Below, one piece after another: positions 1 to 64,000 of a stretch of DNA of 64,000 bases (position 1 is the first letter of the stretch; every line of letters starts with the position of its first letter). The notes beneath the pieces are model-generated. The model was not told the DNA's origin, did no database searches, and saw only the letters and a program-made list of their open reading frames with translations. The DNA lies in the NCBI RefSeq assembly GCF_021764745.1, contig NZ_JAETXX010000006.1, forward strand, positions 1-64,000, written 5' to 3'. Source of the DNA: Joostella atrarenae. GTDB taxonomy: Bacteria > Bacteroidota > Bacteroidia > Flavobacteriales > Flavobacteriaceae. The position numbers and the translations under genes are program-made.

Positions 1-2043
1 TTAACAATCACGGCTTCTAATGGCACTTCTTGTGAAACGATAACTACCATAGCCATTCCATCGGATTGCCCATCGGATTGTGTCTTCCCAGACTTAACAG
101 TTGGACAAGGAATTTGTGATGGTGTAGGCGCTACTACATATACGGTAAACTTTACAGAGACTACCGGAGCAACACTCACTGTTACTGGAGGAACAAATAA
201 TGGTGATGGTACAATTGCTGGAACCATAGGTACAGATATAGAAATCACAGCCACAAATGGTAGTTGTGAAAGTATAATTACTATTACATCTCCAACGGAC
301 TGTGATAATCCATGTGATAGCGCAAGTATTAGTATAGGAGGAACAGAGTGTTCAGAGGATTTAACAACTTATAGCGTGTTGTTTACAGCGGTTCCAGGAG
401 TTACTGTTACAGCAGATCAAGGAACGGTAGATCTTGCTAGCGGAACAATCACAGGTATTCCAACAGGAACGAATGTTATTATTACAACTAGTTATACTGG
501 TTGTACAGAAGATAGAGTGGTTACTGTAACAGCTCCTTTATGTTTATCCTCTGGTATTGCTATTTTAAAAGATGGTGTTTACGAAGACAGTAATAACGAT
601 GGTATTGTAAATATTGGAGATACTGTATTATATACTTTTGAAGTTAGTAATACTGGTGACACAGCCCTTACTAATATCACTGTAACTGATCCAAAGGTGA
701 CCGTAGTTGGTGGTCCAATAAATTTAGCTGCTGGCGAAACAGATGCTACGAGTTTTACGGCTTCTTATATGATCACACAAGCAGATATTGACGCAGGTGG
801 AGCTTATAACTTGGCGACAGTAACAGGAACTGATCCAAGAGGAGATCCTATAACGGAGACTTCTACAGATCCAACGCCTGTAGATCCATCGGATCCAACA
901 GCGCCACCAGTAGACCCAACGTGTCCTGATTGTACGATTACAGTGATTCCAAAAGAAACTGGTATTGCTATTTTCAAAGATGGTATTTATGAAGACAGTA
1001 ATAACGATGGCATTGTCAATATTGGAGATACTGTATTATATACTTTTGAGGTTAGCAATACTGGTGAAACAGACCTTACTAATATCACTGTAACTGATCC
1101 AAAGGTTACCGTAGTTGGCGGTCCAATAGACTTAGCTACTGGTGAAACAGATGCTACGAGTTTTACGGCTTCTTATATGATCACACAAGCAGATATTGAT
1201 GCAGGTGGAGCTTATAACTTGGCGACAGTAACAGGAACTGATCCAGGAGGAGATCCTATAACAGAGACTTCTACAGATCCAACACCTGTAGATCCATCGG
1301 ATCCAACAGCACCAGCAGTAGATCCAACGTGTCCTGATTGTACGATTACAGATTTCCCTGATGAAGTATCGCCACCACCACCATCAGATGCGACTGATAT
1401 AGCAATCACTAAAGAGATAAGTAAGTTGTCTGCAGTATTAAATGAAGAAATTGTCTTTACAGTAACGGTTACTAATTTAGGAACTATCGAAGCTACAAAT
1501 ATTGAAGTTAGTGATAAACTCCCTAGCGGATATCGCTTTGTGGGAGCAACCTCAGATGTTGGTAGTAACTATAATGAAATTACAGGAATACTTAGTATAA
1601 ATAGTTTAGCTCCTGGTGAAAGCGTAACACTATTAATGCGTGTGGCTGTTCTTAATATTAATGATTATATGAACACAGCTCGATTAGAATTTTTAGATCA
1701 AGAGGATTTAGATGATACAAATAATGAGGCGAGCGCTGGTTCTGGAGTTGTACTTTCAAATTGTTTTGAAATATTTAATGAGATGACTCCTAATAATGAT
1801 GGTAAGAACGATTACTTTAAAATCCAATGTATTGAAAACTATCCAGGAAATACGGTAGATATTTATAACCGATGGGGTATAAAAGTTTACAGTGCTAAAG
1901 ATTATCAAAATAATTGGGATGGAACCTCTGATGGTCGTGCTACGATAGACAAAGGAGCGAAGCTTCCAACGGGAACTTATTATTATGTGATTGACTTAAA
2001 TGAAGGGGATAAACCACTCGTTGGTTGGTTGTATATCAACTAA
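1..2043 (+). CDS. Secreted repeat adhesin with type B T9SS sorting domain (5' end outside window)
   Basis: The frame is open from base 1, so only the last 680 codons are visible and no start is in the window. The N-terminal part is Thr/Gly/Cys-rich with short repeated Ig-like modules. Two near-identical 136-residue DUF11-like repeats follow (about residues 185-456 of the visible part); each carries DSNNDGIVNIGD, which fits an Asp-rich calcium loop, and a Pro/Thr/Asp-rich linker. A further DUF11 domain spans about 466-580. The last 93 residues (from CFEIFNEMTPNND, with YNRWG and ending GWLYIN) match the gliding-motility C-terminal domain, which in Bacteroidota directs export by the type IX system. 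The product is probably a cell-surface or released adhesin. The PorP/SprF gene 37 bp downstream supports a type B substrate and partner pair. The ligand is unknown. Confidence 0.9.
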   Translation, partial: LTITASNGTSCETITTIAIPSDCPSDCVFPDLTVGQGICDGVGATTYTVNFTETTGATLTVTGGTNNGDGTIAGTIGTDIEITATNGSCESIITITSPTDCDNPCDSASISIGGTECSEDLTTYSVLFTAVPGVTVTADQGTVDLASGTITGIPTGTNVIITTSYTGCTEDRVVTVTAPLCLSSGIAILKDGVYEDSNNDGIVNIGDTVLYTFEVSNTGDTALTNITVTDPKVTVVGGPINLAAGETDATSFTASYMITQADIDAGGAYNLATVTGTDPRGDPITETSTDPTPVDPSDPTAPPVDPTCPDCTITVIPKETGIAIFKDGIYEDSNNDGIVNIGDTVLYTFEVSNTGETDLTNITVTDPKVTVVGGPIDLATGETDATSFTASYMITQADIDAGGAYNLATVTGTDPGGDPITETSTDPTPVDPSDPTAPAVDPTCPDCTITDFPDEVSPPPPSDATDIAITKEISKLSAVLNEEIVFTVTVTNLGTIEATNIEVSDKLPSGYRFVGATSDVGSNYNEITGILSINSLAPGESVTLLMRVAVLNINDYMNTARLEFLDQEDLDDTNNEASAGSGVVLSNCFEIFNEMTPNNDGKNDYFKIQCIENYPGNTVDIYNRWGIKVYSAKDYQNNWDGTSDGRATIDKGAKLPTGTYYYVIDLNEGDKPLVGWLYIN
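553..1368 (+). repeat. Two tandem 408-bp in-frame repeats within the adhesin gene
   Basis: Copy 1 starts at 553 and copy 2 at 961, exactly 408 bp (136 codons) apart. Both open with GGTATTGCTATTTT and both contain GTTACCGTAGTTGG-type and ACGAGTTTTACGGCTTCTTA blocks. The copies differ by scattered, mostly synonymous changes, so the duplication is fairly recent or is kept homogeneous by recombination. Confidence 0.9.
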
Positions 2044-2080
2044 GAAAAAGGAGCTGTTTAATTTTAGAATATTAAAATAG

Positions 2081-2995
2081 ATGAAAATAGTACATAAATA
2101 TACATTAGGGATTTTATTAGGATTGTGTGCATTCACATCTTGGGCTCAACAAGACCCGCAGTTTACACAGTATATGTATAATACAATGAGCGTAAACCCA
2201 GGGTATGCAGGGAGTCGTGAAGTATTCAGTATAACAGGACTTTATCGCAATCAATGGGTTGGAGTAGATGGAGCACCTACTACTCAAACATTAGGAATTG
2301 ATACGCCGCTAGGAAAAAATGTAGGAGGGGGACTTTCTATTATTAATGACGAATTAGGGCCTTCCCAAGAGACTTATGTTGATGGAAATTTTTCATATAC
2401 AGTAAATACAGGAGTGGATCATAAATTATCCTTTGGACTTAAAGCTGGGGTACGTTTTTTAAATGTTGATTTTACAGAAGGAAATATAGAGGATCCAACT
2501 GATAATAATCTTCAAAATATTAATTCAGAAGTACTTCCTACAGTTGGTGCTGGTATTTATTATCATACTAATAAATGGTACTTAGGGTTTTCTGTTCCTA
2601 ATTTTTTCACTTCAGATCATTATGATGAAGTTCAAGGGAATATTGCTGCTGAACGAATGCATTACTACCTTATTGGAGGATATGTGTTTGATTTAGGTGC
2701 TTCCGTGAAGTTTAAGCCTGCCTTTTTAGCAAAAGCAGTGGAAGGAGCTCCTTTTTCATTGGATCTTTCTGCAAACTTTTTAATTCAAGAGAAGCTAACA
2801 TTAGGACTTGGTTACCGTTGGGATGATTCTGTAAGTGGACTTATCGGTTTTCAGCTTACTCCAGGAGTATTTGCAGGCTATGCATATGATTATACCACAA
2901 GCGAACTAAATAATTATAATAGTGGAACTCATGAAATTATGGTTCGTTTTGATATCTTTAATAACCGTAGAATTAAATCACCTAGATTCTTTTAA
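2081..2995 (+). CDS. PorP/SprF family type IX secretion membrane protein
   Basis: 304 residues with a signal peptide (about 1-22, ending SWAQ). The family hallmark QDPQFTQYMYN follows directly, then NPGYAGSR. The rest alternates short aromatic/hydrophobic strands with polar turns, as in an outer-membrane beta-barrel (GLKAGVRF, YWRDDS-like GYRWDDS, FAGYAYDY near the C-terminus). PorP/SprF proteins sit in the outer membrane and are required for export or surface attachment of particular type B T9SS substrates. Encoded 37 bp after the adhesin and 2 bp before the OmpA gene, it is probably the dedicated partner of that adhesin. The ATG at 2081 is chosen because it gives a complete signal peptide. 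Confidence 0.93.
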   Translation: MKIVHKYTLGILLGLCAFTSWAQQDPQFTQYMYNTMSVNPGYAGSREVFSITGLYRNQWVGVDGAPTTQTLGIDTPLGKNVGGGLSIINDELGPSQETYVDGNFSYTVNTGVDHKLSFGLKAGVRFLNVDFTEGNIEDPTDNNLQNINSEVLPTVGAGIYYHTNKWYLGFSVPNFFTSDHYDEVQGNIAAERMHYYLIGGYVFDLGASVKFKPAFLAKAVEGAPFSLDLSANFLIQEKLTLGLGYRWDDSVSGLIGFQLTPGVFAGYAYDYTTSELNNYNSGTHEIMVRFDIFNNRRIKSPRFF

Positions 2996-2997
2996 TT

Positions 2998-4881
2998 ATG
3001 AAAATGAAACTACACTATACGCTACTGTTACTGATGTATCCAATTTTTATGATGGGACAAAGTTCTTCGGTGGCAAATCGATATTTTAATGAATATGCCT
3101 ATGTAAAGGCTTCATCGATGTATGAAGAGATTGTAAAAAAGGATTCTTCGCAGGTCAATTTAGAACGTTTGGGAGATAGTTATTATAATATAAGAAACAC
3201 CCAAGCGAGTGCTCCTGTTTATGCAGCGCTTTTAAAAGATTATGAAAAGCAAGTAGCTCCTACGTATTATTTTAAATATGCACAGAGTTTAAAATCTAAT
3301 GGAGAAGATGCTTTGGCGACTACTTGGTTTGAGAAGTTTTTTAATGCTATTGAGAATGATCAGCGAGCTCAACGTTTTTTAGAAGGAATTACTACGGTAA
3401 ATAAATCTAAGATTCCTGTTGCAGAAAATATTAAGTTGTCAAATATCAACACCGAATATTCGGACTTTACAGGGTTTATTCAAAAGGACACACTGTATTG
3501 GTTTTCTACAAGAAATACTACAGGAAGCAAAACCTATCAATGGAATTCTCAGCCTTATTTGGATGTCTTTGCTTCTAAAATAAGTCCCGAGGGAACCATA
3601 AACCCTGCGTTAGAAGCTAATTTTTTAACTGATATTAATACAAAGTATCACGAGGCGACTCTATGTATTACAAAGGATGGAAAGACAATGTTTTTTACAC
3701 GTGATAATTATGACGGTAGAAAGCTTGGTAAAGACAAGGAGAAGACAACGCATTTAAAATTGTATAAGGCTAGTTATGTAGATGGTAGATGGGAAGATAT
3801 TACAGAGCTCCCAATAAATAGCGATGCTTATTCGGTAGGACATCCAGCGTTGAATGCAGATGAATCGAAACTATACTTTGTATCAGATATGCCTGGGAGT
3901 TTAGGGAATACAGATTTATATCAAGTAAATATTGTTAACGGCAATGTTTCAGAGCAAACAGTAAAGAGTTTAGGGGATCATATAAATACAGAAGGAGATG
4001 AAATGTTTCCTTTTATTGATGCTGATAATAACTTATATTTTTCTTCAAACGGACACCCAGGATATGGGCTTTTAGATGTATTTGTAGCTTCACCTGTTGG
4101 AGATCGTTACGATACAGTAGAAAATATGGGAAGGTCTATAAATAGTAATCGTGATGACTTTGGTTTTATAGCTAAAGACGGCTTTGGTTTTATGGGATCG
4201 AATCGTGAGAATGGTATTGGAGATGATGATATTTACCGTTTTGATTTTAATAAATGTGCAAAGACACTTCAAGGAATTGTTTATGATGAGCGGACTAAAG
4301 AACCATTACCTGATGCTACCATCCGATTGATAGATACCAATGGAGAGCAATATGCTACAATAACTAGTGGAAGCGATGGTTCGTATAGTTTTGAGAATAT
4401 TGATTGTTTTCCGTCTATTGTTGTTACTGGAGATAAACAAGATTATCGCCCTGCAAAAGTAGATGTGACTCTAGCAGAAGCACTAACCACACAAGATTTA
4501 TATTTAACCAACTTAATAGTAGACGATCAGATTGTTTTAAAGCCTATTTACTTTGATTTTGATAAATCAGATATCCGTCCAGATGCTGCTTATGAACTGG
4601 AGAATATTATAACAGTAATGACCAATCATCCAACAATGGTGATTGCAATCGAGTCGCATACTGATTCTAGGGGTCCAGATGAGTACAATAGATTGTTATC
4701 AGATAGAAGAGCAAAGTCTACTCGGGATTACCTATACAGCAGAGGACTTGCTAGAGAGCGTATCCAAAGTGCAATTGGTTATGGAGAATCACAGCTATTA
4801 AATGGTTGTAGTAATGGAGTACGTTGTTCTAAAGAAGAACATCAACTGAATAGACGTTCTGTATTTAGAATCGTAAAATAA
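2998..4881 (+). CDS. OmpA-family protein with TPR, PD40 propeller and CarboxypepD_reg domains
   Basis: 627 residues. A signal peptide occupies about 1-20 (ending MMGQ). TPR-like helices cover about 25-130. A PD40/WD40-like beta-propeller covers about 150-410, with repeated blades such as GHPALNADESKLYFVSDMPG and DNNLYFSSNGHPG. A carboxypeptidase regulatory-like beta-sandwich lies at about 425-500. The C-terminal OmpA peptidoglycan-binding domain (about 515-627) shows YFDFDKSDIRPDA and HTDSRGPDEYN..LSDRRA. This architecture is shared with PorE-like proteins that tie T9SS components to the cell wall, and it commonly follows PorP/SprF genes. The gene starts 2 bp after the PorP stop, so the pair is co-transcribed and ends at the hairpin at 4908-4945. 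Confidence 0.92.
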   Translation: MKMKLHYTLLLLMYPIFMMGQSSSVANRYFNEYAYVKASSMYEEIVKKDSSQVNLERLGDSYYNIRNTQASAPVYAALLKDYEKQVAPTYYFKYAQSLKSNGEDALATTWFEKFFNAIENDQRAQRFLEGITTVNKSKIPVAENIKLSNINTEYSDFTGFIQKDTLYWFSTRNTTGSKTYQWNSQPYLDVFASKISPEGTINPALEANFLTDINTKYHEATLCITKDGKTMFFTRDNYDGRKLGKDKEKTTHLKLYKASYVDGRWEDITELPINSDAYSVGHPALNADESKLYFVSDMPGSLGNTDLYQVNIVNGNVSEQTVKSLGDHINTEGDEMFPFIDADNNLYFSSNGHPGYGLLDVFVASPVGDRYDTVENMGRSINSNRDDFGFIAKDGFGFMGSNRENGIGDDDIYRFDFNKCAKTLQGIVYDERTKEPLPDATIRLIDTNGEQYATITSGSDGSYSFENIDCFPSIVVTGDKQDYRPAKVDVTLAEALTTQDLYLTNLIVDDQIVLKPIYFDFDKSDIRPDAAYELENIITVMTNHPTMVIAIESHTDSRGPDEYNRLLSDRRAKSTRDYLYSRGLARERIQSAIGYGESQLLNGCSNGVRCSKEEHQLNRRSVFRIVK

Positions 4882-4907
4882 TAGATGTTAGGATTATAAA
4901 TGTGTAT

Positions 4908-4945
4908 TCATCCTCGGAGGTTTCTTCGGGGATGAGTGTTTTTAT
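4908..4945 (+). terminator. Rho-independent terminator of the T9SS gene group
   Basis: A 12-bp stem (4908-4919 with 4924-4935, two G-U pairs) closes a GTTT loop and is followed by GTGTTTTTAT. It lies 27 bp after the OmpA gene stop. Confidence 0.85.
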
Positions 4946-5132
4946 ATAACAATCTAAAACAAGTACATCAAGGACCTTACAAACCAGAACAGTATAAATA
5001 TCTTAATCTAATTCCTTTAGACGTCCGCTAAAGGCTTAACTTAGGTTTGAAAGTAAGTTTATGCTTAATACTCTAAAAGCTCTTGTGGCTTAAAAGATGT
5101 ATAAATATTCAGAAATGAAAACGCGATAAATT

Positions 5133-5170
5133 AAAAAAGCTGAACAATAAATTTATTGTTCAGCTTTTTT
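5133..5170. terminator. Bidirectional terminator, perfect 38-bp palindrome
   Basis: 5133-5151 is the exact reverse complement of 5152-5170. It starts with six A and ends with six T, so it forms a U-tailed hairpin on either strand. It mainly serves the minus-strand lipoprotein gene ending at 5212. Confidence 0.88.
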
Positions 5171-5211
5171 AGAAGTTCTTAATTATTTATTATATAAAAG
5201 AACTATATATT

Positions 5212-6021
5212 TTATTCAGCTAATTCGAAAACAGCCAATGGAGCCATACGAGATTTTGTAATACTAAGAACTCCATCTTTAATAGTGTAAGTGTCTGCCT
5301 TAGCTAGAATTCCTAAAAATTGACTTTCGATTTTCATATCGATACAAGCTTTTCTTGTACTTGCCATTTCAGAAGTAGAAAATCTATTTCCCTCTTTTAG
5401 AGTATATGTTCCTGAGAAATTATTACATCCAGAATTTCCACTTACTCTATTTTCTTCAGAAGAAAACATTATAAATGCTTCAGGAGCTGGTTTCTTACTC
5501 TCAGCAACAGGTTTTCCCATTAGAGATACAAGCTTCCATTTTTTATCTGTAAGCGCTTCATTTTTCACCATAACTTCTTTGTTAAGAACGTATTTATCAG
5601 CCAAATCGCCTTCTATTTTATTACCGCTATTATCTAATTTGGTAATTGTGTTTTCGCCAACAAAATATTGTTGATTAGCATCTTTATCTAAAGTAATTTG
5701 ATTTCCTTTTTCATTCCATGCGAAAGATCCCGTTGAAGTATGTGGTTCTCCTTCCTTCCCCATATAGGAACTAACAATACTATATGTTTTATCATCATTT
5801 AGTTGAATAGTTGTTTCTATTCCTTCGCAGTCGGCACATGGTAAAATTCCAGTGTAAGTTCCATTCCAGTCTAAAGAATTTTCACTATTATGAGAGTCTA
5901 CCATTGTTTCTTCTGTAGCAGAAGTAGTTTTATCTTCTTCTTTCTTTGCCTTTTCGTTACATCCAGTGGCTAATAATACCATGGAAAACATACTTATAGT
6001 TATTACTTTTAAACTCATCAT
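5212..6021 (-). CDS. Lipoprotein with NlpE-like and META/HslJ domains
   Basis: 269 residues. The signal peptide ends in the lipobox LATGC (Cys about residue 21), so the product is a lipoprotein. After an acidic Ser/Thr linker comes an NlpE N-terminal-like domain (about 50-135) with the family CxxC in PCADCEG and a TGSFAWNEKGNQITL strand pair. A META (HslJ-like) domain covers about 155-265, with WKLVSLMGKPV and SGNSGCNNFSGTYT. NlpE senses surface or copper stress in enterobacteria; META domains have no settled biochemical role. The gene lies 25 bp downstream of lptB on the same strand, so it is probably the last gene of the envelope operon. Its molecular role is inferred only at domain level. 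A second ATG one codon in is an equally possible start. Confidence 0.88.
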   Translation of the reverse strand: MMSLKVITISMFSMVLLATGCNEKAKKEEDKTTSATEETMVDSHNSENSLDWNGTYTGILPCADCEGIETTIQLNDDKTYSIVSSYMGKEGEPHTSTGSFAWNEKGNQITLDKDANQQYFVGENTITKLDNSGNKIEGDLADKYVLNKEVMVKNEALTDKKWKLVSLMGKPVAESKKPAPEAFIMFSSEENRVSGNSGCNNFSGTYTLKEGNRFSTSEMASTRKACIDMKIESQFLGILAKADTYTIKDGVLSITKSRMAPLAVFELAE

Positions 6022-6046
6022 TCTTTTTATTTTTTTAAATTAATTT

Positions 6047-6799
6047 TTATACTTCAGCATCAAAGTCTAATTTCTTTTTTCTTAGCTCAAAGTTTTGACC
6101 TAAATAGACTTTCCTAACCATTTCATCAGCTGCCAATTCTTCGGGAATTCCAGCTTTTAAAATATTACCTTCAAACATTAAATAAGAACGTTCGGTAATC
6201 GCTAATGTTTCTTGAACGTTATGATCTGTAATTAAAATTCCTATGTTTTTATTTTTTAGCTGAGCTACAATACGTTGGATATCTTCTACCGCAACTGGAT
6301 CTACTCCTGCAAATGGCTCATCTAATAAAATAAAGCTTGGATCTGTAGCTAGTGCACGTGCGATTTCTGTTCTTCTACGCTCACCACCAGAAAGTAAATC
6401 TCCTCTATTTTTTCTGATATGTCCCAAACTAAACTCATCAATAAGCGCTTCCATTTTCATCTGTTGCTCCTTTTTAGAAAGTTTAGTAAGCTGTAGGACA
6501 CTCATAATATTATCCTCAATACTTAATTTTCTAAAAACAGAAGCTTCTTGTGCTAAATACCCAATTCCATTTTGAGCACGCTTATACATAGGATAATTGG
6601 TAATCTCTTGATTGTCTAAAAATATTTTACCTCCATTTGGTTTTATCAGACCAACAATCATATAAAAAGAAGTAGTCTTTCCAGCTCCATTAGGGCCTAA
6701 GAGTCCAACAATCTCACCACGATTTACTTCAAGAGAAATTCCTTTAACTACTTTTCGTCCTTTGTAGGACTTCATGATATTTTCAGCTCTTAGCTTCAT
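6047..6799 (-). CDS. lptB: LptB, ATPase of the LPS exporter LptB2FG
   Basis: 250 residues, full length for the family. It has a Walker A (GPNGAGKTT, about 35-43), a Q-loop region (YLAQEASVFRKLS), an ABC signature LSGGERRR (about 136), a Walker B FILLDEPFAGVDP and the switch His in LITDHNV. ERRRTEIARAL and VQETLAITERSYLM are typical of LptB rather than of other ABC ATPases. LptB drives extraction of lipopolysaccharide from the inner membrane together with LptF and LptG, which are not in this window. The gene is preceded by its own TAnnTTTG box (6851-6858) and follows the kdsD-tatC group. KdsD upstream makes the Kdo precursor of LPS, so the neighbourhood is consistent. Confidence 0.95.
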   Translation of the reverse strand: MKLRAENIMKSYKGRKVVKGISLEVNRGEIVGLLGPNGAGKTTSFYMIVGLIKPNGGKIFLDNQEITNYPMYKRAQNGIGYLAQEASVFRKLSIEDNIMSVLQLTKLSKKEQQMKMEALIDEFSLGHIRKNRGDLLSGGERRRTEIARALATDPSFILLDEPFAGVDPVAVEDIQRIVAQLKNKNIGILITDHNVQETLAITERSYLMFEGNILKAGIPEELAADEMVRKVYLGQNFELRKKKLDFDAEV

Positions 6800-6850
6800 A
6801 TAATGTTGCTTGCTTTTAGTACTTTAATTGCTGTATAGTATCTATAATTC

Positions 6851-6858
6851 CAAAAATA
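6851..6858 (-). promoter_or_regulatory. -7 promoter box (TATTTTTG) for lptB
   Basis: Reading the minus strand, TATTTTTG matches the Bacteroidota TAnnTTTG consensus exactly. It sits about 50 bp before the lptB ATG, in the 98-bp gap after the AhpD-like gene. No clear -33 TTG was seen. Confidence 0.5.
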
Positions 6859-6897
6859 TGCATTTTCATTATAAATAGCCTACAGTTTAATATAGGT

Positions 6898-7248
6898 TTA
6901 GGATTCTTTATTCTCTAAAGCATCCCAAAATTCGTAAGCTTTCCTTAAATGAGGAACTACAATTGTACCACCAACTAGTGTTGCAATTCCTAAAGCTTCT
7001 ACAACTTCATCTTTAGTAAGTCCTTCTTTATAGCTCGTTTCAAGATGATATTTTATACAATCATCACAACGCAATACAGCAGAGGCAACTAAACCTAATA
7101 ATTCCTTAGTTTTTACATCTAGAGCACCAGCCATATATGCATTGGTGTCTAAATTAAAAATCCTCTTAATCAGTTTATTATTGTCTTGTAAAATACGGTC
7201 GTTCATCTTAGAACGATAGTCATTAAATTCGTCTACGATATCAGCCAT
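6898..7248 (-). CDS. Carboxymuconolactone decarboxylase/AhpD-like family protein
   Basis: 116 residues, all-helical, the usual size of single-domain AhpD-like proteins. The redox motif is visible as CDDCIKYH (about residues 60-67): CxxC with the downstream His, followed by the conserved glycine-containing helix (EVVEALGIATLVGG). Family members act as alkylhydroperoxidases or disulfide reductases; the motif suggests redox activity rather than true gamma-carboxymuconolactone decarboxylation. The ATG shares one base with the tatC stop (TAATG), so translation is probably coupled. The substrate cannot be deduced. Confidence 0.88.
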   Translation of the reverse strand: MADIVDEFNDYRSKMNDRILQDNNKLIKRIFNLDTNAYMAGALDVKTKELLGLVASAVLRCDDCIKYHLETSYKEGLTKDEVVEALGIATLVGGTIVVPHLRKAYEFWDALENKES

Positions 7249-8090
7249 TATTTCTTAGATTTTTCTTTTCTTAATTTACGTGCTTCTCTTTTAAGTACAA
7301 TTTTGGAAATATAAATACTTAATTCATATAATATAATAATAGGAATAGAAACTACAATCTGACTTGCTACATCTGGAGGTGTAATAACCGCAGATAGAAT
7401 AAGCACGATTACAATAGCGATTTTTCTATATTTTCTAAGGAATTCTGGAGTAACGATACCTATTTTTGTTAGGAAATACATTAAAATAGGAAGTTCGAAA
7501 ATAAGACCACACGAAATAACAGAAGCCCTAATTGTAGAAATATATGATGCCAAATCGATATCATTAAATACCTCTTTACTGACTTGGTAATTTGCTAAGA
7601 AGTTTATAGAAAGTGGTGAAATTACATAGTATCCAAACAATACTCCCATAAAGAATAGAAGAGAGGCTATTAATATAAATCCACGTGAATTATTACGTTC
7701 TTTTTCATAAAGTCCAGGACTTATAAAACGCCATAATTCCCATAAAATATATGGGAAACCAATTATAAAACCTGCCCAGATTGAAGTCCAAATATGTGCA
7801 GAAAACTGTCCTGCCATTTGTCTACTTTGAATTCTAAATTGAGGACCTTCACAAAAGGACTCATCCATCCCTAAAGACTTAGAAATGCTACAAAAGAATT
7901 TATAGGTGGGGAAATCTGCTTTTTTGGGACCAAAAAGGATTGTATCAAAAATGAAATCTTTAGCAATAAAAGCAACAATTCCAATAATCATTACCGCCAG
8001 AACAGCTCTAATTAAGTGCCATCTTAATTCTTCCAGGTGATCTAGGAAAGACATCTCTTCATTCTCACCAGTTCCAATTTGTTTTGTCAT
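7248..8090 (-). CDS. tatC: TatC, core subunit of the twin-arginine translocase
   Basis: 280 residues with six predicted membrane helices. The N-terminus carries the family signature MSFLDHLEELRWHLIRA (about 13-29). The conserved FxxPGLxxxE loop appears as FISPGLYEKER, and late helices include SAVITPPD. TatC binds the twin-arginine signal and passes folded proteins across the inner membrane. An insert of about 40 residues between the first two helices (GPKKADFPTYKFFC...) is characteristic of Bacteroidota TatC, from memory. The gene is coupled on both sides by TAATG overlaps to kdsD and the AhpD-like gene. TatA/B is not in the window. Two proteins here have RR signals: the LD-carboxypeptidase (12323-13381) and the GMC small subunit (26498-27091). 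Confidence 0.96.
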   Translation of the reverse strand: MTKQIGTGENEEMSFLDHLEELRWHLIRAVLAVMIIGIVAFIAKDFIFDTILFGPKKADFPTYKFFCSISKSLGMDESFCEGPQFRIQSRQMAGQFSAHIWTSIWAGFIIGFPYILWELWRFISPGLYEKERNNSRGFILIASLLFFMGVLFGYYVISPLSINFLANYQVSKEVFNDIDLASYISTIRASVISCGLIFELPILMYFLTKIGIVTPEFLRKYRKIAIVIVLILSAVITPPDVASQIVVSIPIIILYELSIYISKIVLKREARKLRKEKSKK

Positions 8091-9055
8091 TATAAAATTC
8101 CTTCTTTAATTAAATCATGAAGATGTATTACTCCAAAATATTCATTGTTTTTTTCGACTAGTAGTTGAGAAATACCAAATTGATCCATAATATCCAATGC
8201 GTCAACTGCTAGCATATCATGGTTGACAGTTTTAGGATTGACTGACATAATGTCTTCTGCCTTTAATCCATTTATGCTATCGTATTTACTTAACATTCTA
8301 CGAATATCACCATCTGTAACGATTCCTACAATTTTATTTTTGTTAATTACGGCGGTAACACCCATTAATTTTTCTGAAATTTCGACGATGACTTCTCTTA
8401 CATCTGCATCCTCAGTGACTTCAGGCTTAAAATTAACTGCGGCAATATCTTTAACACGTAGGTAAAGTTTTTTTCCAAGTGCTCCTCCAGGATGATATTT
8501 TGCAAAATCTTGACTGCTGAAACCTTTAAGCTCTAATAAGCAAATAGCAAGTGCGTCTCCCATAACCAATTGAGCAGTAGTACTAGTAGTTGGCGCAAGG
8601 TTATGAGGGCAAGCTTCATTCTCAACATGAGCATTAATTACATAGTCTGCCTGTTGCGCCAAAAATGATTGTTTATTGGAAGTAATGGCAATAAGTTTAT
8701 TAGGACCTTCTTTAATAAATGGCACTAAAACTTTAATTTCTGCTGTATTTCCACTTTTAGAAATGCAAATCACAACATCATCCTTAAGAATGGTACCTAA
8801 ATCACCATGTATAGCATCTGCTGCATGCATAAATACAGACGGAGTGCCAGTAGAATTAAAAGTAGCGACGATTTTATTTGCTATAATGGCACTTTTTCCC
8901 ACGCCCGTAACAATTACTCTCCCCTTGGAGTTGTATATATACTCTACTGCGTCAGCGAATTCATCATCTATAAAAGAGGCAAGGTTTTTGATGGCATTAC
9001 TCTCGTTATCGATCGCCTTTAATGCATTGGCTTTGATGACACTTTTAGTATTCAA
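8090..9055 (-). CDS. kdsD: KdsD-type arabinose-5-phosphate isomerase (KpsF/GutQ family)
   Basis: 321 residues. An N-terminal SIS sugar-isomerase domain (about 30-180) shows VIVTGVGKSAIIANKIVATFNSTGTPSVFMHAADAIHGDLG and the CISKSGNT phosphate-binding loop. Two CBS domains follow (about 205-265 and 270-321; e.g. GIVTDGDIRRML and VIHLHDLIKEGIL at the C-terminus). The enzyme interconverts D-ribulose-5-phosphate and D-arabinose-5-phosphate, the first step of Kdo synthesis for LPS. It is first in the minus-strand group, divergent from recQ, with a TAnnTTTG box at 9111-9118. Length and domain order match E. coli KdsD. Confidence 0.95.
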   Translation of the reverse strand: MNTKSVIKANALKAIDNESNAIKNLASFIDDEFADAVEYIYNSKGRVIVTGVGKSAIIANKIVATFNSTGTPSVFMHAADAIHGDLGTILKDDVVICISKSGNTAEIKVLVPFIKEGPNKLIAITSNKQSFLAQQADYVINAHVENEACPHNLAPTTSTTAQLVMGDALAICLLELKGFSSQDFAKYHPGGALGKKLYLRVKDIAAVNFKPEVTEDADVREVIVEISEKLMGVTAVINKNKIVGIVTDGDIRRMLSKYDSINGLKAEDIMSVNPKTVNHDMLAVDALDIMDQFGISQLLVEKNNEYFGVIHLHDLIKEGIL

Positions 9056-9110
9056 ATTTAAATTTTTTAGAATTTGTAATAACTAAAGATTAATAGTATC
9101 TTTAGTAGTG

Positions 9111-9118
9111 CAAATGTA
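9111..9118 (-). promoter_or_regulatory. -7 promoter box (TACATTTG) for the kdsD operon
   Basis: An exact TAnnTTTG match on the minus strand, 55 bp before the kdsD ATG in the 85-bp divergent kdsD/recQ interval. No clear -33 element was seen. Confidence 0.55.
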
Positions 9119-9140
9119 TATAAAATAGTAAAACGAAAGG

Positions 9141-11342
9141 ATGAGTTCAGCTGAAATTGACTTACAAGCAGCGCTTAAACAGTATTTTGGATTTAGTCAG
9201 TTTAAAGGTTTGCAAGAAAAGGTTATTAAGAATATTGTTAATGATCATAATACGTTTGTTTTAATGCCTACTGGCGGAGGGAAATCTCTCTGTTACCAAT
9301 TACCAGCGCTAGTTAAAGATGGTACTGCCATCGTAATTTCCCCCTTAATTGCACTGATGAAAAACCAGGTGGATGCTATTCGTGGAATTTCTTCGAATAA
9401 AGGCATTGCACATGTTTTAAATTCTTCGCTAAATAAAACGGAAGTTCGACAAGTAAAAGAAGACATTACCAATGGAGTTACAAAATTACTTTATGTAGCG
9501 CCAGAATCATTAACGAAAGAAGAGTATGTAGAATTTTTTAGGACGGTAAAAATATCGTTCGTTGCCGTAGATGAAGCCCACTGTATATCAGAATGGGGGC
9601 ATGACTTTAGGCCAGAATACAGAAATATAAAAACAATAATACAGCGTTTGGGTGATGATATTCCTATCATTGCACTTACTGCAACCGCAACTCCTAAAGT
9701 TCGAGAGGATATCTTAAAGAATCTTGGGATGAGTAGTGCAAAGGTTTTTATGGCTTCATTTAACAGGCCGAATTTGTACTACGAAGTGCGTCCGAAGACT
9801 AAAAATGTAGATGCAGATATTATCCGATTTGTAAAGCAAAACGAAGGTAAATCTGGAATCATCTATTGCTTGAGTAGAAAGCGTGTTGAAGAATTAGCAC
9901 AAACACTTCAGGTAAACGGTTTAAATGCAGTTCCTTATCATGCAGGTTTAGATGCGAAAACAAGGGCTAAACATCAAGATATGTTTTTGATGGAAGATGC
10001 CGATATTGTAGTCGCTACAATTGCTTTTGGTATGGGAATAGATAAACCCGATGTACGTTTTGTAATACATCATGATATTCCTAAAAGTATTGAAAGTTAC
10101 TATCAAGAAACTGGGCGTGCAGGAAGAGATGGAGGGGAAGGACATTGCTTGGCTTTTTATTCTTACAAGGATATTGAGAAGTTAGAGAAGTTTATGAGCG
10201 GCAAGCCTGTTGCAGAGCAAGAAATTGGTCATGCTTTATTGCAAGATATGGTGGCTTATGCAGAAACTTCTATGTCTAGAAGAAAGTACATACTTCATTA
10301 CTTTGGAGAAGAATTTGACGAAGTGAATGGAGAAGGTGCAGAAATGGATGACAATATTAGACATCCTAAGAAAAAACATGAAGCTAAGGAAGATGTAGTT
10401 AAATTGCTGCATGTAATTAAGGAAACTAAAGAGAAGTATAAAGCAAAAGAGATAGTAAATACTTTAGTAGGAAAGGTAAATGCGGTAATAAAATCTCATA
10501 AAACAGATGAACGTCCTTTCTTTGGAATAGGAAAAGATCACGATGCATCTTATTGGATGGCTTTAATTCGTCAGGTTTTAGTTTCAGGAATGTTACGTAA
10601 AGAGATCGAGCAATATGGTGTTTTACATATTGCGGCCAGAGGAAAGGAATATATTGCAAATCCAACTTCCTTTTTAATGACAGAAGATCACTCTTATACG
10701 GAAGCCAATGATGATACCATTGTAACCTTAGGGAAAAGTGGTGGCGCCGTTGCAGACGAGAAATTACTTAAAATGCTAAGAGATTTAAGAAAGCAGCAAG
10801 CTAAAAAATTGGAGGTGCCTCCGTTTGTTGTTTTTCAAGATCCTTCATTAGAAGATATGGCTTTAAAATATCCTATTTCACTTGAAGAATTAATTAATAT
10901 TCACGGAGTAGGAGAAGGGAAAGCAAAAAAATATGGAAAGCCATTTGTAGCATTCATCAAAAAATATGTAGAAGAAAATGATGTAATACGACCAGATGAT
11001 ATGGTTGTAAAATCTACAGGTGCAAATTCGGCTTTAAAACTTTTCTTAATTCAGAATATAGATAGAAAGTTACCATTAGATGATATTGCAGCTTCTAAAG
11101 GTTTAAAAATGGATGACCTTATTAAAGAAATGGAGCAGATTGTTTTTATGGGAACTAAGCTAAATCTTAATTATTGGATCAATGAGATTTTAGACGAAGA
11201 TCAACAAGAGGAGTTATATGATTATTTCCTAGAAGCTGAAGATGATAAAATATCATTAGCAATGGAAGAATTTGATGGGGAATATGAAGATGATGAGATT
11301 CGTTTGTACCGAATTAAATTTATTAGTGACGTAGCAAATTAA
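9141..11342 (+). CDS. recQ: RecQ-family ATP-dependent DNA helicase
   Basis: 733 residues, longer than E. coli RecQ (about 610). Helicase motifs are intact: motif 0 [10 protein letters not shown], motif [16 protein letters not shown] (about 42-56), motif II DEAHC, TATATP, and motif [13 protein letters not shown]. An RQC-like region (about 345-500) and an HRDC-like domain (about 535-610) follow, then a C-terminal extension of about 110 residues ending in acidic repeats. The zinc-binding part of RQC is unusual: where RecQ normally has Cys-Arg-Arg and CxxCxxC, this protein has [14 protein letters not shown] then a Gly/Glu/Asp stretch with no cysteine. The helicase unwinds 3'-tailed DNA in recombination repair. 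The gene overlaps the convergent GGCT-like gene by 4 bp at its 3' end. Confidence 0.95.
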
Positions 11343-11731
11343 TTTTTTAAATAGCTTGAATAATCTCCGTGACTGATAAGAACAAAATTATCTGGGGATT
11401 TTTTAAAATGATAAACAGAGGCTTTTATTTGAGTATTATTTACTTGGATGAAAGCCTCTCTCTTTTCATAATAGTCAAAAGAAGAGTCGTAAATCCCTTC
11501 GTAACCATCTAAGGCTTTTATTACCGCGTTCGTGTTGGAATTTATTTGATATACTTCACCATAAATGAAATTCGTAGCGTTTTCATTAAAAACAGCTCCT
11601 GGAAAACTTCCTAAATCATAGATCTCGCCTTTAGTTTTTCCTTTCCCAATAAATAGACTGTTTTTTCGTAAAAATTCAGCAATAGAATTATGAAACCCAC
11701 TCATTAAAGTTCCGTAGACAAAAACATACAT
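11339..11731 (-). CDS. Gamma-glutamylcyclotransferase-like (AIG2/YtfP) family protein
   Basis: 130 residues from the preferred start. The N-terminus [11 protein letters not shown] is the family signature (Y-GTL substrate loop), and the acid motif appears in [20 protein letters not shown] (conserved Glu of LDxxEG). YtfP/GGCT-like enzymes release 5-oxoproline from gamma-glutamyl amines or peptides; the substrate here is unknown. An upstream in-frame start at 11767 would overlap the GNAT gene by 29 bp and add 12 residues before the conserved strand, so 11731, 7 bp past the GNAT stop, is favoured. It is probably co-transcribed with the GNAT gene. Confidence 0.82.
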
Positions 11732-11738
11732 ATATTTG

Positions 11739-12239
11739 TTAATTGGATATTTTGTAATAACGATCAATACAATTATCTGCTTCGTTATAGAATTCTTTGA
11801 TAAAATTAAAGGTAGAATCTAAAATACGTACGGAAGTAACATTGTTCTTATCCACATAAGCAACAATCTCCTTTATTTTTTTCTCTTCAAAAGCATATTT
11901 AATAAGTCCGTTTGTAACTTCTTTACCATACCCCTTTTTCCAGTATTTCTTTAAAAGTCTATAGCCAATTTCATGTTCATTTTTTTCATTTTTCACTAAA
12001 GCTACAGTGCCAATAAAATCATTATTTTCAGATAAAGTTATAGCCCAAACCCAGAAATCATTTCTTGGATCTTTATAGAATTTTAAAATATTCTCTAAGT
12101 CTTTTTTATTCTCTTCAAAAGTAAATACTTTACCACCTACATACTTCATCACCTCTTGATCGTTTTGCATTTTATGAAACAAATCGAGGTCTTCTGTAGT
12201 TAGTGCTCGTATAGATAATCTTTGAGTGTTGAATATCAT
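11739..12239 (-). CDS. GNAT family N-acetyltransferase (RimJ/RimL-like)
   Basis: 166 residues. It opens MIFNTQRLSIRALTTEDLDLFHKM, the usual first strand and helix of RimJ/RimL-type acetyltransferases. Acetyl-CoA-binding motif A is visible as EIGYRLLKKYWKKGYGKEVTNGLIKYAF (about 90-118, Q/RxxGxG/A variant KKGYGKE). The late segment VDKNNVTSVRILDSTFNFIKEF is the conserved NxxSxxxxxKxGF-like element, somewhat diverged. The acceptor could be a protein N-terminus or a small molecule and cannot be predicted. It precedes the GGCT-like gene by 7 bp. Confidence 0.85.
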   Translation of the reverse strand: MIFNTQRLSIRALTTEDLDLFHKMQNDQEVMKYVGGKVFTFEENKKDLENILKFYKDPRNDFWVWAITLSENNDFIGTVALVKNEKNEHEIGYRLLKKYWKKGYGKEVTNGLIKYAFEEKKIKEIVAYVDKNNVTSVRILDSTFNFIKEFYNEADNCIDRYYKISN

Positions 12240-12322
12240 ACTATAAAGGTATAATAAAAAACTAACAGTTAACTTCCGTTATGTATTAAGACGATAAGCG
12301 TACTATAAATAAGTTGAAACTA

Positions 12323-13381
12323 TTAAGAAACACTATTTTCTATTAGTTTCAAGCTATAATCTTCGGTGTTTAAAGTGGCATTTATACCTACAGGAAGTGT
12401 AATATTGTGGTCTACATGTCCTATTGGGAAACCATAAACAGCTGGTATGTTTGTAGGCTTTAATCGGTCTAATATTACTTCTTTAAGACTGAAGGAAGTG
12501 GAGCGTTTTGGGTCGTCACAACCTTTAAAAACACCTAAAACAATACCTCTAGCATGCTTAAATGTTTTAGAGTCTAATAATTGGGTTAGCATTCTATCCA
12601 CACGATATGGGTCTTCATCTATCTCTTCAATAAAAACAATTTTATCTGTGTAATCTACATCGAAATCAGTTCCTGTCATCGCAGATAATAAAGAAAGATT
12701 TCCTCCTACCAATCTACCAGTTGCAGTACCAGGATTTATTACATAGTTCTGGAAAGTAGAGTCGGAAGTTGTTTTTGCTGCTGAAAAAGTTTCTGTAGCT
12801 ACTTCAATACTGTTATTTGCATTTTCGATAATAGCCGATAATTGATCTCGGTTAAACTCATTATCTAAAGTAGTCCCAACGGGCCCATGAAAAGTTACAA
12901 TTCCCGTTTTCTGATAAATACTATTTACTAAAGCAGTAATATCACTAAACCCTAAAAGGATTTTAGGATTCTGTTGGATATAATCAAAATTTATATCTTT
13001 TAGAATTCTAGTACATCCATATCCTCCACGAGCACAAAATATAGCATCGATCTTTGGGTTTAAAAACATCTCATGAATATCTTCAACTCTAGCAATATCA
13101 GTATTACTAAAGTACCCAAAACTTCCTGAGATTCTAGAAGTATGATACGGAATAAAACCCATTGCTTTTACATTGGTAATGGCATTTTGTAACGCTCTGT
13201 CCGAGAGAGAGTATCCAGGAGCAATTAAACCAACGGTATCTCCTTTTTTTAATTTCTTCGGAAGAACGATTTCACTTTCAACTTGATTTGTAGTTGTTTG
13301 TTGAGCAAATACAGAGCCTATTGGAATTGCCGAAAGTGCAGATGCCTGTACACTACGAGCTATAAATTTTCTACGATTCAT
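12323..13381 (-). CDS. LD-carboxypeptidase, peptidase family S66 (LdcA/MccF), Tat-exported
   Basis: 352 residues from the preferred ATG. The N-terminus MNRRKFIARS followed by an Ala/Ser hydrophobic stretch ending FAQQ is a twin-arginine signal, so the enzyme should be exported folded. S66 catalytic elements are present: nucleophile Ser in LLGFSDITAL, Glu in FIEEIDEDPYRVDRM, and His in GHVDHNITLPVG. Family members cut the L,D bond of tetrapeptide stems during murein recycling or hydrolyse microcin C-like conjugates. Most LdcA enzymes are cytoplasmic, so the Tat signal suggests a periplasmic function. The ATG at 13408 adds nine residues before the RR motif and is a less likely start. Confidence 0.88.
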   Translation of the reverse strand: MNRRKFIARSVQASALSAIPIGSVFAQQTTTNQVESEIVLPKKLKKGDTVGLIAPGYSLSDRALQNAITNVKAMGFIPYHTSRISGSFGYFSNTDIARVEDIHEMFLNPKIDAIFCARGGYGCTRILKDINFDYIQQNPKILLGFSDITALVNSIYQKTGIVTFHGPVGTTLDNEFNRDQLSAIIENANNSIEVATETFSAAKTTSDSTFQNYVINPGTATGRLVGGNLSLLSAMTGTDFDVDYTDKIVFIEEIDEDPYRVDRMLTQLLDSKTFKHARGIVLGVFKGCDDPKRSTSFSLKEVILDRLKPTNIPAVYGFPIGHVDHNITLPVGINATLNTEDYSLKLIENSVS

Positions 13382-13540
13382 TTTTAAAAAAGGATTTATT
13401 ATTTTCAAAACTACTTATTTTTTTTCGCATCATAATCACTTTCTACAATTCATCCATGAAAACCGACAGTTCAGTATGCTCTTTTTTTAAAAAGACTCTA
13501 AATGTTACAATTTTACAGCAGTATAACTAAACCGATAACT

Positions 13541-13756
13541 ATGATACGAATTGTTTATTATTTATTGTTACTTGTTTTGAGTTTGATAAAAGAAGAGTCG
13601 ACCTCGGAACATACGTTAGCACAGAGAGAAATTATAATGGAACATAGTTCTAAGCAATGCTTCATTATTTTTAATTCACTTAAAGAAAAAGAGAAAAGCA
13701 ATTATAGTTTTATAAAAGATGCTATTCAGAATAAAGATATAACAACCTTTTCTTGA
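13541..13756 (+). CDS. Possible small membrane or secreted protein, unrecognised
   Basis: A 71-codon frame starting MIRIVYYLLLLVLSLIKEE: one hydrophobic N-terminal segment followed by a charged, Lys/Glu/Ser-rich tail. The same frame can start at 13502, adding 13 residues. It lies in the 456-bp gap before the histidine kinase operon, in the same direction. No family was recognised and base composition does not separate it from chance, so it is offered only as a candidate small gene. Confidence 0.3.
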   Translation: MIRIVYYLLLLVLSLIKEESTSEHTLAQREIIMEHSSKQCFIIFNSLKEKEKSNYSFIKDAIQNKDITTFS

Positions 13757-13837
13757 TTTTATTAACTTTAAGCTTTTAAGTGAAAGACGAATTAAGGTAT
13801 AATTGGTTAAGAATAATAAAGTAAGCAACCTATAATA

Positions 13838-15166
13838 ATGATTAATGTAATTAAAGAGTTTGGAAGGGCGTTCTTTTTGGGAGTGTTTATATTTATAGTG
13901 ATTAACATCATAAATTATGTAAATGGAGATGCTATTGTTTTTAATCAAAGTCTCATTACTGCGTTTATATACAATCAACTTTATACCATAGTTATTTATT
14001 TGTCCAATTCTTTTTTTATTAGATATCTATTTAAAACTTATGGAAAAAAGATACGTTCATTTAGTATTATTTGGCGCTTTGTTTTAGGCTCTTTGTTGGT
14101 CACTTTTATCAGTATTTTCATTTTAAATACTTTTATCTGGACGGTTATTAAAGGAGTTACTTTTAATGAGTCTATCCAAAACCAACATTGGGCAGATTAC
14201 GTTGGATATATGGTAATAGCACTTATAGTGTCGATACTTTTCTCTGCTTTCTTTTTTTACAAAACAAAGCAAGAGTCAAAGGTAAAAGAACAGAAGGTGA
14301 TTGCAGGAAGGGCGACAGCTCAATTTGACGCACTTAAGAATCAATTGGATCCACATTTTCTGTTTAATAGCCTTAATGTTCTTACTAGTTTAATTGAAGA
14401 AAACCCAAAAGGAGCACAAAAGTTTACGACTTCTTTGTCTAAAGTTTATCGCTACGTTTTAGAGCAGAAAAGTAAAGAATTAGTTACTGTAGCAGAAGAA
14501 ATAACTTTCGCCCAGACGTATATAGATTTACTTAGAATGCGTTTTGAAGAAAGTATAATATTTAATGTTTCTGAAGAATTATTAACCGAAGAAGCTAAAG
14601 TTGTGCCCTTATCATTACAGTTACTTTTAGAAAATGCAGTAAAGCATAATCAAGTGAGTCCTAATAAACCACTGGAGATTACAATTACAAAAGCTGATAA
14701 TTATTTAGTAGTTACAAATAATTTACAACCAAAATCAGTAGTAAAAACTAGTAACGGAGTTGGACTTTTAAATATTCAGCAGCGCTATCATTTATTAACT
14801 TCTAGAGATGTGTTAATAAATAAGGAGAAAAAATATTTTAACGTTAGCATTCCAATGTTAACAAAACAAATTTCGAAAATGGCAGTACAAGAAACATATA
14901 TACAAGATAAAAGATATAAGCGTGCAAAAGAGCGCGTAAATGCGATAAAGGGATTTTATGGTAACCTAACAGCTTATTTAATTGTGATTCCATGCTTGGC
15001 ATGGCTTAATTATCAAACAACAGACTTTCCATGGGTAGTCTTCCCTACATTGGGCTGGGGATTTGGAATTTTAGCACACGGTATGGAAGCTTTTGGGTAT
15101 AATCCATTGTGGGGGAAACGTTGGGAAGAGCGTAAGATTAGAGAATTTATGGAAAAGGATATTTAA
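13838..15166 (+). CDS. LytS-type sensor histidine kinase with C-terminal 2TM domain
   Basis: 442 residues. Four N-terminal membrane helices (about 8-135) lead to a His_kinase domain with the phospho-acceptor in NQLDPHFLFNSLNVLTSLIEENP (about 168-190). A diverged ATPase region follows, with LLLENAVKHNQ and NGVGLLNIQQRY. From about residue 358 the protein continues into a 2TM domain (RYKRAKERVNAIKGFY, two helices, then WEERKIREFMEK). That is the same module as the two short genes immediately downstream. The kinase very probably phosphorylates the LytTR regulator at 15823-16578. It leads a four-gene operon with gaps of 4, 10 and 9 bp. Confidence 0.93.
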   Translation: MINVIKEFGRAFFLGVFIFIVINIINYVNGDAIVFNQSLITAFIYNQLYTIVIYLSNSFFIRYLFKTYGKKIRSFSIIWRFVLGSLLVTFISIFILNTFIWTVIKGVTFNESIQNQHWADYVGYMVIALIVSILFSAFFFYKTKQESKVKEQKVIAGRATAQFDALKNQLDPHFLFNSLNVLTSLIEENPKGAQKFTTSLSKVYRYVLEQKSKELVTVAEEITFAQTYIDLLRMRFEESIIFNVSEELLTEEAKVVPLSLQLLLENAVKHNQVSPNKPLEITITKADNYLVVTNNLQPKSVVKTSNGVGLLNIQQRYHLLTSRDVLINKEKKYFNVSIPMLTKQISKMAVQETYIQDKRYKRAKERVNAIKGFYGNLTAYLIVIPCLAWLNYQTTDFPWVVFPTLGWGFGILAHGMEAFGYNPLWGKRWEERKIREFMEKDI

Positions 15167-15170
15167 TATA

Positions 15171-15485
15171 ATGGAGATGGAAAGTAAAGATAGGCAAAAT
15201 CGATATCTACGAGCAAAAGAGCGCGTAGAGGAACTTAAAAAATTCTATAATAGCCTAACATCCTATATTATTGTGAATACTTTTTTGGCTATACTTAATT
15301 ATTGGATAGATGAATGGAATTACCCTTGGTTCCTGTGGTCTGTTGGGCCGTGGGGAATAGGACTTCTATTTCATGCAGCTAAAGTTTTTGGATGGAATCC
15401 TACCTTTTCTAAAGATTGGGAAGAGCGTAAGATTAAAGAATATATGGATAAAGAGAATGATAATCAATTTACCCGTTGGGAATAA
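15171..15485 (+). CDS. 2TM domain protein (first stand-alone copy)
   Basis: 104 residues. It has the 2TM module: an amphipathic N-terminus RYLRAKERVEELKKFYNSL, two membrane helices (about 28-47 and 57-76) separated by a Trp-rich loop, and a charged tail WEERKIKEYMDKEND. The start at 15171 is 4 bp after the kinase stop; a longer frame reaching back to 15093 would overlap the kinase and is rejected. It is a probable partner or modulator of the sensor kinase, which carries the same module at its C-terminus. Biochemical function is unknown. Confidence 0.85.
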   Translation: MEMESKDRQNRYLRAKERVEELKKFYNSLTSYIIVNTFLAILNYWIDEWNYPWFLWSVGPWGIGLLFHAAKVFGWNPTFSKDWEERKIKEYMDKENDNQFTRWE

Positions 15486-15495
15486 TAATTACACA

Positions 15496-15813
15496 ATGAA
15501 AATATCTGAAGAAGAAAAATATAGAATAGCAAAAGAGCGTGTAAATAAATTAAAGGGCTTTTACTGGCATCTAGCAATTTATATTGTTATCAACTCTTAT
15601 ATTCTTACGAATATTTATATTTCAAAAGGATATACTGGAGAAGGTTTTTGGCATTGGACGAGTTTTATAACATTATTTTTCTGGGGAATTGGACTCTTGT
15701 TCCATGCTTGGGGCGTATTCGGACCGCGATTTTTATTTTCAAAAAAATGGGAGGAAAAACAAATCGAGAAATATTTGGCAAAAGAAGATGCCGAACGTAA
15801 ACAATGGGAATAA
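15496..15813 (+). CDS. 2TM domain protein (second stand-alone copy)
   Basis: 105 residues: KYRIAKERVNKLKGFYWHL, two hydrophobic helices (about 24-42 and 56-75) with the WGIGLLFHAWGVFG element, then WEEKQIEKYLAKED. It aligns along its length with the preceding protein and with the last 85 residues of the kinase, so the operon holds three tandem copies of the module. The ATG at 15496 is 10 bp after the previous stop; a longer frame from 15373 would overlap that gene. The role is inferred from context only. Confidence 0.85.
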   Translation: MKISEEEKYRIAKERVNKLKGFYWHLAIYIVINSYILTNIYISKGYTGEGFWHWTSFITLFFWGIGLLFHAWGVFGPRFLFSKKWEEKQIEKYLAKEDAERKQWE

Positions 15814-15822
15814 TATAAGATT

Positions 15823-16578
15823 ATGAATGTAATTATAATAGAAGACGAAGCACCATCGGCAAGGAGGTTGGGTAGAATGTTAGAAGGTTTGAATGTAAAT
15901 GTAGATAAGATCCTTCATTCTGTTGAAGAATCTATAAATTGGTTTTCAGCTAATAAACATCCTGAGCTTATTTTTCTTGATATTCAGCTTTCAGACGGAC
16001 TCTCTTTTGAGATTTTTGATGCCGTCACTATTAAAAGTGCTGTTATATTCACTACAGCTTATGATGAATATGCTTTACAAGCTTTTAAACTGAATAGTAT
16101 TGATTATCTTTTAAAGCCCATTGATGAAGATGAATTAACGCAGGCTGTAGAAAAATATAAAAACTTTAAACCAGTTAATGAAGAAGTACAGCTGAATTTT
16201 TCTGATATTAAAAAGTTGCTTGTAAATCCGCTAGAGCGAGATTATAAAAAACGTTTTACAGTGAAAGTAGGGCAGCACTTGAAATTGATATCAGTAAACG
16301 ATGTGGTTTGTTTTTACAGTGAAAATAAAGGAACCTATATTCATACTACAGACAACAGAAGTTATTTATTAGATCAGAGTTTAGAAGCGCTACAAGAGGA
16401 GTTACATCCAGAGCTTTTCTTTAGAGTGAATCGTAAGTTTTGTATAAATATAGAATCCGTAAAAGATATAGTAAGTTATACGAATGCGCGTTTGCAGTTA
16501 AAGCTTCATAATTATAATGATCAAGAAATAATAGTTAGTCGCGAGCGAGTAAAAGATTTTAAAGATTGGCTGAGTTAG
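15823..16578 (+). CDS. LytTR-family response regulator
   Basis: 251 residues. The receiver domain (about 1-118) has the acidic pocket EDE (8-10), the phospho-acceptor Asp in LIFLDIQLSDG (about 50), the TTAYDEYALQAF switch region and Lys in LLKPID. A LytTR DNA-binding domain covers about 150-250 (KRFTVKVGQHLKLI, FFRVNRKFCINI, VSRERVKDFKDWL). With the upstream LytS-type kinase it forms a typical two-component pair. The target promoters cannot be told from this window. Confidence 0.95.
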   Translation: MNVIIIEDEAPSARRLGRMLEGLNVNVDKILHSVEESINWFSANKHPELIFLDIQLSDGLSFEIFDAVTIKSAVIFTTAYDEYALQAFKLNSIDYLLKPIDEDELTQAVEKYKNFKPVNEEVQLNFSDIKKLLVNPLERDYKKRFTVKVGQHLKLISVNDVVCFYSENKGTYIHTTDNRSYLLDQSLEALQEELHPELFFRVNRKFCINIESVKDIVSYTNARLQLKLHNYNDQEIIVSRERVKDFKDWLS

Positions 16579-16631
16579 TGGTTGTAATTAAAAAAGTATA
16601 TTTATTAATATTTTCATATTAAATTCATTGA

Positions 16632-18146
16632 TTGTTTAATTACTATAATTTTTACGCATTGTATAACAAAAACAATAAGGACGTATATATAAATTTATTT
16701 TGGTTTCTACTATTCTTTGTAGTGGCTTTATTGTTGAGATTCCCATTTATTTTTAAGGATGTTACGCAGTGGGACGAGAGTACATTCATTTTAATGGGGC
16801 AGTCATGGGTAGATGGGTATTTGCCTTATACAGAGTTATGGGATTTAAAACCTCCACTTGCATTTTTATATTTTGCTTTAGTAATTAAAATTTTCGGGAA
16901 AAGTCTTTTTGCAATTAGGTTTATTGCTTTGTTTTTAATCAGTTTATCTTCTTTGTATTTATATAAAATAGGGAAACAATTATCTGGTTACGCAGTTGGA
17001 GCTTGGGTTGGGGCATTATATATTATTGTTCCTAATTTATTTTATGCAGATTTACAAGGTGTAATGACCGAGTATATTGCAATGGCAGCTTTTATTCCTG
17101 GTATTTGGTTAATCTTATGTAGGGAAAAGAAGATGTATGTCTTAGCTGGAATACTTTTTGGAATCTCTATAATGATTCGTTTGAACTTAGCTTATCCTGT
17201 TCTTTTTATAATTATTTGGCTTTACTCTTATAATTATAATTCTACTCCTTTTATAGAAAGATTTATTAGTACAGTAAAAGTAATTATAGGCGTTTCTGTA
17301 CCAATAATTTTAATAATGTTTGTTTATTCTGTGAATGGGTTTTTTATGCTTTGGTGGGACTCAGTAATTTTAGCTCCATTAGGGTATAATTCAGAAGGAA
17401 TGAGTGATAATATAAAGACTTTTAAAAATGTACTGCCATTTTTAGCGTGGGGAGTTTTGTTATCTGTATATTTTTATAAGAATGTGAGTTATTTAAAATG
17501 GAGATATGAAATTGGAATTATAGGAGTTACTATCATAGGAATTGTGATATCTTTTATTCATTCAGGTAAATTCTATACTCATTATTTAATTCAACTCTAC
17601 CCTTTTTTATTTTTACTGACAGTACTTTTTATAAAGCAATGGAAGTATGCAAAATATTCAGGATATTTATTAATCATAGGATGCGTAATTAGTTTTTTAT
17701 TCTCTAATAATATTAAAGCATATGGGGAGCTATTCAATAGATTTAAAAACAACCAAGATTGGTTTTATGGGGAAAGTATAGAAGTGTCTAACTATATTTA
17801 TGAAAACTTTGATAGTCCATCGGTATATTTTGTTACGGATCACCTTGGCTATTGGTTTTTAGATGTAAAGCCACCTACTAAATTGGTGACTCATCCGGAT
17901 AATATTAAGCTTCAGCAAGAATTTTTATATCCTTTTGTGTATAAAGATCGAAAAAGTACTATAGAAGAGCTAAGTTTCATTTTTTCTCATGTAAAACCAG
18001 ACCTTATTATAACGAGAGATGGTGAAGTTCCTTATTTAAAAAATGATAGTAATGAACAAGCTTTATTTAAGAATTATCTTAATCAAGAATATCAATTAGT
18101 AAAAATAATTGATAAAGTAGAGGTGTATAAAAGAATAATTCTCTAA
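16632..18146 (+). CDS. GT39/ArnT-like polytopic glycosyltransferase (TTG start)
   Basis: About 504 residues with 11-12 membrane helices. The first periplasmic loop has the catalytic-type acidic pair in FKDVTQWDESTFILMGQSWVDG (about 42-63), followed by LPYTELWDLKPP, as in PMT_2/ArnT-type enzymes that use polyprenyl-phosphate sugars. The C-terminal part is a soluble domain of about 100 residues. No ATG occurs before residue 55, and an in-frame TGA lies directly upstream of 16632, so translation must start at TTG 16632 or TTG 16659 (ten codons shorter). The acceptor may be a lipid, glycan or protein; it is not identifiable. The gene stands alone between the LytTR operon and guaA. Confidence 0.8.
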   Translation: MFNYYNFYALYNKNNKDVYINLFWFLLFFVVALLLRFPFIFKDVTQWDESTFILMGQSWVDGYLPYTELWDLKPPLAFLYFALVIKIFGKSLFAIRFIALFLISLSSLYLYKIGKQLSGYAVGAWVGALYIIVPNLFYADLQGVMTEYIAMAAFIPGIWLILCREKKMYVLAGILFGISIMIRLNLAYPVLFIIIWLYSYNYNSTPFIERFISTVKVIIGVSVPIILIMFVYSVNGFFMLWWDSVILAPLGYNSEGMSDNIKTFKNVLPFLAWGVLLSVYFYKNVSYLKWRYEIGIIGVTIIGIVISFIHSGKFYTHYLIQLYPFLFLLTVLFIKQWKYAKYSGYLLIIGCVISFLFSNNIKAYGELFNRFKNNQDWFYGESIEVSNYIYENFDSPSVYFVTDHLGYWFLDVKPPTKLVTHPDNIKLQQEFLYPFVYKDRKSTIEELSFIFSHVKPDLIITRDGEVPYLKNDSNEQALFKNYLNQEYQLVKIIDKVEVYKRIIL

Positions 18147-18187
18147 AAAATACTTCCTTCAACCCTTTTCATTTTCTTTATAAATAG

Positions 18188-18195
18188 TATTTTTG
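18188..18195 (+). promoter_or_regulatory. -7 promoter box (TATTTTTG) three bases before the guaA ATG
   Basis: An exact TAnnTTTG match followed by CGC and then the ATG at 18199. Transcription from such a box usually begins a few bases downstream, so guaA mRNA would be leaderless or nearly so. Confidence 0.5.
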
Positions 18196-18198
18196 CGC

Positions 18199-19728
18199 AT
18201 GCAAAACAACGTACTCATTTTAGATTTCGGTTCGCAGTACACTCAACTGATCGCAAGACGCGTTAGAGAGCTTAATATATTCTGCGAAATATACCCTTAC
18301 AACAATCCACCAGAAGACCTTTCTGTTTATAAAGCAGTAATTCTATCTGGAAGTCCATTTTCAGTAAGAGCAGAAGATGCTCCACATCCAGATTTATCAC
18401 AGATTCGTGGTAAAGTGCCTATGTTAGCAGTTTGTTATGGAGCACAATACTTAGCTCATTTTGGCGGTGGAGAAGTAGCACCTTCAAATACACGAGAATT
18501 TGGTCGCGCTAATCTTTCTTTTATAGCTGAAGACCAACTTTTCTTTGAAGATATTTCTGTAGGAAGCCAAGTGTGGATGAGTCATAGTGATACTATCAAA
18601 AAATTACCTGAAGGGGGAGTTATTTTAGCAAGTACAAACGATGTTAAAAATGCATCCTATAAAATAGAAGGAGAAGAAACATATGCAATACAATTCCACC
18701 CAGAAGTATATCATTCTACTGATGGAAAGCAATTACTAGAGAATTTCTTAGTTAAAATTGCTGGTGTTGAACAAACATGGACTCCAGATAATTTTGTAGA
18801 TATGACCGTTGCCGAACTTAAGGAAAAGATTGGAAACGATCGCGTAGTTTTAGGACTTTCTGGAGGAGTAGATTCTACAGTGGCTGCAGTATTACTTAAT
18901 AAAGCTATCGGTGATAATCTATATTGTATTTTCGTAAACAATGGTTTATTGCGTAAAGATGAGTTCCAAAGTGTATTAGATCAATATGAAGGAATGGGGC
19001 TTAATGTTAAAGGTGTAGATTCTTCAGCTAGATTCTTAGATGCTTTAGCGGGAATTGAAGATCCTGAGTTAAAGCGTAAAGCTATTGGTCGTGTGTTTAT
19101 AGAGGTTTTTGATGATGAGGCACACGAAATTAATGATGTAAAATGGCTAGGTCAAGGAACTATTTATCCAGATGTAATCGAGTCGATTTCTGTAAATGGT
19201 CCTTCAGCAACAATAAAAAGTCACCACAATGTAGGGGGACTTCCAGATTTTATGAAGCTGAAAGTGGTAGAGCCATTAAAGATGTTGTTTAAAGATGAAG
19301 TTCGCCGTGTAGGTGCTTCTATGGGAATAGATCCAGAATTATTAGGGAGACATCCTTTTCCAGGACCTGGATTGGCAATTCGTATCTTAGGAGATATTAC
19401 TGCAGAGAAAGTTCGTATCCTTCAAGAAGTAGATGCTATTTTTATAAATGGCCTAAAAGATTGGGGATTATATGATAAAGTATGGCAAGCAGGAGCTATG
19501 TTATTACCTGTAAACTCAGTAGGAGTAATGGGAGATGAACGTACTTACGAAAAATGTGTAGCTTTACGTGCTGTAGAAAGTACCGATGGTATGACTGCAG
19601 ACTGGGTGAATTTACCGTACGAATTTCTACAAAAAACGTCTAATGATATAATAAACAAAGTAAAAGGCGTTAATAGAGTAGTGTACGATATTAGTTCAAA
19701 ACCACCAGCTACAATTGAGTGGGAATAA
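18199..19728 (+). CDS. guaA: GMP synthase (glutamine-hydrolysing)
   Basis: 509 residues. The N-terminal class I glutaminase starts [17 protein letters not shown]; its nucleophile is in [10 protein letters not shown] (Cys about 80) and the His-Glu pair in [10 protein letters not shown]. The ATP-pyrophosphatase domain has the P-loop [15 protein letters not shown] (about 215-229). The C-terminal dimerisation domain includes [14 protein letters not shown] and ends PPATIEWE. It converts XMP to GMP with glutamine and ATP. The ATG at 18199 matches the family N-terminus; a TTG two codons upstream lies inside the promoter box and is rejected. Confidence 0.98.
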
Positions 19729-19796
19729 ATAAAGTTTGAAGATTTATACATTCTCTTATTCTTATTTGTATGAATAAAAGGGTGATATCATTATAA

Positions 19797-19839
19797 ATTT
19801 CTAGCTTTCGGGTTCAAAAAGTTCTCGAGAGCTAGAAAT
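19797..19839. terminator. Stem-loop downstream of guaA, probable terminator or attenuator
   Basis: A 16-bp stem with G-U pairs (19797-19812 with 19824-19839) and an 11-nt loop. There is no strong T run after it on the plus strand (ATTAATTAAAA), so termination is plausible rather than certain. A TCAGGCCTGA palindrome lies at 19853-19862, just before the next gene. Confidence 0.45.
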
Positions 19840-19878
19840 ATTAATTAAAACCTCAGGCCTGAAATCAAAATAAACTGT

Positions 19879-21846
19879 ATGAGCAATAGTAAAGTCATTT
19901 TTATACTCGCATTTCTTTTTTGCGTAACCTTACACGCACAAAAGTTCGAGACCCATGCCGTTAAAGCAGGGGAGACCTTAGAGAGTATCGCTAAGAAATA
20001 CCAAGTTACACCATACTCGATTCTAAAGTTAAACCCAGAAGTAAAAAATGGAGTAAAAGCGAATACCATTGTTGTTATACCGATTTCAGAAGCAAGTGCT
20101 ACTTCTCAGACAACACCTACAACTACACAAACAGACGAAGTAGAGCGTTTTATAGAGCACAAAGCAAAAAGAAAAGAAACACTTTATAGTATCGCTAAAG
20201 AATACAATGTTTCTGTAGACGATATAAAGCGTTATAACAAAGAATTATATAGCAGACAGCTAAAAAGAAACGAGAAAATTCAAATTCCAGTTTTTGGAAC
20301 AGCCGTTAGTGCTGGTTCAGAATCTATGGAAAGAGAAGGTTTAGTGGCGCATACAGTGGCACCAAAAGAAGGGCCTTGGCGAATTGCTTACGAGCATGGA
20401 ATCACAGTAGATTCTTTAAAAACGTTGAACCCAAATATGAAAGAAGTTTTAAAGGAAGGTGATGTTTTATGGGTTCCTTTTGTGGCTGGAAATAATAAAA
20501 AACCAGTAGAAGTAGATGCTTACAACTACTATACAGTGCTTCCTAAAGAAGGTTTTTATAGACTTAAAGTTAAATTAGGAGTAACACAAGAAGAAATAGA
20601 AGCGCTAAATCCAGAAGTAAAAGCCGATGGGTTAAAAGTAGGAATGGTGCTTAAACTCCCTAAGAATAAAATGGGAGATCTTACTGTAAATAACGGACAA
20701 CTAATAGAGAAATTTTCTCTTTTAGATAGCCTTAATTATAATCAGAAATCAACACTAGCAATAATCCTACCTTTTAAATTAGACGAGCTAGATTTTGATA
20801 ATTTAGATACCAATAAAGAAAAAATAAAGAGAGATAAACTACTAAGTGTTTCCTTAGATTTTTATACTGGAGCACTTATGGCGATAGATTCAGTTAAAAA
20901 ACTCGGACTCTCTGTAGATGTTAAGGTTTTCGATAGTGGAGCAAACGATGCTAAAGTAGGGCAACTTGCTTCTAGCGGAAAATTAAACAATGTAGATGCT
21001 ATTGTAGGACCTATTTTACCAACTACTTTTAATCGTGTTTCGGGCTCAGTTAGAGCTACAAACACGCCTGTTTTTGCACCTTTCTCTAATAAGGGAATTA
21101 CTGCTAATCCAAATGTATTTCAGACATTGCCATCAGACGATTTGCTTAGACAGAAAATGATAGATTACTTAAAAATTAATGCAGTTAATAAAAATGTAAT
21201 CGTCATAGCAGATAAGAAAAGTGTTGCAGTAAAGAGTCAGTTGCAAGCAGCTTTTCCTGGAGCTAAAATAATCAATCCAATAGAGGATAAGTTTATTCGT
21301 TTAGATGAGATAAACCCTTTCCTATCAAAAGATCAAGAGAATTGGGTGATTGTAGAAACAAATAGTATTCCTTTGCTTACTAATATCACAGGAGTAGTAA
21401 ATTCAGCAAAAACAGAAGAATACAATATTACATTATTAACTACTTTAAAAGGTAGCGCTTACGACAGTGATAATATTTCTAATATGCATTTATCAAACTT
21501 AAACTTTCATTTTCCAACTGTAGATAAGCTTTCAAGTTTAAACACACCTTTTACTAAAAGTTATAGTAAAAAGTATGGAGCGACACCAAATAGATATGCC
21601 ACTAGAGGTTTCGATATTACAATGGATGTACTTTTGCGTTTAGGATATAATAAAGATTTAGATTTTGTAGCTTCCAAAGTAAGTGAAACAGAATATATCG
21701 AGAACAAATTCGATTATAGAAAAAAACTTTCTGGAGGATATTCCAACCAAGCGGTTTATATAGTAAAATACGATAATTTAGAAATTAAAGAAGCTAAAAA
21801 CGATGCCAACCTCGATAGTAACATACTTGGGAGCACTTCGAACTAA
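19879..21846 (+). CDS. LysM-repeat protein with periplasmic-binding-like domain
   Basis: 655 residues. A signal peptide (about 1-20, ending LHAQ) precedes LysM peptidoglycan-binding repeats: HAVKAGETLESIAKKYQVTPYSILKLNP (about 25-68), HKAKRKETLYSIAKEYNVSVDDIKRYN (about 93-135), and two weaker ones at about 154-200 and 216-260. The C-terminal half (about 285-640) resembles a type 1 periplasmic binding fold (LAIILPFKLDELDF, VDAIVGPILPTTF, NTPVFAPFSNKG). It is probably a periplasmic wall-bound protein that senses or handles a ligand; no enzyme motif is visible. Its 3' end overlaps the OsmC gene by 44 bp. Confidence 0.88.
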   Translation: MSNSKVIFILAFLFCVTLHAQKFETHAVKAGETLESIAKKYQVTPYSILKLNPEVKNGVKANTIVVIPISEASATSQTTPTTTQTDEVERFIEHKAKRKETLYSIAKEYNVSVDDIKRYNKELYSRQLKRNEKIQIPVFGTAVSAGSESMEREGLVAHTVAPKEGPWRIAYEHGITVDSLKTLNPNMKEVLKEGDVLWVPFVAGNNKKPVEVDAYNYYTVLPKEGFYRLKVKLGVTQEEIEALNPEVKADGLKVGMVLKLPKNKMGDLTVNNGQLIEKFSLLDSLNYNQKSTLAIILPFKLDELDFDNLDTNKEKIKRDKLLSVSLDFYTGALMAIDSVKKLGLSVDVKVFDSGANDAKVGQLASSGKLNNVDAIVGPILPTTFNRVSGSVRATNTPVFAPFSNKGITANPNVFQTLPSDDLLRQKMIDYLKINAVNKNVIVIADKKSVAVKSQLQAAFPGAKIINPIEDKFIRLDEINPFLSKDQENWVIVETNSIPLLTNITGVVNSAKTEEYNITLLTTLKGSAYDSDNISNMHLSNLNFHFPTVDKLSSLNTPFTKSYSKKYGATPNRYATRGFDITMDVLLRLGYNKDLDFVASKVSETEYIENKFDYRKKLSGGYSNQAVYIVKYDNLEIKEAKNDANLDSNILGSTSN

Positions 21847-22207
21847 GTGTGTACACCTAAAAAGTAACAATTCTTTTATCACCGATGCTCCAACCGATAA
21901 TAATGGGAAGGGAGAAGCGTTTTCTCCAACCGATACTTTGGCTACAGCTTTAGCGAGCTGCATGCTTACCGTTATGGGGATAAAAGCCCGCGATATGGAG
22001 GTTGATCTTACCAATGCAACGGCTACGGTTACCAAAACTATGGCAGCAGAACCACGTAGAATTTTTAAAATAGAAGTTGTTTTTGATATCCCAACAGCGG
22101 TTACAGAAAAGGAGCGTAAGATTTTAGAAAAAACTGCAAATACTTGTCCAGTTCACTACAGCTTACATCCCGATATAGAAAAAGATATTACTTTTAATTG
22201 GCAGTAG
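21803..22207 (+). CDS. OsmC-family peroxiredoxin-like protein
   Basis: 134 residues, the normal family size. OsmC features are FITDAPTDNNGKGEAFSPTDTLATALASCMLTVMGI (first catalytic Cys about 54), the central helix, and the second Cys in TANTCPVHYSLH (about 114). Family members reduce organic hydroperoxides through the two cysteines. The ATG at 21803 lies inside the LysM gene in another frame; it is favoured because the conserved strand VTYLG begins only five residues later, so the 44-bp overlap is real. Confidence 0.9.
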   Translation: MPTSIVTYLGALRTKCVHLKSNNSFITDAPTDNNGKGEAFSPTDTLATALASCMLTVMGIKARDMEVDLTNATATVTKTMAAEPRRIFKIEVVFDIPTAVTEKERKILEKTANTCPVHYSLHPDIEKDITFNWQ

Positions 22208-22231
22208 TTTAATTGCTTAAAATTAGTTTTT

Positions 22232-22336
22232 ATTCTGGGCATTCCCACGTAAAAAACGTGGTCGCGCTTTCACTACTCGCTTTCCAATAAAAAAATTGAA
22301 AGAGCTCAAACATACCGCTCAATCCCTAATGCGAAA
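22232..22336. repeat. Probable Flavobacteriia dispersed structured intergenic element
   Basis: It begins GGGCATTCCC, then has a CCACGT/ACGTGG hairpin (22245-22261), a second hairpin CTTTCCAAT/ATTGAAAG (22280-22302), and ends GCTCAATCCCTAATGCG. From memory, elements with this order (GGGC...CCC start, GCTTTC-ACT middle, CAATCCCTAACGC end) recur between genes in Flavobacteriia. The assignment rests on that recollection and the visible hairpins. Confidence 0.45.
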
Positions 22337-22382
22337 ATGAGTTGAGAGTTTAAAAGGAACTGTTTGCAGAATAATTGTTTTT

Positions 22383-22424
22383 ACAGCATACAGCATACAG
22401 CATACAGCATACAGCATACAGCCT
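22383..22424. repeat. 7-bp tandem repeat ACAGCAT, five perfect copies plus one variant
   Basis: ACAGCAT repeats from 22383 to 22417, then ACAGCCT to 22424. It is a simple microsatellite 23 bp before the DUF3820 gene and could vary in copy number. Confidence 0.9.
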
Positions 22425-22447
22425 AGCATAAACCCAACTAAAAAAGC

Positions 22448-22675
22448 ATGGATTTAGATCAAAACAGAGAGTTCTTAGTTAAATTGGCACATGCTAAAAT
22501 GCCTTTTGGGAAATATAAAGACCGTTATTTAATAGATATTCCAGAGCCTTACTATGTTTGGTTCCGACAAAAAGGATTTCCAAACGGGAAATTAGGGATG
22601 CAATTGGAGGCTATGTACGAAATAAAAGTAAACGGATTGGAAGAACTTATTTATAAAATTCGTAAAGTAAGATAA
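22448..22675 (+). CDS. DUF3820 family small protein
   Basis: 75 residues. The conserved core MPFGKYKDRYLIDIPEPYYVWFRQKGFPNGKLGMQLEAMYEIK (about 18-60) matches the DUF3820 family, annotated elsewhere as a putative quorum-sensing-regulated factor without a known biochemical function. The first 17 residues are polar. It is separate from the upstream OsmC gene (240-bp gap with repeats) and from pyrG. Function is unknown. Confidence 0.85.
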   Translation: MDLDQNREFLVKLAHAKMPFGKYKDRYLIDIPEPYYVWFRQKGFPNGKLGMQLEAMYEIKVNGLEELIYKIRKVR

Positions 22676-22749
22676 GGATTACTTTTAATTCTCTCAAAAA
22701 CAATCACAAAATCCCCCTATAAGAAAAGTGTTTTTTTAATTCTTATTTG

Positions 22750-22757
22750 TATTTTTG
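22750..22757 (+). promoter_or_regulatory. -7 promoter box (TATTTTTG) for pyrG
   Basis: An exact TAnnTTTG match 54 bp before the pyrG ATG. The -33 region is T-rich without a clear TTG. Confidence 0.5.
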
Positions 22758-22802
22758 CCGCGATATTTTCAACAAGCTGTTTAGGCAGGCAAATTCATTT
22801 AA

Positions 22803-24428
<1,626 letters not shown>

Positions 24429-24435
24429 TGTCAGT

Positions 24436-24468
24436 TTGACATGAATATAAGATTTGGGCATATCTTTG
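24436..24468 (+). promoter_or_regulatory. Complete Bacteroidota promoter for yidC (TTG, 22-bp spacer, TATCTTTG)
   Basis: TTG at 24436-24438 and TATCTTTG at 24461-24468 are separated by 22 bp, within the 17-23 bp range described for Flavobacterium promoters. The yidC ATG is 70 bp downstream of the box, leaving a leader of about 60 nt. Confidence 0.6.
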
Positions 24469-24538
24469 CAAACTAAAATTTAGCAATGATTATTGCCCTT
24501 ATTTATTGAGAGGGAAAATTTATTTTAATAAAAATTAA

Positions 24539-26419
24539 ATGGAAGAAAAGAAATTTGATATTAACTCAATCTTAGGATTTGTACTTATAGGTGCAATTTT
24601 AATGTGGGTTATATATAACAATCAGCCAACGGAAGAAGAAATTCAAGCTGAAAAAGCGAAGCAAGAGCAGGTAGAGAAAGCAAAAGAGCAAGAAAAAAAT
24701 GCTGCTGTAGTAGAAACTGTTCCAGAAGTTAACCTACAAGATTCTACGGCTTTAGAACAGTATAAAGGTTCTTTAGGTGCTTTTGCATATTCTGCAAGCT
24801 TACCTTCTGCTAAAGAAAATACTACTGTTTTTGAAAACGAATTGGTACGTTTTGAAGTTAGTAATAAAGGAGGGCAAATTATAGAAGCTAAATTAAAAAA
24901 CTTTAAAACATTTGATTCTATTCCTGTATATCTTGTAAAAGATGGGAATGCTTCATTTAATTTAACTTTCGCAACTACAGATAATCGTACGCTAAATACA
25001 AAAGATCTTTTCTTTGAGCCTTCTATTACAAAAAATGGGGAGAATCAAGTGCTTTCAATGAAGCTAAAGACTTCTAATAACAAGTTTTTAGAATATCGTT
25101 ATGAGCTTAAACCAGATGAGTATCTTGTAGACTTCACGGTAAGATCTCAAGGATTAAATGGTGTTCTTAATAGTTCTCAACCTGCACAATTAGATTGGAA
25201 ACTTAAAGGAATCCGTCATAGTAGAAGTATAAAATATGAAAATCGTTATACTAGATTAACATACTTCCATGATGGGAGTGTTAGTAAATTGTCGCCTTCT
25301 GGAGAAGATGATGAGGCAGATACTAATGTAAGCTGGATCTCATATAGACAGCATTTCTTTAGTTCAATGCTTATCAATCCAGATTCTTTTTCTAATGTAT
25401 CTATGACTTCGGAGCAGATGTTCGAAGATGAGAGTCCAGAGGAGCAATATGTGAAATTATACACAGCATCTACACCGTTAGAAATTAAAGGTGGAGAGCT
25501 TAATTATAATATGCATTGGTATTACGGACCAACAGATGCAAGAGTATTTAAAAAATATAAAGACTTAGAGCTTGTTGAGTCTATTCCATTTGGATGGGGA
25601 ATCTTTGGGTTTATTAACAAACATGTTTTTACTCCTTTATATGATTACCTAAGCTCTGTTTTTCCTTATGGAATTGCAATTATTGTGATGACAATTATTG
25701 TAAGGTTGGCTTTATCTCCAGTTACATATAAGTCTTATCTATCTCAAGCGAAGATGAAGGTTATTAAGCCTGAGGTAACTGAGATAGCTCAAAAGTACAA
25801 GGATAATCCAATGAAGCGTCAGCAGGAAACTATGAAGCTTTATAGTAAAGCTGGAGTCAGCCCAATGAGTGGTTGTGTGCCTGGTTTACTACAGATTCCT
25901 GTATTCTACGCCTTATTTATGTTTTTCCCAACAGCAATAATGTTGCGTCAGAAACCATTCTTATGGGCAGATGATCTTTCTTCTTATGATATCGTATACA
26001 AATTCCCTGATGGGTTTAGTATTCCTTTCTATGGAGATCACGTGAGTTTGTTCCCAATCTTAGCTTCTGTTGCTATTTTCTTTTATATGAAAATGACAAC
26101 TGGACAGCAGCAAGCAATGCAGCAACCAGCACAAGAGGGAATGCCAGATATGGGAAGCATTATGAAAGTGATGATTTACATTTCTCCAATAATGATGCTT
26201 TTCTTCTTTAATAACTATGCAAGTGGATTGAGTTTGTATTATTTTGTATCGAACTTGATTACAATTCTTATCATGTTGGTAATTAAAAATTACATTATCG
26301 ACGATGAGAAGATTCATGCTAAGATTCAAGAAAACAAGAAGAAACCTAAGAAAGAGAGTCGTTTTCAGAAGAAAATGAGAGAGATGATGGATCAGGCGGA
26401 AGCTCAGAAAAAGAAATAA
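24539..26419 (+). CDS. yidC: YidC membrane protein insertase
   Basis: 626 residues. The N-terminal membrane anchor lies at about 10-25 (ILGFVLIGAILMWVIYNNQP), followed by a Glu/Lys linker and a periplasmic beta-sandwich (about 85-345). The 60-kDa inner membrane protein core spans about 365-590 (YGIAIIVMTIIVRLALSPVTYKSYLSQAKM, QIPVFYALF, NNYASGLSLYYFVSNL), and a basic Lys-rich tail may contact ribosomes. It inserts and folds inner-membrane proteins with or without Sec. The extended basic C-terminus is usual in Bacteroidota. It ends at a strong bidirectional terminator. Confidence 0.97.
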   Translation: MEEKKFDINSILGFVLIGAILMWVIYNNQPTEEEIQAEKAKQEQVEKAKEQEKNAAVVETVPEVNLQDSTALEQYKGSLGAFAYSASLPSAKENTTVFENELVRFEVSNKGGQIIEAKLKNFKTFDSIPVYLVKDGNASFNLTFATTDNRTLNTKDLFFEPSITKNGENQVLSMKLKTSNNKFLEYRYELKPDEYLVDFTVRSQGLNGVLNSSQPAQLDWKLKGIRHSRSIKYENRYTRLTYFHDGSVSKLSPSGEDDEADTNVSWISYRQHFFSSMLINPDSFSNVSMTSEQMFEDESPEEQYVKLYTASTPLEIKGGELNYNMHWYYGPTDARVFKKYKDLELVESIPFGWGIFGFINKHVFTPLYDYLSSVFPYGIAIIVMTIIVRLALSPVTYKSYLSQAKMKVIKPEVTEIAQKYKDNPMKRQQETMKLYSKAGVSPMSGCVPGLLQIPVFYALFMFFPTAIMLRQKPFLWADDLSSYDIVYKFPDGFSIPFYGDHVSLFPILASVAIFFYMKMTTGQQQAMQQPAQEGMPDMGSIMKVMIYISPIMMLFFFNNYASGLSLYYFVSNLITILIMLVIKNYIIDDEKIHAKIQENKKKPKKESRFQKKMREMMDQAEAQKKK

Positions 26420-26441
26420 TAATTAGTATTATTCTGATATA

Positions 26442-26479
26442 AAAAAGGGTGATTTGAATATTTTCAAATCACCCTTTTT
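26442..26479. terminator. Bidirectional terminator between yidC and the GMC small-subunit gene
   Basis: A perfect 17-bp stem (26442-26458 with 26463-26479) with a TATT loop and A/T runs at both ends. It serves yidC on plus and the oxidoreductase pair on minus. Confidence 0.92.
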
Positions 26480-26497
26480 ACTTTAGTTATTTTTAGG

Positions 26498-27091
26498 TTA
26501 CAATGAATAACCTAACTTATTATCCCAATTAATACATCCTTGGAAAGGTCCAGGAACAGGGTCGTATACAAGTACTTTCTCTCCAATGTACTCACTATTT
26601 TTATAAGCCCATATTGTATTTCCTCTTACTTTATTCAGAAAATTATATACCAATACTTCTGGATTGTTAAACGTTCCTTTGTTAATGCTATTGAGATAAG
26701 CTTCTTGCTTTTCTTTAGGTGCATTAAAATAGGTGTTTAGAAGTTTGTCGCAAGCCTCAGTTGTGAAATTATCTTTTTCTAAAATAGAAGTAGCTTCTAC
26801 ACATCCTTTACGAATGGTAGCTTTTTCTTCGTCAGAAAGTAATTCTGCAAAACTAAGATCTATGAACTTAGGAATATTAAGTTCTGCAGCTCCAGGAAGA
26901 TCTGTTTTAGGGAGAATTAATTCTGTAATTTTATCTATAACAACAGCTTGTTTTTCATTGAAGAAAATAGGACTCCATGTAGTTTTATTTTCCTCTGTTT
27001 GACAGCTTTGTAGAATGGAAAATAGTGTAGGAGCAGCAGCTGCATATCCTAGCGATAAACCAATTCTTGATAATGCTTTTCTTCTCTCCAT
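26498..27091 (-). CDS. Gluconate 2-dehydrogenase subunit 3-like protein, Tat lipoprotein
   Basis: 197 residues from the preferred ATG. The N-terminus MERRKALSRIGLSLGYAAAAP has a twin-arginine motif and ends in ILQSC, so it is a Tat-exported lipoprotein candidate. The mature part resembles the small subunit of membrane GMC dehydrogenases (ITELILPKTDLPGAAELNIPKFIDLSFAELL). The start at 27091 is one base past the stop of the GMC gene; the longer frame to 27124 would put eleven residues before the RR signal and overlap the large subunit. It probably escorts the folded FAD subunit through Tat and stabilises it. No haem c subunit gene is adjacent. Confidence 0.85.
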   Translation of the reverse strand: MERRKALSRIGLSLGYAAAAPTLFSILQSCQTEENKTTWSPIFFNEKQAVVIDKITELILPKTDLPGAAELNIPKFIDLSFAELLSDEEKATIRKGCVEATSILEKDNFTTEACDKLLNTYFNAPKEKQEAYLNSINKGTFNNPEVLVYNFLNKVRGNTIWAYKNSEYIGEKVLVYDPVPGPFQGCINWDNKLGYSL

Positions 27092-27092
27092 A

Positions 27093-28784
27093 TTAGCTAA
27101 TTTTTTTAAATTGTTTCGCAGCATGATCCGCTGCTCTTGCTGTGAATGCCATATATGTTAGTGACGGATTCTGACATGCTGCAGAGGTCATAAAAGCACC
27201 ATCAGTTACATAAACATTTGGTACAGCGTGTAATTGATTGTTTTTATTAACAACAGATGTTTTGGCATCATATCCCATTCGAGCTCCTCCCATTTCATGA
27301 ATTCCTAAGCCAGGTCCTCCTGGATCATCATAAGTAGATACATCTTTAAACCCTGCTTTTTCAAGCATTTCTGCGCCTTGTTTTAATATATCCTTTCTCA
27401 TATTATATTCGTTTTCCTTAAATTCTACATCAAAATCTAATGTTGGTAATCCCCAACTATCAAGCTTTTCGTAATTTAAAGTAACTTTATTTTCATCATA
27501 AGGAAGCATTTCTCCAAAACCAGTCATTCCAAAGTTCCAACCTCCAATATCAAGAATATTATCTTTAAGTTCTTTTCCGTATCCCATTTCAGCAACAGAA
27601 GTAGTCCAATCCCCTCGATTAGCTCCACCTTGATATCCGTAGCCTCTTATAAAATCTTTGGCAGTTGTTTCCTTACTAAGGTTTCTAAATCTAGGAATAT
27701 AGATTCCGTTAGGTCTACGTCCTTTAAAATACTTATCCTCAAACCCATCCATTTTTCCATTGGCTCCTAGTCGGTAATGATGATCCATAATATTAGTACC
27801 TAAAGAACCAGAATCGTTCCCCATTCCGTTAGGGAATCTGTTGGATTTGGATTGTAGAAGTATTGAGTTGGTAGCCATTGCCGAAGCACATAAAAATATA
27901 ATAGAAGCAGAGAATTCGTGTTTCTCATTAGTCTCTGCGTCTATTATTTTAACTCCTGTAGCTTTTTCGATACCTTCATCATAGATAATTTCATAGGCTA
28001 TAGAATTAGGTCTTAATGTCATATTGCCTGTTCTCTCCGCTGCTGGTAGGGTAGATGAATTACTACTAAAATATCCACCATACGGACAACCTCTAGAACA
28101 TCTATTTCGAGATTGACAAGTTCCTCTGCCTTCAAAACTTTTGTTCCCAGTAATATGAGCAACTCTACCGATAGTTAAAATTCTATCATTGTAATTTTCA
28201 GATATTTTATCTTTTAAATGCTCTTCAACGCAATTTAAATCCATTGGAGGAAGAAATTTCCCATCTGGTAATTGCTTTAAACCTAAGTTTCTTCCGCTCA
28301 CTCCAATATAAGTTTCTACCTTATCATACCAAGGAGCAATGTCTTTATAACGTACAGGCCAATCAACGCCTATTCCATCCTTTTTGTTAGCTTCAAAATC
28401 AATATCACTCCATCTATAACTTTGTCTTCCCCATGTAATAGATCTTCCTCCAACGTGGTATCCTCGAATCCAATCGAAACGTTTAATTTCATTGTAAGGA
28501 TGCTTCACATCATCTACAAAAAAATGCTTATTCGATTTATCTGGAGCCCAACCTACACGATGTTGCTTATGTTGCGTAGCTTTTTCTTCAGGAGTAAGTG
28601 CTCCTTTTAGCTCGTAATCCCAAGGGTCTTTATGCATGGTAGGATAATCTTTAATGTGCTCTACCATTCTACCCCTTTCGAGTACTAACGTTTTTAAGCC
28701 TTTTTCGCAAAGCTCTTTTGCAGCCCATCCGCCACTTATTCCTGTACCGATAACAATAGCATCATATTGTGGTTTTTCTTTCAT
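27093..28784 (-). CDS. GMC-family FAD-dependent oxidoreductase (sugar or polyol dehydrogenase type)
   Basis: 563 residues. An FAD-binding Rossmann motif lies at the N-terminus (YDAIVIGTGISGGWAAKELCEKG, about 7-29). VGGRSITWGRQSYRWS is the FAD-attachment region, CSRGCPYGGYFSS is a cysteine pair, and the C-terminal catalytic elements are GLGIHEMGGARMG and CQNPSLTYMAFTARAA. This layout fits gluconate/glucoside 3-dehydrogenase-like large subunits. It lacks its own export signal and would ride with the Tat-signal small subunit 1 bp downstream. It probably oxidises a sugar in the periplasm; substrate and electron acceptor are unknown. Confidence 0.9.
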   Translation of the reverse strand: MKEKPQYDAIVIGTGISGGWAAKELCEKGLKTLVLERGRMVEHIKDYPTMHKDPWDYELKGALTPEEKATQHKQHRVGWAPDKSNKHFFVDDVKHPYNEIKRFDWIRGYHVGGRSITWGRQSYRWSDIDFEANKKDGIGVDWPVRYKDIAPWYDKVETYIGVSGRNLGLKQLPDGKFLPPMDLNCVEEHLKDKISENYNDRILTIGRVAHITGNKSFEGRGTCQSRNRCSRGCPYGGYFSSNSSTLPAAERTGNMTLRPNSIAYEIIYDEGIEKATGVKIIDAETNEKHEFSASIIFLCASAMATNSILLQSKSNRFPNGMGNDSGSLGTNIMDHHYRLGANGKMDGFEDKYFKGRRPNGIYIPRFRNLSKETTAKDFIRGYGYQGGANRGDWTTSVAEMGYGKELKDNILDIGGWNFGMTGFGEMLPYDENKVTLNYEKLDSWGLPTLDFDVEFKENEYNMRKDILKQGAEMLEKAGFKDVSTYDDPGGPGLGIHEMGGARMGYDAKTSVVNKNNQLHAVPNVYVTDGAFMTSAACQNPSLTYMAFTARAADHAAKQFKKIS

Positions 28785-29000
28785 TATTTTGGGTGTTTTG
28801 TTGATTTATCGGCAATAAATATACTTAAATAAAGTCATTATGACAATAACTAGCATATTATATTTTTATATCCTTAAATATGAGGGTTTTAAGATATAAA
28901 ACTAATAGGGAGGAAATTTTATTGAGAAGGTTATAATAAAGAAGTAGTGGTAAATAAACTAATAATATAAGAAGGAGGAGAGGAGGGGGTGTATTGAAAA

Positions 29001-29071
29001 AAGTCCTATAATTTATTTAAGAATTCTTATAGTAGGTTGGTACAAAAATCTTTAAATAAATTATAGGACTT
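29001..29071 (-). terminator. Perfect 20-bp inverted repeat with 31-nt loop, likely terminator
   Basis: 29001-29020 and 29052-29071 are exact reverse complements. On the minus strand the second arm runs into TTTTTT, 9 bp after the fasciclin gene stop. The long perfect stem with a large loop is unusual for a simple terminator. Confidence 0.7.
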
Positions 29072-29079
29072 AGGAGATC

Positions 29080-30039
29080 TTATTCGTATTTAAGAACTTT
29101 ATCTATAACATGGGCAATACCATTCCAAGCAACAATATCTTTACTAATAACAGTGGCATTTTCAGTAGAGATATCAGTAATTGTAATAGCATCTTTTACT
29201 GAAATTTTAATAGAACTTCCTTGCCATGTGTCAAGAGTCATGTCATTTACAAGCTTAGTGGAAGGATATGATTTCCCATCGATAATATGATACTTTAAAG
29301 TCTTCTCTAATTTCTCGAAGGTTACAGTTCCCATAGTCAAAAAAGCATCTTCAGATGGAACAAAAAGAGTGATTTCTGCTGCAGCATCATGTAGTTTATC
29401 AGAGATTTCACTGTTGATTTGCTCTGAAGCATCATAAAGATTAGAAAATGCTGGATCTACTTTTATAAAAGTTGCTAATGTAGCAGGTACGATCACATCG
29501 TCTATTTGATGGATTACACCATTGGTTACATCAATATCTTCTTTTGTTACTAAAATCCCGTCATTTAAGGTAACAGTATCGTTATTCTTAGAGACAAATA
29601 CATCGATATTTGCTAATGAAGGATACTCTTTAGCTTGTGTTTTATTATAACCTTCAGGAATTTCTTTTAATTTTTTTTCTGGTCCATTAAGCATGTGATT
29701 AAGAATGATTTGAGTAAGTAGGCTTGTAGGTACATTTTGTATGCTACTAACTCCATTATCATCCAAATACCTTTTAAAAGCTTCATTATTAGGAGCAAAA
29801 AAAGTATAAGACCCTGCTTTATCAACATTTAAAGCGTCTTGGTAACCAATTTGATTGATAGCTTCTACAAGAATACTATAATCTTCATTGTTACTTAGGT
29901 AGCTGTAAAGAGCTACTGGTTCGTTAATGATTTCTGGTTCTGAACCTTCATCGTTGGAAGATTCGCTGCATGCAACAAGATTGCAGGCAGAAATAAGTAA
30001 AAGCAATACTGCTTTTAAGCTTTTTTTCTGTGTGTTCAT
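29080..30039 (-). CDS. Fasciclin (FAS1) domain lipoprotein, two domains
   Basis: 319 residues from the preferred start. The N-terminus MNTQKKSLKAVLLLLISAC...LVAC is a lipoprotein signal. Two FAS1 domains follow: one at about 40-175 (EDYSILVEAINQIGYQ, YTFFAPNNEAFKRYL, TNGVIHQIDDVIVP) and a second at about 180-319 (FSNLYDASEQ, EITLFVPSEDAFL, WNGIAHVIDKVLKYE). FAS1 proteins act in surface adhesion. The longer frame to 30102 begins inside the U-tract of the upstream gene's terminator (30101-30129), so it is rejected. The gene therefore needs its own promoter in the 60-bp gap; none was clear. Confidence 0.88.
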   Translation of the reverse strand: MNTQKKSLKAVLLLLISACNLVACSESSNDEGSEPEIINEPVALYSYLSNNEDYSILVEAINQIGYQDALNVDKAGSYTFFAPNNEAFKRYLDDNGVSSIQNVPTSLLTQIILNHMLNGPEKKLKEIPEGYNKTQAKEYPSLANIDVFVSKNNDTVTLNDGILVTKEDIDVTNGVIHQIDDVIVPATLATFIKVDPAFSNLYDASEQINSEISDKLHDAAAEITLFVPSEDAFLTMGTVTFEKLEKTLKYHIIDGKSYPSTKLVNDMTLDTWQGSSIKISVKDAITITDISTENATVISKDIVAWNGIAHVIDKVLKYE

Positions 30040-30100
30040 AATGTGTAAAATTTGGTGGAGTAAATATATTCTTTTTTGACAAATATTTGCTTTTTTATAC

Positions 30101-30129
30101 AAAAAAAAGAGTCACCATTTGGTGACTCT
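30101..30129 (-). terminator. Terminator of the four-domain fasciclin gene
   Basis: A 9-bp stem (30108-30116 with 30121-30129), ATTT/AAAT loop, and eight T on the minus strand. It lies between the two fasciclin genes and implies separate transcripts. Confidence 0.9.
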
Positions 30130-30163
30130 CTTCAAAAGCAATGATAAAAAATTAAAGTGGTTT

Positions 30164-31990
30164 CTAGTTTGTAGTATCTGGAATTAATACTTGATTCACT
30201 GCATGAATAACACCGTTAGTAGCTTGCACATCTACAGCAACTACTCCGATACCTGTGTTTCCGGCCCCATCTGTTAAGTCAGCAATATTATCTCCAGTAC
30301 CTGGTAATGTAACGGTAATGTTGTCCCCCTCAAGACTTTCTACCATCATTCCATTTGATAAATCTTCAGATCTTGCATTAGCTCCAGCTACAACATGATG
30401 TTGTAAAACTGCTGTTAACGTAGCTCCAGATGGAACTGCATCTAATGCTTCGAAAGCTGAATTTATAGGTGCGAATACTGTAAATGGAGCATCTGTTGTT
30501 CCAGAAAGAATGCTTACAAAATCTGGTTGATCATCCGCAGTAAGTGCTCCTACTAAAGAACTAAAATTAGCATCAGCAGTAGCAAAAGTAACTATAGTAG
30601 GCAATCCAATAACAGCATCTACAGCATGAATTACTCCATTACTTACTTCTACATCTGCAGTTGTTACAGTAGATACGCCGTTTAACATCACTCCAGATTC
30701 TGTGTTTATATAGATACTTAAATTGTCTCCATCTCCATTTGTTGCCATTGTATTTCCATACATGGTTGATAAATCTCCAGACATTACCTCTCCAGAAATA
30801 ACATGGTTTAGTAATAATTGTGTTAATACATCCGTAGGAACATCATCTAAAGAAGCAAATCCATTATCCGATAGGAATGTAGCAAAGGCCTCATTATTAG
30901 GAGCAAATACTGTTAATCCAGCATCTTCTGCACTTAATGTTTCTACTAAACCAGCTTTCTGTACAGCAGCTAATAAAGAAGAATAATCATCGTTCATAGA
31001 TACAAAACCTGCAATTGTTGGATTCAATGCGTCAACTATAGCTTGTGGTAATAATACTTTGTCGATAGCGTGGATAACACCATTTCCTGCCTGTACATCT
31101 GGAGCAATAACATTTGCGGGTGTTTCTGTAGCGTCCATAACCTGTACTCCATCAGATGTCATAATAGTAACGTCGTCTCCTTGAGCTGTAGTAATCATTT
31201 GTCCGTCAGATAAAGTTCCAGACGTAGCATTAGCACCAGCAACTACATGATATGTTAATACTGTTTCTAATGTAGCATCATCTATTTCATCTAAAGAAGA
31301 AACTCCTAACATGCTTAATAAGTTTGTAAAAGCCTCATTAGTTGGAGCAAATACTGTAAATGGAGAACCTTCTGTTCCAGAAAGTAGGTCTAGATATTGA
31401 TCCCCAAATCTTCCTAATGCTTCTACTAATATGGAGAAATTTGGATTTGCTGCGGCATGATCTACAATAGTAGGAATATTTAATACACCATTTACTTTAT
31501 GGATAATTCCATTTGAGGCCATAATATCTACAGTAGTTGGCATTGATGTACCGTTAAAAGTTACACCCCCATCAGTGTTAATAAACATACTGATTTGATT
31601 ATCATCTGGACCAGTAGCAAGTGTATTCTTATACATTGTACTAAGTTCACTCGAAGCTAGCTCTTCGCTAAACACATGGTTTAACAAAATGTTTGTTAGC
31701 ACATCGTTAGATACTGCATCTACATCTGTAATTCCAGCATCTTGAAATGCTTGATTGGTTGGAGCTAAAACTGTAAATGTACCTTCTTCATTTAGGGTGT
31801 CATCTAAACCTGTTTTAACTAATGCTGCTACTAAAATGCTTAACTCAGCATCTGAAGCAGCTGTTTCTGTGATTGTTAACTCTCCTTCTGGAGGCGTTTG
31901 GTTATTGTCGTCATCATCAGAACAGGATGCCAATCCTACTAACAAAAATGCAACAATAAAATACTTTGATAAATGGATGATTGTTTTCAT
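30164..31990 (-). CDS. Four-domain fasciclin (FAS1) surface lipoprotein
   Basis: 608 residues. The signal peptide ends LASC and is followed by SDDDDNNQ, which resembles the acidic lipoprotein export signal that sends Bacteroidota lipoproteins to the cell surface. Four FAS1 domains lie at about 38-170, 176-315, 322-462 and 466-606, each with an FxVFAPxNxAF-type H1 box (TFTVLAPTNQAF, PFTVFAPTNEAF, LTVFAPNNEAF, PFTVFAPINSAF) and an H2-like NGVIHxVDxVL box. Domains 1-2 and 3-4 look like a duplicated pair. A surface adhesion role is inferred. The gene is divergent from mnmA across a 316-bp region with paired GTTTAAC sites. Confidence 0.92.
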   Translation of the reverse strand: MKTIIHLSKYFIVAFLLVGLASCSDDDDNNQTPPEGELTITETAASDAELSILVAALVKTGLDDTLNEEGTFTVLAPTNQAFQDAGITDVDAVSNDVLTNILLNHVFSEELASSELSTMYKNTLATGPDDNQISMFINTDGGVTFNGTSMPTTVDIMASNGIIHKVNGVLNIPTIVDHAAANPNFSILVEALGRFGDQYLDLLSGTEGSPFTVFAPTNEAFTNLLSMLGVSSLDEIDDATLETVLTYHVVAGANATSGTLSDGQMITTAQGDDVTIMTSDGVQVMDATETPANVIAPDVQAGNGVIHAIDKVLLPQAIVDALNPTIAGFVSMNDDYSSLLAAVQKAGLVETLSAEDAGLTVFAPNNEAFATFLSDNGFASLDDVPTDVLTQLLLNHVISGEVMSGDLSTMYGNTMATNGDGDNLSIYINTESGVMLNGVSTVTTADVEVSNGVIHAVDAVIGLPTIVTFATADANFSSLVGALTADDQPDFVSILSGTTDAPFTVFAPINSAFEALDAVPSGATLTAVLQHHVVAGANARSEDLSNGMMVESLEGDNITVTLPGTGDNIADLTDGAGNTGIGVVAVDVQATNGVIHAVNQVLIPDTTN

Positions 31991-32306
31991 TTTGATTGTT
32001 TTTTAAGTTTTATGTTATTACTGTATCTGTAATATTGTTTAACTAAATTACAATAAAAGTTAAACATTAATTAAGAGTTAACTTTTTTTAACATAATAAT
32101 GTCTGCATTATATAATTGTTACTCAGTATTTTAGTTTTTATACCATACTTCGTGGTATAAATTCTGTTTAACTATTTTATGCTTATGTTAAACGTAAATT
32201 ATACTGTTTTTTATGTTGTATAAATTGAAAGAATTCTGTTGATGGTTCGACTAATCTCTTCTAAATGAATTTTGTAATTTTGTATATTATTTTCAATTAA
32301 GTTAGC
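31991..32306. promoter_or_regulatory. Divergent regulatory region with two GTTTAAC/GTTAAAC inverted pairs
   Basis: GTTTAAC occurs at 32037-32043 and 32166-32172, and its reverse complement GTTAAAC at 32059-32065 and 32187-32193. This gives two inverted pairs with 15- and 14-bp spacers. Between them are AGTTAACT (32076-32083) and a separate hairpin TTATACCA/TGGTATAA (32138-32160). There is no gene here; it looks like a regulator-bound intergenic region. Confidence 0.5.
32275..32282 (+). promoter_or_regulatory. -7 promoter box (TAATTTTG) for mnmA
   Basis: An exact TAnnTTTG match 24 bp before the mnmA ATG; no TTG lies at the expected distance. Confidence 0.5.
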
Positions 32307-33494
32307 ATGAAGAGAGTTATAGTTGGTTTATCGGGGGGAGTAGATTCTAGTGTTACAGCCTATCTGTTAAAGGAACAGGGGTATGATGTAATAGGATTGT
32401 TTATGAAGAATTGGCACGATGATTCTGTAACGATATCTAATGAATGTCCTTGGTTGGAAGATAGTAATGATGCTTTGATGGTGGCAGATAAACTAGGAAT
32501 CCCTTTTCAAACTGTAGATTTAAGCGAACAATATAAAGAGCGTATAGTGGACTATATGTTTAATGAGTATGAGCGCGGTCGTACACCAAATCCAGATGTG
32601 CTTTGTAACCGAGAGATTAAGTTTGATGTGTTTATGAAAATAGCATTAGACCTCGGTGCAGATTATGTTGCTACGGGTCATTATTGCCGTAAAGATACTA
32701 TTACCGTAGATGGAAATCCTGTGCATAGACTTTTGGCTGGAGTAGATGGAAATAAAGATCAGTCTTACTTTTTATGTCAGCTTTCACAAGAACAGTTAAG
32801 TAGAACATTGTTTCCTATTGGGGAGCTTACAAAACCTGAAGTACGAAAAATTGCTGCGGAGAATAATTTAATTACTGCCGAAAAGAAAGACTCACAAGGG
32901 CTTTGCTTTATCGGTAAGGTAAGACTTCCTGAGTTTCTTCAGCAGAAATTAAAACCAAAAGAAGGTCAGATTATAGAGATTGCTGCGGAAGAAGTCCTTC
33001 AAAAAAGAGTTACTCCCACTTTCAATGATAAAAGTGAAGAGTTGGCATTTAATGCTCAAAAAGTAGTTTACAATGCTAAAGACGGGAAGGTAGTCGGAAA
33101 ACATCAAGGGGCGCATTATTTTACAAAAGGTCAGCGTAAAGGTTTAAATGTTGGTGGTACTCCAGAGCCGTTGTTTATAATAGAAACAGATGTTGAGGAG
33201 AACATTATATATACAGGACAGGGTAAAAATCATCCTGGACTTTTTAGAAAAGCGCTTTTTGTTACTAATGATGAATTGCATTGGGTACGAGAAGATTTAG
33301 CTTTAGATATAGATGAAAATATAGAAGTGATGGCTCGTATTCGTTACAGACAACCACTCCAAAAAGCAACGCTTTATAAAGTGGATGGCGGACTTTATGT
33401 AGATTTCGAGAACCCTCAAAGTGCTATTACAGAGGGGCAGTTTGTAGCTTTCTACCAAAGGGAAGAGCTTATAGGATCTGGAGTAATCGGATAG
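32307..33494 (+). CDS. mnmA: MnmA, tRNA-specific 2-thiouridylase
   Basis: 395 residues. The PP-loop is [18 protein letters not shown] (about 4-21), followed by [10 protein letters not shown]. Catalytic cysteines lie in [11 protein letters not shown] (about 103) and GLCFIGKV (about 203). The central and C-terminal domains include [17 protein letters not shown] and end in the beta-barrel [12 protein letters not shown]-type segment. It thiolates U34 of Lys, Glu and Gln tRNAs using ATP and a relayed sulfur. An insertion with [11 protein letters not shown] (about 48-58) is usual in Bacteroidota, from memory. It ends at the terminator at 33533. Confidence 0.97.
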
Positions 33495-33532
33495 TATAAA
33501 ACAAGTAGTCACTTTTTACAACATATATAATG

Positions 33533-33565
33533 GGGAGTCTATAATTTATAGATTCCCTTTTTTTA
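33533..33565 (+). terminator. Terminator of mnmA
   Basis: An inverted repeat GGGAGTCTA (33533-33541) with TAGATTCCC (33549-33557), one G-U pair, followed by a run of seven T. Confidence 0.85.
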
Positions 33566-33602
33566 TCTCGATACTCATTTTCTTAGCTACTCCAAATCTT
33601 CT

Positions 33603-33610
33603 TATATTTG
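33603..33610 (+). promoter_or_regulatory. -7 promoter box (TATATTTG) three bases before the flavin oxidoreductase ATG
   Basis: An exact TAnnTTTG followed by AGT and the ATG at 33614. The spacing is identical to guaA, suggesting a leaderless mRNA. Confidence 0.5.
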
Positions 33611-33613
33611 AGT

Positions 33614-34555
33614 ATGGAAAATAGAATCACTACACTATTTAATATTAAGTATCCCATTATTCAAGCGGGAATGGTTTGGGCAAGCGGATGGAAGTTAGCA
33701 GCTGCAGCTTCTAATAGCGGAATTTTAGGGCTAATTGGAGCTGGGTCTATGTATCCTGAAGTGTTACAAGAACATATTCAGAAATGTAAAAAAGCTACCA
33801 ATAATCCTTTTGGAGTCAATGTGCCTTTGCTATATCCAGATATTGATAAGCTGATGGATATTATTATTTCTGAAGGAGTGAAAATAGTATTCACTTCCGC
33901 AGGAAATCCTAAAACATGGACCTCTCATTTGCAAGCTCATGGTATTACGGTGGTGCATGTAGTGAGTAGCGTTAAGTTTGCCCTTAAGGCACAAGAGGCT
34001 GGGGTAGATGCTATTGTTGCTGAAGGTTTTGAAGCTGGCGGTCATAATGGGCGCGATGAAACTACCACATTTACTCTTATTCCGATGGTGAAAGAGCAAA
34101 TTACTATTCCGATTATTGCTGCTGGTGGAATAGCTACCGGTAGCGGAATGCTTGCTGCAATGGTGCTTGGCGCAGATGCAGTGCAAGTTGGGAGTAGATT
34201 TGTGGCTAGTGAAGAAGCTTCTTCTCACATAAATTTTAAAGAATTGGTGGTTGCTAGTAAAGAGGGGGATACCCAACTTACTTTAAAAGAACTAGCTCCA
34301 GTGCGACTAATTAAAAATAAGTTTTTTAACGATGTTAATGCACTCTATGCTAAAGGAACTACCAAAGAAGAATTGGCAACTTTACTTGGCAGAGCACGTG
34401 CTAAGAAAGGTATGTTTGAAGGTGATTTGGAGGAAGGAGAACTCGAAATTGGACAAATAAGTGGACTAATAAACGATATTCTCCCCGTAGCTACAATCGT
34501 AAATAATATGATTGCTGAATTTGAAGCAGCAAAAAAGAAAACACTCGCTATTTGA
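33614..34555 (+). CDS. Nitronate monooxygenase / FabK-like flavin oxidoreductase
   Basis: 313 residues, a TIM-barrel FMN enzyme. The N-terminus has NIKYPIIQAGMVWASGWKLAAAASNSGILGLIGAGSM, the flavin-binding start of the NMO/FabK family. The phosphate-binding region shows AEGFEAGGHNGRDE and IAAGGIATGSGMLAAMVLGADAVQVGSRFVAS. Family members oxidise nitronates or reduce enoyl-ACP with NAD(P)H; the AEGxEAGGH motif is shared by both, so the reaction is left open. A TTG two codons upstream lies inside the promoter box, so ATG 33614 is chosen. Confidence 0.9.
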   Translation: MENRITTLFNIKYPIIQAGMVWASGWKLAAAASNSGILGLIGAGSMYPEVLQEHIQKCKKATNNPFGVNVPLLYPDIDKLMDIIISEGVKIVFTSAGNPKTWTSHLQAHGITVVHVVSSVKFALKAQEAGVDAIVAEGFEAGGHNGRDETTTFTLIPMVKEQITIPIIAAGGIATGSGMLAAMVLGADAVQVGSRFVASEEASSHINFKELVVASKEGDTQLTLKELAPVRLIKNKFFNDVNALYAKGTTKEELATLLGRARAKKGMFEGDLEEGELEIGQISGLINDILPVATIVNNMIAEFEAAKKKTLAI

Positions 34556-34594
34556 TGCTATAATTTGGAGGCTGATTTAAAAAGTAAACCGATT

Positions 34595-34662
34595 TCTAAT
34601 TTAGAATTTAAGCAGCCTAGAGCCTAGTGCATAAAGCCTAAAGCTTACAGCCTAAAACTTAC
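34595..34662. repeat. Short degenerate CCTA-word repeats
   Basis: AGCCTAGAGCCTAGTGC, AAAGCCTAAAGC and ACAGCCTAAAAC run in series just before the DUF1456 gene stop. They resemble in style the ACAGCAT/ACAGCCT microsatellite at 22383. Confidence 0.5.
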
Positions 34663-34910
34663 TTCTTTTCTACAGGCTTCTTTTTAGGCAGTGGGCCACG
34701 GAGATGGATAATCAGACCATTTAAAAAATTACGTAAAATTTGATCCCCACATTCCATGTATTTAGGATGATCTTCGCTTCTAAAGAGCGCTCCTAATTCA
34801 CTTTTAGTGATTCTAAAATCAACAAGAGCTAAGATTTCTACAATTTGTTCGTCTCTTAATTTGTGAGCTACACGAAGCTTTTTAAATATGTCGTTGTTTG
34901 TTAATGCCAT
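34659..34910 (-). CDS. DUF1456 (YehS-like) family protein, single domain
   Basis: 83 residues. MALTNNDIFKKLRVAHKLRDEQIVEILALVDFRITKSELGALFRSEDHPKYMECGDQILRNFLNGL corresponds to one DUF1456 helical unit; E. coli YehS has two such units in about 156 residues, so this is a one-repeat version. The C-terminus is basic (KKKPVEKK). No enzymatic residues are known for the family. It follows a GNAT gene by 21 bp but has its own TAnnTTTG box 4 bp before the ATG. Confidence 0.85.
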   Translation of the reverse strand: MALTNNDIFKKLRVAHKLRDEQIVEILALVDFRITKSELGALFRSEDHPKYMECGDQILRNFLNGLIIHLRGPLPKKKPVEKK

Positions 34911-34914
34911 GCTG

Positions 34915-34922
34915 CAAAGGTA
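34915..34922 (-). promoter_or_regulatory. -7 promoter box (TACCTTTG) four bases before the DUF1456 ATG
   Basis: On the minus strand TACCTTTG is followed by CAGC and ATG. It is the third case in the window of a promoter box almost touching the start codon. Confidence 0.45.
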
Positions 34923-34931
34923 ATGATTGTT

Positions 34932-35360
34932 TTATATTTTTTTCTGAAAGTGATATCCAATAATTTCAAACCCTTGATTAAAATAGAATTTATGAGACCT
35001 TCCATTCCCAACATAGGTATTTAGTTCCATCGTTTCGAAATCATTTTCTGCTGCCCATTCTCCAATTTTAGAAATAAGAATCTTTCCAAAACCTTTTGAT
35101 TGATGATCGCTATTAATAATAACGTTATCTAACTCTAGTTGCTTACCAGAATATAATTTCACAGTAATCCAACCACTACAAATCCCAACAAGCTCCTCTT
35201 CATAGAACAGTCCGAAGCATTTATACCCATTAAATGTAAACATAGAACGATGCATCTCCAATAGAGACTCCTTAGATTTCGTAGGGTTTAATTGTTGTGT
35301 AAGTGTTACAATTTTTTCGATAGCATCTTCATTAAGAAGAGCGATAGATGTTTTAAACAT
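34932..35360 (-). CDS. GNAT family N-acetyltransferase
   Basis: 142 residues. Motif A for acetyl-CoA binding is clear: LDNVIINSDHQSKGFGKILISKIGEWA (about 77-103, QxxGxG/A as QSKGFG). The C-terminal segment is NTYVGNGRSHKFYFNQGFEIIGYHFQKK, with the FYxxxGF element. The acceptor is unknown. It sits 5 bp after a SanA/YdcF-like gene and 21 bp before DUF1456. Confidence 0.88.
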   Translation of the reverse strand: MFKTSIALLNEDAIEKIVTLTQQLNPTKSKESLLEMHRSMFTFNGYKCFGLFYEEELVGICSGWITVKLYSGKQLELDNVIINSDHQSKGFGKILISKIGEWAAENDFETMELNTYVGNGRSHKFYFNQGFEIIGYHFQKKI

Positions 35361-35365
35361 TATAC

Positions 35366-36013
35366 TTATTTTATGTCTATTTTCTTTCCTAAATATTTAG
35401 GCTCCACTTTAAAAAGGAGGTCTAGAAAGACCTTGGTTCGCGCTAAATACTCTCTTAAATTTGTTTTTATACCACCGCTACCTTCCACATTTTCAGCATT
35501 AAAACCTACAGCATCAATATTAAATTTTTCAGCTAGGTAAATAGCTCTTTCATTGTGAAACTGCTGTGATATGATGGTAATACTTGTTTGTCCGAAGATT
35601 TTCTTAGCCCTTACAACAGAATCTAAAGTTCTAAAGCCTGCAAAATCTAAAAATATTTTATCCTCAGGAATCCCTCGCTTTATAAGTTCATTTTTAAAAT
35701 CGTTCGGCTCATTATAATCCGTGTCGCCATTATCCCCACTAATTAAAAGAAAGTCTACTTTCTTAGCATTGAATAATTCTACAGCAGCATCAATACGATA
35801 TTTAAAATATGGATTTATTTGCCCGCTGTTAAGTTTCTTAGCAGTTCCCAATACAAGCCCCACTTTATTATGCTTTATAGCTTCCGTATTGGTTGTAGTT
35901 TTCCCTTTAACACTTTTTTCAATAGCATTATTAGAGATCAATACTAATAGCAGCGCAATAACCCCTAATAGCGCGGATATCTTTATGAGTTTAATAAAAA
36001 AACGTTTTTTCAT
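35366..36013 (-). CDS. SanA/YdcF-like (DUF218) membrane protein
   Basis: 215 residues with one N-terminal membrane helix (about 9-28). The DUF218 fold follows: KVGLVLGTAKKLNSGQINPYFKYRIDAAVELF (about 50-81), VDFLLISGDNG, DFAGFRTLDSVVRAKKIFG and TIISQQFHNERAIYLAEKF. It matches the SanA (vancomycin high-temperature exclusion) branch, linked to envelope permeability in E. coli; the biochemical activity is unsettled. It is the first gene of a minus-strand group (SanA-like, GNAT, DUF1456). Confidence 0.9.
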   Translation of the reverse strand: MKKRFFIKLIKISALLGVIALLLVLISNNAIEKSVKGKTTTNTEAIKHNKVGLVLGTAKKLNSGQINPYFKYRIDAAVELFNAKKVDFLLISGDNGDTDYNEPNDFKNELIKRGIPEDKIFLDFAGFRTLDSVVRAKKIFGQTSITIISQQFHNERAIYLAEKFNIDAVGFNAENVEGSGGIKTNLREYLARTKVFLDLLFKVEPKYLGKKIDIK

Positions 36014-36276
36014 ATCAGGAAAAGCTAAATTATTTCAATGTGATTTTATCTTTTAATCAATTAAAAATAGGGGACGCAGTAATGTTTGGTGGTTGCGGTG
36101 CAAGTTAGCAAAAATTAAAATTTGGTTATAGTAATTTTTTCTTAGAAAGTAGTATTCAAAAGTAGTAAGAGCTATATGCAGGTATGTGTTTTAGGTGTTT
36201 TACCATGGTAACTATATCTAAAGCCTACTGTAATCCATTTTCCGAGGACATTTATAGATAAATATAGGTTTATAAT
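36014..36276. other. Non-coding spacer upstream of the minisatellite
   Basis: No gene was recognised. It contains a 12-bp palindrome TTACCATGGTAA (36200-36211) and AT-rich sequence. The promoter of the SanA-like gene should lie in its left end. Confidence 0.5.
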
Positions 36277-36781
36277 CCCAATGGATACATCTTCCATCCC
36301 GACGGATACGTGTGGCAACGTATCTGGACACGTCTTTCATCCCAACGGGTACGTATGGTAACGTATCTGGATACGTCTTTCACCCCGACGGATACGTCTT
36401 TCATCCCGACGGATATGTGTGGTAACGTATCTGGACACGTCTTTTACCCCAACAGATGCATATGGAAACGTATCTGGATACGTCTTTTACCCCGACGGAT
36501 ACGTGTGATAACGTATCTGGACACGACTTTCACCCCAACGGATACGTATGGTAACGTATCTGGATACGTCTTTCATCCCGACGGATACGTGTGGTAACGT
36601 ATCTGGACACGTCTTTTACCCCGACGGATACGTGTGGTAGCGTATCTAGATACGTCTTTTACCCCAACGGCTACGTGTGGTAACGTATCTGGATACGTCT
36701 TTCACCCCGACGGATACGTGTGGTAACGTATCTCGACACGTCTTTCAACCCAACATACACGTATGGCAACGTATCTGGATA
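36277..36781. repeat. 43-bp minisatellite, about 11 units with A/B alternation
   Basis: CGTATCT starts at 36319, 36362, 36426, 36469, 36512, 36555, 36598, 36641, 36684, 36727 and 36770. Nine intervals are exactly 43 bp and one is 64 (43 plus a duplicated 21-bp half). Each unit is a 21-bp half (TACGTCTTTCACCCCGACGG...) plus a 22-bp half (TACGTGTGGTAACGTATCTG...). Two unit types alternate: A has GGACACG, CCCAACGG and TATGG; B has GGATACG, CCCGACGG and TGTGG. The period is not a multiple of three, so it does not encode a repeat protein. No constant-repeat/unique-spacer pattern exists, so it is not a CRISPR array. Confidence 0.95.
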
Positions 36782-36884
36782 GATGTTACATATATATTTC
36801 TGGGTTTTTTTGGGTGTAATAGGTGGTGAGGCTGTTTTGTAGAGGTGGAGGGAAGATAATCTCTTTATGGGGCTGCACTGTAGT
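36782..36884. other. Spacer between the minisatellite and the CarboxypepD_reg gene
   Basis: About 100 bp of T/G-rich sequence with no repeat units and no recognised signal apart from a short T run. Confidence 0.4.
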
Positions 36885-37598
36885 TTAATGACAAACCTCT
36901 GTGTCTTTTTTTCTGAATAAATTCCCGATTCTTCTAAAGATATTTTGCTTTTTTATTATCACTACTTCTCCTAAAAAGGAATTATCCTCAACCATTTTTA
37001 CTTTTAGGTACTCGGTATTTCTATAGACTTTTATTTCTTGTACTTCAAAACCAATAAAAGAAAATATGAGAATAGCGTTTTTATCAAACTCCTCTTCTTT
37101 TACATTAATAGAGAAATTCCCATCAAAATCTGATAGTGTTCCATAGGAATGTCCTTTTAAAACAACAGCTACTCCAGGTATAGAGCCATTCTCATCAATA
37201 ATTTGCCCTTTTATCTCTATGGAATCATTTACTTTTTTAGGATTATCCTTTTTGTTAATTTTGTTTTGAAGTTCAGTTATTCTAATATTTTCGACCTTTT
37301 TATTTTGGCTGAATACTGGATTTGCTACTGATAGCAAGGCAGATACTCCTAATAAAAGTCCAATATTATAGGACCTGTTTTGTTTTACACTTTGAATGTT
37401 TTTTTCAAGTTGATCAGGCCTAAATTTCCCGCAAATTTCTTGATTCTTATCTAGGAGAGTAGCAATTTTATAATTAGACATGTTTGTGAAATCTAATACC
37501 TCTTTCTTGCAATTAGAACAAAAAGCTCCTTTCTCTGTTGGAGACATTTCACTCCATTTTTCATTACATGGTTTCGGTATTTTAATTATATATTTCAT
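36885..37598 (-). CDS. Membrane protein with N-terminal Cys module and CarboxypepD_reg domain
   Basis: 237 residues. The N-terminal 60 residues have a cysteine pattern (PKPCNEKWSEMSPTEKGAFCSNCKKEVLDFTNMSNYKI, then EICGKF) that looks like a small zinc or redox module. A membrane helix follows (about 75-95, IGLLLGVSALLSVANPVF), then a carboxypeptidase regulatory-like beta-sandwich (about 128-205; IKGQIIDENGSIPGVAVVLKGHSYGTLSDFDGNFSI), as in the N-terminal plug extensions of TonB-dependent receptors. The tail is basic. Proteins of this layout are common in Flavobacteriia. Its function is not known; it may be an envelope regulator. Confidence 0.82.
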   Translation of the reverse strand: MKYIIKIPKPCNEKWSEMSPTEKGAFCSNCKKEVLDFTNMSNYKIATLLDKNQEICGKFRPDQLEKNIQSVKQNRSYNIGLLLGVSALLSVANPVFSQNKKVENIRITELQNKINKKDNPKKVNDSIEIKGQIIDENGSIPGVAVVLKGHSYGTLSDFDGNFSINVKEEEFDKNAILIFSFIGFEVQEIKVYRNTEYLKVKMVEDNSFLGEVVIIKKQNIFRRIGNLFRKKDTEVCH

Positions 37599-37816
37599 TC
37601 TAATTATTTGTAGTGCTAACAGTAGCTCTTATTGTTTACTATAATGCAGTAAGGTCATCAAATAGACAAATTTGCATTGTCTCACCCTAAATATAAACTA
37701 TAATTCACACTTTAGATAAAAATAAATTTTCATTATAATTAGGTGATAGTTAGTTAAGTAGGGTCACTTTTTAAATTCATGCATTTATCCTTCAATAATT
37801 CAGCAAAAAAATAATT

Positions 37817-39004
37817 TTATTTCTTTCCGACCCAAGTAGCTTTATGCCATATTCTCTCTAAAGGTCCTTGTTTGTAATACTTAAACCATAGTTTGCTGAA
37901 ATTCAACTGAAGTACAAAAATTACAATCCCTACAATAAAGCTGGCTGTATATCCTAAATGGGGAGCTAAATTTAATCCGATAGGGAAAAATATAAGTGCA
38001 CCTATTATAGATTGCGAAACATAATTTGTGAGGCTCATTCTACCATAAACTCTTAATTTTTCCATCCATATTCTAGCAGTACTATGGTAGTAAACAATTA
38101 CAAATGATGATACGATTACAAATGTAAATGAAAGTTTTTGCCACATATCTAAAGCTGTACCAATACTATTTTTTATGATTCCGCTTGTAGCATTATCATA
38201 CCATTCTACTCTTAGCGGATAAAGGATTCCAAATAATAGCGATGCTATAACAAGAGCTTTAATCCAAAATCTTGTGTTTTCTTTAGTGTTGACAAATAAA
38301 TTATTTCTACTTAATAGAAAGCCTAATAAAAACAGTCCTATTGTTTGTACAAAACGACCACCATTAATAGCCCATAATAAACTTGCCTTTTGCCCAGTAG
38401 TAATATTTTCAATAAAAAAAGTACTTAAGTTTCCACTTTTTACTGCCTCTTGAACAATTAGATATAATCTTCCAACGGATAAATCTGGTAAAGTATAAGC
38501 GTGATTAAAACGACTGCTTATAAAATGAAATAATTCTATGGGTTGAAGTAAGCAAATTACAGCTATGATAAATACAGCTTTGTTGCTTAAATTACGAACA
38601 AAAACCAAAGATAAACCTGTAATTGCAAATAGTAATAGTACGTCTCCTCCTGGGAAGAATGCTGCGTTTAACGTCGCAAATACAGTAAGAAGCATAAGCC
38701 TCCATATAAAACGCCAACTGAAATCTGCTCCCTTATTTTTTTGATTTATGAATTGTACGTAAAAAGTAAATCCAAATAAAAGAGCAAATATAGAATAGCC
38801 CTTTCCTGCAATAAGTGAGAATACTACATTGAAAACTACAGAATCGAGAGCGACCAACCAATCTGGTTGTAAGGTTTCGTCAGGGTATATAGGGTAAATA
38901 AAATGTTCTACGCTATGGATTATTACAATTGCCATAACTGCAAAACCACGAAGGGCATCAACAATATCAACTCTGGGAATTTTCTTTAAAGCTGTTTCGC
39001 TCAT
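37817..39004 (-). CDS. DUF418 family polytopic membrane protein
   Basis: 395 residues with about ten membrane helices. The N-terminus KIPRVDIVDALRGFAVMAIVIIHSVEHF is the acyltransferase-3/DUF418 opening (RxxxxDxLRGxA). The C-terminal half has YGRMSLTNYVSQSIIGALIFF and LWFKYYKQGPLERIWHKATW, the signature of the DUF418 domain (RxGPLExLWRxxTW). The role in other bacteria is undefined; it may modify or transport an envelope component. It is monocistronic by position. Confidence 0.9.
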   Translation of the reverse strand: MSETALKKIPRVDIVDALRGFAVMAIVIIHSVEHFIYPIYPDETLQPDWLVALDSVVFNVVFSLIAGKGYSIFALLFGFTFYVQFINQKNKGADFSWRFIWRLMLLTVFATLNAAFFPGGDVLLLFAITGLSLVFVRNLSNKAVFIIAVICLLQPIELFHFISSRFNHAYTLPDLSVGRLYLIVQEAVKSGNLSTFFIENITTGQKASLLWAINGGRFVQTIGLFLLGFLLSRNNLFVNTKENTRFWIKALVIASLLFGILYPLRVEWYDNATSGIIKNSIGTALDMWQKLSFTFVIVSSFVIVYYHSTARIWMEKLRVYGRMSLTNYVSQSIIGALIFFPIGLNLAPHLGYTASFIVGIVIFVLQLNFSKLWFKYYKQGPLERIWHKATWVGKK

Positions 39005-39225
39005 TTCTGTTTAGGTGTGGAGGTTAGTAGATTCGCATAATATTGTATTACGCGAATGTCAAATATAAAAATTCAAATTAAAATGATCCTGCGTACAGCC
39101 ACAATAAAATAGATTTTCTATTATCAATGTTAGAAATGTAACAAACCGATTCAGAAATTGGTAAATAATAAAAACTAGATTATGAAAAATGAATACTTAT
39201 TGTAATTTGTAGAAAAATAAATACC

Positions 39226-39939
39226 ATGATGAATAAATTCTTTTTTTCTGTTTTATGTTTGATGCTCGTATCCATAGGAAACTCCCAAGAGCTAACTGGA
39301 AGTGAGTTGCTTGAAAAAGCTATAAAATATCACGATCCTAATGGTAATTGGAATAACTTTAAAGGAGATTTGGTGGTTTCTATGACAAGACCAAATAAAG
39401 ATAAAAGAGTTTCTGAAATTCACATCGATATTCCTGCAAGTAGTTTTGTGTTGTCTACCCACAAGAATGATTCTCTAATTACAAGTAAAGTAATCAATGA
39501 CGAATGTTTTTTTTCAGTAGATGAAGAAGCTATTACTGCTAAAGAAGAATTAAAGAAACATAAACTTACCTGTAAGAGAGCCAAGCTCATGAAGGACTAT
39601 TACACTTATTTGTATGGACTTCCAATGAAATTAAAAGATGAGGGTACGATTATAAATGAAAAAGTGACTTCTAAAGAATTCAATGGAAAAGAATACTTGG
39701 TGCTAAAAGTAAACTATGAGGAGAGTGTAGGGAAGGATACTTGGTATTTTTATTTTGATCCTTCAACTTATGCAATGGAGGTGTATCAGTTTTACCATTA
39801 TGAGACTAAAAACGATGGAGAATATATAATATTAACAGAAGAGGAGGAGATAGAAGGGATTAAAATGCCTAAAAATAGAGCTTGGTATTATAATAAAGAC
39901 AATGCTTATATAGCTACAGATGCCTTAACTGGAAAGTAG
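39226..39939 (+). CDS. Exported protein of DUF6503-like type, function unknown
   Basis: 237 residues with a signal peptide (about 1-21, ending SIGNSQ). The mature part starts ELTGSELLEKAIKYHDPNGNWNNFKGDLVVSMTRPN and is rich in beta-strands and Lys/Glu (YLVLKVNYEESVGKDTWYFYFDPSTYAMEVYQFYHYE). This resembles LolA/DUF6503-type periplasmic sheets in Flavobacteriia, from memory only. No catalytic motif is visible. Two adjacent ATGs (39226, 39229) could start it. It ends near a strong terminator shared with the convergent acyl-CoA dehydrogenase gene. Confidence 0.75.
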   Translation: MMNKFFFSVLCLMLVSIGNSQELTGSELLEKAIKYHDPNGNWNNFKGDLVVSMTRPNKDKRVSEIHIDIPASSFVLSTHKNDSLITSKVINDECFFSVDEEAITAKEELKKHKLTCKRAKLMKDYYTYLYGLPMKLKDEGTIINEKVTSKEFNGKEYLVLKVNYEESVGKDTWYFYFDPSTYAMEVYQFYHYETKNDGEYIILTEEEEIEGIKMPKNRAWYYNKDNAYIATDALTGK

Positions 39940-40004
39940 ATTTTACTTAGATAAGTGAGTAAGCAGATGACTTAATATATAGGCAATTTGATAATTATAA
40001 TAAA

Positions 40005-40035
40005 AAAAACGCTCCGATGCCTTCGGAGCGTTTTT
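40005..40035. terminator. Bidirectional terminator between the DUF6503-like gene and the fad operon
   Basis: A 13-bp stem (40005-40017 with 40023-40035), loop TGCCT, A-run before and T-run after. Confidence 0.93.
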
Positions 40036-40080
40036 GGATAAACAACTAAATCCTAAAACCTTTTGATTTTAGTATCCTCT

Positions 40081-41886
40081 TTAGAAACTATATTTGTTTT
40101 CTGCAATAACCTTATCTGCAATTGTGTTTCTTAATTCAATTACATTAGGAAGGTTTGCATATTTAGTGAAACGTTTAAGACCCATAAGCATCATACGTTG
40201 CTCATCTCCTTCAGCAAAAGAAGAAATAGCCTCTTTCCCTTTAGTTTGTATTTTTTCTACAGCATGGAAAAGATTTAATTTCGCCATTGCAATTTGTTCT
40301 TTCTGAGTATCCTCTCCAAAACGTTTTGCATTCTTTTCTGTTCTTAGAATAGCAGATTCTGCCATGTAGATCTGAATAAGAATATCTGAAGCCGCCATTA
40401 ATAATTGCTGATGCTCTTCTAATGCAGCACCATATTTTTGAACCCCAGAACCAGCAACCATTAAGAATGCCTTTTTAAGCTTCTCAACCATTTCTTTTTC
40501 TTCTGAAAATAATACAGAATAATCTGGTGTATCAAAAGAAGGAATCCCCATTAACTCATCTTTTACAGCTGTAGCAGGTCCTAAAAGATCTACTTGACCT
40601 TTCATTGCTTTTTTAATAAGCATTCCTACAGAAAGCATACGGTTAATTTCGTTGGTACCTTCATAGATTCTAGAGATACGAGCATCACGCCATGCAGACT
40701 CCATTGGAGTATCGGCAGAGAATCCCATTCCTCCAAATATCTGAATCCCTTCATCGGTTGTGTTCTGACAGTGTTCCGAAACAGCAACTTTTAAGATAGA
40801 ACATTCGATAGCATACTCTTCAACACCTTTTAATTCTGCTTCTTGATGAGAATTTCCTTCTTCTTGACGGATAGCAATTCTATCTTCTACATCTTTTGCA
40901 GCACGATATGCAGCCGATTCATCAACATAACAAGAAGTTGCCATTTCAGCAATCTTAGATTTTATAGCTCCAAATTGAGAAATAGGAGTTTTAAACTGAA
41001 TACGCTCATTTGCATATTTTACAGCTTCTGTAATAACTCTTCTCTGCGCATCTAAACATGCAGCCGATAATTTAATACGACCTACATTAAGAGCATTCAT
41101 CGCTATTTTAAATCCATTTCCTCTTTCTGAAAGCATATTTTCAACAGGAACTTTAGTATCGCTAAAGAAAACCTGACGCGTAGAAGAAGAGTGGATTCCT
41201 AATTTATGTTCTTCCTCTCCAAGAGAAATTCCATTCTCAGGATCGTTTTCAACAATAAATCCTGTGATGTTTTTATCATCTTCAATACGAGCGAAAACAA
41301 TAAATACACTAGCAAATCCAGCATTAGAGATCCACATTTTCTGACCGCTGATTAGGTAATGTTTCCCATCATCAGAAAGTACAGCTTTTGTTTTTCCACT
41401 ATTTGCATCCGATCCTGCTCCAGGCTCTGTAAGGCAATAAGCACCAAACCATTCTCCTGTGGCTAATTTAGGAACGTATTTTTTCTTCTGTTCTTCTGTA
41501 CCGTAAAGCGTAATAGGCATAGTTCCGATTCCGGTATGTGCACCAAAAGCAGTAGCTACAGATCCTGTTGCACCAGAAATATAATCACAAACAAGCATGG
41601 TAGTTACAAATCCCATTCCTAATCCGTCATACTCCTCAGGAACGGCAACTCCTAAAAGACCAAGTTCTCCAGCTTTACGCATTACTTCTTCAGTAAGTGC
41701 ATAATCTTTCTTCTCAAAGCGATCTTTGTGAGGCCAAATTTCACGATCTACAAATTCCTTTACAGAATCGCGCATCATTTTCTGCTCTTCAGAAAAATCC
41801 TCAGGTGTAAATACATCTTCAGCTTTAGTTTCTTTTACTAAAAACTGTCCACCTCTTGTCATATTTTTATTTATTTCTGTACTCAT
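40081..41886 (-). CDS. fadE: Acyl-CoA dehydrogenase (FadE role)
   Basis: 601 residues, the long acyl-CoA dehydrogenase type with a C-terminal extension. Family blocks are EYDGLGMGFVTTMLVCDYISGATGS, GAYCLTEPGAGSDANSGKT (flavin-binding), KMWISNAGFASVFIVFARI, and QIFGGMGFSADTPMESAWRDARISRIYEGTNEINRML with the catalytic Glu in YEGT. A helical domain of about 150 residues follows. It makes 2-enoyl-CoA from acyl-CoA with FAD, passing electrons to ETF. It is last in the minus-strand operon MarR-fadN-S23-fadA-(S23 pseudogene)-fadE, the same enzyme order as fadNAE in Bacillus. Confidence 0.94.
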   Translation of the reverse strand: MSTEINKNMTRGGQFLVKETKAEDVFTPEDFSEEQKMMRDSVKEFVDREIWPHKDRFEKKDYALTEEVMRKAGELGLLGVAVPEEYDGLGMGFVTTMLVCDYISGATGSVATAFGAHTGIGTMPITLYGTEEQKKKYVPKLATGEWFGAYCLTEPGAGSDANSGKTKAVLSDDGKHYLISGQKMWISNAGFASVFIVFARIEDDKNITGFIVENDPENGISLGEEEHKLGIHSSSTRQVFFSDTKVPVENMLSERGNGFKIAMNALNVGRIKLSAACLDAQRRVITEAVKYANERIQFKTPISQFGAIKSKIAEMATSCYVDESAAYRAAKDVEDRIAIRQEEGNSHQEAELKGVEEYAIECSILKVAVSEHCQNTTDEGIQIFGGMGFSADTPMESAWRDARISRIYEGTNEINRMLSVGMLIKKAMKGQVDLLGPATAVKDELMGIPSFDTPDYSVLFSEEKEMVEKLKKAFLMVAGSGVQKYGAALEEHQQLLMAASDILIQIYMAESAILRTEKNAKRFGEDTQKEQIAMAKLNLFHAVEKIQTKGKEAISSFAEGDEQRMMLMGLKRFTKYANLPNVIELRNTIADKVIAENKYSF

Positions 41887-41935
41887 TTTTGTTATGTTTT
41901 TTTAGATGATAGATAATAGAGAAAAAGAAGAGAGA

Positions 41936-42296
41936 CTATCTATTGAGCCTATTTTGAAAGCCTATAGTCATTCGTTGCCATTCTTCGATTTTGTTTTCTA
42001 AATTATCTAATGTTGATTTATTTATATACTTTCTATGGTGTGCGATTAATAATTGAGTTCTCTAATTCATATGAGGGACTAATAGAATAATCTAAAAAAT
42101 TACAAAACGCCTTATCACTTCTTCCTGAGCCTTCTGCAATGTTACTAGGTATCGAAACAGAACATCTACTTATTTGAGAACTTAAATCATATCTTTCAAA
42201 TTTTGGAAAATCAATGATTATATCTGAGATTAAATTAGCAATCTCTAATCCAATCTTCCAAATGTTCAAGTTTTTATAATTATGTCTCTGAGTCAT
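41936..42296 (-). pseudogene. Frameshifted S23-type four-helix-bundle gene
   Basis: The frame from ATG 42296 reads MTQRHNYKNLNIWKIGLEIANL ... ISRCSVSIPSNIAEGSGRSDKAF ... YELENS and then stops early at 42033. One base later the other frame continues the family: LLIAHHRKYINKS ... EEWQRMTIGFQNRLNR, ending at TAG 41936-41938. Restoring one base gives 119 residues, the same length as the intact paralogue at 43552-43911. The family (23S intervening-sequence/S23, related to Avd of diversity-generating retroelements) forms pentameric helical bundles of uncertain role. It lies between fadA and fadE, with purine-rich GATAGATAATAGAGA-like sequence at its 3' side. Confidence 0.8.
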
Positions 42297-42331
42297 CTAT
42301 TTTCTTTACTCTATTCTCTCTTTTTTTACTT

Positions 42332-43516
42332 TTAATTTAAAAACTCATAAACACCAGCGGCTCCTTGCCCTGTACCAACACACATGGTTACAATACCATA
42401 TTTGCTTTTTCTTCTTCTCATCTCATCGAATAACTGAACAGAAAGTTTTGCTCCAGTACAACCTAATGGGTGTCCTAATGCAATTGCTCCTCCATTTACA
42501 TTCACGATATCTGGATTAAGTCCTAATTCTCTAATTACGGCTAGCGATTGTGATGCAAATGCTTCGTTTAATTCTATAAGATCGATCTGATCTAATTTTA
42601 ATCCTGCTTGATCCAATGCTTTTGGAATTGCTTTAATAGGTCCTATCCCCATAATTTTTGGCGGAACACCAGCAGCAGTATAAGAAACCAATCTTGCGAT
42701 AGGCTCTAGATTTAATTCTTTTACCATCTCTTCACTCATCACTAGAGTAAAAGCAGCACCATCACTCATTTGTGAAGAGTTTCCAGCGGTAACACTTCCT
42801 CCATCAGCAAAAACAGGTCTTAGTTTTCCTAAAACTTCTTTAGATGTATCTGCACGTGGCCCTTCATCTGTATCAACAGTGTAAGATTTTGTAGCTTTCT
42901 TTCCGTTTCCATCAACATAAGTCTCATCGATTTTTATAGGAACAATCTGATCTTTAAACTTTCCTTCTTTAATCGCTTTTAAAGCCTTTTGATGAGAATT
43001 AAAAGCAAACTCATCTTGATCTTGACGAGAAACGTTGTATTGATTAGCAACTGCTTCTGCTGTTAATCCCATTCCCCAGTAATAATCTTCATTACCATTC
43101 TTGGCAACTTCATAATCTGGAACTGGTTTATATCCACCCATAGGAATATAACTCATGCTTTCTGCACCCCCAGCGATGATACAATCTGCCATTCCTGCTT
43201 GAATTTTTGCAGAAGCCATTCCAATAGTTTCAATCCCAGATGCACAATATCTATTCACAGTAACTCCAGGAACATCGTCTATTTTTAATCCCATTAAAGA
43301 GATTAAACGTCCAACATTAAGTCCTTGTTCTGCTTCTGGCATAGCATTTCCGACCATAACATCGTCGATACGGGTTTTATCTAATTGCGGAATTTCATCC
43401 AGCATATGCTGAATGGTCTCTGCTGCCAGCTCATCTGGTCTTTTAAATCTGAATACACCGCGAGGTGCTTTCCCCACGGCTGTTCTGTATGCTTTTACTA
43501 TATATGCTGTCTTCAT
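42332..43516 (-). CDS. fadA: Acetyl-CoA C-acyltransferase (3-ketoacyl-CoA thiolase)
   Basis: 394 residues. The acyl-enzyme cysteine lies in [14 protein letters not shown] (about 91). The catalytic His is in [19 protein letters not shown] (about 350) and the second Cys in [18 protein letters not shown] (about 382). The Asn-Glu-Ala-Phe motif is present as [14 protein letters not shown]. It cleaves 3-ketoacyl-CoA with CoA, the last beta-oxidation step. It is co-directional with fadN upstream and fadE downstream, with an S23-type gene in each gap. Confidence 0.96.
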
Positions 43517-43551
43517 GTTTTTTGAATTTTAAATGTTGAATTTTGAATGTG

Positions 43552-43911
43552 TTAACGACTTTTATTTGAGGTTATAATAATTTTTGTGATTATGTTAATT
43601 ATATGCTCTATCTCAATTAAATAACTGCTAACATCTATTTTAGTGACATTACTTTCATTTATAAGTCGTAACCAATATTTAGTTTCTCTGGCTTCTTTTG
43701 ATGCTATAGACATTTTATGAATAAAGTCTTTCTTTGATTGTGCCGCTGTGGCTTCTTGAATATTAGCTCCAATACTAGTTCCAGATCTTATTAATTGTTT
43801 TGAAAGAATAAACTCATTTTCTTCTTTTGTGAGTTGCTTAAAAAGATGAATAATGCTTAAAGCGAATTTGAATGACTTATCAGCAATTATATTTTCTTTT
43901 TTAGCCGTCAT
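43552..43911 (-). CDS. S23-type four-helix-bundle protein (intact)
   Basis: 119 residues, all-helical: KSFKFALSIIHLFKQLTKEENEFILSKQLIRSGTSIGANIQEATAAQSKKDFIHKMSIASKEARETKYWLRLINES. The SGTSIGANIQEA block is the family signature (TIGR02436-like, S23/Avd fold). Known relatives sit as intervening sequences in 23S rRNA genes or as accessory proteins of retroelements; most copies in Bacteroidota are orphans of unknown function. It lies between fadN and fadA, 27 and 35 bp from them. Both margins carry short AT-rich repeated words (AAAATTTATAATTC twice at 43915-43941; GAATTTTAAATGTT/GAATTTTGAATG at 43521-43546). These look like insertion-related or low-complexity flanks. Confidence 0.88.
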   Translation of the reverse strand: MTAKKENIIADKSFKFALSIIHLFKQLTKEENEFILSKQLIRSGTSIGANIQEATAAQSKKDFIHKMSIASKEARETKYWLRLINESNVTKIDVSSYLIEIEHIINIITKIIITSNKSR

Positions 43912-43938
43912 TTAAAATTTATAATTCAAAATTTATAA

Positions 43939-46344
43939 TTAGTTTCTCAATGGTTTTCCTGTTTTCAACATATGCTGAATACGCTCTAGAGTTTTGCGTT
44001 CTGTACATAACGATAAGAATGCTTCTCTTTCTAAGTCTAATAAGTATTGCTCGGTTACTTTCGTAGCTTCAGAAAGATCTCCACCAGCCATTACATATGC
44101 TAGTTTATTTGCTATCTTCTTATCATGCTCAGAAATATAACGTCCTGCATTCATCGAATCTGTTCCAACTAAGAACATTCCTAATGCCTGCTTACCTAAT
44201 ACTTTTATATCTTTTCTCTTAGGAGGTTGCGTATAACCAGCTTCTGCCATTAATACAGCATGTTTCTTAGCTTCTGCAACTTGTCTGTCTTTATTTACAA
44301 CGACAATATCTTTTCCTTTCTGAAGTAAATTCAAATCAAAAGCTTCATATGCTGAGGTTGATACTTTTGCAGTTCCTATTGTTAAGAAATGCTCACGAAG
44401 AACATTCGTTTCTACATCATCTTTTCTAAATAAATCGGATGCTCTTAAAGTCATTTCTTTAGAACCACCCCCGCCAGGGATAACACCAACTCCAAACTCT
44501 ACAAGTCCCATGTAAGTTTCTGCGGCAGCTACAACCTTATCAGCGTGAAGTGAAAGCTCACAACCACCTCCTAAAGCCATACCGTGTGGTGCAGAAATAG
44601 TAGGAATACCAGAGTAACGCATACGCATCATAGTATCTTGGAACATTTTGATAGCCATATTCAATTCATCATATTCTTGCTCCACAGCCATCATAAAAAT
44701 CATTCCGATGTTTGCTCCAACAGAGAAGTTTGCCGCTTGGTTTCCAACTACAAGCCCTTGGAAATTTTTCTCAGCTAAATCAATTGCTTTGTTGATTCCA
44801 GCAAGAACATCTCCACCAATGGTATTCATCTTAGATTGAAACTCTACATTTAGAATTCCATCTCCTAGATCTTCAACAACAACACCGCTATTTTTCCAAA
44901 CTTCATTAGATTTTCTAATATTATCTAGAATAATAAAAGCATCTTGACCAGGTTTCTTAGTCTGCTTCTTAGAAGGGATATCATAATAATATGTTGCTCC
45001 GTCTTTTACAGAATAGAAAGACTTGCTTCCACTAGCTACCATTTCAGTAACCCATTTAGCAGGCTCTTTTCCTTCAGCTTTCATTAGCTCAATTCCTTTT
45101 TCTACTCCAATAGCGTCCCAAATCTCAAACGGACCGTGTTGCCATCCAAAGCCTGCTTTCATAGCATCATCAAGACGGTAAAGTTCATCTGAAATCTCTG
45201 GAATTCTATGTTGTACATATGCAAAAAGAGAAGCGAAATTCTTTCTGTAGAATTCTCCAGCTTTATCTTTCCCATCTACTAATATTGGGAACCTATCTGC
45301 AACATTATCTACAGTTTTAGTAAGCTCTAATGTGGCAAACTTTGCTTTTTTACTTTCTGTGTATTCTAGGGTGTCAAGGTCTAAAGAAAGAATTTCACTC
45401 TTACCATCATCTCCTTTTACCTTTTTGTAAAATCCTTGACCTGTTTTACTACCTAACCATTTATTATCCATCATTGTTTGGATAAAGTCTGGGAGTTTAA
45501 ATAGATCATGTGCTTCATCATCTGGACAATTCTCATGAATTCCGTTTGCCACATGAACAAGCGTATCTAAACCAACAACATCTACAGTTCTAAATGTAGC
45601 CGATTTTGGTCTTCCGATAACGGGACCTGTAAGTTTATCTACTTCTTCAACAGTCATTCCAAGTTCTTTTACTTGGTGGAATAAACTCTGAATTCCGAAG
45701 ATACCGATACGGTTACCAATAAAGGCAGGAGTATCTTTAGCTAAAACAGAAGTCTTACCTAAGAATTTCTCACCGTACATCATTAAGAAATCTACTACTT
45801 CTTTTTTACAATCTGGCCCTGGTACAACTTCAAAAAGTTTTAAATAACGTGGCGGATTGAAAAAGTGACTTACAGCAAAATGCTCCTGGAAGTCTTTACT
45901 TCTTCCTTCATTCATAAACTGAATAGGAATCCCAGAAGTATTAGAAGTAATTAGTGTTCCTGGGGTTCTATGCTCTTCAATCTTCTCGAAAACAGATTTT
46001 TTAATATCTAATCGTTCAACAACAACCTCAATAATCCAATCTACATCTTTAATTTTAGAAATATCATCTTCAAGATTTCCAGTAGTTATTCTACTAGCAA
46101 ATTTCTGACTATAAATAGGAGAGGGCTTAGATTTTAACGAAGCCGTAAGGTGATCGTTAACCATCCTATTTCTTACAACCTTATCTTCAAGGGTAAGACC
46201 TTTAGCCTTTTCTTTATCTGTTAATTCTCGGGGTACAATATCAAGCAGCAAAACTTCAATGCCGATATTTGCAAAGTGGCATGCGATACCACTTCCCATG
46301 ATTCCGGAACCAATAACTGCAATCTTCTTAATTATTCTTTTCAT
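43939..46344 (-). CDS. fadN: 3-hydroxyacyl-CoA dehydrogenase / enoyl-CoA hydratase fusion (FadN type)
   Basis: 801 residues. The NAD-binding domain is N-terminal (IAVIGSGIMGSGIACHFANIG, about 8-28; HFFNPP with the catalytic His; dehydrogenase C-domain to about 430). The enoyl-CoA hydratase/crotonase domain is C-terminal (about 500-690; QAANFSVGANIGMIFMMA, APHGMALGGGCELSLHAD, VEFGVGVIPGGGGSKEM). The order is reversed relative to E. coli FadB and matches FadN of Bacillus. It performs the hydration and second oxidation steps of beta-oxidation. It lies 15 bp downstream of the MarR gene, so it is the first enzyme gene of the operon. Confidence 0.94.
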   Translation of the reverse strand: MKRIIKKIAVIGSGIMGSGIACHFANIGIEVLLLDIVPRELTDKEKAKGLTLEDKVVRNRMVNDHLTASLKSKPSPIYSQKFASRITTGNLEDDISKIKDVDWIIEVVVERLDIKKSVFEKIEEHRTPGTLITSNTSGIPIQFMNEGRSKDFQEHFAVSHFFNPPRYLKLFEVVPGPDCKKEVVDFLMMYGEKFLGKTSVLAKDTPAFIGNRIGIFGIQSLFHQVKELGMTVEEVDKLTGPVIGRPKSATFRTVDVVGLDTLVHVANGIHENCPDDEAHDLFKLPDFIQTMMDNKWLGSKTGQGFYKKVKGDDGKSEILSLDLDTLEYTESKKAKFATLELTKTVDNVADRFPILVDGKDKAGEFYRKNFASLFAYVQHRIPEISDELYRLDDAMKAGFGWQHGPFEIWDAIGVEKGIELMKAEGKEPAKWVTEMVASGSKSFYSVKDGATYYYDIPSKKQTKKPGQDAFIILDNIRKSNEVWKNSGVVVEDLGDGILNVEFQSKMNTIGGDVLAGINKAIDLAEKNFQGLVVGNQAANFSVGANIGMIFMMAVEQEYDELNMAIKMFQDTMMRMRYSGIPTISAPHGMALGGGCELSLHADKVVAAAETYMGLVEFGVGVIPGGGGSKEMTLRASDLFRKDDVETNVLREHFLTIGTAKVSTSAYEAFDLNLLQKGKDIVVVNKDRQVAEAKKHAVLMAEAGYTQPPKRKDIKVLGKQALGMFLVGTDSMNAGRYISEHDKKIANKLAYVMAGGDLSEATKVTEQYLLDLEREAFLSLCTERKTLERIQHMLKTGKPLRN

Positions 46345-46359
46345 TTTTCTGTTTTGAAA

Positions 46360-46812
46360 TTATTTTATTGAAACGTTTTCTGTATATATTTTCTTTTCTG
46401 TAATCAATTCGTTAATCACATCAATGACATTATAGAAACCTTTTAAATCTTTTTCGTCGATATTTTTCTTTACGGTTTCATTAAACTTTAGTACAACTTC
46501 TTTAGAATATTCTCTTTTCTCCTTTCCAAACTCTGTTAGGCATATTAAAACACCTCTTCCATCTTTGGGGTTCGGTTTTCTGGTGATAAGACCTTTATCT
46601 TCCATTGTTTTTAATGTTCTAGATAAACTAGTGCCTTCCATGCCCATTTTTGGGCCTAATGCTGTAGAGGGAGATCCTTTCTCGGGGTCTATACTAAGAA
46701 GTGTAAATCCAGTTGCCATCGTACTGTCTTCTTTACCTGCTTCTTCGTTATACATTTTGGCAACTGCTTGCCAAGTTGCTCGTAAAGCGTAATCTATAGT
46801 TAAATCCTTCAT
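46360..46812 (-). CDS. MarR-family transcriptional regulator
   Basis: 150 residues, winged helix-turn-helix. GFTLLSIDPEKGSPSTALGPKMGMEGTSLSRTLKTMEDKGLITRKPNPKDGRGVLICLTEFGKEKRE (about 36-102) covers the recognition helix and the Asp-Gly-Arg wing typical of MarR proteins. It is the first gene of the fadNAE-like transcript, so it very probably controls that operon, perhaps also fadD, in response to acyl-CoA or fatty acid. That ligand is an inference from position. Confidence 0.92.
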   Translation of the reverse strand: MKDLTIDYALRATWQAVAKMYNEEAGKEDSTMATGFTLLSIDPEKGSPSTALGPKMGMEGTSLSRTLKTMEDKGLITRKPNPKDGRGVLICLTEFGKEKREYSKEVVLKFNETVKKNIDEKDLKGFYNVIDVINELITEKKIYTENVSIK

Positions 46813-46831
46813 TTTTATGTAGTGGTGAGCT

Positions 46832-46839
46832 CAAATATA
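46832..46839 (-). promoter_or_regulatory. -7 promoter box (TATATTTG) for the MarR-fad operon
   Basis: An exact TAnnTTTG match on the minus strand, 19 bp before the MarR ATG. It lies in the 164-bp gap after the fadD terminator. Confidence 0.55.
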
Positions 46840-46927
46840 CAAATATTTTATTATGCACGCATAGTAAAATAATCTAAAATTTGTTAAATCTCAAAATGTA
46901 GGGACTTAAAGTATTAAGGTAATAAAA

Positions 46928-46951
46928 AAACTCCCCATAAATGAGGAGTTT
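46928..46951 (-). terminator. Terminator of the acyl-CoA synthetase gene
   Basis: A stem AAACTCC (46928-46934) with GGAGTTT (46945-46951) and a T run after it on the minus strand. It separates fadD from the MarR operon. Confidence 0.8.
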
Positions 46952-46976
46952 GATAAAAAATTATGTTAAGATACTG

Positions 46977-48752
46977 TTATTTGTGATCGTATAACTTATT
47001 GTATAAATCAGCATACTTTTCTTTAATAATTCTACGCTTTAATTTAAGAGTAGGAGTAAGTTGTCCGTCTTCAACACTCCACTCATCTGGAGTAAGTTCG
47101 AATTTCTTAATTCGCTCCCAGCGTCCAAACTTCTCATTATAAAGATCAACCTCTTCTTGGATTCTCTCTTTAATTTTTTCATTATTAACGAGCGCATTGC
47201 GATCTCCACTCACATCTATATTGTGTCGTTTTGCCCACTCTTCAACGAAATCGAAGTTAGGTTGAATAAACGCACATGGCATTTTCTCTCCTTCTCCAAC
47301 TACCATTATCTGTTCTATAAAGCGAGACTGCTTCATTAAATTCTCGATTAATTGTGGTGCTACATATTTACCACCAGAAGTTTTAAAGATTTCTTTCTTA
47401 CGGTCGGTAATTTTTAAGAAGCCATCATCATCTACTTCTCCGATATCTCCTGTATGGAAATACCCATCTTCCATAACTTCTTTTGTTTTCTCTTCATCTT
47501 TATAGTATCCCATCATTACATTAGGACCTTTACAAAGAATTTCACCGTCTTCAGCAATTTTTACTTCTACTCCAGGAAGCATACGCCCAACAGTTCCTAT
47601 TTTCCAACCTCTATTATTCTGATCGTTTACAGAGATTACTGGAGATGTTTCTGTAAGTCCGTATCCTTCCATTACTGGGATTCCGGCAGCACCAAATACT
47701 CTAGATAATCTTGGTTGTAAAGCAGCACTTCCTGAAACCATTACTTTTAGGTTACCTCCCAATCCTTCTTGCCACTTGCTAAATATTAACTTTCTAGCAA
47801 TACTCAATTGGAACTCATACCAAGCACCATTCGCACCATAAGGCTCAAATTTGTGCCCTAATTCTATAGCCCAGAAGAAAAGTTTCTTTTTAATTCCTGT
47901 TAAATCTGCACCTTTTGCATATATCTTATCGTAAACCTTTTCAAGAAGTCTAGGAACAACTGTCATAACATGTGGTTTTACTTCTTTAAGGTTATCACTC
48001 ATCTTATCAATAGACTCAGCAAAGTAAATTTGTATTCCACAATGCTGATATAAATACACCACCATACGTTCAAAAATATGGCAAATAGGAAGGAAGCTCA
48101 ATGCAACATCGTTGGAATCTAATGGTACGCGCTCTTCACTCGCTAAAACATCAGAAACAATATTTTTATGGGATAGCATCACACCTTTTGGTCTTCCTGT
48201 AGTTCCAGAAGTATATATGATGGTAGCTAAATCTTCTGTAGTTACTGCATCTTTTCTAGCTTCTACCTCATTTTGGTTGCTTTTATCTTCCCCTAAGGTT
48301 AATATTTCTTCCCAATTCTTAGTATTTGGTAAATCCTCAAAAGAATACACATCTTTTAGTGTAGGTACATTCTGCTTGATAGCATTTAGCTTCTCTAAAA
48401 TCTCATTATCAGAAACAAAGCAATAAGAAGCACCAGCATGATTCAATATATACTCATAATCTTCTTCAGAAATAGTAGGGTAGATAGGAACGTTCTGCGC
48501 TCCAGTTTGTAATATACCTATATCGGCAATATGCCATTCTGTTCTATTTGTATGCGTAATAACGGCTATTTTTTCGTTTGGCTGAACTCCTAAACGCAAT
48601 AGCCCTCTACTAAATTGATTCGCTTTATCTACATATTCTTGCGAGGATGTATGTACCCATTCGTCTCCATGTTTTGTAGAAAAGGCAATGTCTAAATTAT
48701 ATTTTTCCAACTGATGATAAGGAAAATCAAACAAACGGGTTACTTTACTCAT
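46977..48752 (-). CDS. fadD: Long-chain acyl-CoA synthetase (AMP-forming)
   Basis: 591 residues. The AMP-binding motif is TIIYTSGTTGRPKGVMLSHKN (about 177-197). Further blocks are VMEGYGLTETSPVISVN, the linker HTGDIGEVDDDGFLKITDRKKEIFKTSGGKYVAP with the Asp of TGD and the DRKK hinge, and the late Lys in LTPTLKLKRR. It activates long-chain fatty acids to acyl-CoA before beta-oxidation. The 600-residue class without a transmembrane N-terminus matches plant/Bacteroidota long-chain ligases. Placement just upstream of the fad operon on the same strand supports a joint regulon. Confidence 0.93.
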   Translation of the reverse strand: MSKVTRLFDFPYHQLEKYNLDIAFSTKHGDEWVHTSSQEYVDKANQFSRGLLRLGVQPNEKIAVITHTNRTEWHIADIGILQTGAQNVPIYPTISEEDYEYILNHAGASYCFVSDNEILEKLNAIKQNVPTLKDVYSFEDLPNTKNWEEILTLGEDKSNQNEVEARKDAVTTEDLATIIYTSGTTGRPKGVMLSHKNIVSDVLASEERVPLDSNDVALSFLPICHIFERMVVYLYQHCGIQIYFAESIDKMSDNLKEVKPHVMTVVPRLLEKVYDKIYAKGADLTGIKKKLFFWAIELGHKFEPYGANGAWYEFQLSIARKLIFSKWQEGLGGNLKVMVSGSAALQPRLSRVFGAAGIPVMEGYGLTETSPVISVNDQNNRGWKIGTVGRMLPGVEVKIAEDGEILCKGPNVMMGYYKDEEKTKEVMEDGYFHTGDIGEVDDDGFLKITDRKKEIFKTSGGKYVAPQLIENLMKQSRFIEQIMVVGEGEKMPCAFIQPNFDFVEEWAKRHNIDVSGDRNALVNNEKIKERIQEEVDLYNEKFGRWERIKKFELTPDEWSVEDGQLTPTLKLKRRIIKEKYADLYNKLYDHK

Positions 48753-49437
48753 AGCGTGTATAAATGTTATTACAGAATTGCAAATTATGAAATTTGAACA
48801 GCATTTTCAAAGTAACTTTTAAAAAATGAAGTTAAATTTTAAGAAATGCATAATCATTTTTGATTTTGAGAATTAGTTTTCTGGTGTCTTTTATTCTTTT
48901 TAAGAACTCAAATTCACATCGAAGTTCTTGATTATGTGAGTGATTAATAATAAAACTCAATTTCGAAATCTAATTATAGATTCCTCTTGTAAGTTTAAGA
49001 CTTTTTATTCCTATTATATGATGATATTCCTATTTTATTTATTGAATAATGACTTATTATCATAAATTATCACTGCTGAATGTCAACTTTTAATGCTCTA
49101 AACTCCTAACTGAAGATTGTTTTTAAACAAGATCCTTCAGCGGTTAGTCTAATTATTGTTTTAAAGTTTCTAAAACTAAGGATCTATATTCAGCAATAAT
49201 TTTAGAAGTCACTCCTCAAAATAAAGCGGATCACATATAGATTTCTACTAAAGAGTTGGTCGGTTAAACAACAGTTTCCTTACAAATGTTACTATGTTGT
49301 GATTCAGGTGAAAAACATTCAAGCATAAAAAAACCGTAGTTGTTTTCTTGTTTCATATAAAAGGACATGGTTTATGAATCCGATTACGTTAAAACAGTGA
49401 AAACAACTACGGTTTTACTTGGCACTAAAGTGAGTGC
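48753..49437. other. 685-bp gene-free interval between fadD and purL
   Basis: No protein frame or known RNA was recognised. It contains a bulged hairpin at 49106-49147 (CTAAC-TGAAG ... CTTCA-GCG-GTTAG) and the long-arm inverted repeat at 49330-49416. The left end should hold the fadD promoter (CATAATTTG is close to, but not, the consensus). Confidence 0.55.
49330..49416 (-). terminator. Perfect 18-bp inverted repeat with 51-nt loop, likely purL terminator
   Basis: 49330-49347 (AAAACCGTAGTTGTTTTC) is the exact reverse complement of 49399-49416. On the minus strand it lies 22 bp after the purL stop and runs into seven T. The large loop is atypical. Confidence 0.65.
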
Positions 49438-52400
49438 TTATTTATTTTCTAACCATTTTCTAGCGTTTACAAAAGCTTCTATCCATGGAGAAACTTCGTC
49501 TTCTCTTCCTTCTGGGTAATTAGCCCAGTTCCATTGGAAGATAGAACGCTCAAAGTGTGGCATTGTAACTAAATGACGACCGTTATCTGAAACCAACATA
49601 GCAGTATTAAAATCTGATCCGTTTGGATTTGCAGGATACCCTTCGTAACCATATTTAGCAACAATATTATATTTATCTTCTTGGTAAGGGAAGTTAAATT
49701 TACCTTCTCCATGAGATACCCAAATACCAAGTTTACTACCTTCTAAAGAAGAAAGCATCACCGATTTATTAGCTTGGATTTCTACAGAAGTAAAGATACT
49801 TTCGTGCTTTCCACTCTTATTATGTAACATTTTAGGCTTCTCAGAATGATCTGGATTTATAAGTCCTAGTTCAACGAAAAGCTGACAACCATTACAGATT
49901 CCAATAGAAAGTGTATCTTCTCTCTTAAAGAAGTCTTCAATAGCTTTCTTAGCTTTATCGTTGTACATAAAAGCACCAGCCCATCCTTTTGCAGATCCTA
50001 ATACATCTGAGTTAGAGAAACCTCCAACAGCACCAATAAACTGAATATCTTCTAACGTTTCACGACCAGATATTAAGTCAGTCATATGGACATCCTTAAC
50101 ATCGAAACCTGCTAAATATATAGCATTTGCCATTTCACGCTCAGAGTTACTTCCTTTCTCTCTTAAAATAGCTGCTTTTGGTCGTTTCCCATTAAATGCA
50201 GGGAGTTTTCCTGTGAAATTAGCTGGGAAATTATAAGTAAGCGGCTGGTTTTTATAATTGTGGTAGCGATCTTCTGCTACATTGTTTAAAGTTTGCTTTT
50301 GATCTAATAAGAATGATGTTTTATACCAAACATCTCTTAACTGACTCACACTAAAAGAGAAACTGTCTGCATTGTTTATCAATTGTAAGCGATCTCCTTC
50401 AAGTGGTTTCCCTACTTTATGGAATGTTACACCTGCATCTGCAAGAGTTTTCTCAACAGTAGCATCATCTTTCGCTTGGAAAACGATTCCTGTATTCTCA
50501 TTAAAGAGTAATTTTATAGAATCTGCCTCTCCAATAGAAGAAAGATCTAATTGCGCTCCTAAATTAATATCAGCAAAACACATCTCTAATAAAGTAGTAA
50601 TCAATCCACCGCTAGCAACATCGTGACCAGCAAGAATCTGATTGTCTTTTATTAAAGTTTGAATAGTATTAAAAGCTGTTTTTAAATTCTTAGCACTTTT
50701 AATAGTAGGAACTTCTTTTCCTATCGCATTTAATATCTGTCCGAAAGAAGAACCTCCTAATTTAAGAGTATCTTCAGATAGGTTGATGTAATAAATACTT
50801 CCACCATTTCTCTGCAATACAGGTTCTACAACCTTTGTAATATCGCTACAATGTGCACCAGCAGAGATAATAACTGTACCTGGAGAAATTACTTCTTCAT
50901 TAGGATATTTCTGCTTCATAGAAAGAGAATCTTTCCCTGTTGGGATATTAATTCCCAATTCAATAGCAAAATCAGAACATCCTTTTACAGCTTCATATAA
51001 ACGAGCATCTTCTCCTTCATTTTTACATGGCCACATCCAGTTTGCAGAAAGTGAAACCGATTTTAAACCTTCCTCTAGCGGTGCCCAAACAATATTAGTA
51101 AGCGATTCTGCAATGGAGTTTTTACTTCCCGCCACAGGATCTACAAGCGCAGAAACTGGGGAGTGCCCAATAGAAGTTGCAATTCCCTCTTTTCCTTTAA
51201 AATCTAACGCCATTACCCCGCAGTTGTTAAGTGGTAATTGAAGCGGACCAGCACATTGCTGTTTCGCCACACGACCACCAACACAACGGTCAACTTTATT
51301 TGTTAACCAGTCTTTACAAGCAACAGCTTCTAGCTGTAATACTTGCTCCAAATAGGTTTGTACTTTATCGATGCTATAGGCTGCATCTGGATAATTTCTT
51401 TTAACAGTTTTATCGGTCATGATGGTTTTTGGAGAGCTTCCAAACATATCCTCCATAGCCAGATCCATTGGTTTATCACCTTTGGTACTAGACTCAAAAC
51501 AGAAAACATCATCTCCTGTAACCTCTCCAACTTCATACATTGGAGAACGCTCACGCTCGGCAATATTTCTTAACTTTTCTGTATGCTCTTTCCCGATTAC
51601 AAGTCCCATACGTTCTTGACTCTCATTCCCAATAATCTCTTTAGCAGAAAGGGTAGGGTCTCCAACAGGTAGCTTATCAAGATCTATTTTTCCTCCTGTA
51701 TCTTCAACAAGTTCAGAAAGACAATTTAGGTGTCCACCAGCACCGTGGTCATGGATAGAAACGATTTCATTCTCATCGCTTTCTACCATTCCTCGTACTG
51801 CATTGGCAACACGCTTTTGCATTTCAGGATTAGAACGTTGTACAGCATTAAGTTCAATACCACTACTAAATTCTCCTGTATCAGCAGAAGAAACAGCGGC
51901 ACCACCCATACCGATTCTATAATTCTCACCTCCTAAAACTACAATCTTATCGCTCGCTTTTGGCGATGCTTTTAGGGCTTGCTCTTCTTTTCCATATCCA
52001 ATTCCTCCGGCAAGCATAATTACTTTATCGAACCCTAATTTTCTAGCTTCCTCTTGGTGTTCAAAAGTAAGAACAGAACCAGCAATAAGCGGTTGTCCAA
52101 ATTTGTTACCAAAATCAGAAGCTCCATTAGAAGCTTTTATAAGAATATCGATTGGCGTTTGGTATAACCATTTACGCTCCTCCATATTTTTTTCCCAAGA
52201 TCTATTTTCTTCCAAACGAGAGTAAGACGTCATGTAAACCGCAGTTCCAGCCAATGGTAAAGAACCTCTACCTCCAGCCAAACGGTCACGAATCTCTCCT
52301 CCGGCACCAGTTGCAGCACCATTAAAAGGCTCTACTGTAGTTGGGAAATTATGTGTTTCTGCTTTTAATGATAAAACAGAATTAAAATCTTTCTCTTGAT

Positions 52401-53097
52401 AGAAGTCTGGTTTGTCTGCCGTTTTAGGAGCAAACTGTACCGCTTTTGGTCCTTTTATAAATGCAACGTTATCTTTATATGCAGATACAATTCCATTTGG
52501 ATTCTCTTCAGAAGTCTTTCTAATCATCTTAAATAAAGACATCGGTTTCTCCTCTCCATCAATCACAAAGCTTCCGTTGAAAATCTTATGACGACAGTGT
52601 TCAGAATTCACTTGAGAAAAACCAAAAACTTCAGAATCGGTTAATTTCCTTCCTAGTTTCTCAGAAAGTTCATTTAAATAATCAATCTCTTCATCATTTA
52701 AAGCCAATCCTTCTTGCTGATTAAATAACGCAACATCATCAATATCTTTAATAGCAGCTGGCTCAATATCAATCTTAAAAATATCCTGATCTAAACCATT
52801 ATATTTCTGTGTAAGCATCGGGTCAAAATCTTCCGAATTTTCTTTACAAGCATGAAACTCCTCAATTCTGATAATCGCAGGGATACACATATTCTGAGTA
52901 ATTTCAACAGCATTGGTACTCCAAGGAGTAATCATTGCTGCACGCGGCCCAATAAAAAAAGCGTCTACAGACGCCGATTCGATTTGTGGCTGATCGCCAA
53001 ATAACCATGATAACTTAGTTATATTTTCTTGTGAAATTTCGTCGTTCGTTTGAACGGCAAAGACCTTGATTTCTGGGTTTCCGAAGAAAAGGATCAT
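49438..53097 (-). CDS. purL: Phosphoribosylformylglycinamidine synthase, large single-chain PurL
   Basis: 1219 residues, the long fused form (PurS-like N-domain, AIRS-type synthase pair, glutaminase). Visible are the synthase region FGFSQVNSEHCRHKIFNG and KAETHNFPTTVEPFNGAATGAGGEIRDRLAGGRGS, the second half GCSDFAIELGINIPTGKDSLSM, and the class I glutaminase at about 985-1219. In that domain the nucleophile is in SIGICNGCQLFVELGL and the His-Glu region in MPHFERSIFQWNW. It converts FGAR to FGAM in purine synthesis. It is monocistronic by position, with a TAnnTTTG box 54 bp upstream. Confidence 0.97.
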   Translation of the reverse strand: MILFFGNPEIKVFAVQTNDEISQENITKLSWLFGDQPQIESASVDAFFIGPRAAMITPWSTNAVEITQNMCIPAIIRIEEFHACKENSEDFDPMLTQKYNGLDQDIFKIDIEPAAIKDIDDVALFNQQEGLALNDEEIDYLNELSEKLGRKLTDSEVFGFSQVNSEHCRHKIFNGSFVIDGEEKPMSLFKMIRKTSEENPNGIVSAYKDNVAFIKGPKAVQFAPKTADKPDFYQEKDFNSVLSLKAETHNFPTTVEPFNGAATGAGGEIRDRLAGGRGSLPLAGTAVYMTSYSRLEENRSWEKNMEERKWLYQTPIDILIKASNGASDFGNKFGQPLIAGSVLTFEHQEEARKLGFDKVIMLAGGIGYGKEEQALKASPKASDKIVVLGGENYRIGMGGAAVSSADTGEFSSGIELNAVQRSNPEMQKRVANAVRGMVESDENEIVSIHDHGAGGHLNCLSELVEDTGGKIDLDKLPVGDPTLSAKEIIGNESQERMGLVIGKEHTEKLRNIAERERSPMYEVGEVTGDDVFCFESSTKGDKPMDLAMEDMFGSSPKTIMTDKTVKRNYPDAAYSIDKVQTYLEQVLQLEAVACKDWLTNKVDRCVGGRVAKQQCAGPLQLPLNNCGVMALDFKGKEGIATSIGHSPVSALVDPVAGSKNSIAESLTNIVWAPLEEGLKSVSLSANWMWPCKNEGEDARLYEAVKGCSDFAIELGINIPTGKDSLSMKQKYPNEEVISPGTVIISAGAHCSDITKVVEPVLQRNGGSIYYINLSEDTLKLGGSSFGQILNAIGKEVPTIKSAKNLKTAFNTIQTLIKDNQILAGHDVASGGLITTLLEMCFADINLGAQLDLSSIGEADSIKLLFNENTGIVFQAKDDATVEKTLADAGVTFHKVGKPLEGDRLQLINNADSFSFSVSQLRDVWYKTSFLLDQKQTLNNVAEDRYHNYKNQPLTYNFPANFTGKLPAFNGKRPKAAILREKGSNSEREMANAIYLAGFDVKDVHMTDLISGRETLEDIQFIGAVGGFSNSDVLGSAKGWAGAFMYNDKAKKAIEDFFKREDTLSIGICNGCQLFVELGLINPDHSEKPKMLHNKSGKHESIFTSVEIQANKSVMLSSLEGSKLGIWVSHGEGKFNFPYQEDKYNIVAKYGYEGYPANPNGSDFNTAMLVSDNGRHLVTMPHFERSIFQWNWANYPEGREDEVSPWIEAFVNARKWLENK

Positions 53098-53151
53098 ACT
53101 ATATTGTGTTTGTGTCTTAATTATAACAGACGTCTAGTTTGTATTAAAGCG

Positions 53152-53159
53152 CAAATTTA
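53152..53159 (-). promoter_or_regulatory. -7 promoter box (TAAATTTG) for purL
   Basis: An exact TAnnTTTG match on the minus strand, 54 bp before the purL ATG, in the 216-bp divergent purL/nnrE interval. Confidence 0.5.
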
Positions 53160-53313
53160 AGCAATTACTTCTTATTTTAAGTCGTTAATTTTAAGCATTT
53201 CTTACACTTTTTTAATTGTATTAAATATAGATATGACTACCTTGTAGAAAATATACGTTTATAGGTATATATCCCTAATAATGACAAAAATTGTTTTACA
53301 AAATAGCTTTTAA

Positions 53314-53985
53314 ATGAAATACGATTTTATAGCCAATGCCTTGTCTTTACAGGCTTTTAAAGAGATGGATTATAAAGCAGTTGCAGAGCTGGCGCTCCCC
53401 ATAGAACTTATGATGGAAAATGCTGGCCTCCATTTAGCACGTGTTATTGCTCGTAAAGCAAGCCCAAAAAGCACCATATTAATAGGCGCAGGAAACGGGA
53501 ATAATGGTGGTGGCGGACTCGTAGCTGCGAGGAGACTTGCGGCATGGGGATATAACGTGTATTTGGACCTTCCGATAGAAATTACCAAAGAATTGCCTTT
53601 GCAACAATTAAAACGAGCCTTGTTATATGGAGCAAAAAGAGAAGCGATAAAAAATCCAGATGTTTGGGTGGATGCCTATTTAGGGTTTTCGCAAAAGCTC
53701 CCTTTAGGAAACCTATTCGAAACCATTATAGCTAAGGCAAATAGTGCAAATGCCATTCGCATTTCATTAGATTTACCCATGGGGATTTCTGAGGGTGATA
53801 GCAGTCCACGTTTTAATGCAGACCATATTATTACTTTGGCAGCTCCCAAGAAATTATTAATTCCGTTACTAGAAACCGATACACAAATCTATATTGCCGA
53901 TTTAGGAATTCCAGAAAAATATTACGGCGACATAGGAGTTGCCATGCCACCGTTTGCTAAAGAACAACTCTATTTTGTGTCCTAA
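53314..53985 (+). CDS. nnrE: NAD(P)H-hydrate epimerase (YjeF N-terminal domain only)
   Basis: 223 residues. The YjeF_N domain is complete: LPIELMMENAGLHLARVI (about 28-45), STILIGAGNGNNGGGGLVAARRLAAWGYNVYLDLP (about 53-87), VDAYLGFSQKLPLG and RISLDLPMGISEGD near the product loop. It repairs damaged NAD(P)HX by epimerisation. Many bacterial NnrE proteins are fused to the ADP-dependent dehydratase NnrD (total about 500 residues); here the protein ends after the N-domain. It is convergent with the SGNH hydrolase gene, overlapping by 4 bp. Confidence 0.88.
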   Translation: MKYDFIANALSLQAFKEMDYKAVAELALPIELMMENAGLHLARVIARKASPKSTILIGAGNGNNGGGGLVAARRLAAWGYNVYLDLPIEITKELPLQQLKRALLYGAKREAIKNPDVWVDAYLGFSQKLPLGNLFETIIAKANSANAIRISLDLPMGISEGDSSPRFNADHIITLAAPKKLLIPLLETDTQIYIADLGIPEKYYGDIGVAMPPFAKEQLYFVS

Positions 53986-54668
53986 TTTTTTAATGCTTCT
54001 TCAATACCTTTCTTTACCAAAGGCTCCATAATATCATAACCTTTAGAGGTTGGGTGTACGCCATCGGAAGCCAATTCTTCACTCAATCCCATTTTATCAT
54101 CTACCATCGCCTTGTAATAATCTACATAGACAATATTATTTTTCTTGGCATAAGCTTTAAGCATTTCATTAAGCTCAATTACCTTGGTTGCAGGTTGTAT
54201 TCTTTCTCTCCACGGAAAATGATTTGCAGGAAGGGTAGCGCAAATTATCGGAACGATGTTGTTTTGCTGAGCCAATTCTACCATAGAAATAATATTTCCG
54301 AACACATCTTTAATTTCAATAGGTCCCGTGTTTTCTGCAATATCATTAATCCCAGCTAAAAAGGTAACCGCCTTAGGTTTTAGGTCGATTACATCTCTAC
54401 GGAAACGAAGTAACATCTGCGAAGTCGTTTGCCCACTAATACCGCGGTCTATATAAGGGTTGTTTTCAAAAAACTCAGGGTGATTGTTTTTCCAACCTTC
54501 CGTTATAGAATTCCCCATAAAAACTACGCGGTCTTCCGAAGCCTTTGGAGCTGGTAGGGCTTTATTTTCAGCTTCATATTTTGCAAAGTTTGCAAATTCT
54601 ACTGCCGTTTGTTGTCCAAAAGAATATACAGCAGAAAATAGGCAGATCATTAAAAAGTGTTTTTTCAT
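53982..54668 (-). CDS. Exported SGNH/GDSL-family hydrolase
   Basis: 228 residues with a signal peptide (about 1-19, ending YSFGQQ). The SGNH blocks are in order: block I Ser in VVFMGNSITEGW (about 49-60), block II Gly in RGISGQTTSQML, block III Asn in FLAGINDIAENTG, and block V Asp-His in SDGVHPTSKGYDIM. These esterases often act as platelet-activating-factor acetylhydrolase-like or carbohydrate deacetylases; export suggests a periplasmic or secreted polysaccharide or lipid esterase. The substrate is unknown. A TAnnTTTG box lies at 54701-54708. Confidence 0.93.
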   Translation of the reverse strand: MKKHFLMICLFSAVYSFGQQTAVEFANFAKYEAENKALPAPKASEDRVVFMGNSITEGWKNNHPEFFENNPYIDRGISGQTTSQMLLRFRRDVIDLKPKAVTFLAGINDIAENTGPIEIKDVFGNIISMVELAQQNNIVPIICATLPANHFPWRERIQPATKVIELNEMLKAYAKKNNIVYVDYYKAMVDDKMGLSEELASDGVHPTSKGYDIMEPLVKKGIEEALKN

Positions 54669-54700
54669 TATTATAAGTGTTTTGGTTTTGCTTTATGTAC

Positions 54701-54708
54701 CAAATATA
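54701..54708 (-). promoter_or_regulatory. -7 promoter box (TATATTTG) for the SGNH hydrolase gene
   Basis: An exact TAnnTTTG match on the minus strand, 32 bp before the ATG; no -33 TTG lies at the expected spacing. Confidence 0.5.
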
Positions 54709-54765
54709 CGCATACTCTTTTTTAATTTTTTAAGTTTACAACTTGTAAGAATCTAAAACCAACCG

Positions 54766-55239
54766 ATGGAACATAGAATAGAAACTATTGATAAGATCGT
54801 ATTAGTGGGGAAGTATTTAGAAATGTCTATTGCTGAAAATAAAACAGCAACCTTATGGGGGAGTTTTATGCCTGAAGCTATTAAGATTAAAAATAGAGTA
54901 GGAGCAGACTATTTTTCTGTGGAAGAATATGACGAAGACTATTTTAAGGAGTTTGTACCTACAAAGAATTTTAAAAAATGGGCGACTGTATGTGTTAGTA
55001 TTGCTGAAGAAGTTCCGCAAGAGTTTGCAACACTTATTGTTCCTAAGGGTAAATATGCTGTGTTTACCTATAAAGGCAAATCATCTGAAGCATTTAAGGC
55101 GTATCAGTATATTTTTGGAGAGTGGCTTTCTTCTACTAAGAATGTATTGGACCACCGTCCTCATTTTGCGATTATGGGAGCGAAGTATAAGAACGACGAC
55201 CCTACTTCCGAAGAAGAAATTTGGATCCCAATTCAGTAA
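54766..55239 (+). CDS. GyrI-like small-molecule-binding domain protein
   Basis: 157 residues. It has the two-repeat beta-alpha-beta fold of GyrI/SHS2 effector domains: VLVGKYLEMSIAENKTATLWGSFMPEA (about 12-38), FKKWATVCVSIAEEVPQEFATLIVPKGKYAVFTYKG (about 68-103), and YIFGEWLSSTKNVLDHRPHFAIMG with the conserved acidic end EEEIWIPI. There is no DNA-binding helix, so it is a stand-alone effector domain as in SbmC. It may bind or detoxify a hydrophobic compound; the ligand is unknown. Confidence 0.88.
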   Translation: MEHRIETIDKIVLVGKYLEMSIAENKTATLWGSFMPEAIKIKNRVGADYFSVEEYDEDYFKEFVPTKNFKKWATVCVSIAEEVPQEFATLIVPKGKYAVFTYKGKSSEAFKAYQYIFGEWLSSTKNVLDHRPHFAIMGAKYKNDDPTSEEEIWIPIQ

Positions 55240-55289
55240 AAATAGTAGCAATCTACCTTTTAAGGCTATCCTCCGCCCAGTGGTAGCAA

Positions 55290-55457
55290 TGCATTACAGT
55301 ATATAAACGCTTCCCCACGCTATGAGTGGGCTTCCCCACAGGTATAAAAGCGTTCCCCACACAGTTGGGATGCTTCCCCACGGGGTATAAAGCCTTCCCC
55401 ACGGTTAGTCTACTGCTCCCCACCGTGGGGAAAAGCAGACTGTATGTGGGGAGAACT
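55290..55457. repeat. 21-bp tandem array, eight units, abutting the stop of an unknown gene
   Basis: TTCCCCAC starts at 55311, 55332, 55353, 55374 and 55395, and CTCCCCAC at 55416: exactly 21 bp apart. A degenerate unit precedes (55290) and another follows (55437-55457). The second half of most units reads GTATAAA-GC (for example at 55342 and 55385). The unit at 55437 ends exactly where the minus-strand stop codon of the 237-residue gene begins (55458). Since 21 is a multiple of three, frames stay open and read as heptad repeats (xxVGKxx on the minus strand), but no gene is inferred. Confidence 0.93.
55407..55441. repeat. Imperfect palindrome at the end of the 21-bp array
   Basis: 55407-55423 and 55425-55441 match as inverted repeats at 14 of 17 positions around C55424, centred on CCCCAC-C-GTGGGG. 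The array motif thus flips orientation here and could fold as a hairpin in the 3' untranslated region of the neighbouring minus-strand gene. Confidence 0.75.
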
Positions 55458-56171
55458 TTAAGAACTTCTATTTCTTTTTTTATGCTTACTAATGTATCCT
55501 TTAAAGCGTTCAGGATTCTTTCTGAATACATATTTTCCGGTATCTCTTATTTCATTTACCGCCTCATAGAGATGTGTATATGCTTGATCTCGGATATGTT
55601 TCTGCTCGCTATTATCTTCAGTAGACTCATTGGCTTTCGCTAGTAAATCTGCCATCTCATCTGAAGTATCTGCGGCAATATCTAGTAATGTTAAGTCGAA
55701 TTTTATCGCCTGAAGCTCCTTTTTGTTTTTCTTTCCAAAGGTTTCCAAATCGCTTAAATCTTGAATCATATCTGGATGCCCATAGCCATCAGAAATTTCG
55801 CTTACACGGTTTATTAAATCCTGCCTGTCTCTATAGGCAAATCTAAAAGCATTAAGCAAATCGTCTCTAAGCTCGTATGCCTGCGGAGATACAAGATCCC
55901 ATTCTTTACGAGCCTCCTCGCGGCCGTAACGTTCTGCTACCCAAAGCGACTGTGCATGGCGTAATGCGCCAGCACGAACGGGGAGATCGTTAACAAAAGT
56001 CTGCCAATCAAGTCCCACACTTTTTAATTCTTTACTATCTTTTTGCAACCAAACATAAAGGTCTTCTGCTTCTTGTAAAAAAATATCTACAGGCATGTTT
56101 GGGGTTTTTACCGCCTCTTGCGGTATGGCTTGCAACAGCGCTAGTTTGGTATCATAGTTTTCTTTGCTCAT
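55458..56171 (-). CDS. Unrecognised 237-residue helical protein beside the 21-bp array
   Basis: No named family was recognised. The protein is predicted almost wholly helical, acidic overall with a basic C-terminus (SKHKKRNRSS), and has no signal or membrane segment, so it is cytoplasmic. Notable blocks are LYVWLQKDSKELKSVGLDW, DLPVRAGALRHAQSLWVAERYGREEARKEW, AFRFAYRDRQDLINRVSEISDGYGHPDMIQDLSDL and RDQAYTHLYEAVNEIRDTGKYVF. Codon use and length look like a real gene. The stop codon lies exactly at the edge of the repeat array, so the array would be transcribed as its 3' untranslated region. A GTTAC-GTAT-GTAAC inverted repeat lies 18 bp before the ATG (56189-56202). I have a vague memory of similar hypothetical proteins in other Bacteroidota. 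Confidence 0.8.
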   Translation of the reverse strand: MSKENYDTKLALLQAIPQEAVKTPNMPVDIFLQEAEDLYVWLQKDSKELKSVGLDWQTFVNDLPVRAGALRHAQSLWVAERYGREEARKEWDLVSPQAYELRDDLLNAFRFAYRDRQDLINRVSEISDGYGHPDMIQDLSDLETFGKKNKKELQAIKFDLTLLDIAADTSDEMADLLAKANESTEDNSEQKHIRDQAYTHLYEAVNEIRDTGKYVFRKNPERFKGYISKHKKRNRSS

Positions 56172-56530
56172 ATATATAAGATGTTTTGGTTACGTATGTA
56201 ACGCCTTTAAATAGCGGGTTTTTTAAGAATGCTATTTATAATGCGGGGTAATGGTGTAAAAGTGATACCGTAAAAGACAACCGCCCATTTGCTATTTAAT
56301 TAATGGTATTGCCTTCCTTTTTATTGATGTGTGATGTTGTAAAGTTGTGCTTTTAGCTTTGGTGTGTGTTGTTGTGAGGTTGTTACGATGTAATCTTTTA
56401 TACCAAAGCGGAGCAAAAAATTATATTTACTATAAATATATGTATATTTTCTATATAAAATATAAAGTCTTGTAAATGAATTATTTCTGAAGTTGTTAAA
56501 GAGTGGGAGTAGGAGGGCTAGATAAAGCTA
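56172..56530. other. 359-bp intergenic interval
   Basis: It contains the GTTAC/GTAAC inverted repeat (56189-56202), G/T-rich stretches and an AT-rich block near 56430-56465. No gene, terminator or consensus promoter was recognised. Confidence 0.5.
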
Positions 56531-57316
56531 TTACCAGCGATTCTCTGCTTTTTTTCCGCCCCAAATAAGCGTTGCTAGATACGGATTATCAATAAAAGGA
56601 TTTCTGTTTCCTTGAACCTTAGCGATTCTATTATTACGTTGTATTTCAAACTCAGAAACAGGATCTTCAGCATTCCATTTTAAAAAGAGTGCAATGCTTC
56701 CTATGTCTTTAAAAGATTCGTTGCAGCGGAGATTCAAATACATAATCATTCGTGCAACATCACCTTTCCATTCATCCCCAGGAAACCAACTTTTATATTT
56801 CAATTCGTAGTCGCCACTCCCTTCTACAAACTTATTATTGCTTCTTCGGGTATTGGTTCTCTCGTCGCAAACTCTTAGGTGGTGTAAATCTCCTTTAGCG
56901 GTGTTTTCAATAAGCGATTGTGGGTAAACGTGCTCGGTATTAAATGTCTGCTTTTTGTATGGGTTGTTCCCAGATACATACTCTTTCCAATAGCGTTCTT
57001 CGCCAGAATACATTAGTATCACACTATCAGTATTGGTAGTGCTAGCATCTACTTTATAAAGGTATTTATGGCGCTGTCTGTAGCTTAAAATATTGGTGTG
57101 TTTGGCAATAGTAGTAACAGCCAACGCCTCGTATAGTGGGATTGTTCTTAAAGAAAAATCTATGTCTTTATAGTAGTTTTTTAATTCCTTCGGAAGTGTA
57201 AAAGTAGTAGCATCTTGCTTCGGATTGATTAAAGCCGTAGCCGCAGATTCGTTTGTCTTTGTTTTACAAGCAACCGATAAAACTAAAAATAAAGCTAGTA
57301 TAGATCTAAAAAACAT
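56531..57316 (-). CDS. Endonuclease I-family exported nuclease (lipoprotein)
   Basis: 261 residues. The N-terminus MFFRSILALFLVLSVACK is a lipoprotein signal. The nuclease core is clear: FNTEHVYPQSL with the catalytic-type His (about 124), DLHHLRVCDERTNTRRSNNKF, WFPGDEWKGDVARMIMYLNLRC, and the C-terminal QGNRNPFIDNPYLA. This is the endonuclease I/EndA beta-beta-metal family that cuts DNA, and sometimes RNA, with Mg2+. Envelope location suggests a role in nutrient DNA use. It lies 11 bp after the rRNA methyltransferase gene and is probably in one transcript with it. Confidence 0.92.
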   Translation of the reverse strand: MFFRSILALFLVLSVACKTKTNESAATALINPKQDATTFTLPKELKNYYKDIDFSLRTIPLYEALAVTTIAKHTNILSYRQRHKYLYKVDASTTNTDSVILMYSGEERYWKEYVSGNNPYKKQTFNTEHVYPQSLIENTAKGDLHHLRVCDERTNTRRSNNKFVEGSGDYELKYKSWFPGDEWKGDVARMIMYLNLRCNESFKDIGSIALFLKWNAEDPVSEFEIQRNNRIAKVQGNRNPFIDNPYLATLIWGGKKAENRW

Positions 57317-57327
57317 AAAAGGGGAGT

Positions 57328-58539
57328 TTACTTTTTCTGAAGTAACGCCATATAAAATCCATCAAATCCAGCATTAGAAGCCAGTACTTTTTTGTCTTTT
57401 ATAAGTTCAAATTCCTTTCCATTTTCAGACTTTAAAAACGCGGTCACCTGATCTTGGTTTTCCGATGGAAGTACAGAACATGTAGCATAAACTAATTTCC
57501 CACCAGACTTCACCATTTTAGAGTAGTCGTTTAAAATTTCTTGTTGTGTAGTTTTAATTTTATCAATAAACTCAGGTTGCAATTTCCATTTAGCATCTGG
57601 ATTTCTACGCAACACTCCCAATCCGCTACAAGGCGCATCAATTAGCACACGATCCATTGTATTGTGTAGCTTCTTAATCACTTTTGTAGAATCGATTTCT
57701 CGAGTTTCGATATTATGAACATCATTTCTTCGTGCTCTACGTTTCAGTTCTTTTAGTTTATTTCCGTAGATATCAAGTGCAATAATTTGCCCTTTGTTTT
57801 CCATTTTAGCAGCCAAGTGAAGCGATTTCCCACCAGCCCCAGCGCAAGCATCTGCAACACGCATTCCTGGTTGTACATCTAGATATTCTGCTACCAATTG
57901 AGAAGAAGCATCTTGAACCTCAAAAAATCCGTTTTTAAAAGCCTCTGTTCTAAAGATATTACCACGTTCTTTTAGCTGAATCGCATCTGGATATCCTTCA
58001 ATAGATAAGGTATCTATACCTTCTTCCATTAAAAGGTCTTGCAATGTTCTTTTATTAGTTTTAAGTGTGTTTACACGTAAAATAACACTGGCTTGCTCAT
58101 TAAGGGCGTGTAATTCTTTTGTCCAAAGCTCTTCTCCAAGTTCTTTCTCTCCGATAGCATCTAACCAATCTGGAACCGACTCACGGTATTTTCTAACTCT
58201 TGATAGCTCATCAAATCGACCTTTAATTTTTCTAGAAGGAGTCCCCTCTAATTGTTTCCAATCTGGAAGTTTTATACCTTTTAAAGTAGCCCAAACAGCA
58301 AAAATACGCCATAAGTTGTCTCTTGTAAAAGGTTCTTTTACTTCAGCAATCTCGGCATACAGACGTTTCCATCTAACAATATCGTAGGTAGTTTCAGCAA
58401 CAAAACCTCTATCTCTAGCGCCCCATCTCTTGTCGCGCTTAAGAAGTTGTTCTACAACTTTATCGGCATATTTATTTTCATTAAAAATAAGGTGTAGCCC
58501 ATCAATAACGGCAAATACAAGATTTCTGTGAAGACGCAT
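57328..58539 (-). CDS. RsmB/NOP-family rRNA cytosine-C5 methyltransferase
   Basis: 403 residues. The helical NusB-like N-domain covers about 1-150. The methyltransferase has DVQPGMRVADACAGAGGKSLHLAA for SAM binding (about 228-250), the motif IV cysteine in VLIDAPCSGLGVLRRNPDAKW (about 309) and the motif VI catalytic Cys in LVYATCSVLPSENQDQV (about 362). It methylates C5 of a cytosine in 16S rRNA or another RNA; the exact target (RsmB or RsmF type) is not settled by sequence. A possible promoter box is at 58670-58677, leaving a leader of about 130 nt. Confidence 0.93.
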   Translation of the reverse strand: MRLHRNLVFAVIDGLHLIFNENKYADKVVEQLLKRDKRWGARDRGFVAETTYDIVRWKRLYAEIAEVKEPFTRDNLWRIFAVWATLKGIKLPDWKQLEGTPSRKIKGRFDELSRVRKYRESVPDWLDAIGEKELGEELWTKELHALNEQASVILRVNTLKTNKRTLQDLLMEEGIDTLSIEGYPDAIQLKERGNIFRTEAFKNGFFEVQDASSQLVAEYLDVQPGMRVADACAGAGGKSLHLAAKMENKGQIIALDIYGNKLKELKRRARRNDVHNIETREIDSTKVIKKLHNTMDRVLIDAPCSGLGVLRRNPDAKWKLQPEFIDKIKTTQQEILNDYSKMVKSGGKLVYATCSVLPSENQDQVTAFLKSENGKEFELIKDKKVLASNAGFDGFYMALLQKK

Positions 58540-58669
58540 ATAATTCTATTTTTAAAAAGTAATTCGCAAGAGTTTATACAAGCGAATGTTATAATGATAT
58601 TATCTTTTTTCTGACACACGGGAAATGGATTATAAAACCAGTTCGAATCTGTCAAAAAATAATTGTTTG

Positions 58670-58677
58670 CAAAGGTA
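58670..58677 (-). promoter_or_regulatory. -7 promoter box (TACCTTTG), candidate for the rRNA methyltransferase gene
   Basis: An exact TAnnTTTG match on the minus strand, 130 bp before the ATG. The leader would contain an ATTCGC/GCGAAT inverted repeat (58562-58587). Confidence 0.4.
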
Positions 58678-58724
58678 TTGCTTTGTAAGCGATAAAACTT
58701 ATTTTTAAAGCAAATTATACTAGT

Positions 58725-59759
58725 TTGAAGAAAATATTTGCCTTTTGTTTATTTATAGTCGTTTCCTGTGGAAAGGAAAAGTATGTGCCTCATAATTATA
58801 CAGATGTTTCTGTGGAGGAAGTTTTTAATGATTCTATAAGTATCCGTGCCATCACCTTGATGCAGGGGAGCGTTGGTTTTGCAGGATCGAATAATACTTT
58901 TGGGATTTATAATATTGCTGATGATAAAGTAATAACTCAAAAGATGAATCAAGATTCACTAGCAATAGAATTTCGTGCCGTAGCCAGTACCAATAGCGAT
59001 TTTTATATGCTCAGTATTGGGAATCCTGCGCTTTTATATAAAACAGGAGATACAGGAAAAATGGAATTAGTGTATCGTGAAGACCATGAAAATGTATTTT
59101 ATGATGCTATGAAATTCTGGAACGACCAAGAAGGAATCGCCATGGGAGACCCAACCGATGGGTGTTTATCTGTTATTGTAACAAGAGATGGCGGTAAGAG
59201 TTGGAATAAACTTTCTTGTAATGTATTGCCTGCCGGGAATGATGGTGAAGCAGCCTTTGCAGCTAGTAATACTAATATTACCGTTGTAGGGGACCATACG
59301 TGGATTGCAACAGGAGGAGCAAAAGCAAACGTTTTTTATTCTCCTGATAAAGGGAAAACATGGCAAGTTTATAAGACTCCAATAGTGCAAGGGAAATCAA
59401 CACAAGGGATTTATTCCATCGATTTTTATGATGAAATGAATGGTTTTGTAATTGGTGGTGATTATACCGATCCAACTGATAATAAAGCAAACAAAGCCGT
59501 TACTATTGATGGTGGGAAGACTTGGAAGTTAGTAGGAGAAGGGCAAGACCCTGGATATCGTTCTTGTGTACAGTATGTTCCTGGAGGAGAGGCAAAAGAG
59601 CTTGTTGCTGTTGGCTTTAAAGGAATTTCTTTTTCTAATAATAGCGGAGAAACATGGAAACAGATTTCAGATGAATCTTTTTATACCATTCGCTTTGTAG
59701 ATGATAGTACAGCTTATGCCGCAGGTAGTAATAGAATTGCTAAATTACGCTTTAAATAA
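58725..59759 (+). CDS. BNR/YCF48-like beta-propeller lipoprotein (TTG start)
   Basis: 344 residues. Translation must start at TTG 58725: it gives the complete lipoprotein signal MKKIFAFCLFIVVSCGK, and no ATG lies before the signal. The mature protein is a beta-propeller with Asp-box/YCF48-type repeats: TRDGGKSWNKLS (about 155), SPDKGKTWQVYKTP (about 207), TIDGGKTWKLVGEG (about 265) and SNNSGETWKQISDESFYTIRFVDDSTAYAAG (about 303). Such propellers bind proteins or glycans; the sialidase catalytic residues were not seen. Function is unknown, probably an envelope scaffold. Confidence 0.85.
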   Translation: MKKIFAFCLFIVVSCGKEKYVPHNYTDVSVEEVFNDSISIRAITLMQGSVGFAGSNNTFGIYNIADDKVITQKMNQDSLAIEFRAVASTNSDFYMLSIGNPALLYKTGDTGKMELVYREDHENVFYDAMKFWNDQEGIAMGDPTDGCLSVIVTRDGGKSWNKLSCNVLPAGNDGEAAFAASNTNITVVGDHTWIATGGAKANVFYSPDKGKTWQVYKTPIVQGKSTQGIYSIDFYDEMNGFVIGGDYTDPTDNKANKAVTIDGGKTWKLVGEGQDPGYRSCVQYVPGGEAKELVAVGFKGISFSNNSGETWKQISDESFYTIRFVDDSTAYAAGSNRIAKLRFK

Positions 59760-59811
59760 TACCATATAGGGGCAAAAGTTGCCTCATAAAACCCCAAAAC
59801 TAACCTTTAAA

Positions 59812-60210
59812 ATGAAATTAATTGTAAAGTGCCCTAATTGTAATACCGAGAATAAAGCACCCCACACAATGGATAATAGAATTGATTACGCCATGAAATA
59901 CGGTGATAATTTCTCTGTTAAATGTGTTTCTTGTGGTGAGACAACAACCTATCATGTAGATGAAATCCGAGCTGTAGATTATTCTTTTAGCGAACTGCTA
60001 ATAAACAAACTATTAATTTTTGGAGTGGTGTATGTTGCTACTTTAGTTTTAGGGATATACTTGGTAGGAGCTATCGGAGGAATAGTGATTTCTTTTGTAG
60101 TAATATTATTGGCCTTCTTTTTAGCTAAGAGGAATGATACCTCTAAAAACCTAACGTTTAATAGGCATAAGCTAAAAAGAAGAATGGCCAATGTAAATCT
60201 ACGTAAATAG
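59812..60210 (+). CDS. Zinc-ribbon plus two-helix membrane protein, unknown
   Basis: 132 residues from ATG 59812. A zinc ribbon is formed by VKCPNCNTENK (Cys about 6 and 9) and VKCVSCGETTTYHVDEI (Cys about 37 and 40). Two hydrophobic helices follow (about 68-86 and 89-107) and a basic tail ends KRRMANVNLRK. A TTG at 59779 would add eleven unlike residues and is not favoured. No family name was recognised. The layout suggests a membrane-anchored metal-binding or regulatory protein. It starts 52 bp after the propeller lipoprotein and may share its transcript. Confidence 0.72.
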   Translation: MKLIVKCPNCNTENKAPHTMDNRIDYAMKYGDNFSVKCVSCGETTTYHVDEIRAVDYSFSELLINKLLIFGVVYVATLVLGIYLVGAIGGIVISFVVILLAFFLAKRNDTSKNLTFNRHKLKRRMANVNLRK

Positions 60211-60231
60211 ACTTACTAAAATCAAAGTGTG

Positions 60232-60687
60232 TCAATTTTTGTTCCTGTTGCGATGTTCGCTACGGAGTTTGTCTAAAAGTTTTCTATTAAAATCATCTTC
60301 TAATTTTTTTAGATAGATGATTTTTTTTGCTGAAAGCACTTGGTCTAAGTCGCTCACAAACTTTTTATTAAGCTCGAATTCATTTCTTTCTATCTCTTCG
60401 AGTTTTTTTAGCAATACTTTAGCTTCGCTCTCTGTGAGTTTTTCGAAACCTTCATGCTTTAATTGATGCTTTATGTTTTTATATGCTAAATACTTTGCCT
60501 TATACATAGCTTCATCATAAGCATTGTAGATAGGCCAGAACTTTTCTGCCTCTTGTGGAGTAAGTTCTAAGTGCTCGGTTAGAAACCCGATTTTAAGAGA
60601 CTTTATATGATCTCTCTTGCTGTCTTTTTGTGCCTGTAATTGGAACGAAAAGATGCTTAATAATATTATTAGCAGGTATTTTTTCAT
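60232..60687 (-). CDS. Exported Spy/CpxP-like helical protein of the ECF sigma module
   Basis: 151 residues with a signal peptide (about 1-19, ending LQAQ). The mature chain is a charged helical hairpin: IGFLTEHLELTPQEAEKFWPIYNAYDEAMYKAKYLAYKNI, KLTESEAKVLLKKLEEIERNEFELNKKF, ending in basic residues. The LTPQEAExFWPIYN element resembles the LTxxQ region of Spy/CpxP periplasmic chaperones. It lies 29 bp after the anti-sigma-like gene and is probably the periplasmic arm of that module. Confidence 0.8.
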   Translation of the reverse strand: MKKYLLIILLSIFSFQLQAQKDSKRDHIKSLKIGFLTEHLELTPQEAEKFWPIYNAYDEAMYKAKYLAYKNIKHQLKHEGFEKLTESEAKVLLKKLEEIERNEFELNKKFVSDLDQVLSAKKIIYLKKLEDDFNRKLLDKLRSEHRNRNKN

Positions 60688-60716
60688 GTTTTTATATAAT
60701 TAAAACTATGACTTTA

Positions 60717-61226
60717 TTAGTTATCGTCTGTAATTGTTGCCCCGTAGGTGCTCATATTCTCATCCAGATAATCAAAGATATCATCTTCACTTAAATTGGA
60801 GGCGATATCTATATCTGTTAGCGATATATCGCTAAATGTATCTGTTATTTCAAAGGTATTTAAAGGGAAATAACCATCTTCTATATAGGCATCAATCTCT
60901 GAAATTGCTAGTCCGTCGAAATCTGCATCCGATTGCTGAGGGATGAATTTACTGATAAAAAAACCTATAATAAAAATAGCGGCTATTCCTGCGGCATTAT
61001 AAAACCATGATAGTTTGATAACACGAGATTTATCTTTTGGCTTCACTTTAGATAAAATAGAATCTTCTAAAGTATCAAAATAAGTCTCCGGAACTTTAAA
61101 ACCAGATTTTTCAGGAAGAATTGCTTCAGAAGCTAACCTTTCTGATAAATGATTTTCAAATTCCGAGAAATAATTCTCTGGAACCTTAAAACCATCTTTT
61201 TCTATATGTAGCTTATCGTTTTTCAT
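60717..61226 (-). CDS. Anti-sigma-like single-span membrane protein
   Basis: 169 residues. The cytoplasmic N-half (about 1-80) contains the motif GFKVPENYFSEFENHL and its near copy GFKVPETYFDTLEDSIL about 33 residues later. One membrane helix follows (about 86-105, SWFYNAAGIAAIFIIGFFISKF). The external C-half is strongly acidic (DADFDGLAISEIDAYIEDGYFP..., EDDIFDYLDENM). The ATG directly abuts the sigma factor stop (no gap). Position and topology support an anti-sigma role, although the zinc-binding HxxxCxxC anti-sigma motif is absent, so this is inference. Confidence 0.78.
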   Translation of the reverse strand: MKNDKLHIEKDGFKVPENYFSEFENHLSERLASEAILPEKSGFKVPETYFDTLEDSILSKVKPKDKSRVIKLSWFYNAAGIAAIFIIGFFISKFIPQQSDADFDGLAISEIDAYIEDGYFPLNTFEITDTFSDISLTDIDIASNLSEDDIFDYLDENMSTYGATITDDN

Positions 61227-61763
61227 TTAATCCTTTAAAAATGTTTCAATCTTTTTTACTGCATGATGGTATGATGCTTTTAATCCTCCAACGGAAGTAT
61301 CTAAAATTGCTGAAATTTCTTCGTATTTCATCTCTTGAAAATATTTCATATTAAAAACCAATCGCTGTTTTTCTGGTAATGTGGCTATGGCTTGTTGCAA
61401 TTTTAGTTGTATCTCATCTCCATCAAAATAGGTATCTGCTTTTAAGTTATTTACTAATTGTGTTTGTATTTCTTCACTTGTTGTTTTGTATTCATTAGCT
61501 TTCTTTTTTATAAAGCTAAGCGACTCATTGGTTGCTATGCGGTACATCCAAGTGTATAATGTACTGTCTTCTTTAAAAGAATGGATGTTTCTGTAGACCT
61601 TTATAAAGGTATTTTGTAAAACATCATCAGTATCATCATGATCTAGCACTATTCTTCGAATATGCCAATATAAACGCTCCTTGTAAAAAGACACAAGATC
61701 TTTGAATGCTGCTTCTTGTGTGGCATCATCCTTTAGGTTTTTAATTAAAATTTCTTCTTGCAA
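61227..61763 (-). CDS. ECF-type RNA polymerase sigma factor (TTG start)
   Basis: 178 residues. Region 2 is FKDLVSFYKERLYWHIRRIVLDHDDTDDVLQNTFIKVYRNIHSFKEDSTLYTWMYRIATNESLSF (about 18-84), with the DDVLQNTFIKV core. Region 4 is LPEKQRLVFNMKYFQEMKYEEISAILDTSVGGLKASYHHAVKKIE (about 125-170). The start is TTG 61763: an in-frame TAA lies four codons upstream, no ATG precedes region 2, and the N-terminus from there fits relatives. It probably reads its own promoter and is held by the adjacent anti-sigma-like protein. Confidence 0.93.
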   Translation of the reverse strand: MQEEILIKNLKDDATQEAAFKDLVSFYKERLYWHIRRIVLDHDDTDDVLQNTFIKVYRNIHSFKEDSTLYTWMYRIATNESLSFIKKKANEYKTTSEEIQTQLVNNLKADTYFDGDEIQLKLQQAIATLPEKQRLVFNMKYFQEMKYEEISAILDTSVGGLKASYHHAVKKIETFLKD

Positions 61764-61912
61764 TAGCGTTTATTTATTCTTTGACTCTAAATTAATAAAA
61801 AGGTTTAAAATAGTATATAAAGTTATTCTTTTCCGAAAGACTTAATAGCTTATATGAAGCTATAATTGTGTTTTTTAATAATAGTCGGTATTGGGAAATA
61901 GGTAAATTAAAA

Positions 61913-61940
61913 AAACCTCGAGTGTTGATTCTCGAGGTTT
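61913..61940 (-). terminator. Terminator of the MsbA-like ABC exporter gene
   Basis: A 10-bp stem AAACCTCGAG (61913-61922) with CTCGAGGTTT (61931-61940), 8-nt loop, T run after it on the minus strand. Confidence 0.92.
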
Positions 61941-61970
61941 CTTGCTTTGTATACTATATATGAGTTTTGT

Positions 61971-63797
61971 TTATTCGAAAGATTGCATTTCTACTAATTT
62001 CTGATAAACACCTTTTTGGTCTAATAACTCTTGATGTGTTCCTTGTTCTACAATGATTCCCTTTTGCATCACGGCAATGGTATCTGCATTCTGGATTGTA
62101 GAAAGACGGTGAGCGATGACAATAGAGGTTCTATTTTTCATCATATTTTCTAAGGCCGTTTGTACTAGCTTCTCGCTCTCAGTATCGAGTGCAGAAGTGG
62201 CCTCATCTAAAATCATAATTGGAGGGTTTTTAAGTACGGCACGAGCAATAGAAAGACGTTGCTTTTGTCCACCACTTAATTTCCCACCGGCATCACCAAT
62301 ATTAGATTCGAATCCATCAGGGAGTTCTTTTATAAAATCGTAAGCGTTAGCAATTTTAGCAGCCTCTTCAATCTCTTTTTGTGTAGCGTCTGGCTTACCG
62401 ATGCGGATGTTATTGGCAACAGTATCGTTAAAGAGAATAGAATCTTGAGTTACGATTCCCATTAAAGTACGTAAGCTTTTAATAGAGATGTCTTTAATAT
62501 CAGTCCCATCAATTTCTATACTTCCTTTATTAACATCGTAAAAACGAGTTACTAAATTGGCAATCGTACTTTTCCCGCTTCCCGATTGTCCCACTAAAGC
62601 AACTGTTTTACCTTTAGGAATAGCGAGGCTGAAATCTTTTAAGACTAATTCATCTTCGTATTTAAAGGAAATATTTTTGATGTCTATTTCTTTATCGAAG
62701 CTTGTTTTTTCAATAGCATTTGGTGCGTCTATTATGGTGTTCTCTGTTTCAAGAAGTTCTAAAATACGCTCTGCAGCACCGTTTCCTCTTTTTAAACTAT
62801 AACTAGCTTTAGATATTGCTTTGGCTGGTGTTAGGATATTGTAAGCAAGCATAATGTATCCTAAAAAGAAACTAGCCTGCATACTTTGATCGATAAAGAC
62901 AAGATATCCGCCATAAACTAATAAAATAGCTATAACGATAATACCTAATAACTCACTCATTGGAGAAGCTAAATTCTGTCTGTTTAATACCGAATTGGAA
63001 TACTTATAAAAACGTTCGTTAGATTCTGAAAAACGTTTGTTAAAAGAATCTTCCGCAGTAAAAGCTTTTATTACGCGCAGTCCCGACATTGTTTCTTCTA
63101 AGATAGAAAGGAAGAAGCCTTGTTCTTGTTGAACTTTTATAGATTTTTTCTTTAATGACTTTCCGATTTTTGAAATAGCAAAACCTGCAATAGGAATGAA
63201 AACAAAAACGAAAAGAGTTAATTTCATGCTGAAGAAAAACATGAATATTAAAGAAAATAGGATTGTTAAAGGTTCTCTCACAATCATTTCTAATACGGAG
63301 AGGATGGAGTTTCTTACTTCTTCAACATCACCACTTACACGAGAAATAGTGTCTCCTTTTTTCTTTTCAGAATAGAAAGAAAGAGGAAGGGAAACGATCT
63401 TTTTATACATGCTAGATCGAATATCTTTTAAGACCCCATTCCTTAAAAAGGTAATGTAAAACATCGCCATATAATTGGAGAGGTTTTTAAGTAAAAATAA
63501 GGTGATGATTACGGAAACCATGACCATAAGTGCATAAAAGCTTCCTTTTTCACTAATTAAATCTGATAGGAAATAATTAAGGTAATCTTGAGCGAAATCT
63601 TTTATGTGATTTATTCCTTCGAATACAGGTTTTTTAGTAATTAACTTGTTGTCACCAAAAATAACTTGAAGCACAGGAATTAGCGCTACAAAAGACAGTG
63701 TGCTAAATAATGCGTAAAGAATATTAAAAAAGATGTTTAGGTAACCATACTTTTTATATGGCTCAGCAAAACGTAGTATTTTCTTGAAGTAATTCAT
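61971..63797 (-). CDS. MsbA-like ABC exporter half-transporter (permease plus ATPase)
   Basis: 608 residues. Six membrane helices lie at about 20-320. The nucleotide-binding domain covers about 360-600: Walker A ALVGQSGSGKSTIANL (about 399-414), Q-loop GIVTQDSILFND, signature LSGGQKQRLSIARA, Walker B IMILDEATSALDTESE and switch His VIAHRLSTIQNAD. Its architecture fits MsbA/LmrA-type lipid or drug exporters that work as homodimers. MsbA would flip lipid A-core for LPS, which fits lptB and kdsD elsewhere in the window, but substrate cannot be proven from sequence. Confidence 0.92.
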   Translation of the reverse strand: MNYFKKILRFAEPYKKYGYLNIFFNILYALFSTLSFVALIPVLQVIFGDNKLITKKPVFEGINHIKDFAQDYLNYFLSDLISEKGSFYALMVMVSVIITLFLLKNLSNYMAMFYITFLRNGVLKDIRSSMYKKIVSLPLSFYSEKKKGDTISRVSGDVEEVRNSILSVLEMIVREPLTILFSLIFMFFFSMKLTLFVFVFIPIAGFAISKIGKSLKKKSIKVQQEQGFFLSILEETMSGLRVIKAFTAEDSFNKRFSESNERFYKYSNSVLNRQNLASPMSELLGIIVIAILLVYGGYLVFIDQSMQASFFLGYIMLAYNILTPAKAISKASYSLKRGNGAAERILELLETENTIIDAPNAIEKTSFDKEIDIKNISFKYEDELVLKDFSLAIPKGKTVALVGQSGSGKSTIANLVTRFYDVNKGSIEIDGTDIKDISIKSLRTLMGIVTQDSILFNDTVANNIRIGKPDATQKEIEEAAKIANAYDFIKELPDGFESNIGDAGGKLSGGQKQRLSIARAVLKNPPIMILDEATSALDTESEKLVQTALENMMKNRTSIVIAHRLSTIQNADTIAVMQKGIIVEQGTHQELLDQKGVYQKLVEMQSFE

Positions 63798-63868
63798 TTA
63801 ATATTTTTAAATAAAATATTTATTTATGCTAAAATAAAACAGTTGCAAATGTACGTTTTATTATGAAA

Positions 63869-63900
63869 TTAAGCCTGCCTATATTAAAAGGCAGGCTTAA
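63869..63900 (-). terminator. Hairpin, probable terminator of the truncated gene at the right edge
   Basis: A perfect 12-bp stem (63869-63880 with 63889-63900) and an 8-nt loop, 31 bp past the minus-strand stop at 63932, followed by TTTCAT on that strand. The T run is short. Confidence 0.7.
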
Positions 63901-63931
63901 GGAATTTTATAATTATAGATAAAAAATATTA

Positions 63932-64000
63932 TTAACTCAGCTTTAATTCTTCGATAATACGACTTATTTTTTCATCTAGTTTTTCTGTTTCTTCATTATA
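63932..64000 (-). CDS. C-terminal end of an unidentified gene (start outside window)
   Basis: An open minus-strand frame from the window edge to the TAA at 63932-63934 reads YNEETEKLDEKISRIIEELKLS: 22 residues, helical and charged. It is supported by the terminator hairpin just beyond it. Too little is visible to name the protein. Confidence 0.5.
   Translation of the reverse strand, partial: YNEETEKLDEKISRIIEELKLS

Follow-up and report, generated by a model that had tools for sequence, protein, structure and literature searches.

Mirrored 21-bp repeat arrays beside genes for small proteins: a putative chromosomal element of Bacteroidota

On the boldest reading of the evidence, which we consider slightly more likely than not, the chromosomes of Bacteroidota carry a class of self-contained elements that pair small proteins, from two or more unrelated families, with arrays of repeat units exactly two helical turns long. 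The arrays are often mirrored and occur both in cis and in trans, and their cores would be recognised in a lineage-specific, orthogonal manner. No description of such a gene-array system was found in the open-access literature, which was searched in part. The proposal builds directly on the linkage of gene and array in cis, the exact period, the common phase of the mirrored arrays, the excess of the same-genome motif in arrays that lack the gene, and the correlation between motif and protein.

The element was found in a 64,000-nucleotide stretch of DNA from Joostella atrarenae, here called the window. The original prediction for this stretch was that a gene and the repeats next to it form a candidate new system, which is supported as an association in cis and is extended here by arrays in trans and by a second protein family. 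Strand, mirror symmetry and the exactness of the 21-bp step were absent from that prediction, and the mirrored arrays, the orphan arrays (arrays with no adjoining homologous gene) with their motif-protein tracking, and the second family go beyond it.

The gene and the array in the window

The gene (Table 1) begins with ATG, encodes 237 aa and has as neighbours a gene for an endonuclease-I family protein upstream and one for a GyrI-like protein downstream. It is the sole family-1 gene in its genome of 4 Mb. The product had been thought to belong to no family that could be named, and profile, sequence and structure searches indeed gave no significant match to a known family. Specifically, there was none for the 237-aa protein in Pfam, NCBIfam, PHROGs, PADLOC or PDB sequences, and the best Pfam E-value among the family-1 homologues (0.0045, families being listed for 12 of them) is not significant. 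No match to the protein was found among 72,556 plasmid records or in phage records, and family 1 gave nothing significant in viral contigs. The AlphaFold model predicts helices throughout, as had been anticipated, at middling confidence (mean pLDDT 70.6, pTM 0.52; residues 1–28 and 213–237 mostly below pLDDT 50). Foldseek with this model returned nothing at E ≤ 0.001, and the matches from Foldseek and VIA-align are generic, common helical arrangements.

The conserved-looking blocks quoted in the original prediction are present in the product and parts of them are invariant across 12 aligned family-1 sequences, in which the invariant residues include D62, L63, P64, R66, A69, R71, Q74 and W77 as well as D134, Q137, D138, L139, R194, D195, A197 and Y198. 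The basic C-terminal tail is equally evident, with a net charge of +9 over the last 30 residues of a protein whose overall pI is 5.4. Of 16 pairs of homologues, 14 gave a value for dN/dS, which was 0.03–0.16 in these (dS exceeded 1.5 in two of the 14), and on this ground the product is under purifying selection. No DNA-binding domain was recognised in the protein or its homologues by Pfam or NCBIfam. The basic tail, the conserved charged residues and the purifying selection would fit a nucleic-acid-binding protein and are no proof of one.

Table 1. Positions in the window of the gene, the array and its centre of symmetry
Feature	Positions	Strand	Basis
Mirrored 21-bp array, eight cores	55298..55452	both	exact positions, score, z, best lag 21, linkage in homologues
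Dyad (hinge) TCCCCAC-C-GTGGGGA, centre 55424	55417..55431		core phase
Family-1 gene	55458..56171	minus	open reading frame, homologues, purifying selection, no known family

The array has six GTGGGGA cores on the minus strand, seen on the plus strand as TCCCCAC starting at 55312, 55333, 55354, 55375, 55396 and 55417, and two in plus-strand orientation, which start at 55425 and 55446 and are again spaced by 21 bp. The eight cores thus span 55312–55452, six in one direction and two in the opposite one with the dyad between them. Measured from first G to first G, opposite cores are offset by a phase of 10 (mod 21), which is also the value seen most often in other mirrored arrays. Five bases separate the outermost core from the stop codon, i.e., gene and phased array are in immediate contact as predicted. 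The array score of 20.0 (z = 18.7, best lag 21) was reached by none of 100 shuffles, and among 424 overlapping segments of the 64 kb a score above 13.5 occurred only over this array and over one near 36.3 kb. Rfam gave no match in 55200–56400, and a search for the array DNA in plasmids gave nothing significant.

The array near 36.3 kb (36275–36781) is separate. It consists of about 12 similar 43-bp units with the cores GGATACGT and ACGTATC, its best single lag is 43 and its steps alternate near 21 and 22. It adjoins no family-1 gene, and family 2 (see below) is without a match in this genome. Its unit length recalls that of sopC of the F plasmid. The window also has a 408-bp unit repeated twice at 551–1351, with 94% matches.

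Linkage of gene and array in homologues

Homologues were gathered by protein alone. Family 1 gave four matches among 198 relatives (three of them within the seven genus genomes listed, own genome included), two among 397 genomes of the family sample (own genome included) and one, the own genome, among 395 of the phylum sample; a scan of named species genomes gave 10 loci. In the Aquimarina group 23 of 52 genomes carry the family, two of these with fragments only, and there are up to four matches per genome. Removal of copies with identical downstream DNA reduced 65 loci to 52. Arrays were then scored with 8-mer cores tolerating mismatches at lags of 20–22 and z > 4, a test that replaced a too crude exact 6-mer test and that misses AT-rich arrays.

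An array was present in the 450 bp past the stop codon at 41 of 51 loci, a number that includes a locus with a 7-bp repeat (L044) and three broken gene copies. The corresponding counts in control regions were 2/52 for the 450 bp upstream, 0/47 at 700–1150 bp downstream and 0/47 for the first 450 bp of the gene. The linked arrays start at a median of 43 bp past the stop codon (40 arrays). Inspection of homologues for adjacent repeats had been named beforehand as the check on the original prediction, and a 21-bp array lies beside 37 of 45 intact homologues, the other eight having none by the 8-mer test. Since the genomes are related these locus counts are not independent, and the fairest unit is the distinct context, without flank sharing by blastn. 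An array-positive copy occurs in 29 of 32 such contexts (30 of 33 by tblastx), so gene and array stay together in many places and not in one old neighbourhood.

Three copies counted as array-negative (L028, L029, and L032) look as if they have AT-rich degenerate arrays with the core CACCAT, and L034, which shares their context, has an array with z 10.3. At L044 a 7-bp tandem repeat, GTTGATG, takes the place of the 21-bp array at about 4–150 downstream, 7 being a third of 21; this locus was scored negative in the count of 37 of 45, yet it is among the 41 arrays of the lag test below. On the other side of the gene, L040, L043, L044, and L051 have a dyad CAGTTTC-n5-8-GAAACTG with a TATCATTG-like box behind it, and close variants occur in other Aquimarina copies. 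A loose test for the dyad was positive in 23 of 49 copies. Dyad and box are perhaps operator and promoter. By eye the dyad is absent from the copy in the window.

Occurrence of the pair in so many contexts is also what a mobile element would give, and mobility is the main alternative use of the gene-array unit. Gene plus array would then be the autonomous form and the orphan arrays the non-autonomous one, as REPINs are to RAYT, the array being the site of the mobilising protein. We regard this as rather improbable. A block of about 1 kb that starts about 140 bp ahead of the gene and extends into the array is shared at 92% identity by L008 and L010, without collinear matches past the array. It does speak for mobility, as do the patchy distribution and the multiple matches in the Aquimarina group, the orphan arrays in the same genomes, and two decayed genes (L052 and L064) of which only the C-terminal part matches and which keep long regular 21-bp arrays, with about 20 cores in L064. 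The duplication of L045/L055 along with an adjoining coding segment, on the other hand, looks like ordinary recombination, no target-site duplication was established from the copies and flanks compared, and Pfam and NCBIfam gave no transposase or nuclease domain. A search for an empty site with the flank DNA of L010 found the syntenic place in G852 and otherwise short matches.

Exactness of the step and mirror symmetry

When single lags from 9 to 30 were tested, 21 was the best in 38 of 41 arrays. The mean lag score was 15.3 at 21, 5.95 at 20, 5.22 at 22, and 9.9 at the harmonic of 42; as the arrays had been preselected with lags of 20–22, the informative part is the contrast of 21 with 20 and 22. 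Steps between neighbouring cores were 21 bp in 228 cases, 20 bp in 18 and 22 bp in three, some sites being tallied on both strands where the core is palindromic. The consensus unit, from 281 units of 31 loci anchored on GG, is roughly TGCSGGGA with an AT-richer, weakly conserved remainder, the conservation of GG being partly built in because units were anchored on GGA or GGG. The arrays often alternate two unit types, as seen in the 42-bp harmonic.

As 21 nt equal seven codons, the array could in principle encode a heptad-repeat peptide. At least one frame is open throughout in 25 of 37 arrays, that of the window included, against 14.1 expected from shuffles. This excess is attributed to the repeat itself, since a 21-nt unit repeats its frames too, and 12 of the 37 arrays have no open frame at all. 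A coding heptad repeat was set aside because the arrays have no common frame or strand, and it is scarcely credible.

Cores occur on both strands in 20 of the 31 linked arrays that could be anchored and in one orientation only in the other 11; no GG anchor is present in nine of the 40 linked arrays, and the mirror test covered 20 of 28 orphan arrays. In the mirrored arrays the C-rich orientation precedes the G-rich one almost without exception (19 of 20 linked, 14 of 14 orphan), and the hinge has phase 10 (mod 21) in 13 of the 20 linked and 10 of the 14 orphan arrays. Of the other phases (7/20 linked, 4/14 orphan), 8 or 9 was found in four linked arrays, 3 in three linked and two orphan arrays, and 2 and 13 in one orphan array each. 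For phase 3 both strands match at one place, because the core contains the self-palindrome CCGGG.

Folding was compared on the two strands. The excess over shuffles is equal on them (mean z −2.97 sense, −3.04 antisense and −0.66 control), which palindromic DNA would be expected to show, and a fold specific to one RNA strand was set aside. By raw energy the sense strand folds slightly more stably than the antisense strand (27 of 40 loci, Wilcoxon p 0.044), and in some loci the hinge is a real hairpin, as in L039 with 27 of 30 pairs Watson-Crick; both the sense-strand bias and hinge hairpins of this type would suit RNA. A mean z of about −3, hinge hairpins near the stop codon and T runs seen by eye in L004 and L012 are what could be expected of a structural 3' element, i.e., a terminator or mRNA-stability hairpin that was multiplied by slippage and has no specific partner. 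This is very unlikely as an account of the whole, for it leaves unexplained the strict 21-bp lattice, arrays of at least 20 units, gene-less arrays with a shared core and the link to a second family.

It is likewise conceivable, if unlikely, that the system acts at the level of RNA in the manner of TIGR-Tas, in which case the transcript of the array would be processed to RNAs of 21 or 42 nt, to be bound by the helical protein and used as guides or regulators. TIGR-Tas, in the portions of the report available (PMC12045711), resembles family 1 in that a single helical protein stands beside an array of short alternating repeats that are conserved within a locus and divergent between loci, and solo-domain effectors are a further point of likeness. 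The same portions describe a Nop domain, 8–12-nt repeats, 9-nt spacers (with exceptions up to 12 nt), a 36-nt unit and processed RNA, and hosts that are mostly phages, archaeal viruses and parasitic bacteria (PMC12045711). Here the step is 21 with a harmonic at 42, and not 18/36, about 13 nt lie between 8-nt cores, and the arrays are in bacterial genomes, show dyad mirror symmetry at many loci and have orphan counterparts in trans. No Nop domain was found by sequence search in Pfam (E ≤ 1), in the families of 12 homologues or in PDB sequences (E ≤ 10). The explanation is kept because of the alternating units, the locus-specific cores, the folding energy of the sense strand and the orientation, the G-rich strand being the majority sense strand at 26 of 31 loci in arrays that start close behind the stop codon. 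It is weakened by the mirrored arrays, in which part of the units would be antisense, by 'spacers' that are near-identical and not diverse in L046, L051, L103, and L119, by the folding excess, which is not strand-specific, and by the negative Rfam search.

Orphan arrays and the correlation of motif with protein

The genome of the window has a second array (L065, on contig C1) with the same GTGGGGAA core and a dyad of its own, and no homologous gene adjoins it. Motif searches found gene-less arrays in other genomes too, away from the places of family-1 genes; the open reading frames around 16 of them are diverse and include no match to family 1. Gene-less clusters at multiples of about 21 bp were seen in 12 of 20 Aquimarina-group genomes that have the gene and in none of 15 that lack it (Fisher p 1.8e-4), a count made by eye for the motif of one clade among the matches listed. 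The scan covered 37 genomes, with G854, G863, and part of G849 outside the count.

For the 25 orphan arrays in genomes that also have a usable linked array, the best match within the own genome had a mean rank of 5.4 among 39, against 15.1 expected, and this was equalled in none of 5000 draws; it ranked first for eight of them. Clear pairs of orphan and linked array are L094/L058, L095/L031, L096/L051, L080/L059, and L065 with the array of the window, and clear failures are L101 (22nd), L069 (14th), and L067, L070, and L108 (12th). For L069, L072, L076, L077, L097, and L106 the unit model seems to describe a different motif. The arrays among these whose own genome has a linked array were retained in the rank statistic, in which the ranks of L076 and L097 rest on tied floor scores. 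The more alike two proteins are, the more alike are the units of their arrays (33 linked arrays, Mantel rho 0.66; none of 2000 permutations reached it, the largest giving 0.41). Copies with divergent proteins in the same genome have unlike units, so that the four copies in G850 have four different cores. Part of the protein-motif correlation arises from co-inheritance and linkage alone. Evidence free of linkage comes from the orphan arrays, and it is compatible with simple duplication, since these arrays could be duplicates of long standing in which just the core has been retained.

These arrays bear on mobility as well. The RAYT gene carries its own repeat and encodes a HUH (Y1) transposase, and REPINs are high-copy repeats, each made up of two short palindromes. 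Gene-less repeat copies elsewhere in the genome link REPIN/RAYT, as far as the available text goes (PMC3116915), with family 1, where gene-less copies of the gene's own repeat are seen as a tendency of the whole set and in clear single cases. The difference is that the arrays here are phased and that the motifs used for searching brought up few orphan arrays in any one genome, and this low number also counts against a mobile element. Flanking genes are common to orphan arrays of different genomes (L067/L068, L069/L080, and L074/L079), so these arrays seem to have been stationary for long. No match to a HUH (Y1) or any other transposase was found for the 237-aa protein in Pfam, NCBIfam or PHROGs.

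Arrays were also seen in genomes where no family-1 gene was found (L107 in G873 and L111 in G003), and no partner gene was detected for either. In G872, perfect 21-bp repeats of GGGACGGTACAAAACCTGCGC occur near contig ends (L106 on C66, and on C155); they perhaps reflect a recent expansion that broke the assembly.

A second protein family

Searches with four GGGA units also matched arrays in G002 and G003, genomes without a family-1 match. The arrays L103, L110, and L112 follow a different gene, which encodes 239–252 aa with ETGHA or ETGNA near the start. This family 2, which we take to be widespread in Bacteroidetes and assume to be helical, has no match above the cut-off in Pfam or NCBIfam (best E 0.0007) and only weak scores in PADLOC, and the profiles of the two families do not align.

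A search of 395 phylum genomes with the protein gave nine credible copies in eight genomes, after exclusion of six rows of 20–24 bits (open reading frames of 315–376 aa, glycosyltransferase-like by eye). A 21-bp array lies downstream in four of the nine and upstream in one, with z from 13.8 to 43, and none was counted in the other four, an AT-rich periodic signal upstream of L122 (z 9.1) being left uncounted. The upstream case is L120, where the core is CATCGCTA or a shift of it and z is 43. Lag 21 was the best in all eight family-2 arrays tested, the three discovery cases included, and two copies on IMG/VR contigs have arrays with z 31 and 14, again at lag 21. By eye, one pair of alternating units recurs in the family-2 array of G006 and in three gene-less arrays of that genome. 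The exact 21-bp layout in a second family that cannot be aligned with the first counts for the recognition of the array as DNA.

Discussion

Recognition of double-stranded DNA by an oligomer is favoured because of the two-turn period, the common phase of the dyad and the strand-equal folding excess, and we give somewhat more credence than not to a model in which the oligomer recognises its cognate core, assembles from the dyad with a unit for every two turns of the helix, and does so both in cis and in trans. Gene and array would be two parts of one element, and the protein or an oligomer of it would recognise a short, usually GC-rich core in the double helix. A core every 21 bp, i.e., every two turns of B-DNA, would place all cores of a half-array on one side of the helix. 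In a mirrored array the halves diverge from a central palindrome in a common phase, so that the dyad would accommodate a symmetric dimer, with additional subunits aligned outwards from it. The action of the protein would extend to gene-less arrays, which tend to share its core, and as the core follows the lineage of the protein, copies within a genome would be orthogonal. It is tempting to speculate that the most likely outcome is bridging or organisation of the DNA of the few arrays in a genome together with autoregulation of a self-maintaining cassette, and this is our first choice of role. Against the DNA model stand the arrays without a family-1 gene, the other hinge phases, the arrays of one orientation and the homologues without array, together with the 17 of 25 orphan arrays that do not rank their own genome first, the negative search for a DNA-binding domain, and the sense-strand energy and hinge hairpins that would suit RNA.

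Several known systems resemble the element in part. Iteron replicons and the partition sites parC and sopC are protein-binding arrays with steps of nearly whole turns beside the gene of the binding protein. The arrays described here differ from them in being mirrored and in having variable sequence between the cores, and the 237-aa protein has no Rep or Par domain in Pfam or NCBIfam. Type III toxin-antitoxin systems of the ToxIN kind have an endoribonuclease toxin and an array of RNA repeats upstream, whereas in family 1 the array is downstream, and no toxin family matched the protein in Pfam, NCBIfam or PADLOC. The BrickBuilt MITE of Porphyromonas gingivalis, in the available part of its description (PMC4596501), likewise has tandem repeats of comparable unit size lying between genes in a Bacteroidetes genome. 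Its unit is 23 nt, it has a leader, a tail and terminal inverted repeats resembling those of IS elements, and it occurs in 19 copies in one strain, that part mentioning no dedicated protein (PMC4596501).

If the proposal is true, two protein families without annotation would gain a partner that can be tested, and an intergenic repeat of Bacteroidota that would pass for junk could be recognised as an element. Strong predictions for footprinting and structure follow from the helix-exact step and the dyad. A motif that tracks the lineage of the protein would moreover offer sets of possibly orthogonal protein-DNA pairs, and the effects of phased protein arrays on a bacterial chromosome could be studied in a system that occurs in nature.
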